Part shown: piece after piece, positions 1-64,000 of the stretch
Layout: each line of letters opens with the position of its first letter
Numbering within the stretch: the first letter of the stretch is position 1
Made by a program: the position numbers and the translations under genes
Assembly (NCBI GenBank): GCA_025558095.1
Contig: JAIVFI010000018.1
Coordinates: 620,001-684,000, forward strand
DNA length: 64,000 nucleotides
Direction of reading: 5' to 3'
Source of the DNA: Hyaloraphidium curvatum
Taxonomy: Eukaryota > Monoblepharomycota > Hyaloraphidiomycetes > Hyaloraphidiales > Hyaloraphidiaceae
Notes under the pieces: generated by a model
The model's input: only the letters and a program-made list of their open reading frames with translations
The model's database searches: none
Told to the model about the DNA's origin: nothing

Positions 1-457
1 GGCGGCACGGCTCCTTGCGGAAGCGGACGAGGCGTCTCGGGTTTCCGTGCGGCTCGGCAATTCCCCGGACGTCGTTAGCGATCTGGCCGGGGTCGTGCAG
101 GCTGCGCAACGCCGGTTCGCGATGGCGGCCAACGTATCGACGGCGGACCTGCCTGCGGCGAGGGCCAACGATACCCTGCTCGCTGCCCGTCTGCTCGGAT
201 TCGCGGACTACCTCGCCGCGAACCCTGTCCCGGGGCTTCCGATCTGCTGGTACGGCAGCGGCGAGGACTTTCTCGCGATCGGCCTGGGGCTGGCCTGGTA
301 CGAGCGGAACGCGACTGGGGCGATCGTGGGCTACGGGATCGACCATCCGACCGCGTCCCCGGACGGCAAGTACGTCGGCATAGCGTTCGCCACGGGGTTC
401 GCGTGGCTCGCGCTGGCGTACTGCGGGCTCTGGCTCTGCAACTTCCGGCAGAGATAG
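1..457 (+). CDS. 3' end of unknown protein with C-terminal membrane helix (partial)
   Basis: An open frame (codons starting at base 2) enters from the left edge and stops at 455-457, giving about 151 C-terminal residues; the start is outside the window. The last 25 or so residues contain a strongly hydrophobic stretch (YVGIAFATGFAWLALAYCG) followed by a short basic tail ending NFRQR, so it probably ends in a single membrane helix with a tiny C-terminal tail. Upstream are a moderately hydrophobic segment (LLGFADYLAANPVPGLP) and an NATG glycosylation sequon. I do not recognise a family. Codon use and GC match the neighbouring genes. The frame could also be the last exon of a spliced gene. Confidence 0.6.
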   Translation, partial: AARLLAEADEASRVSVRLGNSPDVVSDLAGVVQAAQRRFAMAANVSTADLPAARANDTLLAARLLGFADYLAANPVPGLPICWYGSGEDFLAIGLGLAWYERNATGAIVGYGIDHPTASPDGKYVGIAFATGFAWLALAYCGLWLCNFRQR

Positions 458-671
458 GGGGCAGGGTGCTGCCCCTGACCGGACCCGACCCGGCGCAACC
501 TCCGGTGAACATAGCAGGATTTGCATCTGTCACGAATGAGAAACCCTGTTCGAAACCCTCTGCTTACGCAGCGACCAGAATCCTTGGATGAGTCGTCAGG
601 GGCCGGGGGCCGCGGGCACCGCCAACTACGCGTGACCGCAGACCCCGACCGAATACCCCTGCACCGGACCC

Positions 672-2497
672 ATGTTTGCCGGCAGTCGCTTTCCGCGGCT
701 CCTGCGTGCGGCTCTCCCGCGCCATGCTCCATTCCCGGGCCCCGCGGCGCCGCTGCCGTCCCGTGGCGCGGCCAGCGCGGCTGCGGGCGGCGCGCCGGTG
801 CCGGACTTCAACGACGCGCGCGAGTCGTTCGCGGCAAAATCGCTGCGCGATCTCGTGCGTGCGCGCGCGGTATTCCGGCTGTCGCAGGTGCGGCCGCTGG
901 TCGCCAACGCGGACCGCCTGGTGCGCGCCGCCTACTCGGTGCTGGGAACGCGCATCACAAACGCGCTGCTGCGGTGGTCGTTCTTCGGCCACTTTTGCGC
1001 CGGCGAGGACGTGAATTCCATCAGGCCCACCGTGCAGTTTCTGGAGAGGAACGGCATCGGCTCCATCCTGGACTATGCCGCCGAGTCGGACCTGGAGGAG
1101 GAGGACGCCGAGCCACCGGCGCCGCAATCGCCCGCAGCGGCCGGGGTCCAGTGCCGGGTGTACGACTACAAGGACGGTGGGATTTTCCTTGATTCATTCG
1201 CCGTACCGGGGGACGTGAACGCTGACACGATTGTCGCCTCTGTTCAGAGGAGCTCTGCGACGCGCACGCCGCCACCTTCGAGGCCTGCATCCGCGCCGTG
1301 CACGACGTGTCGCCGACCGGCTTCGCCGCCATCAAGATCACGGCGCTCGGAAACCCCCTCCTGCTCAAGCGGATGTCCGTCGCCCTGGTCGAGCTCCGCA
1401 AGCTCTTCCAGCGCTTCGACGTCGACGGCACGGGCCACGTGACGCGGGAGCAGTTCCTCCAGGCCTACGCCCGCATCTTCGTCTCGGGCGACGCCGCCGC
1501 GCTGTTCGACGAGCTCGACGTCGACAAGGACGGCATGGTCGACTACATCGAGTGGTCCAACAAGCTCGTCCTGGAGGAGCTCCACAACCTGACCTCGCAC
1601 TGCCGCGAGAAGGGCCCCCTCTCGCAGGCCGTCCTGGACCCCGAGGAGCGCTCGCTTCTCGCCCGCATGCGGGAGCGCGCGGACCGGCTGGCCTCCCTGG
1701 CGCAGCAGCTCGGCGTGCGGCTCATGATCGACGCCGAGCATACCTACTTCCAGCCCGCCATCGACAACATCACCGTCGACCTCGCGCGCAAGTACAACCG
1801 CGCCTTCCCGGCCGTCTTTGGCACGTACCAGATGTACCTCCGCGACTCGCTCGGTCGCCTCCGGACGGACATCGAGCGCGCGCAAAAGGGCGGCTACTGG
1901 TTCGCGGCCAAGCTCGTCCGCGGGGCCTACGTCGCCCTGGAGCGGGAATACGCGGCCGAGAACGGGCTCGAGGACCCCATCTGGCCCAACATCGCCGACA
2001 CCCACGCCAACTACGATTCCGGCGTCGCCGAGGTGCTCAAACGGATGGCGGCCGGGGAAAAGGTCGAGGTGATGATCGCCAGCCACAACCAGCGCTCGGT
2101 GGAAAAGGCCATCGCTCTGGTGCGCGATCTTGGCATGGGGCCGGGGAACGGGGTGTACTTTGGGCAGCTGCTGGGGATGGCGGACAACCTGACGTTCCCG
2201 CTGGGCCATGCGGGGTACAAGGCGTACAAATACGTGGGTCGCTGATGGTCGAGATGGACGCTGCTCGTTGGGCTCACCCGTCTGCTCCCGGCAGGTGCCG
2301 TACGGCAAGGTCAACGAGGTCATGCCCTACGTGAGCCGCTCTTCCACCCCTTTCGCTGCCCGCCATCGCTCACGAACGCCCGTTCGCAGCTGATTCGCCG
2401 CGCGCAGGAGAACTCGGACGCCCTCGGCGGCGCGGGCAAGGAGCTCAAGATGCTGCGCACCGAGATCCGGAGGAGGATCTTCCCGGCTCTGTCGTGA
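672..2497 (+). CDS. PUT1: Proline dehydrogenase with inserted EF-hand pair
   Basis: FAD-dependent oxidation of proline to pyrroline-5-carboxylate in mitochondria. Exons 672-1176, 1248-2233, 2295-2330 and 2390-2497 give 544 aa; the 36-nt third exon and the last exon restore the conserved PYGKVNEVMPY / LIRRAQENSD ending. PRODH signatures are clear: GFAAIKITALG, LGVRLMIDAEHTYFQPAID, KLVRGAYVALERE and ASHNQRSV. The N-terminus is Arg/Ala-rich with few acids, as expected for a mitochondrial presequence. Between the first barrel strand and the rest lies an EF-hand pair: loop 1 at residues 226-237 (DVDGTGHVTREQ, with Gln instead of Glu at position 12) and loop 2 at 259-270 (DVDKDGMVDYIE, fully canonical). 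Calcium control of proline oxidation is an inference from these loops. Start chosen at the first in-frame ATG. Confidence 0.93.
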
Positions 2498-2802
2498 TGG
2501 GGCTGCGGCCATCGTGGCTATGTATGGGCCTGCATTGGTAGTCGATGGCTTTCTCGTTTGAGGTCAAGTGCGTGAAGGTCCGTCCGGGGGGAACCTGGGC
2601 TTCTTGGCAAAGGACTCGGACCTGCAGTCCTTGCAACGATCGATGTAGCTGATGGATGCTTCACTGTTGCAGCACATTGCCCGTTGGATCCATCCTGGCA
2701 CTTGCCACTTGCCACCACGCACCGACGAACTTAGCGTGCCCTGTCCCGTTTCGCTTCCTGGTCCGACCGAATAGGAGCCTCTGACTGCTCTCTGGGACCG
2801 AA
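2498..2802. other. Intergenic, PRODH to dioxygenase
   Basis: About 305 bases between the PRODH stop and the dioxygenase start. I see no coding exon, RNA gene or repeat; it should hold the PRODH 3' end and the dioxygenase promoter. Confidence 0.5.
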
Positions 2803-3696
2803 ATGTCGCTCTCGGCGCTCAACGGCCCGCGAGTGCGCGCCACTGCCGCCCGCGGTGACTTCCAGCACGTCTCGCTGTCCCCCGCCACGCCCCTCATCGG
2901 CTCCTTTGTGGACGGCGTGGACCTCGCCGACGTCACCGACGCCCAGATTGAGGAGCTCAAACGTGCCGTGGGAGAGCGGGGCGTGCTCTTCTTTCGCAAC
3001 CAGCACATGGCCCCCGAGCAGCACCTCGCCCTCGGCCGGCGCTTCGGCGAGCTCGCCGTCCACCCCGCCGCGCCCAACGACGGCGACCCCGCGCTCATGA
3101 CCATCCGCACCGGCCCAAATTCGCTGCGCGCGAACGGCGAGGGGTGGCACTCGGACGTGTCCTGCGAGGAACGCCCGCCGATGGGCTCCATCCTCCTCAT
3201 CCGGGAATGCCCCCCCACGGGCGGCGACACCCTCTTCTCCAGCACCGCAGCCGCCTACGACGCCCTCTCGGACCGGATGAAGGCCTACCTGGAGGGCCTG
3301 GAGGCGCTACACGATGGCGAGCACGTGTACCGCGGCCTGTTCTCGAACGAGGGCGTGGCGGACAAACCGGTCTACCCGCAGGCGGTGCACCCGGTCGTGC
3401 GCGTGCACCCCGTCACGGGGAGGCGGACGATCTACGTCAACAGGGGTTTCACCACGCGGATCCTGGGGGTGCCGGCGGACGAGGGCCGCGCGGTGCTGGA
3501 TTTCCTCTTCCGCCACTGCGAGGATCCCATATTCGGCTGCCGATTCTCGTGGGAGCCCAACTCGGTGGCGTTCTGGGACAATCGCTGCACGATCCACAGG
3601 GCCATGTGGGACTACTGGCCCGCCGAGCGGAGCGGGAACCGGGTCACGATCATTGGCGAGCGGCCCGTCGGCCCGCGGCCGACGGAAAAGCTCTGA
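2803..3696 (+). CDS. TauD/TfdA-family 2-oxoglutarate/Fe(II) dioxygenase
   Basis: A single uninterrupted 297-residue frame, the usual length for the family. The Fe(II) facial triad is visible: H116 and D118 in EGWHSDVS, and H265 in CTIHRAMWDYWP. R280, fifteen residues after the distal His, is the expected 2-oxoglutarate carboxylate anchor. Other family marks are FRNQHMAPEQHLALGRRFGE near the N-terminus and GDTLFSSTAAAYDALS in the middle. The family hydroxylates substrates such as taurine, sulfonates, chlorophenoxyacetates or alpha-keto acids; the substrate here cannot be read from sequence. The gene has no introns, unlike many of its neighbours, but its GC content looks the same. The ATG at 2803 is the first in frame. 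Confidence 0.93.
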   Translation: MSLSALNGPRVRATAARGDFQHVSLSPATPLIGSFVDGVDLADVTDAQIEELKRAVGERGVLFFRNQHMAPEQHLALGRRFGELAVHPAAPNDGDPALMTIRTGPNSLRANGEGWHSDVSCEERPPMGSILLIRECPPTGGDTLFSSTAAAYDALSDRMKAYLEGLEALHDGEHVYRGLFSNEGVADKPVYPQAVHPVVRVHPVTGRRTIYVNRGFTTRILGVPADEGRAVLDFLFRHCEDPIFGCRFSWEPNSVAFWDNRCTIHRAMWDYWPAERSGNRVTIIGERPVGPRPTEKL

Positions 3697-4149
3697 GGGG
3701 GAGGGCTCGATGCACGTGGCAACGGGTGCGATCATGGACGGTCGTGGCGTCGCCTGTCAATCCGACCATGTTCGAGATTCCCCTCCATCCCTCCTCGCAC
3801 TCCCTGTGTTCTGGATTTCGGTTTCCCTCTCGCGAGCTTCTTGGAGAGGCCGATCATGGCCACCTTAGCGGGCTATCGGCGCCGTTGTCAGCCTGATGAC
3901 CAGCTCGACGCGAGCAAGGGAAACCCACCGAGTAGTTGGTCTGCGGTGCTGTTGTCTGTAGCTTTCGGGCATCCGAACCAGTGAATGGATCTTGCCTTGA
4001 TGAACCCAAGAAACTTGATGGCCGATGTGTGGCGGAGTGCAAATGGAATATGCCCGATCGGACTCGGTCGGGTTCACCCGTCCACCCGCCGTCCCCCGTC
4101 AGCACCGTTCAACGCCGCCCGCGCTTTATCCCGTCGCCGGCACCCAGCC
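3697..4149. other. Intergenic, dioxygenase to thaumatin-like gene
   Basis: About 450 bases without a supportable gene. The reading frame of the next gene is open upstream to 3985, but there is no signal-peptide-like start there. Contains presumed 3' end and promoter sequence only. Confidence 0.45.
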
Positions 4150-5554
4150 ATGGGCGGCCATCGCCGCGCGGCGCTGCTAGTCGCGGCGGCGTCGCTGCTC
4201 TCGCTCTCGGTCGTTGCATCCGCCGCGCTTGTCCGCCGGGACCCGCCCGCGCAGACGGCCGACGTGCGGCTGATCAACGGCTGCGGCGTCGACCTGTGGT
4301 TCGAGGCGCGCAGCAACGACGACTCGCCGCTGCCGGGCTACACGGAGACGCGCTCCAAAGTCGGACCCGGAGGGTGGGTCCACGGTGTCACCTGTCAAGC
4401 TCCCCCGTGCGCTAAAATTCCTCCCCTCCCGCCTCCCAGCTTCGCCGACTACACTCTGCCGGCTACCGGGATTGTCGCGGCGCATTTCTGGGCCAAGTAC
4501 GGCTGCGATGCCAAGGGCATGAACTGCGCCATCGGCGATCAGAAGCGGTACTGGAACTCCACCGCCAAGGCGCTCGGCGGGTGCCCGCCCTCGGGCTGCA
4601 CGCCGCCCATCGACACCCTGTTTGAAATCACCGCCAAATGCAAGCCCGGCTCGTCGTGTTACGACGCCAACGAGCGCTCGTTCTGGGACACCTCGCACGT
4701 CGACGGGTGGTCGATTCCGTACCGAGTCAGGGGCATCGGCGCGGCTTCCGAGATCGCCAAGTGCGACCCCGGCTTCCAGTCCGGGGTCGTCGACGCATCG
4801 CAGCTCTCGGGCGCGCACTGCCCCGGGTCCGAGGACATCTCCTGGAACGGGACCTGGCCATCCGTTATCGTTGGCGGCAAGACAATCAGCCTCCGAACCG
4901 TGGATCTGCGCTACGTTTCGGGGGGAAAGGTGCTCGGGTGCTTTTCTCCCTGCCAGAAGGTCACGCAGACACCGGTCCAGGGCGGTCTCGGCCAGAGCGA
5001 CATGTGGGGCGCCGCAGCAGCAAGGCCGAAGAGGAAATGCTTACCCGCTCGCTCACTTCGCTCCCCCAGGGACGGCAAGGTCGGGACGTACATGTGCTGC
5101 CCCACGCACGTCGCGAATCCGACGCCCGACAACTGCAAGCCCGCGGCGGGCTGCGTGCTTCCCCCCGTCTGCCGGGCCGGGCCAGTCCCCAAGACGGGCT
5201 ACGTCAAGGCAATCCATGCCTACGTTCCGGGGTCCTAGTTGGTGGCGGACCGCTGTCGCCCCGGCACGCCCCTGACGTGGCTCCTTCCTCAGCGGCTACT
5301 CGTACGACGACGGTTCGGGCAACCACAACTGCCCACCCGGCACGGTGGTCTACGAGATGACCTTCTGCCCGCCCGGGTCGGCGGCGTACCCGGCTTCCCT
5401 GCCCAAGCCCACGACGGCAGGCCCCAAGAAAACGACCACGCGCAGGAAGAGCACGACCAAGGTGCTCTTCGGCGCGAAGAGGTCGAGCACGAAGCGGAGG
5501 ACGACGACCAAAAGGAGGTCGAGCCAGAGGCGTTCGACGTCCAGGAGGACCTAG
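4150..5554 (+). CDS. Secreted thaumatin-like protein with Lys/Arg/Ser/Thr-rich tail
   Basis: Exons 4150-4373, 4440-5231 and 5293-5554 give 425 aa. The start at 4150 places a classical signal peptide first (hydrophobic core LLVAAASLLSLSVVASA). The mature part has the thaumatin/PR-5 pattern: an N-terminal RLINGCGVDLWFEA strand, PGG, many cysteines, ITAKC, CFSPCQKVTQTPVQGGLG, TYMCCPTHV..P.NC and HAYVPGGYSYDDGSGNHNC across the last intron. Thaumatin-like proteins are beta-glucan-binding or antifungal wall proteins; the role here is unknown. The last 50 or so residues after the domain are dominated by K, R, S and T (GPKKTTTRRK, KRSSTKRRTTTKRRS), which is unusual. A further in-frame intron inside 5010-5071 is possible; removing it does not change the frame. 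Confidence 0.82.
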
Positions 5555-5927
5555 GCGGTGCGGGGCGCCGGAACCCGCTGGACGGGCAGAGTCAGTTTGG
5601 TGAAGTGTTACAAGTAGTGTATGCTGCGTCTAGTATGTTTTCTTATTAATATGGATTCGAGATGTTCCGGCCGACTGGACGATTCGTCCGCGCTGCCGTC
5701 GTACGCGGAGGAGCTTGTGAGCATACGGAGAGAAGCCACACGAGGAGAAGGAGCAGATTCGTGCAGCAATCAGGGCATTAGCGCCCGGCTGCCATGGTGC
5801 TGGTCGATCTAGCGGATCTTCGTAAGTGGTGCGTTGAAGAGGAAGGCATAACCATATCCGATCTTGGCCGCCTCATGCACTGTCGGCCGGATCAGTTTGC
5901 CTCCCAGAGCCTCTTGGAGCATCAGGA
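5555..5927. other. Intergenic, thaumatin-like gene to amidohydrolase
   Basis: About 370 bases. Near 5600-5655 the DNA turns locally AT-rich (TATGTTTTCTTATTAATATGG), the likely 3' UTR/polyadenylation region of the thaumatin-like gene. No gene seen in the remainder. Confidence 0.45.
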
Positions 5928-7956
5928 ATGGCCGCCGAGACAACTACCGCGATGGCGCCCCACGCGCACGCCTCCGACTCCTGCGACCACCGCTCCTGCT
6001 GCATCGACCTGCCCGTGGACATCCTGCCGGCGTGGCTGGTCCCCCCGCAGCGCACCGAGGACGATGCCGGGCTGCTCGCGATGAACCCGACCGCCAACTT
6101 CTCGCGCGTCCCCGACGGTATCAAGCTGAAGCCGGAGATTACCGCGCAGATGGAGGAGATGAGGGAGATGAGGAGGATGCTCCGTGGGGTCAAAAGCGAC
6201 CTGTGTCGCGCGGCGCCGGCTCCCGAGCACGAGGAGCTCGGGAACCGGCACCTGCGGCATGCCCGAGCGACTCAGCGCTTACCGCGAGCCTCGCAGACGC
6301 GTGGCCCGAGATGGGTTTCCACGAAGTTAAAACTTCGACGTACATCGAGGAGCAGCTGAGGAAGCTGGACGGCGTGCAGGTTCCCTCACGGTCTGCGTTC
6401 GTCCTGGAGCACTATCTGACGATGGCGCGCAGGTGGTCACAAAGCTCGGCGTTACGGGGCTCATTGGAATGTGAGACGCGTGCCGTGCTTGCTCCGAAAG
6501 AACCTGGAGCCCAACGGAGCGCTCGACAGATACCGCGGCGCGAACCCAGGGCCGACAATCGCTTTCCGCGCGGACATGGTTAGTCTTCGCCGAGGTCTCG
6601 TTGCTTTACTGTCTCACCTACGTCTCTTTCAGGACGGGCTGCCCGTCAACGAGCGTGCCGAGGGCATCAAGTCGGAGTCGTGGATCAGCAAGAACCCCGG
6701 CGTGATGCATGCTTGTGGCCACGTGAGTTGGGTGGCCGTGTGCTAACGGTGTCCGCGGCTGACGCTCGAGGGCAGGACGGCCACGTCACGAGTTGGTTGG
6801 CCGCCTGCTTGCCGTTTTCGAAGCTAATTTTGAGGCCAGTGCTCATCGCTTTCGCCCGTGCGGTCGTGGCCAAGTGGAAGCCCGCCGACGTCCACGGCAC
6901 CATCGTGTTCCTGTTCCAACCTGCCGAAGAGGGCGACGGAGGGGCGCCGAAGATGCTTGAAGACGGCGTGCTCACGGCGGGAGGGCTGAAGGACATCGAC
7001 GCCTTCGTAGGTTCCCCGGTCCACGCCTTGCTCGAATTCTGACCGCTTCTGGGGCACAGTACGGCATCCACCTGAGCTCAGGTGCTCCCCTCGGCTCCGT
7101 CGTGACGAAGGCCGGGCCTCTCATGGCCGGCATCGACGTCTTCGACATCAAGGTCAAGGGTGTCGGCGGCCACGGAGCCATGCCCCACCAGACCGTCGAC
7201 TCGATCCTCGTGGTCACGCAGCTGGTCAACCAGCTGCACACGATCATCTCCCGCAACATTGATCCCATGGACACCGGTGTTGTGACGGTCGGCAAGATCA
7301 GTGCCGGTACCGCGAACAACGTGATTGCGGACGACGCGGTGAGCTCCATCTTGCGGCACGCTCGTGGCGTGCATTTAGCAAACATTTTCAGACGGTCATC
7401 GGGACGATCAGATATTTCTCGGAGGAAGTCCGGGAGAAGATCCACTCGCGGATCCAGGCCCTTTGCAGGTTACCTTCATTCTTGGTGGCCCTTTGCCTCC
7501 GAACTGATCCAACTTATTGGCAGGGGTATCGAAGAAGGCTACGGTTGCAATGTCACGCCCAACATCGTCGGAAACTACCCGCCGACGATCAACCACGCGA
7601 AAGAGGCGGACATCGTGCTGAAAGCGGCCGGCAAGGTTGTCGGACCAATGGCGATCCGGACCGAGAAGGGCGTGATGGTTTGTTGACCTTGCTCGTGTTC
7701 TCCGTGGGGCTCCGGCTGATCTGTTGGGCAGGGATCGGAAGACTTCAGCTTCTTTATCCAGCAGCGGCCCGGAGCGTTCTTCTTCGTCGGCGCGGCGCTC
7801 GAAGCGGACCGCCTCGCGGCCTACCCGCACCACAGCCCGCTGTTCGACTTCCACGAGGATGCGATGGCGGTCGGGGCGAGCGTCTGGATGCAGCTGTTCG
7901 AGGACCTGCTGGTGGAGCCCGGGAAGGCAGCGAGGGCGTCGGATGCGAGGTTGTGA
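5928..7956 (+). CDS. M20D amidohydrolase (IAA-amino-acid hydrolase/hippuricase type)
   Basis: Eleven exons: 5928-6183, 6297-6379, 6433-6470, 6530-6578, 6633-6722, 6776-6791 (16 nt), 6840-7006, 7060-7338, 7392-7468, 7524-7677, 7732-7956, total 477 aa. Splicing restores the family line: MLHAWPEMGFHEVKTS, YRGANPGPTIAFRADMDGLP, HACGHDGHVTMLIAFA, FLFQPAEEGDGGA, GIHLSSGAPLG, GGHGAMPHQTVDS, GSEDFSFFIQQRPG and AYPHHSPLFDFHEDA. The Cys/His of HACGHDGH, the EE of QPAEEG and the His of YPHHS are the known metal-site residues. The family hydrolyses N-acyl amino acids. The N-terminus is rich in Cys and His (HAHASDSCDHRSCC). The last three residues are ARL, which fits the PTS1 consensus, so a peroxisomal location is possible. 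The next gene's ATG lies only 48 bases after the stop. Confidence 0.9.
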
Positions 7957-8004
7957 TGCAGATGTTGTCGATCTAGTGTTTAGTTCTTGAAGAACTTTGT
8001 TAAG

Positions 8005-9110
8005 ATGGAAGCGGAGCCTGTAAGGTTGACGATGACGCTACTCAAGCAGCGCGTTGGTAGCTTTGCCGCTCGCCAACGGCCCGACAACATGCCCTCCGCG
8101 GAGCACTTTGTCGAGCGCTCGGCGCGTGTGACGGCGGTTCCTGGACGGCAGAATGAGTACGAGGGCAACGTCGACTCGGAATGGGAGAACAACCCGTGGG
8201 AAGAGCGGAAGCTGTCGGCGATACCTCCTCTGAACCGGTTCGCCTTCTCAGCGGCGTCCCGTTGGGCAGCCTTCCTGTCGCGCTTGTTCTCCGCGCCCTC
8301 CTGGCTCATTTTCCGAAGCACCCGGATCCGTTGACCCTCTCGTGCCAATTCCTGGCGTCTGTGGGCGTCGGGCCGGTCCGAATCGCTGTCAACGGCAGAC
8401 GCGTCGGACGGACATTTGCCTTTGTCTCGGCGGACCTCTTTTCGAACGGGCAGCACTGCTTGTCTGTGATGGCCACTCTCGCCGACCTGCGGGTATCGAG
8501 GGCTTTGGATATCTTCAACGACCGGGAGCTTGCTACAGCGTTTCTGGACGCGGGCACGCCTCCCCGGCCGGATGATTGTCGGGATGTGACCGCGACAGTC
8601 GCGAAAGTCGCGAAGTGGATGCGGCTGTTCAACGTGCGCGAGATTTCCGAGAACTCGGACCCCTTGACTAGGAACTATTGGGCCGGTGGGTTCTGGCAGG
8701 TTCACTGCCAGTAGGATGTGATTGACCAGTCTCTGATCGGGACAGCGACCGTGGATAAGGCTTCTATTACTCCCATTCTCGTCACCCTCTTGCTCGACCG
8801 GCCACTCCTTTACGCGGACCGGGGTGTGCTCAGGCCCGGTCTTGTGATGCGCAGCTGTAAGGCCAGCTATCCGCTTGCTTCCTCGTATCCTGAACTTTGC
8901 CCTACAGACACGACCATCTCGCTCACGATCGACTTCCATTCCACCTACAACTCTGAATCGCCTTGGCTGCACATGCGGACGCGGCGCTCACACCGGGAAG
9001 GGGAAATGAGCATGACCGAGAGCGCGGCTTGGACAGCCGAGGGAAAGCTCTTGGCAAGCATGCGCCAACAGGGCCGCATGACGGTGGCGGAGGTGAAAGG
9101 AAAGCTCTGA
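8005..9110 (+). CDS. TesB-like acyl-CoA thioesterase (thioesterase superfamily)
   Basis: Double-hotdog thioesterases hydrolyse acyl-CoA to free acid and CoA. Exon 1 (8005-8195) carries NEYEGNVDSEW. Exon 2 starts at 8252 and gives LPVALVLRALLAHFPKHPDP, then LTLSCQFLASVGVGPVRIAV and GRTFAFVSADL, all characteristic of the fungal branch. The C-terminal hotdog is visible in TTISLTIDFHSTYNSESPWL and AWTAEGKLLASMRQQG. The join between the halves is uncertain: my best model has introns 8700-8759 and 8857-8907 (strong GTAAGG donor). The continuous frame otherwise meets a TAG at 8712-8714. The ATG at 8005 is used because upstream in-frame starts are non-ATG. It is convergent with the helicase gene; only 75 bases separate the stops. 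Confidence 0.72.
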
Positions 9111-9185
9111 ATCCAGTACCTTCCTCTTCTAGTACCTAGATCTAAGAGTGGAGCAGACAAGAGATAGAGTCGGTATCTAGAGGTA

Positions 9186-12100
9186 TCAACGGCGGCCGCG
9201 AGATGCGCCACGTCCTCGCCCGCCCCGATCACTGGCCGAGCTCTCGGTGCTCGGCCGCCCACCGCGATTGCTTCCAGAAGCACCATTCCCGCCCCTTCCT
9301 CCCCTAAAGCCGCCCGCTCCCGCACTAGCAGGTCTCTGCGAACCACCAGTTCCGGTTCCTCCGGTGTTCGAAGGCCCAGGAGAAGCCCTCGATCCAGGCC
9401 GTTCGTTCCCAGGTCTCGGACTGGATGTCGCACCCCGCCCGCCCGGTCCAGGTCCGTCCCACATCCCGCTGAGCTCGCTCGGGGGTCGCTGCGGTCGCTC
9501 CTGCGTTTCGACAAGCCTGGCTCGGTAGTGGTGCTTGCCGAGCCCTGCGCCGGAAACGAGATCCACGATCGCGTTGATGAGCCGGACTTTCGAGACGTCC
9601 AGGCCCGGATCGGCAATCTTCATCGCCAGCAGCTCGTTGAAGGCTGTGCGGGTCGCCTCGAGGATGAGGGCGACGGCCGGGGAGGAAGGCTTGAATCGAA
9701 TCCAGCTGGCATACGAAACACAATGAGGACGATTCCCCAAGGAGCAATGATATGCACCTACCCATCGTCCATGTTAAGCACCCCTTGCCTCGCGTCCCAG
9801 GTCAGCCGGCCCCCGAAGAACGCCATGGCGTATGGCGAAACGCAAGACGAATCCCGGACGTACACCTTCGTCGTCCGCACCTTCTCCAGGTACACCAAGA
9901 ACGGGTGCGGGAACTCCTTGACCCTGTAGTTGACGCTCGTTGGGTGCAGGAAGACCTGCTCGGCGTCGACCCCGCGAACGAGCAGCTTGGCTTCCCCAGA
10001 TGGAGCGGGGGTGCCCTTCTTCCCCTTGACCTTTCCAGAGCCGGCAGAGGGCGCGTCGATCTTAATCACTGGACGCCATCGAGTGAGCGTTCAAGTCGGT
10101 CGACCAAGAAAGAGGCACGTACCGTTGGGGTAGAGGGCAGCGATCAAGGTCCCCTTCACCAGCTCCATGTTGTCCGCCCTGTCCGCGCCGGCGGAATCTC
10201 CGAGGGCCTCCGCCACGCCATCGCTGGTGAACCCGCCCCTCCTCTCCATGTCCCTCGCCTTCAGCCCCTCCTTGACGAATCCGATGTCCGACAGCAGCTC
10301 CACCAGCTGTCTCTTCACCGACGCGAGCATGCTGAGAGTCCGTCCGCTCAGGAAGTTGTCAAAGAGCCACCGCCGTTCCTGAGCCATCCCGCCGCGCCGT
10401 TGAAGATACCACTGGCGGTAGGCGTTGAGGACGGTGAGGTGGTCGGAAGCCGCCATGGCGAACTCGCGCTTGCGCTCGTCGGCGAGCTCGCGCTTGTCGA
10501 ACGGCGCAACGAACGGGCTCTTGACCGAAAGGGCGGCGGCGATTGTGAGCACGGGGTCGAGGCAGCCGAAGATGGCGCCATAGAGGATGAGCTTGCCGAT
10601 GCGGACGTCGACGGGAAGGTGGCCCAGATGGAAACCCAGCGGGGTCAGTTGTTCGTCCTTAGTCAAGGCCTGCAGCGTGCGCAGCGTGGTGACGGCGGCC
10701 AGCACGGCTTCCGCAGCCGGCGGTTCGATGATGTTGGCGAGGATGGCATCGATGCGACCGCGGAGGAAGGTGAGCGTCTTGATGCGCAGGCAAATCTGGT
10801 CCAGCGGAGTGCGTCGGATCTCGGGGATCTGCTGTGGAAGAAGCACGTTCTCGAAGCGGTGGCTCGTGAACAGGTGGTAGCATGTTCCGGGCTGGACACG
10901 GCCGGCGCGGCCCCGGCGCTGCAGCGCGTTGGCACGCGAGACCCAGCACTCCTCCAGGCTGCTCATGCCCTTGCTTGGCTCGAAGCGTGTCTCCTTCATT
11001 TTGCCCGAATCCACGACGTAGACCACGTCGTCGATGGTAATGCTGGTCTCGGCAACGTTGGTCGCAATGACGATCTTGCACGAGCCCTCGGGTGGCCTGT
11101 CGAAGACGCGAATCTGCTCTTCCGAAGAGAGGACGCCGTGAAGAGGCAGGAGGAGACGGCCATTTGCCGTCGCCGCGCGGATGACCGAGTTTGCAGACAG
11201 CAGCTCGTGCATGGCCGAGATCTCGGCGTAGCCGGGGAGGAAGATCAAGATGCCGCGGTTCGGCGCATCGTTGGGCGAAGAGGTCGAGCCAGGATCCGCT
11301 GCGCCAGGAGCCGGTGACCCGCGTCCACCAGACGGGGTGTCGGGCCTCCCGTTTCCCCGCCCTCGTCCGCCTCGCGAGCCCTGGCCCTGTCCGGGTGCCG
11401 CGCCGACCACCGGCACGTTCCCCTTGGCGAAAGCGGGCAGCAGCTCCCCGACCATCCTCACGACCAGCATCTCCACCAGCGGGTACTGGATCTTTTCCTC
11501 GTCCAGCTGGGACAACGATCGCAGCTGCTCCTTGGAAAGGGTCGGGTACCGGGCGCCGAGCTCCTCGACAGACAAATCGCCGTCCGGAAGCTCTTCCACG
11601 TTCTTGTACGGGTCGCGTGGGGCCTTCTGGCGCAGTTGGCGCTTGGCCAGGTCGCCTTCCGGAAAGTAGCCCGTCATCTTCAAGGCGTCCTCGAGGAAAA
11701 TTGGCTGAACGGGGAACGTGCGACCGGGGATGAGCAGCCTCGGCGTTCCCTCCCCAAAGTAGGCCTGGAACAGCTCCGCGTTCAGCGTGGCCGACATGAG
11801 CACGACCTTGAGGTCGGGTCGCAGCGGCAGGAGCTGGCGCAGGACCAGCAGGAGGAAGTCCGACTCGAGTGAGCGCTCGTGGACCTCGTCGAGGATGATG
11901 TGCGAAATGTCCGAGATGCCCTCGTCGCCCCCGCCCTCGAGCCGACGCAGCAGGATGCCAGCCGTGACGAACATGACCTTTGTCGCCTGCGACAGCTTGG
12001 CCTCGAGCCGGATCTGGTACCCGACTTCGCCGCCGACCTCGCCCGCGCGCTCCTTGGCCACGCGGTCCGCGACGCCGATCGCCGAGATCCGCCTCGGCTG

Positions 12101-14477
12101 CGTGACGAGAATCTTGGTCTCGGCACCCTTGCCGGCCAGCACGGCGTGGTCGAGCAGGTACTGCGGGACCTGCGTCGACTTGCCGCAGCCCGTCTCGCCC
12201 TCGACGACGGTGACGCGGTTGGCTTCCACGGCTGCGACGATCTCGTCGCGCTTGGCCCAGGCAGGGAGCTTGCGCCGCGCCTCCTGCATCGTCTGGTAGC
12301 GCGGGTTCTGCTGCAATCGCTTGAAGCCCTCGAGCAGGCGCGACGATTCGGCCGAATCCGGCTTGGGTCCGCCCGCAGGCAGCCGCGGCGTAGCAGGAGA
12401 AGCAGGCTGTGCGACCGGCGCAGCAAACGAAGGAGAGGAAGAAAGCTCCGCATCCTCGCGGATCGCCAGCTTGACCTTGGTCGGGAAAGGCCGGCCAGCA
12501 ACGGTGCCAAGGGCCTTGCGCACCCCGTCGCCCGCCGTTCCGAGCTTCCCCAAGCGTTCGACCACGTCCGCCACCGCCTTCTCCCCGGCCCTGTCCACAC
12601 TCTTGCTCTTATCGTCCCTGCCCTGCTTCCAGCTTGCCCTCCCCGTGTTCTCCCCGAGGATGCTCCTCACCCTCCCCACCCGCCCGTCGTCCAGCCGCAC
12701 CTTGACCCCGTAGGGATGGTCCCCGCGCGTGAGCACCTCTGCCACCGTGCCGGCCACGGGCGGGCCGTCGTACGGCTTCTCCAGGATCTCGACCAGCGTC
12801 CTGCCCTCCACGATGTCGCGCGAGGTGGTCACCATGCCCTCCTGCGCCCGCGCCGACGCCGGGACGGGGTACTTGCTCGCCATCCCGCCGATCCGCAGCG
12901 TCTTGGGCACCGCGCGCGCGGGGGCGGGTTGCGGCGGGGGGATGGATTCCAGCAGCACCGCGCCGCCCCGCTCGCGGACCCACTCGACCGCCTCCCACGG
13001 TCCGCCCCGGGCGAAGGCCGCGCGGGCGCCGCGGTTCGCGCCCTCGAGCTGCGCGGGGAGCAGGTCGAGGGACGGGAAGGTGAGGAGGAGGGTGGGCGGG
13101 TGGTGTTCGGGGAAGAGGAAGCGGATAAAGGCGGTGGGGAGGCCGGGGGTGACGGAGGGGCCGGATGCGGGGGCCGGGTGGAGGAAGGAGCAGTTGGCGC
13201 CCTTGGTGCATTTGCCTGCCAAGCAGGCCGCGTCAGGCACACGTGTGAGGAAGGAACGGCGTCAACCCACCTTTCTGGAAGAACACGCAGACGGGCTTCT
13301 CCTTGCCCTTCCCTCCCGCCGCGTTTCCGCCACCCGATCCCCTTTGGAGCGCCCCTTCGGGAACCTCGACGCCGAACGAGACGCTCCACAGCTCCCCGCC
13401 CTCGGTCGCCTCGCCCTCCCTCGGCTCGATCCCCATGCTCCTGTACAGAGCCTTGTCCAGGTCCACCAGGAACTGCGTCTGCTCGAACGACTCGGGGAAC
13501 ATGGCGCCCAACACCTCCCCCTGCTCGAGCCTCGCCTCGGCGTTTCCGTTCCACGCGTCCTCGTCGGGGTGCGCCCGCGCCAGCGCGCGCCACAGGATCG
13601 ATCCAGCCTCGCGCCGCGCCTTGGAGTGCGCCGTCGACGGCAGCGAGGCGTCCTCCAGGATCCGTTGGGCGGTGCGGCCGGCGACACCGGCGGCAGCGAG
13701 CACGCGGAAGGCGGGGTGCGACGAGGTCTCGTAGGGGATCGGGGGCGAGTCGGCGGCGGGGCGGCGCGGGGGTAGCTCCGCTTCGAGGTCCGACTCGGAA
13801 AAGTCGGGCTCCGACGAGCTGTCGTCGCTGTCGTACGGCTTGCCGCCGTGCTTATCGTAGAGCGCGCTCCAGCTCTCGTCGGACGCGCCCTCCTCGGAAT
13901 CGTCGTCGTCGTCCGACGCGTCCGATGTTGAGCCCTCCTCGCTGTCCCCGCTCTCCTCATCTTCGTCGTCGTAGTCCGAATCGCCCTCCTCGTCGTACTC
14001 CGACTCGGAGGGATTGGAATCCAGGTCGACCCGCGCCTGTTTCTGCGGCCTGGGCTGCGCGAGCGGGGGCTTGGGCGCCCCGCCCCTTGCCGGCCCCGCG
14101 GACGGCCCCGGCCCCGCGTCCTCCCCGCTTTCGTCGCCGCTCTCGTCCGTGCTGTCCCCGCTCAGCGACTTCTCGTCCTCCTCGCGGATGGTCTCGACCT
14201 CCCTGCGCGCCTCGGAGTACTCGAGCAGCAGCCCGCGCAGCGTCTTCATCTGCTCCTTCGACATGCCGAGGAACGGCACGGGGCCCTGCAGCCGGCGGTC
14301 ACGCTTGGCGGATTTTGCGGAGAGCACCGCCGAGGCGTCCTTGCCCCGCCGGCCGCCCTTGCCGCCGCGCGCGTCGCGGTCCGGCTTGGCGGCGCGGCCG
14401 CCGCCGCGGTTGGACTTGCGCGACGCGTTCTTGCCGCCCTTCTTCGAGTCCTTCTTGTGCTGCCGGTTGGGCCCCAT
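9186..14477 (-). CDS. DHX57-like DEAH-family RNA helicase with CCCH zinc finger
   Basis: Exons (minus strand) 14477-13271, 13215-10123, 10068-9762 and 9705-9186 give 1708 aa. The first intron interrupts a zinc finger, and splicing restores a perfect C-x7-C-x5-C-x3-H at residues 397-415. Order: basic N-terminus (HKKDSKKGGKN), a long Asp/Glu/Ser acidic region, the CCCH finger, an RWD-like stretch (FLFPEHHPPTLLLTFP), Walker A GETGCGKST at about 742-749, motif II as DEVH rather than DEAH, SAT, an Arg/Gly-rich insertion before RGILIFLPGYAEI, TNVAETSITI, QRRGRAGRVQPG, HA2, and an OB-fold (VFLHPTSVNY, YAMAFFGGRLTWD, DDGWIRF). It ends in an RGG-rich tail. CCCH plus RWD-like plus DEAH is the DHX57/YLR419W layout. 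Probable RNA-remodelling role; no substrate can be named. Confidence 0.92.
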
Positions 14478-14979
14478 TTTCTGGCGCCCCTTTCCCGGAT
14501 CAGTTGGTCGCGGAGAGGAGGACGTGGAACGGCGGTTGGTGGGAGGCTTCGCCACCGCCACCTGGCCCACGCGAGCCGGCGAGAGATCAACCGACTGCAT
14601 TGGCTCCGTTGTCAAGTCGAACACGTCTATCCAAGAGGAAATCATTCTACAAGATGGATCCAGCAGCACGGATCGCCGCTCATTATTGGGTCGCACCTAC
14701 CGCCATCCGTGAAAGACCTCCGCGCCGAGGTCGCTCGTGGTTCGGACATAGAGAGCTCCTCGACCTTTGACATAACCACAACATCTGCTTCCTCCTGCCT
14801 TCGGCTGCGCAAAACGCTGCTCCCGGCCAGCTCTGCTCACGAACACAAACGGACTGCATCACAATAACGCACAGCAGTTGCTTGTTTTGGCTGTACTTCC
14901 TGATTATGTCGCTGTAGATGATGAACGGGATTGTTGGGTGGGCCAACCCCACTCTTGTTCCGACACGTGGTCAAACAGA
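14478..14979. other. Divergent intergenic region
   Basis: About 500 bases between the helicase start (minus) and membrane gene A (plus). The helicase frame is open further upstream to 14696, but a basic N-terminus begins naturally at the ATG at 14477. No other gene seen; presumed shared promoter region. Confidence 0.45.
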
Positions 14980-16563
14980 ATGATCAGCAGTCCGACAGCC
15001 GGCCCAATGCTGCCGGCGACCAACGAGCTGCTCGCGGAGGAGTGGCTGGCGTTATTTCCCAGCGCGTCCACACGTGTCTCCCCGCTGGACGACGGCGCAC
15101 CCCCGGATCCCACGGCCGTCGCGCGCGGGGCCGACCCCCTCACGCGCGAATAGCTGCTGCGCGAGCTGCGCGCGTACCCGCTGCTGCACTTCTCGGTGCG
15201 GCTGCAACTCGGGGCCGGCCCGTGGGCCGCCGCGATCGTACTCCGCCTGTTCATACTCGCCACCGTCGGCATTCCCCTCCTCGTCGGCGGCACGCTCACG
15301 TTTAACGATGGCACGTTCGGCACCCGCCAGCTGGCGGCGGGCGTCGGCGTCGGCGTCGTCGCCCTCTTGTTCAATCCGCTTTTTCTGCTGCTCAGCGCCG
15401 GCAGCAGCGTTCGGTCGACCTTTTTGGTCGGCAAACGCATGGCTGCTGCCAACGATTTAAGCGGGCACGCCACCGCCAACGTCGCGCGGTGGGCACAGCT
15501 GGTGCGGACCCGGCCCGACGCGCCCCTCGTCGCCCACGTTCCCGGGGACCCGCTGTGCCCCTGCCCCGACCCCTCGTGCGCCGGCTCCCTGCCCGTCTCC
15601 GCGGGCCGGTGGAGGGCGTTCGAATCCGCCGCCCGCATCGTGATCCAGGCCGGGACGTACGCCTTTGCCTACTTCTACACGCCCCTGGTGACGTTCGGGC
15701 CCCGGCTCTGGAGGACGTGGTGGGCACTGCTGGGAGCAGCCGGGATCCTCGCCGGCATCAACGGCTACGTCGTCTCGGTCCTGGCGCGGTTCAACACCAA
15801 CGTGGGCCTGCTCGGCCTGTCGCTGCGCCTGCAGCGCCGGGCGATGGTTCTGGAGCTGAGGGATCTCCTCGGGCGTGTGCAGCGATGCCAGGTCGAGGCG
15901 CTCGGCGCCGCGGACGGACCCCGGGCGCCATCGGACACAGAGTCGTCCCTCGCCGTCGCCGCCAGCAAGGACGAACACAAGGACGGCGCCACCGCACCGC
16001 CACGGCCCGACTCCCCAGATCTCTTTTCCCAACTGCACACGCAGCTCGCCTCCTCCTGGGCGCACCGCGTCCCCTTCCTCGCCTCGGGCCTGAACGGCCT
16101 CCTATCGATCGGCGGCATGTCCGTCGCCGTGATCGTCGCCAACATCGCCGCCGGCATGTGCGTACCCGCCTACGCGCTCCTGAACGCCGCCGTGATCCTG
16201 CAGCTCTCGGGCGCGGACCTGGTCAACATCTGCGTGAGCAACGCGCAGATCGACGAGATCGTGGCGCTGTACCGTGACGCGGTGCGCCGCATCCGGGAGC
16301 TCCGCGTGCGGGCGGACCGGCTGGGGGGCGGCGTCCCCGCGGTGCGGCGGCACGCGGAGGAGCTGGAGGGCTTGGACGCGCTGCTGCGGAGCTACGAGGA
16401 GGTGGCCGGGCTTCGGGGGAAGTTCGCGGGGGCGATCATGGACTGGGGCGTCCTGAGGACCGTCGTGGTCACCATGCTGACGATCGTCGTCGGTATCTGG
16501 TCGATCTCCCGCGGCTCGGGGATAGTGGTCACGATGGACAACGTATGCCCGGGGACCGCATGA
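14980..16563 (+). CDS. Multi-pass membrane protein A, paralogue of 54927-56381; in-frame TAG
   Basis: A 527-codon frame, continuous except for one TAG at 15151-15153 (TRE-stop-LLRELRAY). Several hydrophobic helices are visible (AAIVLRLFILATVGIPLLVGG, VGVGVVALLFNPLFLLL, WWALLGAAGILAGINGYVV, ALLNAAVILQLSGADLVNI, TVVVTMLTIVVGIW). It shares with the minus-strand gene at 54927-56381 the motifs NDGxFGTxQxAAG, DPLCPC..CAG, VTFG and the C-terminal RGSGxxxTM[DE]xVCP, in the same order. I know no named family. No GT-AG intron removes the TAG. The gene is therefore a pseudogene, an allele with a nonsense change, a read-through gene or a sequence error. The first ATG after the TAG lies beyond two of the helices. 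Confidence 0.72.
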
Positions 16564-16617
16564 GCCGCATGCGCTGGCAATGCTACGAGATGGATCCAAC
16601 AGCCCCCTGATCGCCGC

Positions 16618-17037
16618 TCAGCATTCCTTCCCCGGCTTCCCACCCCCCACGATGCTCCCCCTCACGGGCCAGCTGAAGATCCTACGCACCACCATCCCGC
16701 CCGTCAGCGCCTCTTCCCTGTTCCACGGCATCAGCGAGACGATCCTCGCCATCAGGCAGTAGTCGACCGTCACCGCGGCGGTGGTTCCGATGAGCTGGAT
16801 CCAGTGCAGGAACCGCAGCGGGGCCCACGTCCCCGCGAGCATCGTCGCGAAGTAAGCGATGCGGACTTGCACGGGGAAGGAAGTCGGGCTGTCCGTGCGG
16901 AGGGCGTAGTGGACCGTCTGGACGGCGACGAGGGCGAGCGGGCCGGAAAAGCCGGACCCGGAGGGGTGGCCGCGCAGGGCGGAGGCGAGGAGGAGGAGGG
17001 TGAGGGTCCAGTAGCGAGAGTTGAGGTCTCCGAACAT
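16618..17037 (-). CDS. Small conserved 4-TM protein of unknown function
   Basis: 139 aa from the ATG at 17037 (MFGDLNSRYW). About four hydrophobic segments are seen: WTLTLLLLASAL, LALVAVQTVHYAL, VRIAYFATMLAGTWAPL and LIGTTAAVTVDYCLMARIV. The central line FPVQVRIAY..LRFLHWIQLIGT..DYCLMARIVSLMPWNR is compact and looks strongly constrained. I recall similar uncharacterised bacterial membrane proteins with FPVQVR and PWNR, so transfer from bacteria is possible but untested. No introns. The stop lies 54 bases from the convergent stop of membrane gene A. The frame is open to 17298, but the extension is Arg/Pro-rich and unlikely to be coding. Confidence 0.72.
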   Translation of the reverse strand: MFGDLNSRYWTLTLLLLASALRGHPSGSGFSGPLALVAVQTVHYALRTDSPTSFPVQVRIAYFATMLAGTWAPLRFLHWIQLIGTTAAVTVDYCLMARIVSLMPWNREEALTGGMVVRRIFSWPVRGSIVGGGKPGKEC

Positions 17038-17767
17038 CGTTGATGGCTGCGGAGCGGGGAGCGGGCTCGGCGGGTTGCCTATATATGGGAGAGCTGTTGG
17101 TCTGCATGGCGGCTGCTGCAGGAGGCATAGCTGGCAGTTCCACCGCTGCGGGCTTACGGAGCGGGTCGGACGAGACCGAAGGACGCCTCTGCGCCGGCAA
17201 AAGGTCAACATTATTCGATCGCAAGTTGTAAGTGCGAGCGGATCGTGTGGTCCCACCGAGATGCGGAATCGTCCGGGCGCCAAGTGCCAATCCGGCATCC
17301 CGCCCTGAAACGCACGCGTTGTCGTGCATAACCGTCCGGGGTAGTCCTCCCTCGGCCGTCACGAGTCTTTGTCAGCGTGGGTTCCAAGCTGGGATGCCGT
17401 CGGTGGCCCTCGATTTCGTCATCACCACTGCGGCATCCGCGTCCCAACTCACTCGCCGCGACCTCGGCGCTGGACGCCGTGCATGCATTGCAGTCAGCGG
17501 TGGTGGCCGCCGGTCTGAATCCTTGCACTCCCACACCGTTGGCTCTCCCCGCATGCCGAGACGAACAACAGGTGGCTCCGACCGGGGGTCTGGCGGTGCA
17601 CCTCGGGACGTCGGGGCTGTGGCGAGGATCGCCGCCCGGCCCAGACTTGCGGCGCCGGCCGAACTCGTCAGAACCACTTCGGCCGCCTTTTCCATAGCTT
17701 CAATCTCCTCCGCTGGACGGCATCCAGCGAATTGTTTTCGTCGACCGGCAAGCACCAAGCAGCGGAC
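17038..17767. other. Divergent intergenic region, 730 bases
   Basis: Lies between the small 4-TM gene (minus) and the metalloprotease gene (plus). Apart from the TATA-like element listed separately I see no gene, repeat or RNA. It is the second-longest gene-free stretch in the window. Confidence 0.45.
17080..17087 (-). promoter_or_regulatory. TATA-like element upstream of the small 4-TM gene
   Basis: CTATATAT stands out in very GC-rich surroundings, about 45 bases upstream of the ATG at 17037 on the minus strand. If used, the 5' UTR would be short. Sequence match only. Confidence 0.3.
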
Positions 17768-20700
17768 ATGGGCCGGGCGCCGAGCGACCCCGCCCGCGGC
17801 GTCCCGACCCCGCGACACGCCTCCGCCCGCCGCCCCTCCCGCGCCCCGCAGCCCCCGGCAGTGCATACCGATGCCCGCGCCGCGCCCCGCCGCGCCCGAC
17901 TGCCGCGATTCGCGCTCCTTTGGGCGCTGGTCGCCGCCGCCGCGCTGCTCCTCGCCGCCCGCCTCGCCGCCGCGGTGCCCGTGGAGCTCGGCCTGCGGAA
18001 GCTGAATGCCGCGGCGCGCGTGAAGCCGACGACGACGCGGCGGCCGACAAGCAGCACGAAATCCCGCACGACGAGCGCGTCGCGGACGGCCACGCTGCGG
18101 ACGTCCAGCGCCACACCGGCAAGGCCGACCTCCACCTCCGGGACGACCTCCAACTCGCTCACGAGCACAACTCTTACGGCAACAAGCACTTCCTTGACGG
18201 CAACGAGCACATCGCTCACTGCATCGAGCACGTCCCTGACCTCGGCCACGACGAGCTGGACCCAGACGTCGTCGTTGACCACTTATTCCGCGGTACGTTG
18301 CCCATCTTGCTCCATCTATTGGCTCGCCGCTAATGTAGACAGCAGACGACCCCCATTCCGGTCGCCAACGGCCATTCCGTCGCCACCGCCTACCTCTACG
18401 CGAGGGCCGGCACCGCGAGCTCGATCTCCATCGTCCTCCCGCCGGCCTGCGCGACCGAGTGCTACATCTCCGGCGTCTTCGCCCCGAGGAGAGGCTTCCC
18501 CAACGTCAAGGCGTCCTTCCGCACCGGCGACGGCCCCGAGACCCTCGCCGCGGACGTCTCCGCGGCCGCCATCGAGGCAAAGACCTCCCAGCCCGCGCGC
18601 ATCTTCGAGTTCCTGGGCACCAACCCCGCAGCCCTCTCTGCCGGATGTCCCGGCTCCGCCGTCGCCTCGGGCCTCTGCACGCTCACCATGGCCCTCGCCG
18701 ACTCACCGAGCACAATGTCGGGGATGGCCACCCTGGTCGCCTCCTCCGTCCCCCTCGCGCAGGCCTCGGGCAACCTCACCGCGCGCACGGCCGCCGCCAT
18801 GGCCACGGGCAACTCGGGCTTCCTCACCGGCGACGAGCTGCGCGCCGCGCTGTACGCCGACCTGGCCTCCTCCGCCGGCCTCCGCACCATCCTCGACGAA
18901 ATCTACGGCAACGTCCCCGGCAAAACATCCATCACCGGCATCACCTGGGACCCTACCCATGACTCGCTGCAGCTCAAGGTCTCCGACCCCGGGTACACCA
19001 CCCCCCTCGTCGTGACCAACTTCGACTACAAGGGCACCTCCAACTCGCGCATCCTCCTCGGCGCCGCCGGCTCCTCCCTGGGGGGGCAGGGCGGGCGGTT
19101 CGTCGCTTTCGGGGCCAACGCGCTGCACGACCTGAACCAGACGGGGACGAGGACCAACGCGGCTTTCGGGAGCTTCGTGCAGAGCTCGCTCGAGTGGGTG
19201 AACAAGGGGGCGCAGCCGGCCAAGATCACGGTCGCGCAGATCGAGGACTCGTATTGGTGGGTGCTCACCAACGGATGCAGCGCGGCCATGTGCTGATCTG
19301 CCTTTGTTGCCTGCCAGGTTCCGGCACGACCAGAGCACCGTCAATACCCTGCGTTCCTTCTATCCCTCGGCGACCATCAACGGCATCAACTGGTGCGACA
19401 ACGCCAACCTCGCGGGCTGCCTCGCAACCTCGGACCTCCTCGTCATCAGCCGCTCGTCCAACACCTCGACCAACGTCGACGACATCCTTTCGGCCGTTGC
19501 CGCCTTTGCCCAGCGCAAGCTGCCTGTCGTCTTCGTTCACTTCGACGGCGACAGCGACGCCCTCTCGACCGGCCTGCTGGACATGATGGGCCTCGCACCC
19601 TCGGGGGACAACTACTGGGCTGAAGCAGGGCTCAAGGACGCCAGCCTGGACACCACCCTCGCCGGCATGGCTTCGGGCAACGACCCCGTCGCCGGCCTGC
19701 GCAGCGTGCTCGATACGCTCACCGGGGTCACCCCGCTCGCCGACGCCGACGTCTCGGCGTGCTTCGGCGCGTACAACACCTGGATGGACTGCCCCACCGC
19801 CTCCCTCAAAGCAAAGATCTCGACCGGCGCCCAGACCCTCCGGAGCTTGCTCAACTCGCTCGACGCCTCCGGCACCGACCTCTTCTCCGTCCCCGGCCGG
19901 ACCTCGCTCAAGCTCGCGGCCATGCTGGGCGACAAGTACCGCGCCGGCCCCGCCAACCCGGACGGCAACACCCCCGCACTGGCCTACCCGATCCCGCGGG
20001 CGCAGCTGGGCCGCTACGCCGCCGCGATGTTCGCGGACGCCTCGGCGCTGTACCGCCGCGGGGAAGGCGCGAGGCAGGACGAGATGGGGAGCCTGTACTG
20101 CCCGCTCTCGGAGCTCAAGAAGGGTACGTGTGTGGCGCTGGGGTACGATTTCCGCGGGTACGAGGCTTCGGTGCCGGTCAACGCCGCCGTCGACGTCGCG
20201 GAGCCGCTGCCGAAGGGCAACGTGTGGACCGCCACGGGGCTGTTCGCGATGCCCGGGCGGCCGGTCACGGTGCGGCGGACGGACGCGGTGGCGGACGTGG
20301 ACGTGTCGATCCAGATCTGGTTCCAGCGGACCGGGGTGACCAAGTCGATGGAGCTGGACGGGACCAACCTGACGGGGTACAACAGGCCGCAGTGGCCAAA
20401 GTCGCCTGGCGTGAAGCTGGAGATCAACAGTGGGTCACTTGGCAGGTGCGCTCGCGGCTGGGGCTGACGATCGTCTGGACATCAGGGACCATCACCATCA
20501 CCGCACCGCACGGCGGTCCCCTCTACCTCTCCTTCGGGCGGGTGCCCGAGTACCGCTCCGCCGGCAAGGACACCGGCGTCGCCCTCCGCGTCCGCTTCGG
20601 GAACGTGGCGAAGCACCCCGCCATCCTGGACGTCGGCAACGAGGCCGAGGTCGCTGCGTTCGTGGCTTCCGCCAAGGCCAACCCGCTGCCGGCGATCGAC

Positions 20701-22254
20701 CTCCGCGGGGAGGGTTTCGAGGTGCACATGCGCCGGGACAAGCTGTTCAACGCGCTGGTCAACCGTTCCATGACCGAGGGCTCGACGGTCCCGGGCGCGC
20801 CGATCTTCGAGTACGGCCGGCCCGACGGGCTCAAGCTGCTGCTGGACGACTACCGCATCCACTTCATCCGCAACCAGTACGTCCAGGTGGGGTGGAAACC
20901 GCCCGGGCTCGCGCTGGAGCAGTCGGTGCCGCCGTACGTGCAAGCGCTCTGCAACTTTTTAGGATGTGGGTGCCGCGGATAGGCCCCGACGGGCACGGGT
21001 TGACGGGCGCCGGAACTTGCAGGGACCGAGTGCTTCGATGCGACGCTCAACGTGCCGTTCAACATCCAGCACACCAACTACGACGAGAGGGCAAACTGCG
21101 GCTACGGGTGCTCCGGGAACCCCTGGTGCGTCGATCCACGAATGCTAGACGCGCCTTTCTTACCTTCCGTCGGATGCAGGGACGCGGCGTGGGACATCAA
21201 TCCCCTGGGCTGGGGCGAAGGGCATGAGCTCGGTGGGTGTCTCCCTCCGCCCTGTTTCGGGTCCCGCAAACTGACCCCTGCCGTAGGCCACAACCTGCAA
21301 AAGACGTGGATGAACCTCGACTGGGTCGATGAGGCCAACAAGAACAAGTTCACGTCATACAGCGTGGGTTGCCGCCCAGAGGCGGGCTCCGACGACCTCG
21401 ACTGACACCGATTTTCTTTGCAGGGGCGCTCGGGCGAGAACAGCAACAACATCTTCCCCTACCAAAACCGCTGGCGTTGGTGGCGCGTGGTCAAGGGCTT
21501 CAACGGCACCGCGACCGACAGCCACTTCAACTTCAAGCACATCTGGTCGATCATGCAGTCGGCCAAGGCCGGCCTCACGGCCACCGTCAACGGCACGGCC
21601 AAGCTCGTCACCGTCGACGGCTCGTGCAAGATCGTGGGGAGCTTCCCTCTCGGGACCGACCCCGCCCTCGCCGTCTACGAGACCATGTGGAGCGACGGGA
21701 TGAACGCCAACGGCCACGTCGTGACCAACTCGGACGCCAACTCGCAGCGTATCGGCTTCTACGTGCACCTCTTCATGACAGCCGCCGGCTGGCCCTTGGC
21801 CGACGGCGCGACGGTGCTGCAGGACGGGTTCGGGCTCGTGCCGCTGCTCTACGTGCTGGGCCGGATGGTCGACAAGTACGGCGCGGCCGATGCCGACTGG
21901 GCAGCCAACAAGGACCGGCTCGGCTTCGGGAGCTACCCGCGGACGACGGCGGCCGACTACACCAGCGTGCGCGACATGCGCGGCAATGACATGCTCCTCG
22001 TCGGCCTGTCGTTCCTCACGGGCAGGGACTGGCGGCCCTTCTTCGACGCGCGCGGGATCAGGAGGTCCACCTACGCCGACGGGCAGGTGGCGGCGCACGT
22101 GGCCGCGGGGAGGGTGGCCGGCGCGGTGAGGACCGAGTTCCCGGCGCTGGACACTCAGCTTCCGGGGATCCCGATGGATGCGGTGGGGTGGATCCCGGTG
22201 GACGGGACGTCGGCGTGGCGCGACGGGTACTCCCCGAAGAACTGCGCCCTCTGA
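17768..22254 (+). CDS. Membrane-anchored IMPa-type (M60-like) metalloprotease, putative O-glycopeptidase
   Basis: Eight exons: 17768-18292, 18343-19256, 19318-20429, 20486-20965, 21023-21125, 21180-21232, 21287-21363, 21424-22254, total 1364 aa. The zinc motif is rebuilt across two introns: GWGEGHELGHNLQ with H1060, E1061 and H1064; E1093 in SGENSNNIFP is 28 residues later, which fits the M60 rule HExxHx(8-28)E. Upstream domains (YSTMSGMATLV region to about residue 800) and a following GDG-free helical part resemble bacterial IMPa, which cleaves next to O-glycosylated Ser/Thr. The N-terminus has a basic cytoplasmic tail, one hydrophobic anchor (FALLWALVAAAALLLAARLAAA, about residues 47-69) and a Ser/Thr-rich stalk to about 175, suggesting type II membrane display. 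The start of exon 2 could be 18343 or 18346. Substrate specificity is inferred from the family, not shown. Confidence 0.85.
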
Positions 22255-22633
22255 AGGAAAAGAGCCAGTCAGGGTTTGCGTCAGACACTCCAACCTTGGT
22301 CCGAGACTCTGACTCAGTTGGGACGCTCAGGTCGGGCTGAGCAACCACTCCCATCGCCAGATCAGAAGCTGTACTTTAGGATGCGTCAATGACACGCTTG
22401 CCCGGGCGGAAATCAAAGCGTACATTCAGCGCAGGAGGTCGTACGCGTGTCTCCCACGGAGTCGACCGCTTTGCGCACAGGAGGCCGAATAAGTAGGCGA
22501 CGGTTCCTCTCTGAAAATCCTAGAATCTATTGCCCCGTCGTTACTGGAGCATGGTACACTCGAGGCAGCGTCCTTCGTCGCGCGTCGAGTCGTCGATCCG
22601 GGCTCGGGCGTCGCCAAATCGCCAACGCCATCC
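22255..22633. other. Intergenic, protease to GT62
   Basis: About 380 bases. No coding exon recognised; presumed protease 3' UTR and GT62 promoter. Confidence 0.45.
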
Positions 22634-24046
22634 ATGACCCGGGCTCCCGGGGACCGCCGCGCCTCCCTCCCCTCCCCCGGCGCCGCCCCCGTCCTCCGGC
22701 ACGCCCTCCGCTCCCTTCGCCCGGCGCTCCTCACCGCCGCGCTCCTCCTCTGCCTGCTCTGGGCCACGCGCGCGCGGACCCCGCCGCCGCCGCCCGAACC
22801 GTCCGCCGAGCGCGTGTGGCAACTCGCTGCCGAGACCGCGCGGTCGCACGGCATTGCGGAGCCGCCAGTGCCGGATAACCGGACTTCCGACGCGGCTTAT
22901 GGGGCATGGACGGACGAAAGCGTGACTTGCGACCGCTCGGGCAAGGGGTACGCCGACGCGTACCGCGCGCTCGTTGGGGACTCCAATGGCGATAAGAAGG
23001 TGTCTTATGCCCGATCACGGGCGGGCAGCTCGCCGAACCTCGTGCTGGAGTGGTTTGTGCGGCGGGACGCGTTGGATCCGCGGTTCGCGGGGCCGCAGGA
23101 CGACCGACGGACAAAAGGCCCGCCGGATCCTATTGCCACGCCACGGGAAACGAATCTCCTGTTCCTGTGCGTCGTCGGAGGCCGGGATTCGTACGGCTGG
23201 AGCCTGCACCCGACCCTGCGCGAGGTGGTCACGGGCAACCGGACGTTTGCCGACTTGTGGAGCCTGCTGGTATTCCACGCCTCCGAGACGGGCCTCAGAA
23301 ACTCGTCGATTGCGCTGCTGGTGTCGGACGAGGCGGAGCACGGCACCGTGCTGGCCCACGTGGAGAAGGAGCTCGCGCTGCTGGGCGACCGCGGGCCCGA
23401 ATCGGTCCTTCTGGCCCGGGACGTCGGCCTCGCCACCGGCTTCTCCCTCGCCAGCAGGCGGCAGCGGCACGACCCCGCCATCCAGACCCTCCGCCGGCGG
23501 CACATCGCCCACCTCCGCAACCTGCTGCAGCACTCGGCGCTCCTCCCGCACCACGCCGCCCTCGTGTGGATCGACGCCGACGTCGCATGCGTCCCACGGG
23601 GGGCGCTGCCGATCATCCTGGCGGCGGAAAAGGACGCGGTGACGATGCTGAGCGCCACCTTCCCGCAGCGGGACTACGACCTCAACGCGTGGGCCAGCGG
23701 CCGGCAGCTCCACGCGTGGGACCTGCGCAAGCTGCACCGGACGTTCGCGCCCGTGGACAGCGTCGGGGCGACCTTCCTCTTCCTGAGCGCCGCCCTCGTC
23801 CGTTCGGGCGCCCCCTTTCCCCTGCGCAGCCTCGTCGGGGCGTCGTGGGGATCGATCGAGGGGGACGCGATCGAGAGCGAGGGGGTGTGCCTGCTGGCCA
23901 GGACGGCCAACAGGACGTGCTGGGTGATGCCGTGGCACGCGAGCGAGCATTCGCATCACGGGGTCACCGAGGCCGAGCTGAGGGCGAGGGAGGCGGAGGA
24001 GGCCAAGCCGTGGTTGCGGAAGGCGCGGGAGTGGCTGGGCGTGTAG
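22634..24046 (+). CDS. GT62-family (Anp1/Mnn9/Van1-like) glycosyltransferase
   Basis: 470 aa without introns. Type II Golgi layout: short basic tail, one hydrophobic anchor at about residues 29-45, a Pro-rich stem, then the catalytic domain. Family marks are VWIDADVACVP with the DxD-like D314/D316, YDLNAWASGR, VDSVGATFLFLSAALVRSGAPFP and a final ESEGVCLLAR..W.MPWHASEH. GT62 enzymes extend alpha-mannan on N-glycans in yeasts; the sugar here is inferred to be mannose. Ends with TAG at 24044-24046. That stop is in the same frame as the downstream kinase gene, so read-through would fuse the two proteins; TAG is therefore presumably a true stop here. Confidence 0.86.
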   Translation: MTRAPGDRRASLPSPGAAPVLRHALRSLRPALLTAALLLCLLWATRARTPPPPPEPSAERVWQLAAETARSHGIAEPPVPDNRTSDAAYGAWTDESVTCDRSGKGYADAYRALVGDSNGDKKVSYARSRAGSSPNLVLEWFVRRDALDPRFAGPQDDRRTKGPPDPIATPRETNLLFLCVVGGRDSYGWSLHPTLREVVTGNRTFADLWSLLVFHASETGLRNSSIALLVSDEAEHGTVLAHVEKELALLGDRGPESVLLARDVGLATGFSLASRRQRHDPAIQTLRRRHIAHLRNLLQHSALLPHHAALVWIDADVACVPRGALPIILAAEKDAVTMLSATFPQRDYDLNAWASGRQLHAWDLRKLHRTFAPVDSVGATFLFLSAALVRSGAPFPLRSLVGASWGSIEGDAIESEGVCLLARTANRTCWVMPWHASEHSHHGVTEAELRAREAEEAKPWLRKAREWLGV

Positions 24047-24385
24047 GGTGCCCGGAACATGCAGCTACGTGAAGCAAGGTTCCCAATTGTTTCGTCGAAC
24101 GATGTCATGTCGCGTTGGCGCGTCCGGCTTTATCGGCGGCGGGGCGCCTCGGGTCTGGATCCCTCGACGACCAATCGTCCCCGAGGATTTCCCACCACAC
24201 CGGCCGGAGCGGCTGCCGGTGCGGGCATCGCGCATCGGCGTGCGGAGGGCGCCGTTGCCGGGCATCGGGTCCCCGGAGGCGCCTCGGGGAGCCCGCCGGC
24301 AGTGGGGACGGCGGAGCGTGGCAAAGGGACGCCATCGGAACCCGCTCCCCCGACGACTGCGTGCCATAAAATCGCCCGATTTAAG
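24047..24385. other. Intergenic, GT62 to histidine kinase
   Basis: About 340 bases, open in the kinase frame all the way from 24059, but the translated extension is Arg/Gly/Pro-rich with no domain. Treated as promoter/5' UTR; an N-terminally longer kinase from the ATG at 24059 cannot be excluded. Confidence 0.4.
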
Positions 24386-27300
24386 ATGGGCGATTTAGAG
24401 CTGCCGGCGGAGGAGCCGCCGGCGGAGGACGAGGCAACGCCGCCGGGGGACTTCCGGCTGCCGCCTTCCCTCCTGCCCCAGGCCACGCTGTTCCCCGCGT
24501 CGCCGGGCATCACGCCGCACACCGACGACGAGCTCGACGCCAAAGCAGTGCTCGCCGGCTACCTCGCCCGCAACCCGGCGGTGCTGACGCCCGAGGAGTC
24601 GCGGCTGCCCGACGCGTACTTCCGCCGCCGCGACGAGATGCGCTTCGAGGAGCTGCCGCTGCGCTTCCTCAACGCCACGCTCTCGCCGATATGGTGCATG
24701 GACATCGTAACAGGCCGCTTCCTGTGGGCAAACGCCGCCGCGCTGGAGCTGTGGAACGCCTCCAAGTTCACGGACCTCTTCGGCCGCGACTTTTCGCGCA
24801 TGTCCGACACGGCCCGCACGCGCCTCTCCTCGCTCCTGCAGCGCTTCCGCACCGAGAACCCGGTCGAGCAGTGGACCTTCTACCCCGCCGGCAAGTCGCC
24901 CATCACCCTGCGGGTGCGTCATCTCCCCTTGGCCATCGCCGACCGGCCCTACACGTGCTTCTACAACGAGGCCTGGATGGTCGAGTCTGTGGAGCCCAAC
25001 GCGCTCCGCGGCGTGGAGGCCGTGCACCACACGCCCTCGGTCATCGCCGTGTACGAGTGGCTCGCGGGCAAGGAGCCGCCGCCGGGCGCGGAGCCGCCCG
25101 ACCCGCGGGGCAGGCCGCTGATGCGGAACCCGGCCGCGCAGCGGCTATTCGGGCCCGTGAGGAGCGATATCCACTACTACGCCGCGCGGGCGGCGCGTGC
25201 CGCTTCCCGTTCGGCGTCGGGATCGACCTCAGGCGACACCTCGTCCCGCTCGGGCGAGGTCTCGGCCTCCTCCGACTCGGACGAGCCCCTGGACCCCGAG
25301 TTCCAGCTGGGCCGGACGATCGCCGACCCCGCCCTTGTCGAGGAAATGGTCTCCTCGCTCCTCCTCGAGGGCCGGTGGCAGTGCGACGAGGTGCCCCTCC
25401 GCGCGAAGCGGGGCCGCCTGTCCTTCTCGTCGACCGCGGGGGACGAGCACGACCAGCTCACTGCGCTGGCGCGCCACAGCGCCGCCGCGGGACAGCGCCC
25501 CGATGGCACCCCGAGCCCCGACGTGGCGACGGAGGACGAGCAGGACGGGATCAAGTGGTACAGCTACGACGCCCGGCTGACGACGGACCCCGTGACGGGG
25601 AACCAGGTGGTGCTGGTCAATGCTTCGGACGTGAACGAGAGGAGGAGGATGCAGAGGGCGCTGGAGAAGGCCAAGCTGGAGGCCGAGGCGGCGAACAAGA
25701 GCAAGAGCATGTTTTTGGCCAACAGTGGGTCTCGCGGTCGGCAGATCCCGTGATATTCCCTCAACGCTGGCCGTTTCCAGTCTCGCACGATCTTCGGACG
25801 CCCATGACGGGCGTGCTGGGCGTCGTTGATCTGCTCCGCAGCATGCCCATGACGTCGGAGCAGAGGGGCTATGTCGACACACTGGCCGCCAGCGCCGAGG
25901 TCCTCCTCGCCCTGGTCAACGACCTTCTTGACTTCAGCAAGGTGATTTCCGACCCAGGCCCTGACTTCCTCGGGACCCGTCTCACGGCTGCCGCCACCGC
26001 AGATCGAGGCCGGCCAGCTCTCCCTGGAGCAGGTCCCCTTCGTCCTCCCCAAGCTCCTCTCGGACGTCATGGACCTCCTCCGCCCCCGCGCGCTCGCCAA
26101 GGAGCTCCGGTTCTCCATCTCCCCCGAGCTCGCGCGGCTGTCGCGCGGCGCGTCGTTGGACGAGGAGCGGTGGCGCGAGGGCATCAGCAACATGCGGGGG
26201 AGCAGCGGGGACATCGTCGTCCGGGTCGGGGGGTCGGAGCCAAAGAGGGGGGAGGAGGGGTGGTTGCCGGGGACGCTGGTGGGGGACTCGACGCGGTTGA
26301 AGCAGGTGCTCTTCAACTTGGTGGGTTGCGTTGCTGCGTGAAGGTCTGCGGCCGTTCTGATTCTTGTTGCGCAGGTTGGCAACGCGGTACGAGAGGCTCA
26401 GTTTCGCCACAGCTTTCCTTGCTAACACCAAAATGCAGATCAAGTTCACAGAATCGGGAGGCACCGTCTCCGTGGCAGTCGAGTTTTCGGCCGTCCAGGA
26501 CCCGCAGCGAGGCAGTACCACCAGCCTCTCGGGGTCGACCAGGGCCGCCAACGCGGACTCGCCGGACGAGCGCGCGGAGCTCGAAAACGGCAGGGAGGGC
26601 ATATTTCCCTCGGCGTCGTCACTCGAGGGGGCCGAAGTCAGCCGCGGCATGCTGCGCGTGACGGTGACGGATTCGGGGATCGGGCTGACGCCGACTCAGA
26701 TCGGGAACCTGTTCCAGCCCTTCAGCCAGGGCGATTCCTCGATGACGAGGAGGTTCGGAGGGACTGGTGCGTGTTGGGTGGAAGGGTTCCGCTGCCGCTA
26801 CTGATTTGCTCCGTCTGAAGGGCTCGGCCTCGCCATTTCGCGCCGGCTCGTTGAGCTCATGGGGGGCGTCATCGGCGTCTTTTCGCCCGGCGCCAATCTT
26901 GGCTCTTCGTTTTGGTTCGAGATCCCCGTTCTCGTCTTGGAGGAGTCCGCCGCCGCGGCCGAGGACCCGGACGGCGGCATCACGGACTTCATCTGGCCGA
27001 CCTTGCCAGCGATCGTCCGCACCGCGACCGAGGATTCGACGGACGGGACGGCGTATGCCGCGCCGGCCCCGGCCGTGGTGAGCAAGCACGAAGATCTCTC
27101 GCTGGACACGTCGGTCATCGCAGAACCGGCTCCCATTGGGACCGTGGACGGGGATCGGACAGAGTCGGAACCGCGGACTCCGTTGTCGGCGTTGTCGGCA
27201 TCTTCGGCGGAGCTCCCGACCCCTACCCCGCTCTCCGCGAACCACTCCTTCGGGGGCGGCAGTGCGGAAAGCTCGTCCCTCAACCCCGCAACCCGCCCCG

Positions 27301-27893
27301 GAAGCAAGGAGCCCACGCGCTTCCAGGGTCGCAACATCCTGCTCGCCGAGGACAACAACGTGAACCGGCTGTTGGTGACCAAGATGCTGCAGAAGCTGGG
27401 GCACACCGTGACGGCGGTGCCGGACGGCGAGCAGGCCGTGGAGGCCGCGAGGAAGAAGGCAGCGGAGGATTACCAGGTCGCCGTCGAGAGCAATGGGGAC
27501 ACGCGCAACGTCGGCTTCGAAATCATCTTGATGGTGCGTTGCCTCGCCGTCGAGTTGCTTGTGGTCTCGTGGTGACCATCTGGAAAGGACATGATGATGC
27601 CCGTCATGGACGGGCCGACGGCCACCCGGATGATTCGCCAGTTCCCGCCGCACCTCAACCCGCAGATCCCGATCGTGGCCTTGAGTGCGGACGCGTTGAC
27701 CGAGTCGCGCGAGCGCAACCAGCTCTCGGGCTTGGATTCCTATGTGACCAAGGTGGGAAACCTGCTGTTGCTTTCCATGGACACTTCTGACATGTGGTCA
27801 CAGCCGGTTGATTGGGCCCGGCTCAGTCGCGTCATGGACAGAGTGATTCGAGCGAAACAGGCGACACGGGGTGCGCAGGGTACGGGGACGTGA
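24386..27893 (+). CDS. Hybrid histidine kinase (PAS-like sensor, HisKA, HATPase, receiver)
   Basis: Eight exons: 24386-25724, 25781-25941, 26003-26320, 26375-26386 (only 12 nt, encoding VGNA), 26439-26766, 26821-27533, 27588-27752, 27804-27893; total 1041 aa. The sensor half has PAS-like text ([26 protein letters not shown], and a second unit ending [20 protein letters not shown]). An intron splits the H box, restoring [11 protein letters not shown] with phospho-acceptor H449. The N box (LFNLVGNAIKFT) appears only when the 12-nt exon is used. G1 is VTDSGIGL, F is LFQPFSQGD and G2 is GGTGLGLAIS. The receiver has [10 protein letters not shown], phospho-acceptor D958 in [11 protein letters not shown], and Lys in YVTKPVDW. 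No membrane helix, so probably cytosolic, signalling through an HPt protein. The input signal is unknown. Confidence 0.93.
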
Positions 27894-28066
27894 GCATCGG
27901 GCGTTCGTGGTGGAGGAGGCGGGGTGGAATCGATCGTTGCTATTTACACGGCGGGCTCTAACGTGGATATCTGTGTCTGAGTGATCTGTAGCAGTTTCTG
28001 GTATCCCGAGCTGGAAATGAAGACGGAGATCAGCTGCCGCTGAAGGTCCGCAACGTCCAGCAATAC

Positions 28067-31000
28067 TCACGAGTTCGTTCCTTCCAGCGTCTCGGACCAT
28101 TTGGAAAAGAGGTCCTCGTCAAAAATCCCCTGAGGCAGGTCCGAGGGCAGGCCGATTCCCATGAAGGCTTCCACCAAGCTTCCGACGTCGCCCAGGAGCG
28201 TCGAAAGCAGAACGAGCCACTCCACGCAGCCGCTGGTGCGCATGGCCTCCTGGAGCTCCTTGAGCTCCGCTGCCACTTCGCGGTAGTGCCGCAACGTGGA
28301 GGAGTGCACCTGCCCCGGCATCCGGAGCTTCAGAGCGGCGTCCGCCGCAGCCGCCTGCCTTTCGATGAGAACAGCTGGCATGGACGATAGGCGAGAGACG
28401 GTCCCAATGGGAGAGGTCCGCAACGGATGGTCTGATGCCAGGTTGCGGACGGGCAGCGACTCGAAAAAGCTCGCCCGGATCCGTTCCGCAGACCCAGCCG
28501 AGGCCGGCAATGTCCGTTCCATGGAACGCCGCGGCTCGCCGACATCCGGCGGATCGCTCGGTTCCCCGCTCGTTTCGAGAGCGGCGACCGTGTTGTACCG
28601 TCTCCGGTCGAAAAAGTTCTCCAGAGTCGCCATCGGAGAGGTCGGCGACGCAACAGATGGTGACTGGAAAGCAGCCAGGTCCCCGGCTTCCGCCGGCGGG
28701 AGGAAAGTGACAAGGGAAGGCAGCCCGGCAACAGATGTCATGAGCTGCATGTAGTCGTCCGGCAGCGGAATTGCAAACTGCTGGTGCAGGGCCGCGAGGG
28801 CAGTTCGCCAATTTGCAACGATGCCGGACCGGGTTCTGAAGCCCGAGTCAGCGACGTCCGCTGCGCGAGAGCAGCATTCAACGTACCTTTCTTTCGCAAG
28901 CCAGGATGTGAGCGGGAAGCTGAAGAAAGGCACCGTCAGTTCACACGACGGAACCAAGACAGTGCTTCCATACCGAAGGGAGGAAGCCAACTTTCCCAGC
29001 GCGCGGACCCGGTACTTCGAGAGGAGATTCCTGGCGTGCCGACTGACGAGGATCTCGATATAGAACAGATCCGTCCCGTCCGGAAGGGTCCTGTTGGCGT
29101 AGTCCCCAGACGATCGCGGCGCAATGTCGCTGCCCGAAAACGACCGCGACTGGCCGGCAACGAGGATCGGCGAACCGTGTCCCGCCGGCGTGTCGGCAAT
29201 GAGCTGCCCTTTCGGGAACTTGTGGTCCAAAGCCATCGTCGGCGGGCTGTCGGGGCTCCCGGCTTCGGAGCCAGCGTCCAACCCAGTCACAGAACCCCCT
29301 GTGGACGACCGCGCCGAGGCCGCCTTGGCCGAGATCTGCTGAAGCCAGCCCGAAGCGGCACCCTTCTCCACCGACGTCGTTATCGACGAGAGGAAGCGGA
29401 CGAGCTCCTTGCAGAGCTGAAGCGGAAATAATGTGAGTTATGGCTCGCGAGGCTGGCGGACAAGACCGACCTCGTAATCCTCGCTCTCGAAAGACCTCTC
29501 CAGCAGCTCCACGGCGTACCTGCTCGACACCGACGACGGTTCCAAGGTCTGGAGGATGATGAGGTACGACGTCGCTGTCCGGAGCTGGCGCTGCTCGAGG
29601 CACTGCTCGAACAGGTTCTTGGCGTCGCCGACGATGCTGAACAGGTATTCCCACAGCGCGTACTCGGTCTTGCGGGCGCACTGCACGATGACCTCGAGGT
29701 AGTGCGGCAAGCCGCGGAGGAAGGCGATGACGCGGGGAAGGAGAGCGCCTGGACAGAAGCGGTGAGCCCAGCGCCCTCAACGTGCCAGCTGCATCTCCCA
29801 CCTTTGCCGTAGCCGACGTACTTGGGTGCCTCGTCGTCCAACACCTCGTGAAGCAGCACCTCGAGCGCGTGGGCAAAATAGTCGAGGTTGGAATAGTAGC
29901 GCGCAACCTCGGCCGCGACCTCTTCGAGGCTGCCGAATGGATCAGCGCAGTCCACAGAACCGAGCTCGACACCCTTACTCGTGAGCCAGGAGGTACCGCA
30001 GCAGCCGGGGCAGCCAAAGGTTGGTTTCGGTCTGGGCCTTGAACGACACCACGTCAGACGACGTGCGGAGCGAAACGTGCTGCGAGAGCCCCGTGACGAT
30101 GCCTTTGGGGACGGCAATGCCTGCAAAGCAAAATCAGCCAGCTTCACACCTTCGTCCGCGGCAATGCCCACCAAAAGGATAGAAATCGACCGGAAACTCG
30201 AGCGTCGGCTCCACCGTCCCCCCCAGGGCGTCCAAGATTCCCTCGACGTCCCCGTGCGCCGCGTCCCCGAGGTCCGCCGCGGCACCGCCGTCCCGCAGGC
30301 CGCCCACGGTCATGCCAAAGTTGATCCAAGCCCGGATGGCGGACCCCGACACCGTCCACAGGGTCGAGAGGAGGTAGTTGCCCAGCCGCTCGTTGGCCGA
30401 GGTGAGGTAGACGAACTCGATCCCGTCGGCAAGGTGCAGGAAGGGAGGCTGGTCCGTCGGCGACTCAGCACCATTGGCCAGCGACGCCGCCGAGCCGAAG
30501 ATAGGGAAGACCGAGGTGGAGGGCGTACCGGGCAAGGTGCCCGGTGCAGAGCCTGGGCGCGGCGGTACCGCGTCGACCACCGGGGTCTGCTTCTCGGTCG
30601 GCCTTTCCTCGGCTTCGGCAAAGGAGGGCTTGACCAGGTACAGCTTCCCGTGGTTGAGCACCGCCACGGGCTGCTGCTGCAGCGCCGCGGTGGAGTAGTA
30701 CGAGAACAAGGTCTTGGTCGCAGGTAGCCAGAAGACGGACTGCACCGTCGCGGGGAAGGGCACACAGGAGCCGAGGGAAAACTGGTGGTGCAGGCGGACC
30801 ACCACGGTCGGCTTGAGCCCGATCTCGAGCGAAAAGACGCGCACGACGTTGTCGGCCGAGTAGACGAGCAGGGTATCGTCGCGGACGTCCATGCAGACGA
30901 CGCCCTTGGCCATCTTCTGGGTCGCGAGGCAGGTGCTGAGGTCCAGGTTCCCCGTGGCCTGGAAGAAGCGCAGCTGGAGAATCGGTTTCGGTGAGCGCCG

Positions 31001-33466
31001 CCCAAAGCCAAGCAGCCTAAAGAGATCGACCCACCTTGGACTCGCCGACGGCCAGGTCCAAGCACGGCACGATCAGCACCGCGCCCGGGTTCCACGCCTG
31101 CGCCACGTTGGTCCTCCCCAGCGTCGCCCCCGCAAACTCCCCCGGCTCCCACCACGCCAGCCCCCCCTTGACCGCAAACGACGACTCCTGCACCTCGTTC
31201 CCGAACATCCGCCAGCGGTTCGACCTGACGGCGTACACGGCGAACCCGCGGCGGCCCGCGGCGGCGACGAAGGCCATCCCCGGGCTCGGGGCCGAGTACT
31301 TGACGGGCCAGTTGGAGGAGATGTAGGCCGTGGGGAGCTGCACCGAGAACCACTGCGACATTTCCGGGTCCAGGGAGAAGCGCATCGAGTTGTCCTGGGC
31401 GTGGTGCCCGCGGCGGGAGCGGTGCTCTTCCTGGTGCGAGACGCGGCGGAGGGTGCCGCGCTTCGGCGTGCCGGGGTTGCCGTCCGCCGAGAGGTCGAGC
31501 GCGCTGCCGAAGGTCACGCCGAGGCCGAGGAGCGGAGAAGCAAAGCCAGGGTGCCGGCCCACGGTGGCGTCCAAGTCCTCAACCCCGGGCAACACCGGCG
31601 TACCCGATCCGGCCTTTGCGGGCGGAGGGGCGGCGCTCAGCGCCGTCGTGTGGATCAGGAACCGGTCGTCCATCTGCAGGTACAGGTGCTGCGCGGTGAC
31701 CAGGTTCGGGCACCCCGTGAGCGGCAGCTTGGCCATGGGCAGCACGTAAATGTCCGTCACCCAGTCGTCCGACCCGCCCGGTTGCGGCCCGGCGGGGAGC
31801 AGGAACAGCTCGTAGCTCCCCACCCCCCAGAAAAGCGACCCCACCCCCCGCATCCAGTGCCCGTCCTCCTCCCACGGCCCCGCGTCCCCCTGCGCACCGG
31901 GCGCCTCGAACCCGCGCAGCAGCCCGTCCGCGTCCGCGGGGCCGCCGACCGTGCCGGCCAGCCACCGCCCGTAGGTGCTCCAGATCCCCACCCCGCCCCC
32001 TTTGTCCCCCGCGCCGTCGATGGGCGCGAACCCGCACGCGACCGCCAGCCCGTCGGCCGAGAAATCCACGTCCGTCACCTGCCCGCGCGGCCTCAGTTCG
32101 CCGCCCGCGCCGCGCTGCGCCGTGTCACCCAGCGCGTGCGACAGCGCGCCGCTCTTGCCCGAGTCCGAGATGGACAGCATGAGCACCTTCCCGGCGTCGG
32201 TACCGAGCGCGACGAGGAGGTGCCGCGTGTTGATGGCCGCGGCGGTGAACCGCCCTCCCTCGCCCGGGTCCGCGGGAAGGGCGATGCCGTTCCAGGTGAA
32301 CCGGGTGCGGTCCGAGGTCTTGCGGCGGCGCTGCACGAAGTACGCCTCGGTCCGCGGGTCGGCGCCGCGTCGGAGGGCCCACACAAAGAGCTCCGAGGAT
32401 TTGTCGGGCCACACCGAGACCAGGCGGAGGTCCTCCTCCGCTGCGTCCGGGGAGGGTTTGGCGGCGGGCTGCTGTCGCCGGAGGAAGTTGAGGGAGGAAA
32501 GGTCGACCGAGTGGGAGGGCTCGCCGATGCCGGGGGGGTGGAACCACGGGTACGAGACGAGGCGGCCGGCCGGGCCCCGCGTCGAGACGACGATCTCGTC
32601 CGCCAGCGCAAACGCGCTGCAAGGCGTGCCGGTTTAGATCAACGGCGGTAAGGAACGCCACACGGATGACCCACCAAGCTATGCCCCCGATCGCCGACAC
32701 GTCCACGCTCCCCCTGAACCTGATCCTCCTCGCCGGCACGCCCCCACCCTCCCCGGGCCCCGTCACGAACCCGTGCGGCGCCTTCTGCCCCTCGTCCGCC
32801 GCCGACGCCGATACGTGGTCGTTGACGAACTCGTACCGGAACAGCCGCGTGTCGGGCGGCGCGTCGGGCGGCGGGCGCGCGGGCGGCGTTTCGTCCCGCT
32901 CGCGCGGGGCGGGTGTCCCCGGCCGCGGGGGGCCGTTGCCCTCGGGCGCACCGGCCATGGCGGACGAGGGTGTCGCGTACGGCGCCGGGTACGACTGCCC
33001 GGGCAGCAGCACGTCGTACAGGTGGATGTGCTTGCCCGAGGCGGTGACGACCGCGAAGGCCGTCGAGTCGGGCTTCCACACGATGCTGGCGTTGGCGCCC
33101 TCGGCCTGCAGCGACACGGCGCGGCGGCGGCACTTGGAGATCATCACCGAGGGCTGCCAACACCGGTAGGCGGGAAATGGTATCACGGGAGGGGTTAGCG
33201 GGAGGGCGGTTAGAGGGAAACAGTATCCGGGTCTGCGGGCAGCCCACCCGCGTGCACCACAGAAACACCGTGTTCGCCGTCAGCGCCAGCAGCATCGAGC
33301 CGCCCACGTTCTTCTCCATCGCGACGAGCCCGCCGCCCAGCGCGGCCGCGGGGTCCGCCGGCGACGCGGGCCGCCCGCCGACGTCGGCCGCGTCGCGCTG
33401 CGCGAGCCAGCCGTAGCCGCCGTGGTGCGCAGAGAGCACCTTGGCCGCGCCCAGGAGGAAGTACAT
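28067..33466 (-). CDS. RIC1: RIC1-like subunit of the Ric1-Rgp1 guanine nucleotide exchange complex
   Basis: Exons on the minus strand: 33466-33248, 33153-32675, 32616-31035, 30973-30172, 30120-29979, 29929-29802, 29748-29471, 29416-28067; total 1659 aa. The start MYFLLGAAKVL and LWCTRPSVMI match the family's N-terminal beta-propeller. The C-terminal RIC1 core is unmistakable: YGKGALLPRVIAFLRGLPHY, LEVIVQCARKTEYALWEYLF, TATSYLIILQTLEPSS and DYELCKELVRFL across two introns. In yeast Ric1-Rgp1 activates the Golgi Rab Ypt6 for endosome-to-Golgi traffic. Low-complexity loops between WD-like units are expanded here (for example around 32760-32960). A strong GTGAGT donor overlaps the stop at 28067; splicing there would add only two residues before another stop. 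Its Rgp1 partner is not in this window. Confidence 0.92.
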
Positions 33467-33724
33467 GGCGGCGGTGACAGGCGGCGCCCAAGGGGCAGTG
33501 CGCCGCCCCGCGTGTCGGAAGGCGCGCGTTTTCCGCTGGTCGGTCACGGAAGGATGCGCGACCATTTCCTTCCCTCTTTCGCATCACAAGCGCGCAAATC
33601 TCCGTCCGTTCCTCCTTCTCCGGGTACACACTCGCCTCCAGCCTCTTCGTTCTCCGCGTCGGCTTCAGTTCCGTCGTTCCCAGTTATCATGCGCCGTTGC
33701 CACGCTTCCGAAAACGCCTCCGCC

Positions 33725-34987
33725 CTACCCCTCCCCCTTGCTTTCGGGCTCCACCTGCAAAGTATGCACCAGCTTCGCCCCCTCCGGGACCTCGACCATC
33801 CCCTGCCTCCTGCCCCACTCCTCCACCAGCGCCGCGACGTAGCACCGCACGTTCTCGTCCCGCAGGTGCCGGGCAACAAAGTCCCTCCCCTCCCGCGCGA
33901 TCGCGGCGACCTTTTCCGGGTGCGCGTCCGCCCACGCCACTTTTTCGAGGGCGTCCGAGACGTCCGCTTTCATGGGGACGTAGTGCACCCAGGGCTTGAG
34001 CGCGGAGTAGAAGAACTCCGAGAAGGGCGAGGACTGCTTGAACACCGCGACGCCGGCCGCCAGCAGCGCCCCGAACCGGGACGCCCACCCGTTCCCGTCG
34101 ATGGATGCGACGTACCTGTAGCGCCGCACCCAGTCCTCGAGCGGCAGCGCCGGCTTGGTGCCGAGGGTGGCGTTGGCTTCCGCGACCGTGGAGTTGGACA
34201 TCTGCACGTACTTGACGATGCCGCCGTCGCACTTGCCCGCCGCCTCGGGCCGGGAGCACATTTCGGCGAACCGCATGCGGGGGAAGGTGCGCCAGTCGCT
34301 GCCGGCGGGGCAGCACATGTAGCCCGTGCTGGAGCCGCGGAAGAAGAGCGTGGGCTGCTTGGCGCCGAGGGGTTTCTCCGACCCGGCGCGGCGCATGCTC
34401 CCGCGGACCCCGTCGAAGTTGAGGAAGAAGTCCGGGTACGGGAAGTGCGCGCCGCCCGTGCCGGACACGGGGCCGTACATGAGGTGCGGCGGGCGCGGTG
34501 CGGATCCGGGCACGGTCCAGCCGGGCAGCCAGTACCGGGTCTCGGATCCCGGGTCGAGCCGCGAGACGTCGCGGAGCAAGAACGGAAGGTCGGCGCGCAG
34601 CCCGCGCGGGTCGACCTCGGCGGCGTGCCATTCCAGGGCGGCGGCGAGGAGGGCGACGATGCCGTAGGCGCGCTCCTTTGCCAGGGGGTTCGGCGAGGCG
34701 GAGGTGGAGAGGAAGATGGCGGTGCCGTTGAGCGTCAGGCGCGCGGTGTAGTCGGGGGAGAAGAGGCGCGCGGGGAGCCGGTCGAGGGACGCATCGGGGA
34801 GCGTCGGGAAGGGGGCGAGGTCCGTGGCGATCTGGCCGATGTACGGCACCGCGCAGGCCGGGTGGTCAAAGGCCGAGGGTGCGCGGGGGGGAGCGCCCAC
34901 GGGCGGGGGGGTGAAGGGGAGCGCGAGGAGCGCGAAGGCAGCGAGCGAGAGCGCCGAGAGGGCGCCGAGGACGCGCCGGCGGTCCAT
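33725..34987 (-). CDS. GT90-family (CAP10-like) glycosyltransferase
   Basis: 420 aa, no introns, starting at MDRRRVLGAL with an N-terminal hydrophobic anchor (LSALSLAAFALLALPF). The GT90/CAP10 core is clear: FFLNFDGVRGS, LFFRGSSTGYM, YRYVASIDGNGWASRFGALLAAG, VFKQSSPFSEFFYSALKPWVHYVP and KADVSDALEKVAWADAHPEK. Family members are Golgi beta-xylosyl- or O-glucosyl/xylosyltransferases; the sugar here is not determinable. It is 257 bases downstream of RIC1 on the same strand and divergent from the GT61 gene, with 274 bases between starts. A broken copy of its C-terminal region lies at 36761-36823 on the other strand. Confidence 0.88.
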   Translation of the reverse strand: MDRRRVLGALSALSLAAFALLALPFTPPPVGAPPRAPSAFDHPACAVPYIGQIATDLAPFPTLPDASLDRLPARLFSPDYTARLTLNGTAIFLSTSASPNPLAKERAYGIVALLAAALEWHAAEVDPRGLRADLPFLLRDVSRLDPGSETRYWLPGWTVPGSAPRPPHLMYGPVSGTGGAHFPYPDFFLNFDGVRGSMRRAGSEKPLGAKQPTLFFRGSSTGYMCCPAGSDWRTFPRMRFAEMCSRPEAAGKCDGGIVKYVQMSNSTVAEANATLGTKPALPLEDWVRRYRYVASIDGNGWASRFGALLAAGVAVFKQSSPFSEFFYSALKPWVHYVPMKADVSDALEKVAWADAHPEKVAAIAREGRDFVARHLRDENVRCYVAALVEEWGRRQGMVEVPEGAKLVHTLQVEPESKGEG

Positions 34988-35261
34988 CGACCGGCCGGTC
35001 CCGTGCCCCGAGAACGCGATCCGGCGGCAGCCAGTCTGTGGGTGGCCTATTGATTCGTGACTCGGGACGTCCAGAACTGCCGCCTGCGCGTGGCGACTCG
35101 GCGGGGCGGGCGCCTGCTTGGTGTCCCAACGGGATCATCTGGATCTGCTAACCGGCGCCGCCAGCCGGGGCTCGCTGCGTCTGTTAGTTGTTTGTTTGAG
35201 GCGCGTCATCCCCTGCCCAGTAACTGCCCAGACTCAGACCTCTCTCGCGCGCGCGTCCGCG

Positions 35262-36644
35262 ATGCTCCCGCCGGCGCGGATCCTGCTGGCGATCGCGGCG
35301 TCCGCGTTCGTCGCGCTCGCGGCGCTCCACCGCGGCGGGGCGGGCGCGGCGGTGGAATGCTCGGGGACGGCGCGCGAGACGGCGCGCTGCGTGTTCCGCG
35401 ACGCCGTCGTATCCAACGGCACGCTCCATTATCTCCATTTGGGCAACAGCAAGCCGCCGGATCTCCCTCCCTTGCTGTGCTCGGTCGCCAACCAGCCGCC
35501 CGAGCTCGCCGTCGACTGCGTCGTGCGCGCCGTGCGGGACCCAACCGAGTGGGCCGCCCTCACAGCCGGCGCACAACACGCCAAATTCGGCGTGCTCATG
35601 GCCCGCCTCAACCCCACCAACCTGTACCACATCTTGTTCGAGGAGGTCGTCCCCGCGCTGGCCGTGGCGTGGGACGCCGATCCCGCCGCGGGGAGCACCG
35701 AGGACCTGGCGGTGTTTGCCGCCGACGCCTTCGGGCCGGGGCACCTGGACGAGAAGGTGTTCAAGGGCCTGCTGCCGCGGGTGAAGCTGGTGCACAGGAA
35801 GGGACCACCCGTCAGGGTTGGGCGGCTCGTGGTTGGGACACGAGCGTCCTGTGCGCACTGGGGCCATTGCACGTTCGCCAACGGGAGTTCCCGCACCTTC
35901 GAGCCTCTCGATGCCGCGGTGCTCGTGCGCCGCACCGTCTTTGCCGCCCTCGGACTCCCCGAACCCCCTCCCGCCTCCTCCCCGCGGATCCACCCGCGCA
36001 TCACGATCGTACAGCGCAGCCGCACCCGCGGGTTCGCCCCGCACGCCCTGGCATCCATGAACGCCACCCTCGCCCGCATCGGCGGCCGCCCCCCCACCAT
36101 CGTCGATTTCGCCTCCCTCGACCTCCCCGCGCAGGTGCGCCTGGCCGCGCAGACGGACATGTACGTGCTCGTGCACGGCGCCGCGCTGGGCCACGCCATG
36201 TTCCTCCCGCCCGGCTCGGTGCTGATGGACGTGTACCCGCACGCCTTTTTCGTGGAGCACAACATCCTCGTGCCCTTCATGCTGGCCTCGCTGGCGCCGG
36301 GCGTGCGGATCGGCCACTTCCCGTTCCAGATCCGCGGGACCGCCGGCCAATCGAACCTCCTCGGCCCGCTGCGGCCCAACTGCACGTGCAAGGACTACAT
36401 GTGCGAGGTGAAGAGCTTCTGGGCCGCCGACCGGCTGGCCCCGGACCCCGCGGCATTCGCGCGGCGCGCGGCGGAGGCGGCGGATGCGTGGCGGAGGGCG
36501 GATTACCCCAGGCCGAGGACGCAGGAGGAGCACGGGAGGTACCTGGGGGACCTGCATGCGCAAGGGGGTGGGTGGATCGGAGGCGAGCCGCAGTGCTGGA
36601 CGGACGCGGACGAGGAGGAGAAGAGGGCGAGGGGGCTCGGGTGA
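35262..36644 (+). CDS. GT61-family glycosyltransferase
   Basis: 460 aa from the ATG at 35262, which puts a hydrophobic anchor first (ILLAIAASAFVALAALH). GT61/DUF563 signatures: MARLNPTNLYHILFEEVVPAL, RITIVQRSRTRGF, QTDMYVLVHGAALGHAMFLPPGSVLMDVYPH and an EHNILVPFM stretch. Family members transfer xylose, arabinose or GlcNAc onto proteins or glycans in the secretory pathway; the activity here is not determinable. Paired C-terminal cysteines (CTCKDYMCEVKSFW). No introns. Divergent from GT90; the two may share a promoter and act on the same glycan, which is inference. Confidence 0.85.
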   Translation: MLPPARILLAIAASAFVALAALHRGGAGAAVECSGTARETARCVFRDAVVSNGTLHYLHLGNSKPPDLPPLLCSVANQPPELAVDCVVRAVRDPTEWAALTAGAQHAKFGVLMARLNPTNLYHILFEEVVPALAVAWDADPAAGSTEDLAVFAADAFGPGHLDEKVFKGLLPRVKLVHRKGPPVRVGRLVVGTRASCAHWGHCTFANGSSRTFEPLDAAVLVRRTVFAALGLPEPPPASSPRIHPRITIVQRSRTRGFAPHALASMNATLARIGGRPPTIVDFASLDLPAQVRLAAQTDMYVLVHGAALGHAMFLPPGSVLMDVYPHAFFVEHNILVPFMLASLAPGVRIGHFPFQIRGTAGQSNLLGPLRPNCTCKDYMCEVKSFWAADRLAPDPAAFARRAAEAADAWRRADYPRPRTQEEHGRYLGDLHAQGGGWIGGEPQCWTDADEEEKRARGLG

Positions 36645-37198
36645 TTGCGCCAGTTCGTCCTGGATGGTTGGATGCCGGGCCTGGAAGGAAGCGGAATGCA
36701 TGGTACTACGTGGATGGTGTCGGATGGAGAGTCGGCGGGGAATGCTCAACTGCTTGCCTAGAAAAGGTCGCCGCGATCGCGCGGGAGAGGGGTGGATTTG
36801 TCGCGCGCTACCTGAGGGACGAGATTCTTCTCTTTGCAAATCTCTATTCTTTCCTTTCCTTCCTTCCCTTCCCTTTGGGTGAACCAATTGGGAGTCGTGC
36901 TGGAAGCCCGACGCCACGAGCTGTGCGGGCGATGTGCGGACAGGTAAGTAAGACCGGCGGGAATAGCCCAGATGATGTGCGTACGGGCAGATGATATCCA
37001 GGGAATGACGGAAATGACGAAGGTTTGCACCCTGGTGCGAGATCGGCGGCCGGGACTCACCCGAAGGCGGCGACCGTTTTCAACGTAAACAACCGCGCGA
37101 CCCTTGTCCGAATCTCCAGGCTACCGAATCTCCAGGCTACAACCTGTCTTTCTCCACCGCCACCACCGCCGAACCCCTTGCGACGCGAGGCAGATCGC
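36645..37198. other. Intergenic region with GT90 relic
   Basis: About 550 bases between GT61 and the repeat protein. Apart from the GT90 fragment at 36761-36823 and a pyrimidine-rich run near 36830-36875 (TTCTTTCCTTTCCTTCC), nothing is recognised. Confidence 0.5.
36761..36823 (+). pseudogene. Relic of a GT90 glycosyltransferase C-terminus
   Basis: Translation reads EKVAAIARERGGFVARYLRDE, against EKVAAIAREGRDFVARHLRDE in the intact GT90 gene encoded by 33725-34987 on the opposite strand. The first 26 or so bases are identical between the two. Nothing else of GT90 is visible around it. This looks like a remnant of an inverted duplicate whose remainder has been lost or scrambled. Confidence 0.75.
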
Positions 37199-40100
37199 AT
37201 GACGCCCATCTCCCCCAACGCCCGGGCGGCCTTCGAGCCCCCGGCCGCCGGGGACGCGCCGGCGCTGGGGTCCCCGCCGAGACGCAAGTGCTCGTGCGAC
37301 AAGTGCGCCCGCAAGGCATCGCACGTCCCCGTCAACGATGCGGGGCGGGGGAACGCCGGGGCCGGGGATGGGACGCCTGGAGTGGCGATGCCGGCGCCGG
37401 CCGTTGTCGCCCTCCCCGCCCCGGCAGAAGAGCCCCCGCTCCCAGTGCAGCAGGAGCCCTCCCCCTCGCAACCCTTACAGCCCTTACTATCTGCAACCGG
37501 CTCGGACTCCCAGCCTCCTCCCGTCGAGTCGGCCCCCGTCGTCGCCAGCGCCCCGGAACCGCCCCACGCCGCCGCCCCGCACAAGCCCTCCCTGAAGCCC
37601 GAGCAGCTGCTCGAGGAGATCATCATGCAGGTGCGGAACGAGTCGGCAGTAGAGCCTGATCCGGCGCCGGAGCCGGAACCGGAACGAGAAGGAGGGGAAA
37701 AGAACGAACATCCGGAGATGCTGGCGCCGCCGCCCAAGCAGGAGCTCCCGACGCCGCCGCCGGTGGATGAGCAGAAGACGTCCGCCAACGAAATGCTACT
37801 GGCCAGTGCCTACGGAGCTGCGATTGCAGTGGAGCAGGGACTTCAGCCGGCTGCGGTAACCCCTGTGCCCGCATCCATGCTCGACAGGCTGGCGCAGCCC
37901 AAGATCGTGTGGGTTCCTCTGGCCCCGAAGGAAGTCAGTGTTAGCTGACGTACCACAGTCTCTTGGTTGCCCTCGCAGCGCTCGTGTGCTCCATAGCCTG
38001 TCTCATCGCACTGGTGATCGAGCTGACCAACTTTCAAATAAGGTTCGTAACCCTTCTGGCTCTCCCGTCGCGAGGGCCCCGTGTCCTGACTCCGCCAACG
38101 CAGGGCTAGAACGCAGCCTCTCCAGGCCGCCCAGATCGTCGGCTCCCTTACGGCCGCAACCATCGACGGCTCGCAGGTCCTGGGGGTGCTCAACGCGACG
38201 GTCGTCGAGGCCACGAACGTCGTCGGCGAGCTGTCCAACGCCACTATTGCCGCCGCCTCCGTTGTCGGGCTGGCTTCTGTCGTCGAGGACCTCCACGACG
38301 GCATCGACACCGTGAAGGAAGGCCTCGCCGCCCCGATCCCCGCGGCCAGGATCACGGGCCTCCTCTCGAACGCAACCATCCCCGGCTCCTCCGTCCTCGG
38401 CGACCTCTCCCTCTCCACCATCCCCGCCTCCCGCGTGCAGGGCCGCCTCATCAACGCCACCCTGGACGCCAACCGCGTCCGCGGCCGCCTGACGAACTGC
38501 ACCATCGACGCCGAGAACGTGGTCGGCATGCTGACCAGCGCGAGGATTCCCGCCGAGCGGGTGAGGGGATCGCTGGACTGCGCGACGATCCCGGGGGGCA
38601 GCGTGATGGGCGATCTACTGGGTGCGACGATAGGAGCCGGTAGGGTGATAGGGAGGATCACGAACCCCGTGGAGGCGGCGGGGGTGCAGGGTGTGCTCTC
38701 GTCGGCGATCATCCAGGGCTCGAGGGTGTTTGGCGACCTGACGAACTGCACGATTTCGGCCGGCCGCGTGGTCGGGGAGCTCGATGACGCGACGATCGCC
38801 GCCGGGAGGGTGGTCGGCCTGGAGGCGGTCGCGGTGCCTGCGGCCAACGTGCAAGGGGACCTCTCCAACGCCACCATCCACGGCAGCAGGGTGCGCGGTG
38901 GGAGGATCAATGTCACTGTGGACGCCGCCAACGTCGTCGGGGAGCTGACGGGGGCGACGATCGACTTTTCGCGCGTCACCGGGGTCCCTCCGCCCGAGGC
39001 CGTCAACGCCTCGACGCTCGTGGGGATGCTCAACGCATCGCAGATTGCGGGCCTGGACGCACTGGAGATCGACGGGGCGCAGATCACCGGCAGCTTGGAT
39101 GCGGCGCGGATCTCGGGCACGTTCGTGTCGGCGACCATCCCCGCTCAATGCATCACGGGGGCCATCAACGCCGGACAAGTCGAAGGCAGCTTTGCATCGG
39201 CCATCATCCCAGGGAGCATGGTGACGGGCACGATTTCGGCGGGGCAGATTGTCGGGAACCTGGCGTCGGCGACCATCGACGGGTCTCACGTAACGGGAGC
39301 TCTCAACGCGGCGCAGATCACGGGAACTTTCATGTCCGCCACGGTCAACGCCGCGCAAGTGACCGGGCCCATCACGGCCTTGCAAGTCACGGGGTGCCTG
39401 AGATCGGCCACCATTCCCGGCAGCAGGATCGGTGGACTCATCAATGGCGCGCAGGTCACCGGCACCATCTCCGTCGATGCCGTTTTCGGGTCCGTGGATG
39501 CTGCCCAGGTCACTGGGACTTTCCTGTCGGCCACGATCGCGGGCGCACAGGTGACCGGGGCGATCGATGCCGGCCAGGTCAGCGGTGTGCTTTCCTCCGC
39601 TACGCTCCCCGCGAGCCAAATCACCGGGATGATCGCCGCATCGCAAGTCACGGGGACGTTTACTTCAATGACCATCTCCGGGGCCCAGGTGACAGGCAAC
39701 ATTGACGCGGCACAAATCAGCGGCACCCTCTCTTCGGCAGTGGTTCCCGCGACCCAGATCAGCGGATTGATCGATGCTGCACAGATCTCGGGCACCTTCT
39801 CTTCCTTGACGATATCGGCTGCCCAGGTGACCGGCAGCATCGATGCGGCGCAGATCAGAGGCATCCTCTCGTCGGCGACGATTCCCGGATCCCAGGTCAC
39901 AGGCAACATGGCCGCAGCCCAGATCACAGGGACCTTTTCGTCTGTAACCGTGCCGGCAAGCCTCGTTACGGGTACCCTCGCCTCGGCCACCGTTCCGGCC
40001 GGGCAGGTCACGGGCACGCTGTCCAATGCCGTCGTGCCCGCGGCGCAGATCACGGGGACCATCCCCGCAGCCAGCATCAGCGGAAACCTCGACAACGCCT

Positions 40101-40339
40101 TCATTTCGGGCAGCAACGTCGGGGACCCGATCCTCATCCTCAACGCCCTCGGTCTGTCGCGCGCCAACACAGCAACCTTGAACGCGCCCTTCGGGGGATC
40201 CCTCGCGTGCCCCGGCGGGACGATCCGCATCGGCAGCTGCCCGGAGGTGACGGGCGGGTGCTTCCTCCTCTCATCGGATGCGGTGACGTGCGATTACGGA
40301 GGGTTTGGGTGCCCGCAGCTGACGACGCTTTGCGCATGA
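37199..40339 (+). CDS. Membrane-anchored tandem-repeat (beta-solenoid-like) surface protein
   Basis: Exons 37199-37908, 37959-38042 and 38104-40339 give 1009 aa. Residues 1-236 are low-complexity, rich in Pro, Glu and Ala, with a small Cys motif (RKCSCDKC). Splicing then creates one clean membrane helix (IVLLVALAALVCSIACLIALVIEL, from about residue 236). The rest, about 700 residues, is a degenerate tandem repeat. Units start with Gly and end in a beta-branched residue plus T/S. The first part is mostly 14-mers such as GRLTNCTIDAENVV. The second part alternates 14-mers (GTFSSLTISAAQVT) with 9-mers (GSIDAAQIR). A short Cys-rich domain (CPGG..CPEVTGGCF..CDY..CPQ..CA) ends the protein. Many N-x-T sequons suggest an extracellular repeat. 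I recognise the style from bacterial and phage fibre proteins but no named family. Confidence 0.85.
38136..40115 (+). repeat. Tandem 42-nt then 69-nt (42+27) coding repeat
   Basis: Coding repeat of the solenoid protein. About twenty units of 14 codons come first, interrupted once at about 38265-38350 by a non-repeat helical segment. From about 39040 the array switches to a 23-codon period made of a 14-codon plus a 9-codon unit. Near the end three 14-codon units run consecutively. Units are diverged at DNA level, so recent slippage is not obvious. Confidence 0.85.
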
Positions 40340-40477
40340 GGTGTAGCGTATGGAATCGGAACACCATCGACTGTGCACAAACGAGACACGGAATAAACCC
40401 TGCTCGATTCCCGCCTCCCAGCTCACCGACAAATACATGCATCGAGTGAAGCGATTCCCCAATTGTGGCCCGCTTGA

Positions 40478-41686
40478 TCAGTGCTCTCCCAACCGCGGAG
40501 CCCCGCCAGCGATCCGCGGCCGCTCCCCGTCGATCGTGAACGGCATCCCCGTGAGCGCAAAGTCCTCCCCCGGCACGGCCTGCTGCACGCCGAGCTCGCG
40601 CACCTGGGGCTCCTGGAGCACCTCGGCGAGGCTGTTGATCGGCGACGCCGGGACACCGAGGCGCTGCAGCACCGAGAGCCAATGTTCCCGCGGCTTGGAG
40701 GCCAGGATGGGTCGCAGCTCGGCAAAGAGCGCGGGCTTGTTGCGGAGCCGCGCCCGGTTGGTCGCGAACCGCTCGTCGGTGACCCAGTCCGGGCGACCGC
40801 AGGCCTCGGCCACGCGGGCAAATAGCCGGTCGTTGCCCGCGCAGATAAGGATGGGCCCGTCCGACGCGTCGAAAGCCTCGTAGGGGCACATCATTGGGTG
40901 CCCGCTGCGGTGCTTCTCGGGCAGCTTGCCCGTGTTGACGAGCTCGTCGGCCTTTTGGCCGCCCCACATGAGCGCGGTCTCCAAAAGCGAGCCCTGCACG
41001 ATGCCGCCCTTGCCCGTCGCGTTCCGCCGGTGAAGCAGAGACAGCATGCCGATCGTAACCCACATGGCCGTACCTTGGTCGCAGAGCGAAGCCGCGGAGC
41101 GGATAGGGGGATCCGACTCGTCGCCGTTCAGCGAAGAGAGGCCCGAGTACGCCTGGATGAGCGGCTCATAGCCTGGTCTTTTGGCCAGAGGTCCGACAGC
41201 ACCGAAGGCGGATATCGACGCGTGGATGAGCCGCGGGTGGCGCGCGACCATGGACGGCCCGTCGATGCCGAGCTTCACGTCCGTTCCCGGCTTGACGTTG
41301 TGAACAAAGAAGTCGGCCTGGGTCGCAAGGGCGTCCAGGCGCGTCCTATCCAGCTTCGAGGTCAGATCCAATTCGAGGCTCCTCTTTCCGCGGTTGAAGT
41401 GGTGGAAAAAGAGCGCGTCACCGCGGCGAAACTCCTGCCCCATCCTCCGCGCGTCGTCGCCGCCGTCCGGCCGCTCGAGTTTGAGCACATCGCAGCCCAG
41501 GTCCGCGAGGATCGAGCCGACGTACGGCCCGGCAATGACCTGGCCGAGCTCAAGGACGCGCGTGCCCGCGAGCGGGCCGACGGGAACGCGTTGCGGCGGC
41601 GGCCACGCGTCACCCGCGGCACTGGCGAAACGACGGGCGCCAAAAGCGTGCGCCGCAACGCGCGGCAGCGGAATCAGCCGCGGCAT
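40478..41686 (-). CDS. CoA-transferase family III (CaiB/BaiF) protein, mitochondrial
   Basis: 402 aa, no introns. The start at 41686 gives a typical mitochondrial presequence (MPRLIPLPRVAAHAFGARRFASAA). The family III fold is clear from GTRVLELGQVIAGPYVGSIL, ADLGCDVLKLERPDGGDDAR, NRGKRSLELDL, KLGIDGPSMVARHPRLIHASIS, GYEPLIQAYSGL and IVQGSLLETALMW. The D in SLCDQGTAMW is in the position of the catalytic aspartate of the family. The order and length resemble SUGCT-like succinyl/glutaryl-CoA transferases, but the acyl donor cannot be read from sequence. Divergent from the SDR gene with 265 bases between starts. Confidence 0.88.
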   Translation of the reverse strand: MPRLIPLPRVAAHAFGARRFASAAGDAWPPPQRVPVGPLAGTRVLELGQVIAGPYVGSILADLGCDVLKLERPDGGDDARRMGQEFRRGDALFFHHFNRGKRSLELDLTSKLDRTRLDALATQADFFVHNVKPGTDVKLGIDGPSMVARHPRLIHASISAFGAVGPLAKRPGYEPLIQAYSGLSSLNGDESDPPIRSAASLCDQGTAMWVTIGMLSLLHRRNATGKGGIVQGSLLETALMWGGQKADELVNTGKLPEKHRSGHPMMCPYEAFDASDGPILICAGNDRLFARVAEACGRPDWVTDERFATNRARLRNKPALFAELRPILASKPREHWLSVLQRLGVPASPINSLAEVLQEPQVRELGVQQAVPGEDFALTGMPFTIDGERPRIAGGAPRLGEH

Positions 41687-41951
41687 TGTCTCCCGCGGCC
41701 GCTGTTTGGTTGTTGGCGGAACTGTTCCTTTGAAGCCGCTGGTGAATCCCACCCCAATGGCTACAGCGTGGGGTTACTAGGCTTGCTAGTCAGGGTATGG
41801 ATTGCTGTCGGCACCGTTTTGCCACTCGTCTTCGAAGTGGCGCGGATTCGGAGGCGGCGCCAATCTCGCGCGCGCGCGGCGGGCCGGCTGACGCCAAAAC
41901 TCGGGAAGCGGATCCCACTCCTCCCGGTCGCAGAGCGGGCACCTTGCCACC

Positions 41952-42989
41952 ATGTCGTTCAACGCCGACACCTCCGCCGAGGAGGTCGCCGCCGCGCTGT
42001 CTGGGAAGATTGCCGGCAAGAACGGTGCGGAGCGTGGTCTGCCTCCCACTGCTTCTCTGATCCCGCCGAAGTACTCATCACGGGTGCCTCCCCGAAGTCC
42101 CTGGGCGCCGAAGCGGCGCGCGTGCTGGCCAAGCACGGCGCTGGTCTCGTTGTTCTCGCTGGTCGGAACCGGAAGAACCTCGAGGAGACCCGCAATGCGA
42201 TCCTTGCCGAGACGCCGAAAGCCAGCATCCGGCTCCTGGACATTGACCTGGCGGACTATGACAGCGTGCGGAAGGCAGCGAAAGAGGTCCTCGCCTACGA
42301 GGAGCCTCTGAATGTGCTGATCAATAACGCGGCGATAATGGCCACGCCGTACTGGACGAACAAGGATGGTTACGAGGCCTAGTTTGCCGGCAACCACCTC
42401 GGCCACTTCCTGTTCACGAACCTCGTCAGCAAGAAGCTGCAGGGCAAGGACGGCGGGCGGCCCCGCGTCATCAACGTCTCGTCCAATGGACACTACAACT
42501 CGGGCATCCGGTTCGACGACATTGGCTTTGGAAAGGGCTCCACGTACAAGCCCTGGGAGGCTTACGGTGGGATGGAATCGTGCGGCCCCTGCTGTCTGTC
42601 TGAAGTCAAACTGCCAAACACCAGGCCAGAGCAAGACGGCCAACATCCTCTTCTCGCGTTCCCTGGCCGTCAAGCGCCCTGACCTCGTCTCCTTGTCCCT
42701 GCACCCCGGCGTCATCCTTACCAACCTGGGGCGCGACCTTAACCCCGAAGCTCTACAGTACCTCCTTGATCTGGGCATCACGCCCGACAAGTTCAAGTAC
42801 AAGACCCTGGGCCAGGGCGCCGCCACGCACATCGTGGCCGGCTTCGACGCCGAGGTGGAGAAGAGCAACGGGGCCTACATGGAAGACTGCAGGGTGGCCG
42901 AGGAGGCGTGCGCGCCGCACGCCAAGGACATGGAGGCGGCGGAGCGGCTGTGGCAGCTTTCGAACGAGATGGTCGGCGAGGCGTTCTAG
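41952..42989 (+). CDS. Retinol-dehydrogenase-like SDR with an in-frame TAG at a conserved Gln
   Basis: Exons 41952-42024, 42072-42566 and 42625-42989 give 310 codons plus stop. Classical SDR features: KNVLITGASPKSLGAEAA (cofactor loop, rebuilt by intron 1), DIDLADYDSV, NVLINNAAIMATPYW, NHLGHFLFTNLV, RVINVSSNGHY and YGQSKTANILFS (YxxxK, rebuilt by intron 2). At 42380-42382 the frame reads NKDGYEA-stop-FAGNHLGHF. Relatives have Gln at that point (E-x-QF-x-NHLGHF), so a CAG-to-TAG change is the simplest reading. Everything after it is intact and spliced normally. It is either a very young pseudogene/nonsense allele, read-through, or a base error. Confidence 0.85.
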
Positions 42990-43149
42990 ATGCACAAGAG
43001 CTCATAGATCTTGATGAACGAGGAGCTTTTTCGATCTTTCCAAACACGTCATCCTCTGCCCGCAGATATCCGGGCGTGGCAAGGTCGGCAACGCGTCCAA
43101 ACAAACCGGGCCGGGAAATCTCCATCCTACGAACCCGCCGACCGCAGCA

Positions 43150-46041
43150 ATGACACTCAGGTGTGTTGGCTTTTGTCGTTCGGAAGTTGCAGTGCAGTTA
43201 CAGTGTCTCATTCCCGGCGTCCGACGCTCCGCTACTCGGAACCGTTGTGTCTCCCACTCCTCCGCTGCCTCGCCATTCGCCGCCCGCAACGCGTTCCTTA
43301 CGCGACCAGGTTCGACGGCCAGGTTGCCATCGTCACGTAAGCTACTGTTGCCGTGTTCTGGCGTCCCAATCCCCTCAATGTTTTGCCAGCGGAGCCGGCA
43401 ACGGCCTCGGCAAAGCCTATGCGACACTCCTCGGGGAGCGCGGCGCGACCGTCGTGATCAACGACTACGGGATCAGCCCGCATGGGCGCGGGACGGGCTC
43501 GAGCCAGGTCGCGGACCAGGTCGTGGAGGAGCTGAGGGCCAAGGGAATCAAGTGCTCGGCGAACTACGACGACGTCAGGCAGGGCGGCAAGATCGTGCAG
43601 CAGGCCATGAAAGAGTACGGGCGCGTGGACATCATCGTGAACAACGCCGGGAGTTCGTGCGCCGTCGGCCTTCGAGGGCTTCTTCAGTCTGATCCACCGC
43701 GTTCCGCTCCCCCACCCCCTTCCTCCCCCCACCCCTTCCACTCACACCCCCTTCGTTTTCAGTTGGCCGCGGCAAGCCGTTCGAGACCTTCCGAGATGAA
43801 GATGACTGGGACATGCTCTACCAGATGCACGTCGATGGGTGCTACCGGGTCGTGAAGGAGGCCTGGCCGATCATGCAGGCCCAGAAGTACGGCCGCATTG
43901 TCAATGTCTCGTCCCCGGTCGGCCTCTACGGCATGTTGCCCCAGGGTACGTTGTCTTCGGGTCCCTCGGCTTTATTGCTGACGTTTGGCTCACCCTTTCC
44001 TGAACACCAGCGAGCTACGGCGCTGCCAAGGCGGTAAGGGGACTCTGGCTGGTGCTTCCACTTTTCAGCTCACCGTCTGCTTGCTTGCAGGCCATCCACG
44101 GCTTCACCCTCACCCTGGCTCGCGAGGGCGCCAAGTACAATATCAAGGTCAACAGCCTGGGCCCCAACGCCGTTACGCGCCTCGCGGCGACCGTCAACAT
44201 CTTCGGCGAGGCCACCGAGTTCGCCGACCCCTACGGCGCCATCGCCCCGACTGTCGCCTGGCTCTCCCACAAGGACTGCCAGAACACGGGGCACTTCATC
44301 GAGTGCGGGTCGGGGTGGGTCGCGAGGACGAGGATCCAGAGGAGCAAGGGCGTCGAGTTCAGGCCCGACGCGACCTTCACCCCGGCCTCGATCAAGGAGG
44401 TGGGTCGGTGCTGGTTGCTGGCGTCGGATTCGAGTTCACTCTCGTCCTCCAGCGGTTTCACGAGATCTGTGACTTCAGCAAGGACGCCGTGGTCCCCGAG
44501 ATTGTCCAGGCCGGCCCCGGCGGCGAAGGGACGATGGAACGGCTCGCCAGGGTCATGAGGCTGCCCCCGTCCGAGAAGCAGGAGGAGCTGTCGTTCAAGG
44601 GCCGCGTGGTGGTGATCACTGGCGCTGGCGCAGGTGCGTGGTGCACACGTTTTGAACCAAGACACTAGTTGACTCGCTATCCCTTGGCAAGGCCTCGGGA
44701 GGGCGTACGCTCACGTGAGTGAAAATTTTCTGTCGAACATCCTCGAAAAGCTCACCGTTGCCTTCCCAGTTGTTCGCCAAAGCGGGAGCCAGCGTCGTCG
44801 TCAACGATCTCGGCGGCGGGCGCTTCGGCGAGGACGAAAAGGAGGCCGTCCGGCCCGCCGACGTCGTCGTCGACGAGATCCGCAAGCTCGGCGGCACCGC
44901 CGTTGCCAACTACTCGTCCGTGGTCAACGGCAACGAGATCATCGACACAGCCATCAAGGCTTTCGGGCGGGTTGACGTGGTCATCAACGTTGGGTCGATT
45001 CGATTAGGGGCCTACCTGCTGCGGTCTGCTGACCAAGTCGCACCTACAGAACGCAGGCATCCTCCGCGACAAGTCCTTCATGCGCATGTCGGACCAGGAC
45101 TGGGATCTCATACAGCAGGTCCACGTCAAGGCGAGCATCTTCTTGCGGTCGCACGTCGGTGGCGCTAAATGAGATTGCAGGGTGTCTACAAGGTCGCCCG
45201 CGCCGCGTGGCCGCACTTCATCAAGCAGCGTTTCGGACGCTTGATCAACACGGCTTCGTCCGTCGGTCTGTATGGGTTGGTGCTTTGCCTGCGATGCAAC
45301 CTGCTTCGTTGCTCACGTACTTCATGTCATTCATGGCATACAGCAACTTCGGCCAGGCAAGCTTCTTCGAAACGACTTGCGCTCATGGAGAGCTGACACC
45401 TGCCCTCGCCTAGGCGAACTACAGCGCTGCCAAGCACGCCATGGTCGGGCTCTCCAACTCGCTCGCCCTCGAGGGAGCTAAATACGGCATCACTGTGAAC
45501 ACTCTCGCGCCCGGCGCCGGCACCCGTCTCACGGCCACCGTCATGCCGCCTGAGCAGGTCAGTGCAACGGCAAGCGAATCTCCGCTTGGATCTGACTGTT
45601 CCTGCTCGTCAGGTCGAGGCCATGAAGCCCGACTTTGTCGCCCCGCTTGTCGGCTTCCTGGTCCACGAGAACACCTGGGTCACGGGCCAGATCTTCGAAT
45701 CCGCGAGGTTGGTTGAGGGAATCCCGACACGGGGCCTGGTTACTGACGAATCGATTCCAGCGGCTGGAATGCCATGGTCCGCCGCCAGAGGTCGGGAGGC
45801 CACTTGTTCCCGGTCCCGCACACGGTCGAGGATGTCAGGGACAACTGGGCCAAGATCAACGGTAGGAGTGCTTCAGAAGGCTCTTTCGTCACTAGCCTAA
45901 AGTGGTGGTTGCCCAGACTTCGACGACGGCCGTGCCGAGTACCCCACTTCCATCGAGGACGTCGTGGCGGCGATGCGCCGCGGCGCCGCCTACAACCGCG
46001 GGCTCAGGGACGGCAAGAAGTCCGCAGGCGCCAAGCTGTAA
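43150..46041 (+). CDS. FOX2: FOX2-like peroxisomal (3R)-hydroxyacyl-CoA dehydrogenase, two SDR domains, no hydratase
   Basis: Sixteen exons: 43150-43160, 43310-43336, 43390-43652, 43763-43945, 44011-44033, 44091-44399, 44453-44633, 44692-44714, 44770-44988, 45050-45130, 45181-45275, 45344-45356, 45414-45557, 45613-45707, 45761-45861, 45917-46041; 630 aa. The 11-nt first exon gives MTLR, joined to [20 protein letters not shown]. Domain 1 has [21 protein letters not shown] and [11 protein letters not shown]. Domain 2 has [24 protein letters not shown] and [18 protein letters not shown], where NFGQ comes from a 13-nt exon. The C-terminus AKL is a PTS1. Yeast FOX2 adds a hotdog enoyl-CoA hydratase; here the protein stops after the second SDR domain. 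Two introns (45131-45180 and 45357-45413) use GC-AG ends. Its stop is 12 bases from the convergent AFG1-like stop. Confidence 0.92.
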
Positions 46042-46053
46042 TCCCCGCCGAAT

Positions 46054-47658
46054 CTACTCCGTCGCCGCGCCAGCCCTGCTCCAGCCCCATCCCCAACCGG
46101 ACATCTCCAGCAGCCGCGACCGCGCGCGGCCGACGGAGAAGCCCACGTCCCTCTCGCCCGCCCCGCCGCGGGCAAGGGAGGCGCCTTCCAGGCCCGTGGC
46201 GGACCATTCGGTGCCGCCCGCGAAGTAGGTCGTCGCGTGGGCCGAAGAAGATCCTCCTGCGCCGCGCACCTCGATCTCCAGGGGAGCGGGCAGCGCCGCC
46301 GCGGATTCGGCGGCGAAGACGTTGCGCAGGAGGGAGATCTCGTCCGCGGCCCTGTCCGGCAGGGACGACGGGACGAGCACGACCCGCACCCCGGCCTCGT
46401 AGGCCACGTCCAGCAGCACCACGAACCTGCGCACCGGATCCAGCCCCGACGGCGTGTCCGGCACCGTGATTGGGTACGGCGCCTCGGTCACGGCGATGAA
46501 GGGCGGGTGCCCTTCCGACATGCCGCGGAGGTGCGCGCACAGGGCGCGGTAGTCGCTCGCCCCGCGGAAGCCGAGGATCGCGTCGCGCCAGGGGAGCACG
46601 GCGCCGGCGATCGGGCCCGAGATCAGGTTGGGCAGGGGGAAGGTGCGCCCGTGGATTTCGATGGGGATGGTCGCGGGGCCCGTGAGGTGGGAACCGGCGG
46701 GGAGAGAGCGCACGAGGGAGTCCAAAGTGGGGTAGATACCGCGGAGCGCGGGGCCGGTGCCGGCCGCAGGCGCGGCGGAGCGCGTTTCGGCCGCGTGCTC
46801 GCGCCAGTCCTTCCCGTCCATCCGAAAGATCTTCCACCGCATGTCATCGATGCCCTTGAGCACCTGCCGCCGGTTCAATCCGCCCTCGTAGAGCTCGGAA
46901 GGGTGGCGGTTCGAGGTCACGACGATCACTGCCTTGTGCGCCCTCCACGCCGCGAGCACGCGGAGCACGAGCAGGGCGTCGGCTGGATCCGTCAGCTGAA
47001 ACTCGTCCAGAATGACTACGAAGCCCGGGGAGGGATGTGCCGGGGGATGGGGAGTCCCAAGACGGTGGACGCCCGTTGAGGTCAGAAAGGACCTCGCAGC
47101 GGCGTCCACGGGGTCGTGTCGTCCCTGCTGTTGTCGGAGCAGGAACAGCCGACGGTGCAAAAGTGCCGTGGCATCATGGAAGTGGTATCGAGCCCTCATG
47201 TCGTGGGGCAGGGACGCGGCGAAGAGCTCGGCCAGGAGCGATTTGCCGGTGCCGACGCCGCCGTAGATGTAGAGGCCCTCGGGGGCCTCCACCGCACCGC
47301 TCGGCTTGGACCAATATGAAGTCAGGTTTGTCCTCAAGCCGTCCAGCTCCGATGCGAGAGCGAGCTGCGCCGGGTCCGCGTCGACGATCCCCTTCGAAGC
47401 GAGGGCTCCGTACCGGGCCAGCACGCCGCCTGAGCCATGCTCTGAGGCGGTGGCGTTGACCCTAGCCTTCCGGCCGAGGGATATCCAGGGGCCAGGGCCT
47501 CCACTTTGAAGCGAATCGGCGTGGAGATCCGGCTGTACGGGAGAGTAGCCCCGGCGTCCAAGGAGGGCTCCGCATTGTTGGGGGAGACTCCAGGCACCGG
47601 AAGGCAAGCACCGAGACGCCAAAGAGCGCCCCGCTCTCGCCGATGTCCTCAAAGCCAT
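46054..47658 (-). CDS. AFG1: AFG1/LACE1-like mitochondrial AAA-type ATPase
   Basis: 534 aa with a continuous frame. The ATG at 47658 opens an Arg/Ser-rich mitochondrial presequence (MALRTSARAGRSLASRCLP). Family marks are GLYIYGGVGTGKSLLAELF (Walker A), FVVILDEFQLTDPADALLVLRVL (Walker B), VIVVTSNRHPSELYEGGLNR and the C-terminal RRFVVLLDVAYEAGVRVVL. AFG1/LACE1 is an inner-membrane factor for turnover of mitochondrially encoded respiratory subunits. Relatives usually run from DP.....VA straight into the Walker B segment; here a short Pro-rich insertion (GTPHPPAHPSPG) precedes it and could be a retained small intron. Divergent from the Rap1-Myb gene with 145 bases between starts. Confidence 0.9.
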   Translation of the reverse strand: MALRTSARAGRSLASRCLPSGAWSLPQQCGALLGRRGYSPVQPDLHADSLQSGGPGPWISLGRKARVNATASEHGSGGVLARYGALASKGIVDADPAQLALASELDGLRTNLTSYWSKPSGAVEAPEGLYIYGGVGTGKSLLAELFAASLPHDMRARYHFHDATALLHRRLFLLRQQQGRHDPVDAAARSFLTSTGVHRLGTPHPPAHPSPGFVVILDEFQLTDPADALLVLRVLAAWRAHKAVIVVTSNRHPSELYEGGLNRRQVLKGIDDMRWKIFRMDGKDWREHAAETRSAAPAAGTGPALRGIYPTLDSLVRSLPAGSHLTGPATIPIEIHGRTFPLPNLISGPIAGAVLPWRDAILGFRGASDYRALCAHLRGMSEGHPPFIAVTEAPYPITVPDTPSGLDPVRRFVVLLDVAYEAGVRVVLVPSSLPDRAADEISLLRNVFAAESAAALPAPLEIEVRGAGGSSSAHATTYFAGGTEWSATGLEGASLARGGAGERDVGFSVGRARSRLLEMSGWGWGWSRAGAATE

Positions 47659-47803
47659 GTCCTGCGGAGGGAATCCCACGGTCTCGCGGGAATCGGATCG
47701 CGGTCGTGTTTACCCGCGAACTAGCCGAATTCGCTAAGGACCGTTGGACCCCCACCAACCTCGCTCAACGACTACTGTTCCGCGTCCGCGGTCCATCGCC
47801 GCG

Positions 47804-48992
47804 ATGTCTGATTCCGACTCGGACTCCGAGTCGCGGCTCTCCCTCCCCCTGGACTCGGTCTCGTCCCCCGTCGCCGGGCCCTCCTCCGGCCGCCCGCCCC
47901 GAACACCCTCGCCGGAGCCTTCTGAGGAGTCGGACCCCACGTACGACCCGCTGACGCCGCCAAGGACGCCCAAGAAGGCCGGGCGGCACGAGAAGCACGC
48001 CCCGTGGACGCCCAAGAAGGGGCCGGCCAAGAAGCACCCCGGCTTGGTGTTCCCGGAGGTCGGCATGAGGAGCTGGATTGACGAGGGCGCCATCGGCGAG
48101 GACGAGTGGAGGGCGAGGTGGGAGGCTCGTTGTTTGGTGGGCTGCGGGGCCTGAGGACCGGCCTCGCGCAGCCCTTCCCAGGGGACGAAGAGGCGCCGCG
48201 TCGACTACACTGAGGCCGACCAAAAGGTCATATTCAACCACCTCTACTCCGTGGCCGGCCTCGAGATGGAGACGTACTCTGGCAACGGCATCTTCAAGGA
48301 TATCGCCAATCTGGTGGGCTTCCCCCGCTTCTCGCTTCTTTGGAGGCCCACCCTCTGACTGCTCGTAGTACCCACGGCACACCTGGCACTCGTGGCGCGA
48401 GCACTGGGTCCGCGTCCTCGTGCCCCGCCTCGGCCCGGCCATGGACGAGCACCTGCCCACGGGCTCCCGCGCGCCGCGGACCGACGAGGGGAAGCTGGAG
48501 CTGGCGAGGCGGATCGCGGCCGACGTGCTGAGCGCGGCCAGCCGGCCGGAGTTTCCCAAGGCCAAGATGCCTAGGAAGCCAAGGGCGGCGCCACGGTCGC
48601 CCCGGTCGCCGTGGACGCCTTCGCGGGCCCCGCGCACGCCATCTCGGGCCCCTCGGACCCCGATTCAGACTCCGCGCCCCGCACGGCGAGCCCAGGCGAC
48701 CCGCGCCGCCACCCCGGAGGCCGAGAGACCCCTATACGTCGCAGAGATCGTGCGCACGCCGCACGGCTGGCTCTCCCGGCCCGTGGACCCCGCCGAGGCG
48801 CGGACGCCGGTGCCGCAGTGGCGCCTCCGCGACGGGGACGACGATTCCGGCGCCTTGCCGTCGCCGCCGCGGACGCGGGAGTACTGGACGCAGTCGCAAC
48901 CCGCGTCGGCGTCGTTCCCGAGGGACAGCTACGTGAGGAAGATACTCGAGGAGGAGGAGGGTGTGGTGGATTCGGCCGAGGAGGAGGAGTGA
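47804..48992 (+). CDS. Rap1-type Myb domain protein, otherwise disordered
   Basis: Exons 47804-48136, 48182-48313 and 48369-48992 give 362 aa. Splicing assembles one Myb unit of the Rap1 kind: VDYTEADQKVIFNHLYSV, GNGIFKDIANLYPRHTWHSW and REHWVRVLVPRL. The HTWHSWREHW helix is the hallmark of Rap1/TERF2IP Myb domains. The flanks are predicted disordered: an Asp/Ser N-terminus, Pro-directed SP/TP sites (PRTPSPEPSEES, TPPRTPKK) and a repeated PRTPSRAPRTP stretch after the domain, suggesting control by proline-directed kinases. No BRCT or Rap1 C-terminal domain is visible. Nuclear DNA or telomere binding is inferred from the domain. Confidence 0.8.
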
Positions 48993-49164
48993 AGGCCCGT
49001 TTCGATTCCTACCTTTTCTTGTAACACTGCGGATCCATTTGTATCTCACCACGGGCGATGGTTCCGCTACTGCTATGGCGCTTGTCCAGCGGGAGACTCT
49101 CCGTCGATCGAGCTTTGTAGGACACGTGCCCCCCGCACCAATTCTGCAACGGCCATCGGACGCG

Positions 49165-50064
49165 ATGGAAACCACGGCCGGCACAAAGCTCCGCATCGCC
49201 ATCGTCGGCCTGGGCGCCATCGGCACCACGTTTGCCTCCCACCTCTCGCGCGCGGGCCACGCGGTGACCGCCGTCGCACGCGGCTCCCGCCTGGAGCAGC
49301 TCCGGCGCGACGGCGGCGCCATCCGCGTCGAGGGCGAAACCGAAACCGCGGCGGTCGACGTCGCGCCCGCCGGGCTGGACACCGAGGCCGCGTACGACCT
49401 CGTCCTGGTCGTCGTCCTCGCCCACCAGCTCGCCCCGCTCGTCCCGGCCCTGAAAGCCACCCGCGCCGCGAAAATCATGCTCATGTTCAACACGTACTCG
49501 AAGCTCGAGGACCTGCGCGAGGAAATCGGCGCCGCCCCCGCGCGCTTCTGCTTCGGGTTCCCCGCGATCCTCGCCAAGCTCGTCGACGGCGTGCTCGTCC
49601 GCAAACTCTACCCGGGCATGGCCAGCATCGTCTCCGAGGGACCCTACGACTCGGTGTTTACCGCCGCCGGGATCACCACCGCCGTCGAACCGCGCATGCA
49701 GTCCTGGCTGCGCACCCATGCCGCGCTGGTCGTCCCGCTCATGTTCCTGGGACAGCTGACCAAGCGCGAGAACCGCTCCGTTGCCTACTCCGACGCCTGG
49801 ACGGCCGCGCTCGCAATGCACGAGTGCTTCGCGCTGGCGCGGAGAGTGGGCGAGGAGATCGTGCCGTCGGGGATCGCGGTGCTCTCGTGGACGCCGACGT
49901 TCGCGCTGGCGGGGATGCTGTGGGCGCTGGGGAGGACGGGGGAGTTCAAGGAGGTGCAGCTCGTGGGACCTGCGGAGCCCGAGGCGCTGCTGAAGGAGAT
50001 GATCGCGGCTTCCGGCGGCGACGAGGGCGCGCTCAAGGCCCTGCTTTCGCTCCGATCCCCATGA
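49165..50064 (+). CDS. Ketopantoate reductase-like (ApbA/PanE) oxidoreductase
   Basis: 299 aa, no introns. The N-terminal Rossmann motif IAIVGLGAIGTTFASHLSRAGH and YDLVLVVVLAHQL..LVPALK are typical of ApbA/PanE proteins. The C-terminal helical domain is present but lacks an obvious classic K/N/E catalytic trio in the usual spacing, and the TMPTGVCP-like text of pantothenate enzymes is missing. FNTYSKLEDLREEIG occupies the place of the usual NG-x-G loop. It may reduce another 2-keto acid rather than ketopantoate. An upstream in-frame ATG at 49075 would add 30 residues; the ATG at 49165 directly precedes the domain. Confidence 0.78.
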   Translation: METTAGTKLRIAIVGLGAIGTTFASHLSRAGHAVTAVARGSRLEQLRRDGGAIRVEGETETAAVDVAPAGLDTEAAYDLVLVVVLAHQLAPLVPALKATRAAKIMLMFNTYSKLEDLREEIGAAPARFCFGFPAILAKLVDGVLVRKLYPGMASIVSEGPYDSVFTAAGITTAVEPRMQSWLRTHAALVVPLMFLGQLTKRENRSVAYSDAWTAALAMHECFALARRVGEEIVPSGIAVLSWTPTFALAGMLWALGRTGEFKEVQLVGPAEPEALLKEMIAASGGDEGALKALLSLRSP

Positions 50065-50524
50065 GGGCATGCGAGGACCTTTTCTGGGATCGTGGGAGTT
50101 TCGGCGATCGAAATCTATGCCGGTCCGCATGAAAGAGCAACGAGACTCACCTTGTAGTCCCCCCCACCCGCGGTTCAGCGCCAGATGTCAGGCACGGTAG
50201 GCGCGACGAAAATCACAAATCCGGTGCTCTTCATCCGCCAGTCTTTGGGTGGACGAGTCAGGAAAATGACAAAAGATACAGCACCACGTATTCCTGTGTG
50301 GTCTCCCACCACAGTACTGACGTGGCTCATACCAGCTTAACTTCAGTGGTCTGACGAGAACGGAAGCAAGCTCAAATGGAACCCGAAGGCCACGCTGCGT
50401 CGGCGGCTCGATCAAGTTTCACCGCCTGCGTCGCAAGCAGACTCAGCGGGCTTGCCCCCAAGCCTGCCCTCCGCCGAGCGCTCCTCCGCAGCATCGCCGC
50501 AATCTTAGCAATCGCAGCACCGCT
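50065..50524. other. Intergenic, PanE-like gene to P450
   Basis: About 460 bases, slightly less GC-rich than the genes. No exon, RNA gene or repeat recognised. Confidence 0.45.
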
Positions 50525-52338
50525 ATGCTGTCTTCGGTCCCGCCGCCGGCGGCGATGGTGGCGTGGGCGCGCGCCGACCCGCTGGGCGCGTCCCTGCGCC
50601 TCGGCGCCCTCGTCGCCGCCGTCCTCTTCGCCGCGTGGCTCCTGCGGTTCCTGTACCGCGTCTACGTGTGGAACCTGTTCCTGAACCCGCTCAACCGCAT
50701 CCCCGGGCCCCCCGTCAAGAACATCTTCCCCCCGCTCGGCCACTTCCCGCAGATTTTCCGGGAGGAGGCCGCGGCGCCGCACATAAGATGGCTGCGCGAG
50801 TACGCCCCCGACACGGGCGTCGTGCGCTACAACTCGCTGTTCCTGCAGCCGCGCGTGATGGTCGCAAACCCGGACGTGCTGCGCACCCTTCTCTCGGCGC
50901 AGAGCTACGACTTCCCCAAGGAGCCCATCGCGGGCCCGCTCAAGGAGGTGTTTGGCGGCGGGCTGCTGTTTTCCGAGGGCGGCGTACACAGGCGCCAGCG
51001 GCGGCTGCTGAACCCGGCCTTCTCGTACGCCCACGTTCGCGGCATGGTGCCGGCCTTCTGGGGCGCCGCGTGGAAGCTGTCCGAGAAATGGGCCGCCGAG
51101 CTGGCCGCTGCAAAGAAGGGCGGCGAGCAGACGCCCCAGCTGGACGTGCACGAGGACCTGGGCGCCGCGTCGCTGGACATGATCGGCGTCGCGGGTCTGG
51201 GCCACGAGTTTGGCGCCCTCGAGGCGGAGCTGGCCCGCGCGAGGGCCAAATTGCGCGGGGACGGGGCCCAGGACGCCGAGCCGCCCGCCGCTTCGGGTTT
51301 GGCACGCGCCTACGGCAAGCTCATGTCGAGCTTCGGCCCCAGCCTGATTGGCATCCTGTTCTTCTTCTTCCCTTTCCTCGCGCGGGTCTACAAGTCGCCC
51401 AACCGGCAGGCGCAGGAGGAGGCGCTCAAGGAGATCAACGCGCATGTGAGCGAGCTCATCGACGGCAAGCGCGCGGCCGTGCGCGAGGGCAAGGCCGGCG
51501 GCGGCAAGGACCTCCTCTCCCTTCTGATGGAAGAGGCCAGCAGGGAGGGTACGGAGCTCACCGACAAGGAGCTCCGCGACCAGGTCATGACCTTCCTCGT
51601 CGCCGGCCACGAGACCACCGCACTCGCCGTCTCCTGGACCCTCTGGCTGCTCGCGCACAACCCCGCCGCGCAGGCCGCCCTCCACGCCGAGCTCTCCTCT
51701 GCCCCCGCGCTGGCGAACCTCCGCGCCGCCTGCGCCCGCGCTGCTGCAGACCCGCTGCTCGACCTCGACCCGCCCGCCGTGGCCGCGGACGACCTCGACG
51801 GGCTCAAGTACCTTAACATGGCCTTCAAGGAAGCGCTCCGCGTGATCCCCCCCGCCCCCCTGGCCTCCACCCGCGTCGTGCAGCGCGACACGGACCTCAC
51901 CGTCCCCCGCCCCGACGGCACCTCGGACACGTACCTGATCCCCAAGGGCACGGCCATCATGGTGTCCCCGTATGCGATGCACATGAGCCCGCGGCTGTGG
52001 GAGAAGGGCGGGGGGAAGGTGGAGGAGTTCAGGCCCGAGAGGTGGGAGGGCGAAGGCGGGGAGGGGGCGGTAGGGTGGATGCCGTTTTCGATGGGGCCGA
52101 GGGGGTGCATCGGGCAGAAGCTCGCGATGATCGAGGCCAAGGTGGGTTTCCACAGCGGTGCCTGGAGGCGGTCGCGGGGCTGACGTGTTGCGCGTCGTGT
52201 CAGACGGTGCTGGCTGTGCTCGTCACGCGGTTCGAGTTCGAGCCGGTGCCGGGGTACGAGGTGAAGAAGAGCCTGCGGATCACTTGGAGGCCGGACCGGC
52301 CGCTGCTGCTGCGGGTCAAGGAGCGGTCGCTGGCGTAG
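50525..52338 (+). CDS. Cytochrome P450, ER-anchored
   Basis: Exons 50525-52141 and 52204-52338 give 583 aa, long for a P450. N-terminal anchor (LRLGALVAAVLFAAWLLRFLYRVYV) then the hinge IPGPPVKN. Conserved parts: C-helix VHRRQRRLLNPAF, I-helix FLVAGHETTALAVSW, ExxR in FKEALRV, and heme loop FSMGPRGCIG with ligand Cys528. The intron follows the L-helix (IEAK), and exon 2 restores TVLAVLVTRFEFEPV. The layout resembles the CYP4/CYP5xx type that acts on fatty acids, but a substrate cannot be assigned. The extra length lies in inserts after the I-helix (ARAAADPLLDLDPPAV) and near AKLRGDGAQDAEPP. Confidence 0.9.
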
Positions 52339-52666
52339 GATGCTTGGCGTACACATTATTGAGTGGGGCAGAAAGAAAGTGCTAGGAGGATGTTGCTGGG
52401 TGTCGAGCGGGGCAGTCGGGGTCGCAGACCGTAACATTATTCGACGTCGGGCTACTCCCACTCCGGGTTCGAGAGCGACCGAGTGCCTGCTGTCGCTCAA
52501 GGACTGGGGAGGGAACCCGAGGATGTACGGATTGCGACTGAAGTGATTGCTCTCGTCGAACCATGCAAAGCACTACTGCCCAGCCTCGCGCTGTATAGCA
52601 GCAAATATCATTGCGATGATGAGGTAAGTCTGCTGTCGTTGGCTACGTAAACAAACAGACGCCAAG
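52339..52666. other. Intergenic, P450 to helical protein gene
   Basis: About 330 bases, no gene recognised. Confidence 0.45.
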
Positions 52667-54448
52667 ATGTCGGACCCTCCGCGTCCCTCGCTCTCGGCGC
52701 TCAAGCAGTCCGTCCTGTCGCGGAAGAAGGCCGTGAAACCCTCCCCCGACGCCGAGGATGCCGGCGAGCCCGTCTCGGTCTCGGAGCTGCTGGACGAGGC
52801 CGCATCGCTGGAGGACCAGGCTGAGCGGTACGGCATGTCGGGCGCCAAGGCGCGGGCGCGGCTGGAGGCGAGCTGGGCGGTGCTTGCCGGCCGTGTGTTA
52901 GCGGAGAGGTTCGGCTGGACGGTGCTCGGGCTGGGCGGGCGGCGGGCAGCAGCCTCGGTCGGGGACGAACGCCTCCCTTTCGAGGCTCTGTACAACGCGG
53001 CGCGCACGGCGGAGCTGCTGGCGACCTTCGAGGACCCTCCAACGCGTCCTGCGGGGGCGAGGTTGGACCTGCTTGAAGCAGCGCTGCTCCTGAGCGAACT
53101 CGCTGCCAGGCTGGCGGACGCGATGCCTGCGAATTCCCCGACGGAGCAAAGGACGAGGCTGGCGAACCTCGCGGACGCGCATTTCAACCATGCTCAGGCA
53201 CTGCGGAGCCTGGCGGACGAACTGGATGGCATAGGGAGGCTTCCGGAGGGGCCTGTTCCAGTTTCCGTTGGCGCTGGTCTGCCATTCGCCGTGAACATGC
53301 CGCGAGAGCGCCTTGCTCGGACGGAAACACGTCTCCAGCTCGTGCAAACGGCACTGGAACACTTGAAACGCGTCTATGCGCTCCAGGAAGAGCGCGCTGG
53401 CCTAGAGACGACTGACAGGGAAGCTGCCGCGGCCGCAGAAACGGCAGATGAGACCGAGGACACCGCTTCCGCCCCCGGCACTCCTTCAGAAGATGCCATG
53501 GACGAGGACGTGGACGGGTCGGAGGGCGGAGAGGAAGAGGCCGTGGTGCTGGAGCCCGTGACGCCCGAAGCCCTGGTCGATACCACTGTCACCCTGGTTT
53601 CGACAACCACCGACCTGCTATCCCTTTCCCTTTCTTCGCCTGATATTGCGCCAGCCGACAACAATACCGTGCTCGCCGCTGTGCAGGGCTTTCTTTCGCG
53701 CGCCCGCGCCGGGCTAACCTCCATTGCGGATGCGAAGCTGCGCGCAACTCTCTCGCACTCGCTGGCACTCCACGAAGCCCAGCTCGGCCTCCTCGTTCCC
53801 CCGCTCCGCCCCGCCGCCGTCACCTCACTGCGGACGCTTGCCGCCGAGCTCGATAGGCACTACCCGCCTGATCTGGACCTCCTCCTACCGGCCCTGACGG
53901 ACCTCGCCGATGCCCTGCTCGAGGACTCGTATCTGCCCGTGCTAGATGGCGCTCCCGCGCCCCCGCCAGCAACCGGCGCCGAGATCCTCCGACTGCTCTC
54001 CCGCGCACGTGCGCTGCGGCCTCGCGACGCGGGGATCTCTGCCTCGCTCGCCGACGCGACCGTAATCGCCGGCGTCGCACCCCGGCACACTACCTCCCCG
54101 CCCTTCACCCCTTCCGAGCTGACAGCACTCAAGGACGCCGCCAAGTCGTACCACGACGCCCTCTCCATACTCAGCTTCGATCTGGACCGCCCCGCCCCCG
54201 GCCGCGGCCGCCCGCCCACGGCCCAGCCTTCCTCGGAGGACCCCGACCCTCGCGCGCTGGGGGTGGCAAACAGGCTGCTCCTGGTCCTGCGGCACGTGGA
54301 CCCCGCGGCGTTCGCGAGGGTCTCGGGGTCGCGGGCATACGCGGCGGCGGGGGGATCGGCGGAGGCGTTCGCGAGGGGGGAGGGGGGGGACGGGGACGAG
54401 GGAGTGGTCAGGACGTGGTTGGGGTTCGCGGCGGCGCAAGGAATGTGA
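52667..54448 (+). CDS. Unknown alpha-helical, TPR-like protein
   Basis: 593 aa, single uninterrupted frame. Composition and heptad-like Leu/Ala spacing suggest an all-helical repeat protein: EALYNAARTAELLATF, LDLLEAALLLSELAARLADAM, LANLADAHFNHAQALRSLADEL and LQLVQTALEHLKRVYALQ look like TPR-type helix pairs. An acidic linker (about residues 255-295, with EDAMDEDVDGSEGGEEE) separates the N-terminal part from a second helical half that includes LLPALTDLADALLEDSYLP and RLLSRARALRPRDAGI. The C-terminus is Gly/Glu-rich. No signal peptide or membrane helix. I considered NASP/Hif1-type histone chaperones because of TPRs plus an acidic break, but the signature is not strong enough to call. Confidence 0.75.
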   Translation: MSDPPRPSLSALKQSVLSRKKAVKPSPDAEDAGEPVSVSELLDEAASLEDQAERYGMSGAKARARLEASWAVLAGRVLAERFGWTVLGLGGRRAAASVGDERLPFEALYNAARTAELLATFEDPPTRPAGARLDLLEAALLLSELAARLADAMPANSPTEQRTRLANLADAHFNHAQALRSLADELDGIGRLPEGPVPVSVGAGLPFAVNMPRERLARTETRLQLVQTALEHLKRVYALQEERAGLETTDREAAAAAETADETEDTASAPGTPSEDAMDEDVDGSEGGEEEAVVLEPVTPEALVDTTVTLVSTTTDLLSLSLSSPDIAPADNNTVLAAVQGFLSRARAGLTSIADAKLRATLSHSLALHEAQLGLLVPPLRPAAVTSLRTLAAELDRHYPPDLDLLLPALTDLADALLEDSYLPVLDGAPAPPPATGAEILRLLSRARALRPRDAGISASLADATVIAGVAPRHTTSPPFTPSELTALKDAAKSYHDALSILSFDLDRPAPGRGRPPTAQPSSEDPDPRALGVANRLLLVLRHVDPAAFARVSGSRAYAAAGGSAEAFARGEGGDGDEGVVRTWLGFAAAQGM

Positions 54449-54604
54449 TGCTACGCGTTTCTCAATCAATTCTTCATCTTTTCTGCGGCACACGGTCGGC
54501 ACGGGGCGTCGCAGTTTTTTGTCGGCGTTCGGATCGGTGCTTACCGCCTCGCAGCAATCAAGCCAACTCAAGCCCACCGATCCCGTCATCCTTCGAAATC
54601 GCCA

Positions 54605-54886
54605 TCAGAAGTCGTCGTCGTCGTCCTCCCAAGGATCGAACGCGCCTTCCGCATCAGCGTCAGTGTTAACGAGCTCGGCGGCCCGCCTCAGATTGTTGGG
54701 ATCGACAGTCTCCTTGACGATCGCGCCAGCATGCTGTCCTGCCCCCGCGACGGCGTGCTCCGCTTCCAACTCCATTGTGAGGAGGCTTGAAACCCACATG
54801 TCGAATCCACGGGGTAACAGGGTCGGCCAGTCGTGGTCGGCAACGACCGCCCCCGCGATCGCCAAATCTTCGAGGCCAGTGAACAT
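54605..54886 (-). CDS. Possible small acidic-tailed protein
   Basis: A 93-codon frame starting MFTGLEDLAIAGAV and ending FDPWEDDDDDF, just downstream of membrane gene B on the same strand. The ordered middle (VDPNNLRRAAELVN) and acidic, aromatic-ended tail look protein-like, but I recognise no family. It could instead be 3' UTR of gene B or the last exon of an unseen transcript. Confidence 0.3.
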   Translation of the reverse strand: MFTGLEDLAIAGAVVADHDWPTLLPRGFDMWVSSLLTMELEAEHAVAGAGQHAGAIVKETVDPNNLRRAAELVNTDADAEGAFDPWEDDDDDF

Positions 54887-54926
54887 GTGCCCGGCCGTGG
54901 TCGCCACGAACAGGCTTCGCAATCAA

Positions 54927-56381
54927 TCAACCCCACCCGGGGTACGGGCAGACGACCTCCATCGTCGCAAACACACCCGAACCCCTGAACAGCCCGTACA
55001 TGGCGAACCCGACCGTGGCCAGCGACACTGCGGCCGCGCGCAGGAAGGAGAACGACGCCGGGAAGCCGAACACGGTGGCGCGCAGCCGCGACGCCTCGAG
55101 GAACGACGAGAGCACGTCGCAGTGCGCTCGCACACCCTCCGAGGGCGGGAGCAGCCGAAGGCGTTCACGCAGGTCGGCGTAGAGCTCGAGGACCGAGTCC
55201 ACTTGGCCGTTGGAAAAGGACGCATGCACGAGGTCCTGTACCACCACGCCGATCGCGGTGGCGAGCATGACGAGCGAGACGGCCGTGATGCACGTCCCGG
55301 CAAAGAGGTTGATGATCACGCAGGCGATGTCGAGGGGAATGTCAGGGACAACGGCTCTCCGAATTGCGGCAGAGGCGAGCATGCGACCTCGCCAGGTGCT
55401 TGCGAGGCGGAAATGGAGGGTGACGTACGGTTCCTCGGCAGCAGGAGGGATGGGTTCGCCTTTGAGGGCGGCCGTTCGGCAGCGCGTGTAAAAGTCCGCG
55501 AGAGCCAGCTTAGCTGCGCGGCGGTGGAGCCTGTGTTCGACGAATAGCACGAACGGGTTCTTGCGCCAGCGGATGGCCTCAATAGTGACGGAAATGTAAA
55601 GGAAAAATCCCGTAAGCATGACTGCCAGGTTAAGCACGGCCTACGGGGAAGTCCACGTGGTCGTGCCGAAAGTGACGAAGGCCGTCCACTCCGAGAACAG
55701 CACAGCCAATACCGAGGATATTGCAATCCAGAACAACGACGTCAGAATGGCAGCGGCTCCAGCCAAGGAAGGAAAGCGGCCAGCGCAACCAGCCGCGTCG
55801 CACGGACATAACGGGTCCACCGAGTCGTGCGAGAGGAGCGCCGAGCTGTCCGCGCCCTTCTCCCTGTCACCGGCAGCAGGTACGCCCTCGAGATACGTCG
55901 CGAGCTGGAGCAGCGCGTGTCCGGCGGTCCCCGAGTCTCCAAAGTCGCCCAACCATCCCTTCTGAAGCATGTGTCGTGCGATGCTGTACACGGCTTGCAG
56001 CGAGTATGCCACGATCCCGGCCGCAATCTGCTGCGTCCCGAAACGTCCGTCGTTGAGCGCGACAACAGATACGGTCGCGAGAGCAATCTTCGACGTCTGG
56101 AACCCGACGTAGAGCACCGCCGTTCCAAATCCCCGGGAGACAGCATTCCGTGCACTTTCCAAGCGCACGAGAAACGGCAGCGGCGGGGCTTTTTCCAACA
56201 TGCGGGCCATCTCGGCATTGGAGGGAGGTGCGGCTTCGAATGCGGGCGTCGCCGCGTCGCCCTCGTCCAGGAGCGCCGACGTGTCATCGCGAGCACCGCT
56301 CGGGAACAGGAGCCTCCAGTCGAGAGGGGAGAAGAGCTGCGGAGCCTCCGTTGGAGACGCGTCCGTGTCGCGTCCGTCCAT
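54927..56381 (-). CDS. Multi-pass membrane protein B, paralogue of 14980-16563; in-frame TAG
   Basis: A frame of 484 codons plus stop, broken only by TAG at 55641-55643. From the ATG at 56381 the N-terminus DWRLLFPSGARDD parallels EWLALFPSASTRV in paralogue A. Shared order: NDGRFGTQQIAAG, DPLCPCDAAGCAG, AFVTFG, then helices, and a C-terminal RGSGVFATMEVVCP. Around the TAG gene B reads TTWTSP-stop-AVLNLAVMLTG, where A reads RLWRTWWALLGAAGILAG. The TAG thus falls opposite a Trp codon (TGG to TAG is one change). No intron can remove it in frame. About five or six membrane helices; function unknown. Upstream in-frame codons to 56666 look non-coding. Confidence 0.75.
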
Positions 56382-57313
56382 GGCCGCGTCGGGGTGCTGT
56401 TTGCCTCCCGAACCCGCTTCCGCGGGGACTATGGTCTGCAAGGAAGCAGATTTGCGGGTTCGCTGTGCGCTGCGTTGCTCCGCGTGCCGTGGGGAGGCGC
56501 CTTCGTGAACGGTGTTTGGCTGGTTCGGATCAAGCCCGGGCTCAAGCGAAACCACCAGCGCACGCACCTCGATCGAGCAGCTCTGTGGCAATGTAAGTAC
56601 GCATATGACTCCACCAGATTCTAATCTCGTTGGAAGTCGGCCTGGCGGACAATAGTGGGCGATCAAGGCCCGAGACTGTCTTAGCCCTCATACTCAGCTC
56701 GCCCCGGTCCGCCGTCCCGAAATTCGCGCTAGCCCCCGACCGACCCTTCATGCGCCGCAGTCTTCCATCCCGTCGCATCCGCAGCACCTCGGTTACCTAC
56801 TGGGATTTCCGCGTCACAATGTGACGACGAGCGCCGGCTTCGGCCGGCAGGTGGGACGGCCGCCACCCCAAAAGAGGCCGAGCGGGCGCCCGTCCCGTGC
56901 TCAACAGGCGATGGTCCGCCGCCATCTGAAACAACGAGTGAAACCAGAAAAGCCAAAAACAGCGCCAGGGCCTGGCGGCCCCCGCGAGGGGGCGAAGTGC
57001 CAACACCTCCGAGCTGCAAACACTTGATGCGACAACCCTTTTGCCTTGATACCAATCCGTCCTCCAGTTCGGCTGTGGTGCGAATCCACTCGCTTTTTCG
57101 CCGCGGGCGGGGTTGCCAATGGTCGTGGCGGCGTGGAGGAATTTGCCCTCGACAGCGAATGTTCGCCCCCGCTTCGCCCCCACCGGCCCCCACTTCGGGC
57201 CTCGCTTCATTCGGGAGACAGCGCGGGAGAAGTCAAAGGGCAGCCAGGCACAGCCGCGCACCCTCCGTCTCCCGGACATTTCTCGCCCTCCGTCCTCCGG
57301 CAGCCTGCACGCC
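56382..57313. other. Longest gene-free stretch, divergent between membrane gene B and P450
   Basis: About 930 bases. Several open frames cross it on both strands, but none shows domain-like text and all overlap one another, as expected from GC content. No tRNA, repeat or mobile element seen. Presumed promoters of both flanking genes. Confidence 0.45.
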
Positions 57314-58956
57314 ATGCTGTCGCTCTTCCTCTCGCTGCTCGCCGGGGCCTTCGTCCTCCTCGCCTACCTCACCCGGACGCGCAACCCCAAAGTGCCCGGC
57401 CCGCCGACATGGCCCATCATCGGCGCGCTGCCGACCTTCTTTGAGTTCATTAAGCGTAGTCGCCCAGGCCTCGGGCTGGCGGAGATCGCGAAGCGCCACG
57501 GCCCCGTCGCGCGGCTGACGATTCCGGGGGGCGACGGGGTCATCGTGTCGGATCCGGCCATTGCGCGGCGGGTGCTCCGCGGGGACGGCGGGAAGATCGT
57601 CAAGGGCGACGAGACGGAGCATGCCATGGTGCGTTTCCGAATGAGAGCCGCAATGACGCGTTACTGACGCAGCGGGCGCTATCCCACTGGGATGAATGGC
57701 ATGATCAACCGTGGCTTCCAGCACGACATCGCGCCCAAAGGTCTCTTTGTCTTTGCGGATGGCCCCGACTGGACGCGCCACCGCAAGCGCCTCCAGCCCG
57801 CCTTTGGCCCCGTGCATCTCCGCAACGCGCTCGGGATCGCCTCGGAAATTGCCGACAAGCTCTACGGTATCTACGACGCCAAGATCGGAACGAAGGAGGC
57901 CGAAGCCGGGTTCGACTTTTACAGCGGCCTGACGAGCGCGGTCGCCGACGTGCTGGGGAGGATGGCGTTCAGCTACGATTTCGGAAACCTCGAGGCGATG
58001 GTCGACCCGTCGAACCCGCGGGAGACGTACAACAACCTGGAGAAGCTGCTACAGGTCTTTTCCGACCGCGTCTTCACCGTTCCTCGCCCCTTCTGGAACC
58101 TCGCCGGGCTGGGCAGCGAGAGTGTCAAGCCGGTGACGGCCAGGGTGCGGGCGGTCGTGGACGAGGTGATCGCCGCAAGGAAGAAGGCCCGGGAGGGGGG
58201 GAAGGAGAGGCCGGAGAAGGAGATGGACGTGCTCGACAGGCTGATGGCGCAGACCGCGGACGGGGAGGCCGCGTTCACGCAGGACGAGATCGTGGACGAG
58301 GTGCTCGCGTTCTACATGGCCGGTTGGTGGTCACTGAGTGGGCTCGATGTGCTGTTTTCTCACGCAATCGTTGTCGGACAGGCCAAGATGCAATGGCGAA
58401 CGCCCTGGTCTGGTTCGTTTACGCCCTGTCGCAGAACCCCGCAGAGCAGGACAAGATCCACGACGAGATCTGCCGCGTCGTCGCGGATCACACGGGTCGG
58501 CCGACCTACGACGAGCTCAACGAGCTGCGCTACCTCGACGCGGCCTTCCGCGAATCCCTCCGCCTGCACACCGTGCTCGCCCAGCCCGCGCCCCGCGTCG
58601 TCGTGCAGCCAACCGAGCTCGGCGGTTACCCGATCGCCCCCGGCACGCAGGTCTTTGTCATGGTCGCCGCGATGCACTCGGACCCCTCGCTGTGGCCCGA
58701 CCCGGGGTCGTACCTCCCCGCGCGGCACCTCGCGGACGGCAAGGAGGAAAAGGACTCGTCGGCGTACCTGCCCTTCTCGGACGGCCCGCACCAGTGCCCC
58801 GGCATGCGGCTGGCGTACCTCGAGGGCAAGGCGTTCGTGGCGCCGCTGGTGCGGAGGTACAGGATCAGCCTGGTGCCGGGGCAGGATCTGGAGCCGGTGG
58901 AGGCGGTCAGCACGGGCTTGAGGAAGGGGCTGAAGCTGCGGTTGGAGAGGAGGTGA
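57314..58956 (+). CDS. Cytochrome P450 with His in place of the heme-loop Arg
   Basis: Best model 57314-57628, 57722-58322 and 58382-58956, total 496 aa. N-terminal anchor [16 protein letters not shown], hinge [16 protein letters not shown]-helix [14 protein letters not shown]-helix [14 protein letters not shown] (AGxD kept, but the usual Thr pair is replaced by Ala/Met), FRESLRLH (ExxR), PERF-equivalent LPARHLAD, and heme loop [10 protein letters not shown] with Cys444. The heme loop has His442 where nearly all P450s have Arg. The 93-nt first intron is the least certain join: a nearer AG at 57671-57672 breaks the frame. With the longer intron the length is normal. AGxD-type I-helices occur in fungal fatty-acid hydroxylases (CYP52/CYP504 side), but the substrate is unknown. 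Confidence 0.85.
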
Positions 58957-59061
58957 ACTGGCTGAGCAATCTGCATGTAGCGATCTGCGTGCGGTTGGAT
59001 TCGAACGACGCGCGTAAACAACCCTGTGTGTCCCGGGCGCCCTTCGCCGTCCCTTCCCGCG

Positions 59062-60922
59062 ATGGCCACGCCGACGGCGCTCACGATCGCGGGGTCCGAC
59101 AGCGGTGGCGGCGCGGGCATCCAGGCGGACCTCAAGACGTTCAGCGCGTTCGGCGTGTTCGGCACGTCGGTCGTCGCGGCGCTCACCGCGCAGAACACGA
59201 AAGGCGTGCAGGGCGTCGTCGCCGTCGAGCCATCGTTCGTGGAGGCGCAGTGCGAGTCGGTACTCTCGGACATCGGGGCGGGTGCGGTGAAGACAGGTGG
59301 GCGACGCGTCCTCCTGTCGGGACCGGACGCGAGTTGACGCGTCTTCTGCCCTTTAGGCATGCTTTTCTCGGCACCCATTATCGGGGTGGTCGCTTCGCAG
59401 CTGCGCAAGCACGGCGTGGCGCGGCTGGTCGTGGACCCCGTCATGGTCAGCTCGTCCGGCAGCCGGCTGCTGAGCGAGGACGCCGTTGCCGCCCTGGCCG
59501 AGGACCTAATCCCGCTGGCCACCGTGTTGACCCCCAACACGCCCGAGGCCGAGGTGCTGTTGCAGCAAGCCGGGCGGCCCATGAAGATCGCGTCGGTGGA
59601 GGACATGAAGGTCGCCGCTCGCGCGATTCGCGAGGCGTTCGGGCCGCAGTACGTGCTGCTCAAAGGCGGCCACCTTCCCGTGTCCGACATTGCCTCTCCT
59701 GAGGTCGACGACGTGCGGACCGTGTTCCTTCCTTCCCCGACGCCGGATGCCAAGGGGCAGAACGGCGCGGCTTCGCACGTCGTAGACGTCCTCTACGACG
59801 GGCAGACCTTTGTGCAGTACCCGAAACCTCACCGCCGGACGCGCAACCTGCACGGGACGGGCTGCACGCTGTCGGCGGCCATCGCCGCGGGGCTGGCGCT
59901 GGGGAAGCCCGTGCCCGAGGCGGTTGAAGCGGCCCTGGTCTACCTCTCCAAGGCCATCGCCCCCGGCAAACCGTTTGCCGTCGGCACGGGAGCGCACGGG
60001 CCCGTGAACCACCTGCACTCCATCACCGCCGTGGCAACCCTGCTCGAGGCGCCTTCCGCGCCGCCTCCCGCCCCGTGGTCGGCCGTCGGCGCCGGCACCG
60101 ACCTCGCCTCCCGTCTCATCGCCTCCTGCCCCGCCGAATGGCAATTTTTCGTCGACCACCCCTTTGTCCGCGGCATGGCCGACGGCACCCTTCCCCCGGA
60201 ATCCTTCAGGCACTACATGGTCCAGGATTACCTCTACCTCACGCACTTTGCCCGCGCCTACGCGCTCGCGGCCTACAAGGAGCAGCGCATGGACGACATC
60301 CTCCGCGCCGCCGGAACGGTGCTCCAGATCGGCCGCGAGACCGAGCTGCACGTCGCGTGGTGCGCCCGCCTCGGCATATCGAAGGAGGAGCTCGACGCCG
60401 CCCCGGAGGCCGTGGCCAACCTGTCCTACACCCGGTTCTTCCTCGAGAAGGGAGTCAGCGGGGACAGGCTGGATCTCAGGGTGGCGCTGGCGCCGTGCTT
60501 GCTGGGGTACGGGGTGATCGGGAAGAGGTTGGCGGAGGATCCGGCGACAAAGAGGGGTGGGTGGCAGGTGCGCGGGCCGGATTGGCCTTGGCTCACCTGT
60601 GTCTGGCAGACGGCAACCCGTACTGGGAGTGGATCGAGGCCTACGCCGCGGACGACTACCAGGAGGCCTGCCGCGAAGGCCGGGGTGGGTGCTCGCTCCG
60701 CCGTCGGCCGGATGCCGCTGACCGTGGTCCGCAGAGGAGCTCGAAAAGCTGTCCAAGGAGCTGCTTCCCGAGTCGAGCAAGGCCAGGATGCGGCAGCTGT
60801 GCGAAACGTTCCGCCAGGGCACGGTTCTGGAGGCCAAGTTCTGGGACAGTGGGTTCTCCCCCGGGCGTTGGTAGGGCACGCCGCTAACCCGGTCGACAGT
60901 GGGGCTTCACTTGCAAGACTAG
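59062..60922 (+). CDS. THI20: THI20-like bifunctional HMP/HMP-P kinase and TenA-type thiaminase II
   Basis: Exons 59062-59296, 59357-60556, 60610-60684, 60735-60848 and 60900-60922 (23 nt) give 548 aa. The N-terminal ThiD half (about 1-300) has [51 protein letters not shown] and the phosphate loop [17 protein letters not shown]. The TenA half (about 325-548) has [47 protein letters not shown] with the expected nucleophile Cys, [10 protein letters not shown], and FWDMGL rebuilt by the final tiny exon. The kinase phosphorylates hydroxymethylpyrimidine twice; TenA salvages pyrimidine from degraded thiamine. It is convergent with the THI6-like gene, with 35 bases between stops. Confidence 0.93.
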
Positions 60923-60957
60923 ATCTCTTTCTCATTTGGGCTCTGAGCAATCGAACA

Positions 60958-62624
60958 TCACTCGACCACCTCCACCTTGGCCATCTTCTCCAGAATCTCG
61001 GGCGTGAGCGCGTACAGCGCGTCGAAGAGCGCCGTCTTGAAGCTCCCCGGCCCCTGCACGGGGCCCTGGGCCACCGCCATCTCCGCCGCGATCCCCATGG
61101 CCAGCACGCCGCCCGCCGCCGCGACCAGGTTGGCGTCCCATTCGAGGGCGACCCCCTTTGCCGCCCCCGCGAACGCACCGCACAGGGCCGCGGTGTCGCA
61201 GCCGGTGCCGGTGATCCTCCCCAGCCACTCGTTCCCGTTCGCCAGCTTGACCACCGCTCCGCCTCCCGGGGCGACGAGGTGGTCCACCGGCCCCGTCATG
61301 GCCACCGCCGCCCCGCTCTCCTTCGCCAGTCGCCTCACTAACCCCTCCGGGCCCGCAACCTCGCCCTCCGAATCCACGCCCCGCGACACGGGGCCGTCCG
61401 AACCAGCCAGGAACGCGACCTCGGCCGCGTTCCCCTTGATTATGCCCACGCGCACCCCCGCGACGATCTCGCGCGACACCCGTTGGCGGTACGGGCTCGC
61501 GCCGGCGCCGACGGGGTCCAGCACCACGGGAAGGCCGAGCTCGTTGGCGCGGCGGCCGGCGGCCAGGAAGGAGGGGGAGGTTTCCTCGGCGAGGGTGCCG
61601 ATGTTGATCACGAGGGCGCTGCAGATGGAGATGATGTCGGCGACCTCGGACATGCTGCGAGACAAGAGGGAATGTGAACGTGGAACAGACATCGGAGCGA
61701 CGGTCTGTACCTGTGGGCCATGATCGGCGAGGCGCCGATGGCGAGCAGCACGTTCGCGTTGTCGTTCATGACAACAAAGTTGGTGATCGAATGCACGAGG
61801 GGCCTCTTCTCCTTGACGGCGCGGAAGAGCGTGACGACGTCCTTGACAAAGGACTCGGCTTTGGGGCTGCGGCCCGGGGAAGCTGGCCCTCTCGGCACCG
61901 CGTCACCGGCAGCCAGGCGGGGCCGGACGATGGCAGCAAGCTCCTCCGTGGCCAATTTTGCGTCAGGTTGAGCCACGATCGCAGAAACCACGGCCAGGCC
62001 GGCGAGACCGCGCTCAGGCTTGTCGCCATCGGCCGCCAGCTTCGCCCCTTCGAGCACGGCGGCCGCATTGTCCCTGCCGATGCCACCGATCGCGACGATG
62101 GGGATCGGCCGCTTCCCAGCGGCGTGCTCCGCGTCCCTCAGCGCCGACAGGATGGCCTTGAGGCCTTCGATGCCGATCGAGCCCCCGCCGTCGTCGTAGA
62201 CCTTGGTCTTTGTCGGAAACACGCCCGCGGTACCCAAATAATCGGCACCGGCGTTCAGCGCCTCGACGGCCTGCCTCGGATCCTCCGCCGTCACGCCGAT
62301 GATCGCGTCCTCGCCGAGCAGCTTCCGTGCCTGCGCGAGCGGCATGTCCGACTGCCCGACGTGCACGCCGTCCGCGCCGACGGCCAGCGCGACATCGACG
62401 CGGTCGTTGATGAGCAGCGGCACGCCGCGGGCGCGGCACAGCGCGGCAATCTCGCGCGCGAGCTCGATGAACGGCCGCGTCGACGCGTTCTTCTCGCGGA
62501 GCTGGACGATCGTCGCCCCGCCGCGCAGCGCCTCGTCCACGACGCCCGGCAGCGTCCTGCCGGGCGGGACGAGCGTCGAGTCGGTGACGAGGTAGACGGA
62601 GAGGTCGAGCGGCGGACGGGGCAT
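60958..62624 (-). CDS. THI6: THI6-like bifunctional thiamine-phosphate synthase and hydroxyethylthiazole kinase
   Basis: Exons 62624-61711 and 61654-60958 give 536 aa. The N-terminal ThiE half reads [78 protein letters not shown] and PIVAIGGIG. After a linker the ThiM half begins at [22 protein letters not shown] and [13 protein letters not shown] (rebuilt across the intron), followed by [20 protein letters not shown] and [15 protein letters not shown]. Together they phosphorylate hydroxyethylthiazole and couple it to HMP-PP to make thiamine phosphate. With the convergent THI20-like gene this covers pyrimidine activation, thiazole activation and their coupling. No TPP riboswitch motif was found in its intron or upstream region. 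Confidence 0.94.
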
Positions 62625-62740
62625 CTCTTCGATGGTGAGGTTGCTGTCGATTCGCCGTCTCCCGCTGTTCCTCGCTCCGCACCCGCCGATCCGTCCGCAC
62701 AAAGATATACGTCACGAAACAGAGCATCCACGAATAAGAA

Positions 62741-64000
62741 TCAAGTCTCCAGGTACTCCTTGATCTCCCCGTCCATGACGAGAATCATCCTGGCCACCGA
62801 TCTGCCCGGATCTCCCACAGCGAGCAAGCGCGGATCCAGCTTCCCGACGTCCGTCTCCAGCTCGGGCGCGGCATCCCCCAGTGGAAAATCTTCCGGCGCG
62901 TCGATGCCGGCCTCGAGGATTGTGCGCCTGAAGTTTTGCGCCACCTTCCGCACTGCCATGCGGACGAGGAGGTCAGCAAGCTCTGCGCGCAACCGCGAGC
63001 GAAACCCACTGAAAGGCCCGTGCCTCAATGCCAGCCAGTCCAGCGTTCTCGCTGCTACGGCCACATCGCCCTCCAGTCCGGTGGCGGGCTGCCCGGCCCT
63101 CCTCAGCAGCCCGATCACCGCGACCCCCAGCGATCCCATCCTCAGGCACGGCGTGACGAGCGTAAAGTGCGTGAGCTTGCACCACGGATCCCATGCGCGG
63201 ATGCCCTCGAACATGCGGGAGATTAGGATGGCGTTCTCGAGTACGTGCACAAAGGCGCGCGAGGCGAAGACGGTCCCTGGTGCGGAAGACGGGACGGCGT
63301 CTGCGTCTAAGAAGTAGTGCTCCATTTGTAACCCCCGGATGCAGGTGCAGAGGACGGCTGCGAGAGCTGCGTGCGCAGGATCCGCGAAGCTGGTGGCCCA
63401 GCCCTCGAGGAGCGGGTCTGGGTTGCCGTCGGCGAGGGGTTCCGCGATTCCGGCCGGGAGGGAGGAAAACACGGCATCGGCGACGGCGGTGAAGACCTCG
63501 ACGAGGGACACGAAGGCCCCTTCCGGGGGGCTGCGGGCCTCGGCCGGCTTGGCGAAGCAGTCCAAGGGGTCGATGCCGAGCGATGCCGCAAAGGCACGGA
63601 GCTGGAACCGCATGCGGCGCAGCAACGCAATGACGACGACGAAGACGAGCTGCGAGGCGCGGATGCCGAAGAAGGGTTCGAGGAGGGAGCGCACGAGGAG
63701 GACGCCCTCTTCCGCGGAAGGATTGGAGAAGAACGGCCGGAAATCCACGTAGGCCGGGAGGGAGGTGCCGTTCGCACGTGCGGCAGCGAGCAAATGAAAA
63801 CCGTACTCGGGATCAGGATGCAGGAAGTAGGCCTCGTGGCAAGGCAGCATCAGTTGTGCGCTGGAAAAGTCGCAAAGCGGTTCCTTGCGCAGCATGTAGG
63901 CGGCCGAGCTGTCGAGATTTGTGAGGGTGATCCAGGAGCGGACGATCATTTCTCCACGCAGCCACTCATCCCACCGCTTCTGAGGCTGTGACCACATGAT
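62741..64000 (-). CDS. Fungal transcription factor, MHR (Fungal_trans) region, partial
   Basis: At least 418 codons, stopping at 62741-62743 and running to the right edge, so the DNA-binding part is missing. The start of the visible part (RWDEWLRGEMIVRSWITLTNLDSSAAYML and LPCHEAYFLH) matches the middle homology region shared by fungal Zn2Cys6 and C2H2 factors (W-x2-W-x3-E..R..LD..LPC). The rest is helical with no other domain. An AG acceptor (TGGTCACAG, minus strand, near 63989-63997) suggests that the true exon begins at CCTCAGAAG and that the ATG at 63997 is intronic. The stop is 116 bases upstream of the THI6-like start, in the same orientation; a regulatory link with thiamine genes is only positional. 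Confidence 0.75.
   Translation of the reverse strand: MMWSQPQKRWDEWLRGEMIVRSWITLTNLDSSAAYMLRKEPLCDFSSAQLMLPCHEAYFLHPDPEYGFHLLAAARANGTSLPAYVDFRPFFSNPSAEEGVLLVRSLLEPFFGIRASQLVFVVVIALLRRMRFQLRAFAASLGIDPLDCFAKPAEARSPPEGAFVSLVEVFTAVADAVFSSLPAGIAEPLADGNPDPLLEGWATSFADPAHAALAAVLCTCIRGLQMEHYFLDADAVPSSAPGTVFASRAFVHVLENAILISRMFEGIRAWDPWCKLTHFTLVTPCLRMGSLGVAVIGLLRRAGQPATGLEGDVAVAARTLDWLALRHGPFSGFRSRLRAELADLLVRMAVRKVAQNFRRTILEAGIDAPEDFPLGDAAPELETDVGKLDPRLLAVGDPGRSVARMILVMDGEIKEYLET

What the first reader, a model, noticed from the sequence alone, without database searches (positions are those of the whole stretch)
37199..40339. Membrane-tethered solenoid with a switch from 14-residue to 14+9-residue repeats
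About 700 extracellular residues consist of Gly-initiated units ending in V/I plus T/S. The first half is built of 14-mers; from about 39040 it alternates 14-mers and 9-mers (23-residue period). The switch implies that a five-residue piece can be added or dropped per coil. Together with the N-terminal cytoplasmic tail, single helix and Cys-rich cap, this looks like a new type of eukaryotic adhesin or fibre.
Basis: partly seen in the sequence, partly recalled or inferred. Interest (0 to 1): 0.8.

Follow-up and report, generated by a model that had tools for sequence, protein, structure and literature searches.

The report
Fungal membrane-tethered beta-repeat surface stalk
A chytrid-like fungus appears to carry a long cell-surface stalk built from two alternating short repeat lengths, resembling repeats seen in viral fibres, but its three-dimensional shape and its job are not yet known.

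Summary
A three-exon gene (37199-40339, +) encodes 1009 residues: Pro-rich tail, one transmembrane helix, about 750 residues of repeats ending in a six-Cys cap. The first part repeats every 14 residues, the second every 23 (14+9), far above shuffles. The 9-mer fits the 14-mer minus residues 3-7. Same-residue codons are no more alike than codon usage predicts, so the repeats are old. All 10 ectodomain N-glycosylation sequons lie in the 14-mer part.

The organism is Hyaloraphidium curvatum. Two further genes carry the cap and a few 14-mers behind a signal-like peptide and Cys-rich leader: a shuffled extracellular module.

Not unique: P0002, an undescribed ENA protein, also alternates 9 and 14, and phage tail proteins have weakly similar units. 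The fold is not shown: AlphaFold is all-beta, pLDDT 71-83 over residues 81-160 of the last-exon frame (14-mers) but about 45 for the 14+9 part. 'Solenoid' and 'adhesin' remain inferences.

The parts
37199..37908 (+). Exon 1: 235-residue Pro/Glu-rich N-terminal tail with a CxCxxC motif, presumed cytoplasmic; no second copy in the genome at E <= 0.001
   Evidence: topology inferred
37909..37958 (+). Intron 1, 50 bp, GTGGGT...CTGAC...CAG
   Evidence: inferred from sequence and frame
37959..38042 (+). Exon 2: most of the transmembrane helix (residues 236-259; its first codons are in exon 1)
   Evidence: only hydropathy peak of the protein
38043..38103 (+). Intron 2, 61 bp, GTTCGT...CAG
   Evidence: inferred from sequence and frame
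38104..40339 (+). Exon 3: ectodomain with repeats and cap, and stop codon
38141..39088 (+). 14-residue repeat array (nearer the membrane), with all 10 ectodomain N-x-S/T sequons, six of them at unit position 5
38267..38356 (+). 30-residue stretch without the repeat inside the 14-mer array, its last residues again repeat-like
39089..40120 (+). 14+9 (23-residue period) array; no sequon, few charges (0 K, 1 E, 9 D, 4 R in 344 aa)
40121..40336 (+). C-terminal cap (72 aa) with six cysteines that are invariant in the two paralogues

Best explanation
A type II (signal-anchored) cell-surface protein of Hyaloraphidium curvatum. The Pro-rich tail stays in the cytoplasm, one helix crosses the plasma membrane, and a rigid beta-rich stalk of 14-mers and then 14+9-mers carries a disulfide-bonded cap outward into or through the wall. 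Units are chains of hydrophobic residues spaced 5 residues apart, with one 4-residue step across the glycine, so a unit can lose one five-residue step (14 to 9) and stay in register. The proximal half is N-glycosylated; the distal half is bare and almost uncharged and would do the contacting or self-association. Shown: repeats, the five-residue difference, sequon distribution, cap conservation, and the same module behind a different N-terminus. Inferred: topology, fold, actual glycosylation and disulfides, place in the wall, and adhesive or wall-contact function.
For: Gene model and single helix. Periods far above shuffles. The pattern that picks units forces Gly 1, position 3, and position 13 (14-mers) or 8 (9-mers), so these are no test; the unforced position 8 of the 14-mers is hydrophobic in 24 of 24 (background 29%), and unforced positions two before a hydrophobic are small in 21 and 20 of 24 and 14 of 16 (background 49%). 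9-mers score best as 14-mers lacking residues 3-7: mean +9.56 bits; with forced positions kept and the rest shuffled, the best of 5000 sets was +3.0; 3-7 wins 1999 of 2000 bootstraps. First-part sequons 10 against 2.5 expected, reached by 0 of 20,000 shuffles; second part with cap 0 against 3.2, P 0.025. Same codon for same residue 0.388 (14-mers) and 0.426 (9-mers), expected 0.409. Six cap Cys invariant in 3 of 3 genes. All-beta models.
Against: Structure models are weak: mean pLDDT 46.6 (717 aa) and 45.3 (161 aa); 73 of 717 and 0 of 161 residues reach 70. Charges flanking the helix (read by eye) do not clearly favour one orientation, and the tail also holds one sequon, at residue 147. Over the whole ectodomain the sequon excess is modest (10 against 5.9, s.d. 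2.1). Taken one by one, the 16 9-mers split between neighbouring deletions (6 for 3-7, 6 for 2-6, 4 others), and against first-part 14-mers alone the fit is only +1.5 bits. The only relatives with a suggested function are phage tail proteins. No transcript or protein evidence.
Confidence: 0.58

Rival explanations
1. Structural wall or self-assembling (amyloid-like) fibre protein: the almost uncharged distal array packs against other copies, and the protein builds the cell surface rather than binding a partner.
For: Distal array has few charges and no sequon; Foldseek's first PDB row is a curli subunit, but at E 1.0, not significant.
Against: Membrane tether and cap fit a stalk at least as well; the fold match is not significant.
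Confidence: 0.17
2. Captured viral fibre: the repeat array came from a phage, giant virus or similar and was tethered to the fungal surface.
For: One of six database relatives, P0003, carries Peptidase_S74 and matches tail PHROGs; some phage hits are GpJ or virion proteins; four viral models at E <= 0.001 in the fold search, but with TM-scores up to 0.19 only.
Against: Two introns inferred; neighbours with Pfam hits are GT90, GT61, CoA-transferase and P450 (4 of 8 ORFs scanned); no Peptidase_S74 in the genome at E <= 1; cap shared with proteins bearing a leader common in this genome; three IMG/VR scans without a confirmed relative. Short repeats can converge.
Confidence: 0.1
3. Flexible or disordered low-complexity spacer without a defined fold.
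For: pLDDT below 50 over 517 of 717 residues and 140 of 161.
Against: Hydrophobic register, kept residues with randomised silent sites, strands rather than coil in both models, block means of 71-83 over 80 residues.
Confidence: 0.1
4. Ice- or mineral-binding flat-faced solenoid using stacked threonines.
For: Position 7 is Thr in 19 of 24 14-mers.
Against: No TxT consensus as in insect antifreeze proteins (recalled); tether and cap unexplained.
Confidence: 0.03

Closest known systems
P0002, undescribed 787-aa protein from an ENA contig of 2834 bp
   Same: Runs of 9,14,9,14,9,14 units; autocorrelation peak at 23: 0.154 over the whole protein (shuffled maximum 0.124), 0.276 in residues 361-640, a stretch I chose by eye
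   Different: No Pfam hit at E <= 10 or PHROG hit at E <= 0.01; different ends; organism unnamed; no function known
Phage tail proteins with glycine-anchored short units (DSS3_VP1 and DSS3_PM1 host specificity protein J; P0003 with Peptidase_S74)
   Same: Units of similar wording (such as GTLAASQI)
   Different: Weak matches: E 8e-4 and 9e-4 with the whole frame, 3e-5 to 9e-5 with the 14+9 stretch (DSS3_VP1 is held under two accessions); P0003 and P0007 have a 17-residue period, P0005 25; virion parts rather than membrane-anchored
YadA-type left-handed parallel beta-roll (PMC9543794, passages read)
   Same: 14-residue layers; surface adhesin
   Different: YadA_head profile absent from the genome at E <= 1; no outer-membrane barrel; the passages seen describe 14- or 15-residue layers with rare insertions or deletions, no 9-residue ones
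Candida glabrata Awp1-type beta-helix wall proteins (PMC8746771, abstract and section list read)
   Same: Fungal cell-surface protein with beta-helix (solved there, only suspected here)
   Different: Those are GPI wall proteins (section heading); here an N-terminal helix anchor, no hydrophobic C-terminal tail and regular short repeats
DFJ74DRAFT_664016 (P0008) and a second gene on contig C10 of the same genome
   Same: 14-mers plus the same six-Cys cap, 52 and 53% identical over the aligned part
   Different: Signal-like peptide and Cys-rich leader instead of tail and helix, and only a few units

Membership tests
YadA-type beta-roll / trimeric autotransporter | Matches YadA_head profile PF05658 | tested here: not met
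   0 matches in the genome at E <= 1; control rings in 3 of 14 genomes, over the cut-off in 1. The Pfam scan of the frame at E <= 10 lists only Asp_protease at 0.22. Short profiles are insensitive
YadA-type beta-roll / trimeric autotransporter | Left-handed beta-roll fold | tested here: inconclusive
YadA-type beta-roll / trimeric autotransporter | Anchored by a C-terminal beta-barrel | tested here: not met
   Read from sequence: one N-terminal helix as anchor, C-terminus a Cys-rich cap
YadA-type beta-roll / trimeric autotransporter | Homotrimer | not testable with these tools
   Only monomer prediction was available
Phage_fiber PF03335 (14-position repeat) | Profile match at this gene | tested here: not met
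   Two matches below the cut-off elsewhere in the genome (E 0.864 each), none here. A 14-position profile is insensitive
Pentapeptide repeat proteins | At least eight contiguous pentapeptides, four per coil (PMC8145042, abstract start in the search listing) | tested here: not met
   A four-residue step comes after every one or two five-residue steps; no Pfam hit
Awp/Hpf-type fungal beta-helix adhesins | GPI anchor, needing a C-terminal hydrophobic tail (recalled) | tested here: not met
   No 19-residue window above 1.6 apart from those starting at 230-246; no GPI predictor was run
Triple beta-spiral fibres | Homotrimer with beta-spiral shaft | not testable with these tools
   Only monomer prediction was available
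H. curvatum repeat-plus-cap family (three genes) | Six-Cys cap behind 14-mers | tested here: met

The most novel reading that the evidence does not exclude
A fungal plasma-membrane fibre whose beta-coil size is set unit by unit through gain or loss of a single five-residue step, giving a glycosylated 14-residue-coil shaft near the membrane and a bare mixed 14/9 (23-residue) shaft at the tip: a natural example of coil-size switching inside one solenoid.
Probability: 0.25. Interest if true: 0.62.

Novelty: new variant of a known kind. Interest (0 to 1): 0.42.

Why it matters
If the array is one continuous beta-structure, it shows how a solenoid or fibre can change its coil size by five residues while keeping its core in register, which would help in understanding and designing beta-fibres. 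It would also give an early-diverging fungus a surface stalk unlike the GPI-anchored adhesins known from yeasts, and the same module on proteins with a secretion leader points to a lineage-specific surface toolkit.

Tried and rejected

Literature: nine searches. For Hyaloraphidium: one search listed 15 of 41 papers, whose titles are mostly about mitochondrial genomes; one search asked for only one of three terms and listed 12 of 302,103, three of which hold the name; one search found one paper, a classification review. None of the listed titles describes this protein; more cannot be said from these. The search for a 14/9 beta-solenoid listed 8 of 17 papers, none on such a protein by title.

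A first control for the 9-mer fit shuffled all nine positions and so also broke the positions that the unit pattern forces; it was too easy, and I replaced it, with the same outcome.

Not done: transcript support, signal-peptide or topology predictors, multimer prediction, fold of the cap, search of other Monoblepharomycota genomes (the genome collections on hand are prokaryotic apart from this assembly, though the protein database does hold some fungal records).

Full report
Gene and organism. The finding lies in a 31.9-Mb, 55-contig assembly. A protein from a contig of 818,743 bases, the length of this assembly's contig C10, is recorded as Hyaloraphidium curvatum DFJ74DRAFT_664016, a fungus of Monoblepharomycota. 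Splicing three exons (37199-37908, 37959-38042, 38104-40339) gives 1009 residues without a stop. The splice sites are my inference. Of eight neighbouring frames scanned, four have a Pfam family: GT90 (33725-34987, -), GT61 (35118-36644, +), a CoA-transferase (40478-41752, -) and a P450 (50525-52183, +).

Anatomy. Residues 1-235 are Pro/Glu-rich (47 Pro, 22 Glu); no second copy was found in the genome at E <= 0.001. Residues 236-259 form the only strongly hydrophobic segment. The ectodomain begins with 14-mers, interrupted by 30 residues without the repeat, and changes at residue 594 to units alternating 9 and 14. The last 72 residues form a cap with six cysteines.

Is the repeat real? Yes. Lag-14 identity is 0.291 in the first part and lag-23 identity 0.424 in the second, against shuffled maxima of 0.152 and 0.173 (500 shuffles each). 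Of 47 unit intervals found by one pattern, 24 are 14, 16 are 9 and 7 are other lengths. 41 of 47 equal 4 modulo 5, but this is largely a restatement of the two lengths. Units of one length compared with each other share 43% (14-mers) and 45% (9-mers) of residues, yet where the residue is the same the codon is identical only 38.8% and 42.6% of the time, against 40.9% expected from codon usage. The repeats are therefore not recent DNA duplications; residues were kept while silent sites were randomised.

The switch. Hydrophobics sit at 3, 8 and 13 of a 14-mer and at 3 and 8 of a 9-mer, that is steps of 5, 5, 4 and of 5, 4. The pattern that picked the units forces Gly 1, position 3 and the last hydrophobic, so only position 8 of the 14-mers is a free test: 24 of 24 hydrophobic against a background of 29%. 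Free positions two before a hydrophobic are small in 21 and 20 of 24 (14-mers) and 14 of 16 (9-mers), background 49%. Scored against a profile of the 24 14-mers, the 16 9-mers fit best when residues 3-7 are removed (mean +9.56 bits; next 2-6 with +7.7). With the forced positions kept and only the free ones shuffled, the best of 5000 sets reached +3.0, and removal of 3-7 wins in 1999 of 2000 bootstraps. Taken singly, 6 of 16 9-mers prefer 3-7, 6 prefer 2-6 and 4 others. The profile of the 11 first-part 14-mers alone gives the same best deletion but only +1.5 bits, so the 9-mers resemble the 14-mers of the second part much more than the proximal ones.

Two halves. The proximal part holds all 10 ectodomain sequons (2.5 expected; 0 of 20,000 shuffles reach 10), six of them at unit position 5, a seventh if an unanchored unit is counted. 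The distal array and cap hold none (3.2 expected, P 0.025). Counted over the whole ectodomain the excess is modest (10 against 5.9, s.d. 2.1), and the tail has one sequon. The distal array has few charges (14 in 344 residues). I read this as a glycosylated shaft near the membrane and a bare shaft towards the tip. Charges around the helix do not settle the orientation; the sequons and the long tail favour type II.

Relatives. In the own genome, two other places match the repeats and cap at E <= 0.001, both on C10, about 10 kb apart on opposite strands. Read by eye, they combine a signal-like peptide, a Cys-rich leader, a few 14-mers and the same cap; all six cap cysteines are invariant in the three genes. 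The annotated model of one of them (P0009) is in a different frame after its first exons and lacks the cap. The Cys-rich leader has 123 matches at E <= 1, 36 at E <= 0.001, some of them pieces of one gene. Outside, six proteins reach E <= 0.001. P0002 alternates 9 and 14 as here; P0003 and P0007 repeat every 17 and P0005 every 25; P0004 has no peak above its shuffles and P0006 repeats at 65-70. P0003 carries Peptidase_S74 and matches tail PHROGs. Against phage records, the whole frame matches 4 (host specificity protein J, virion structural protein, a hypothetical protein) and the 14+9 stretch 5 (the same J and virion records, and two Edwardsiella records at E 0.1). Homology of such short repeats cannot be separated from convergence.

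Structure. AlphaFold on the 717-residue frame of the last exon with seven sequences gave mean pLDDT 46.6, block means of 71-83 at its residues 81-160, in the 14-mer part, and 35-47 over most of the 14+9 part. A 161-residue piece of the 14+9 part with three sequences gave 45.3, almost all strands. Poor alignments and monomer-only prediction are both possible reasons. Neither disorder nor solenoid is shown. Foldseek found nothing significant in the PDB and four viral models at E <= 0.001 with low TM-scores.

Conclusion. The anatomy and the five-residue rule are real and, as far as I could search, unusual in a fungus. The best reading is a membrane-tethered beta-rich surface stalk with a disulfide cap. 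Since the same 9/14 alternation exists in one undescribed protein and similar units in phage tail proteins, I rate it a new variant of a known kind, not a new category.

Noticed in passing
Own genome; e.g. L014, L015, L019, L024, L026 (loci): A Cys-rich leader (signal-like peptide, FRRSCxECP...GYPxxP...ACV...LY[KR]RY) has 123 matches at E <= 1 (36 at E <= 0.001; some are pieces of one gene). Read by eye, examples are followed by EGF-like, Ig-like or other modules (no profile run). A [KR][KR]Y end was found by a pattern of mine in 10 of 20 loci, two of which overlap; it could be a Kex2-type site (recalled).
   Followed up: partly
window 33725-34987 (-) and 35118-36644 (+): GT90 and GT61 glycosyltransferase genes lie directly upstream of this sequon-rich surface protein.
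   Followed up: no
window 37289-37306 (residues 31-36): CxCxxC motif in an otherwise Pro-rich tail; possible metal or lipid attachment site.
   Followed up: no
L004 (C10:704947-705405, -): The public gene model P0009 leaves the reading frame of the repeats and cap, so the cap is missing from the annotated protein; the genomic frame is open.
   Followed up: partly
P0006 (437 aa, ENA): Undescribed protein with repeats of about 65-70 residues that include 14-mers and CGALPVC motifs.
   Followed up: no
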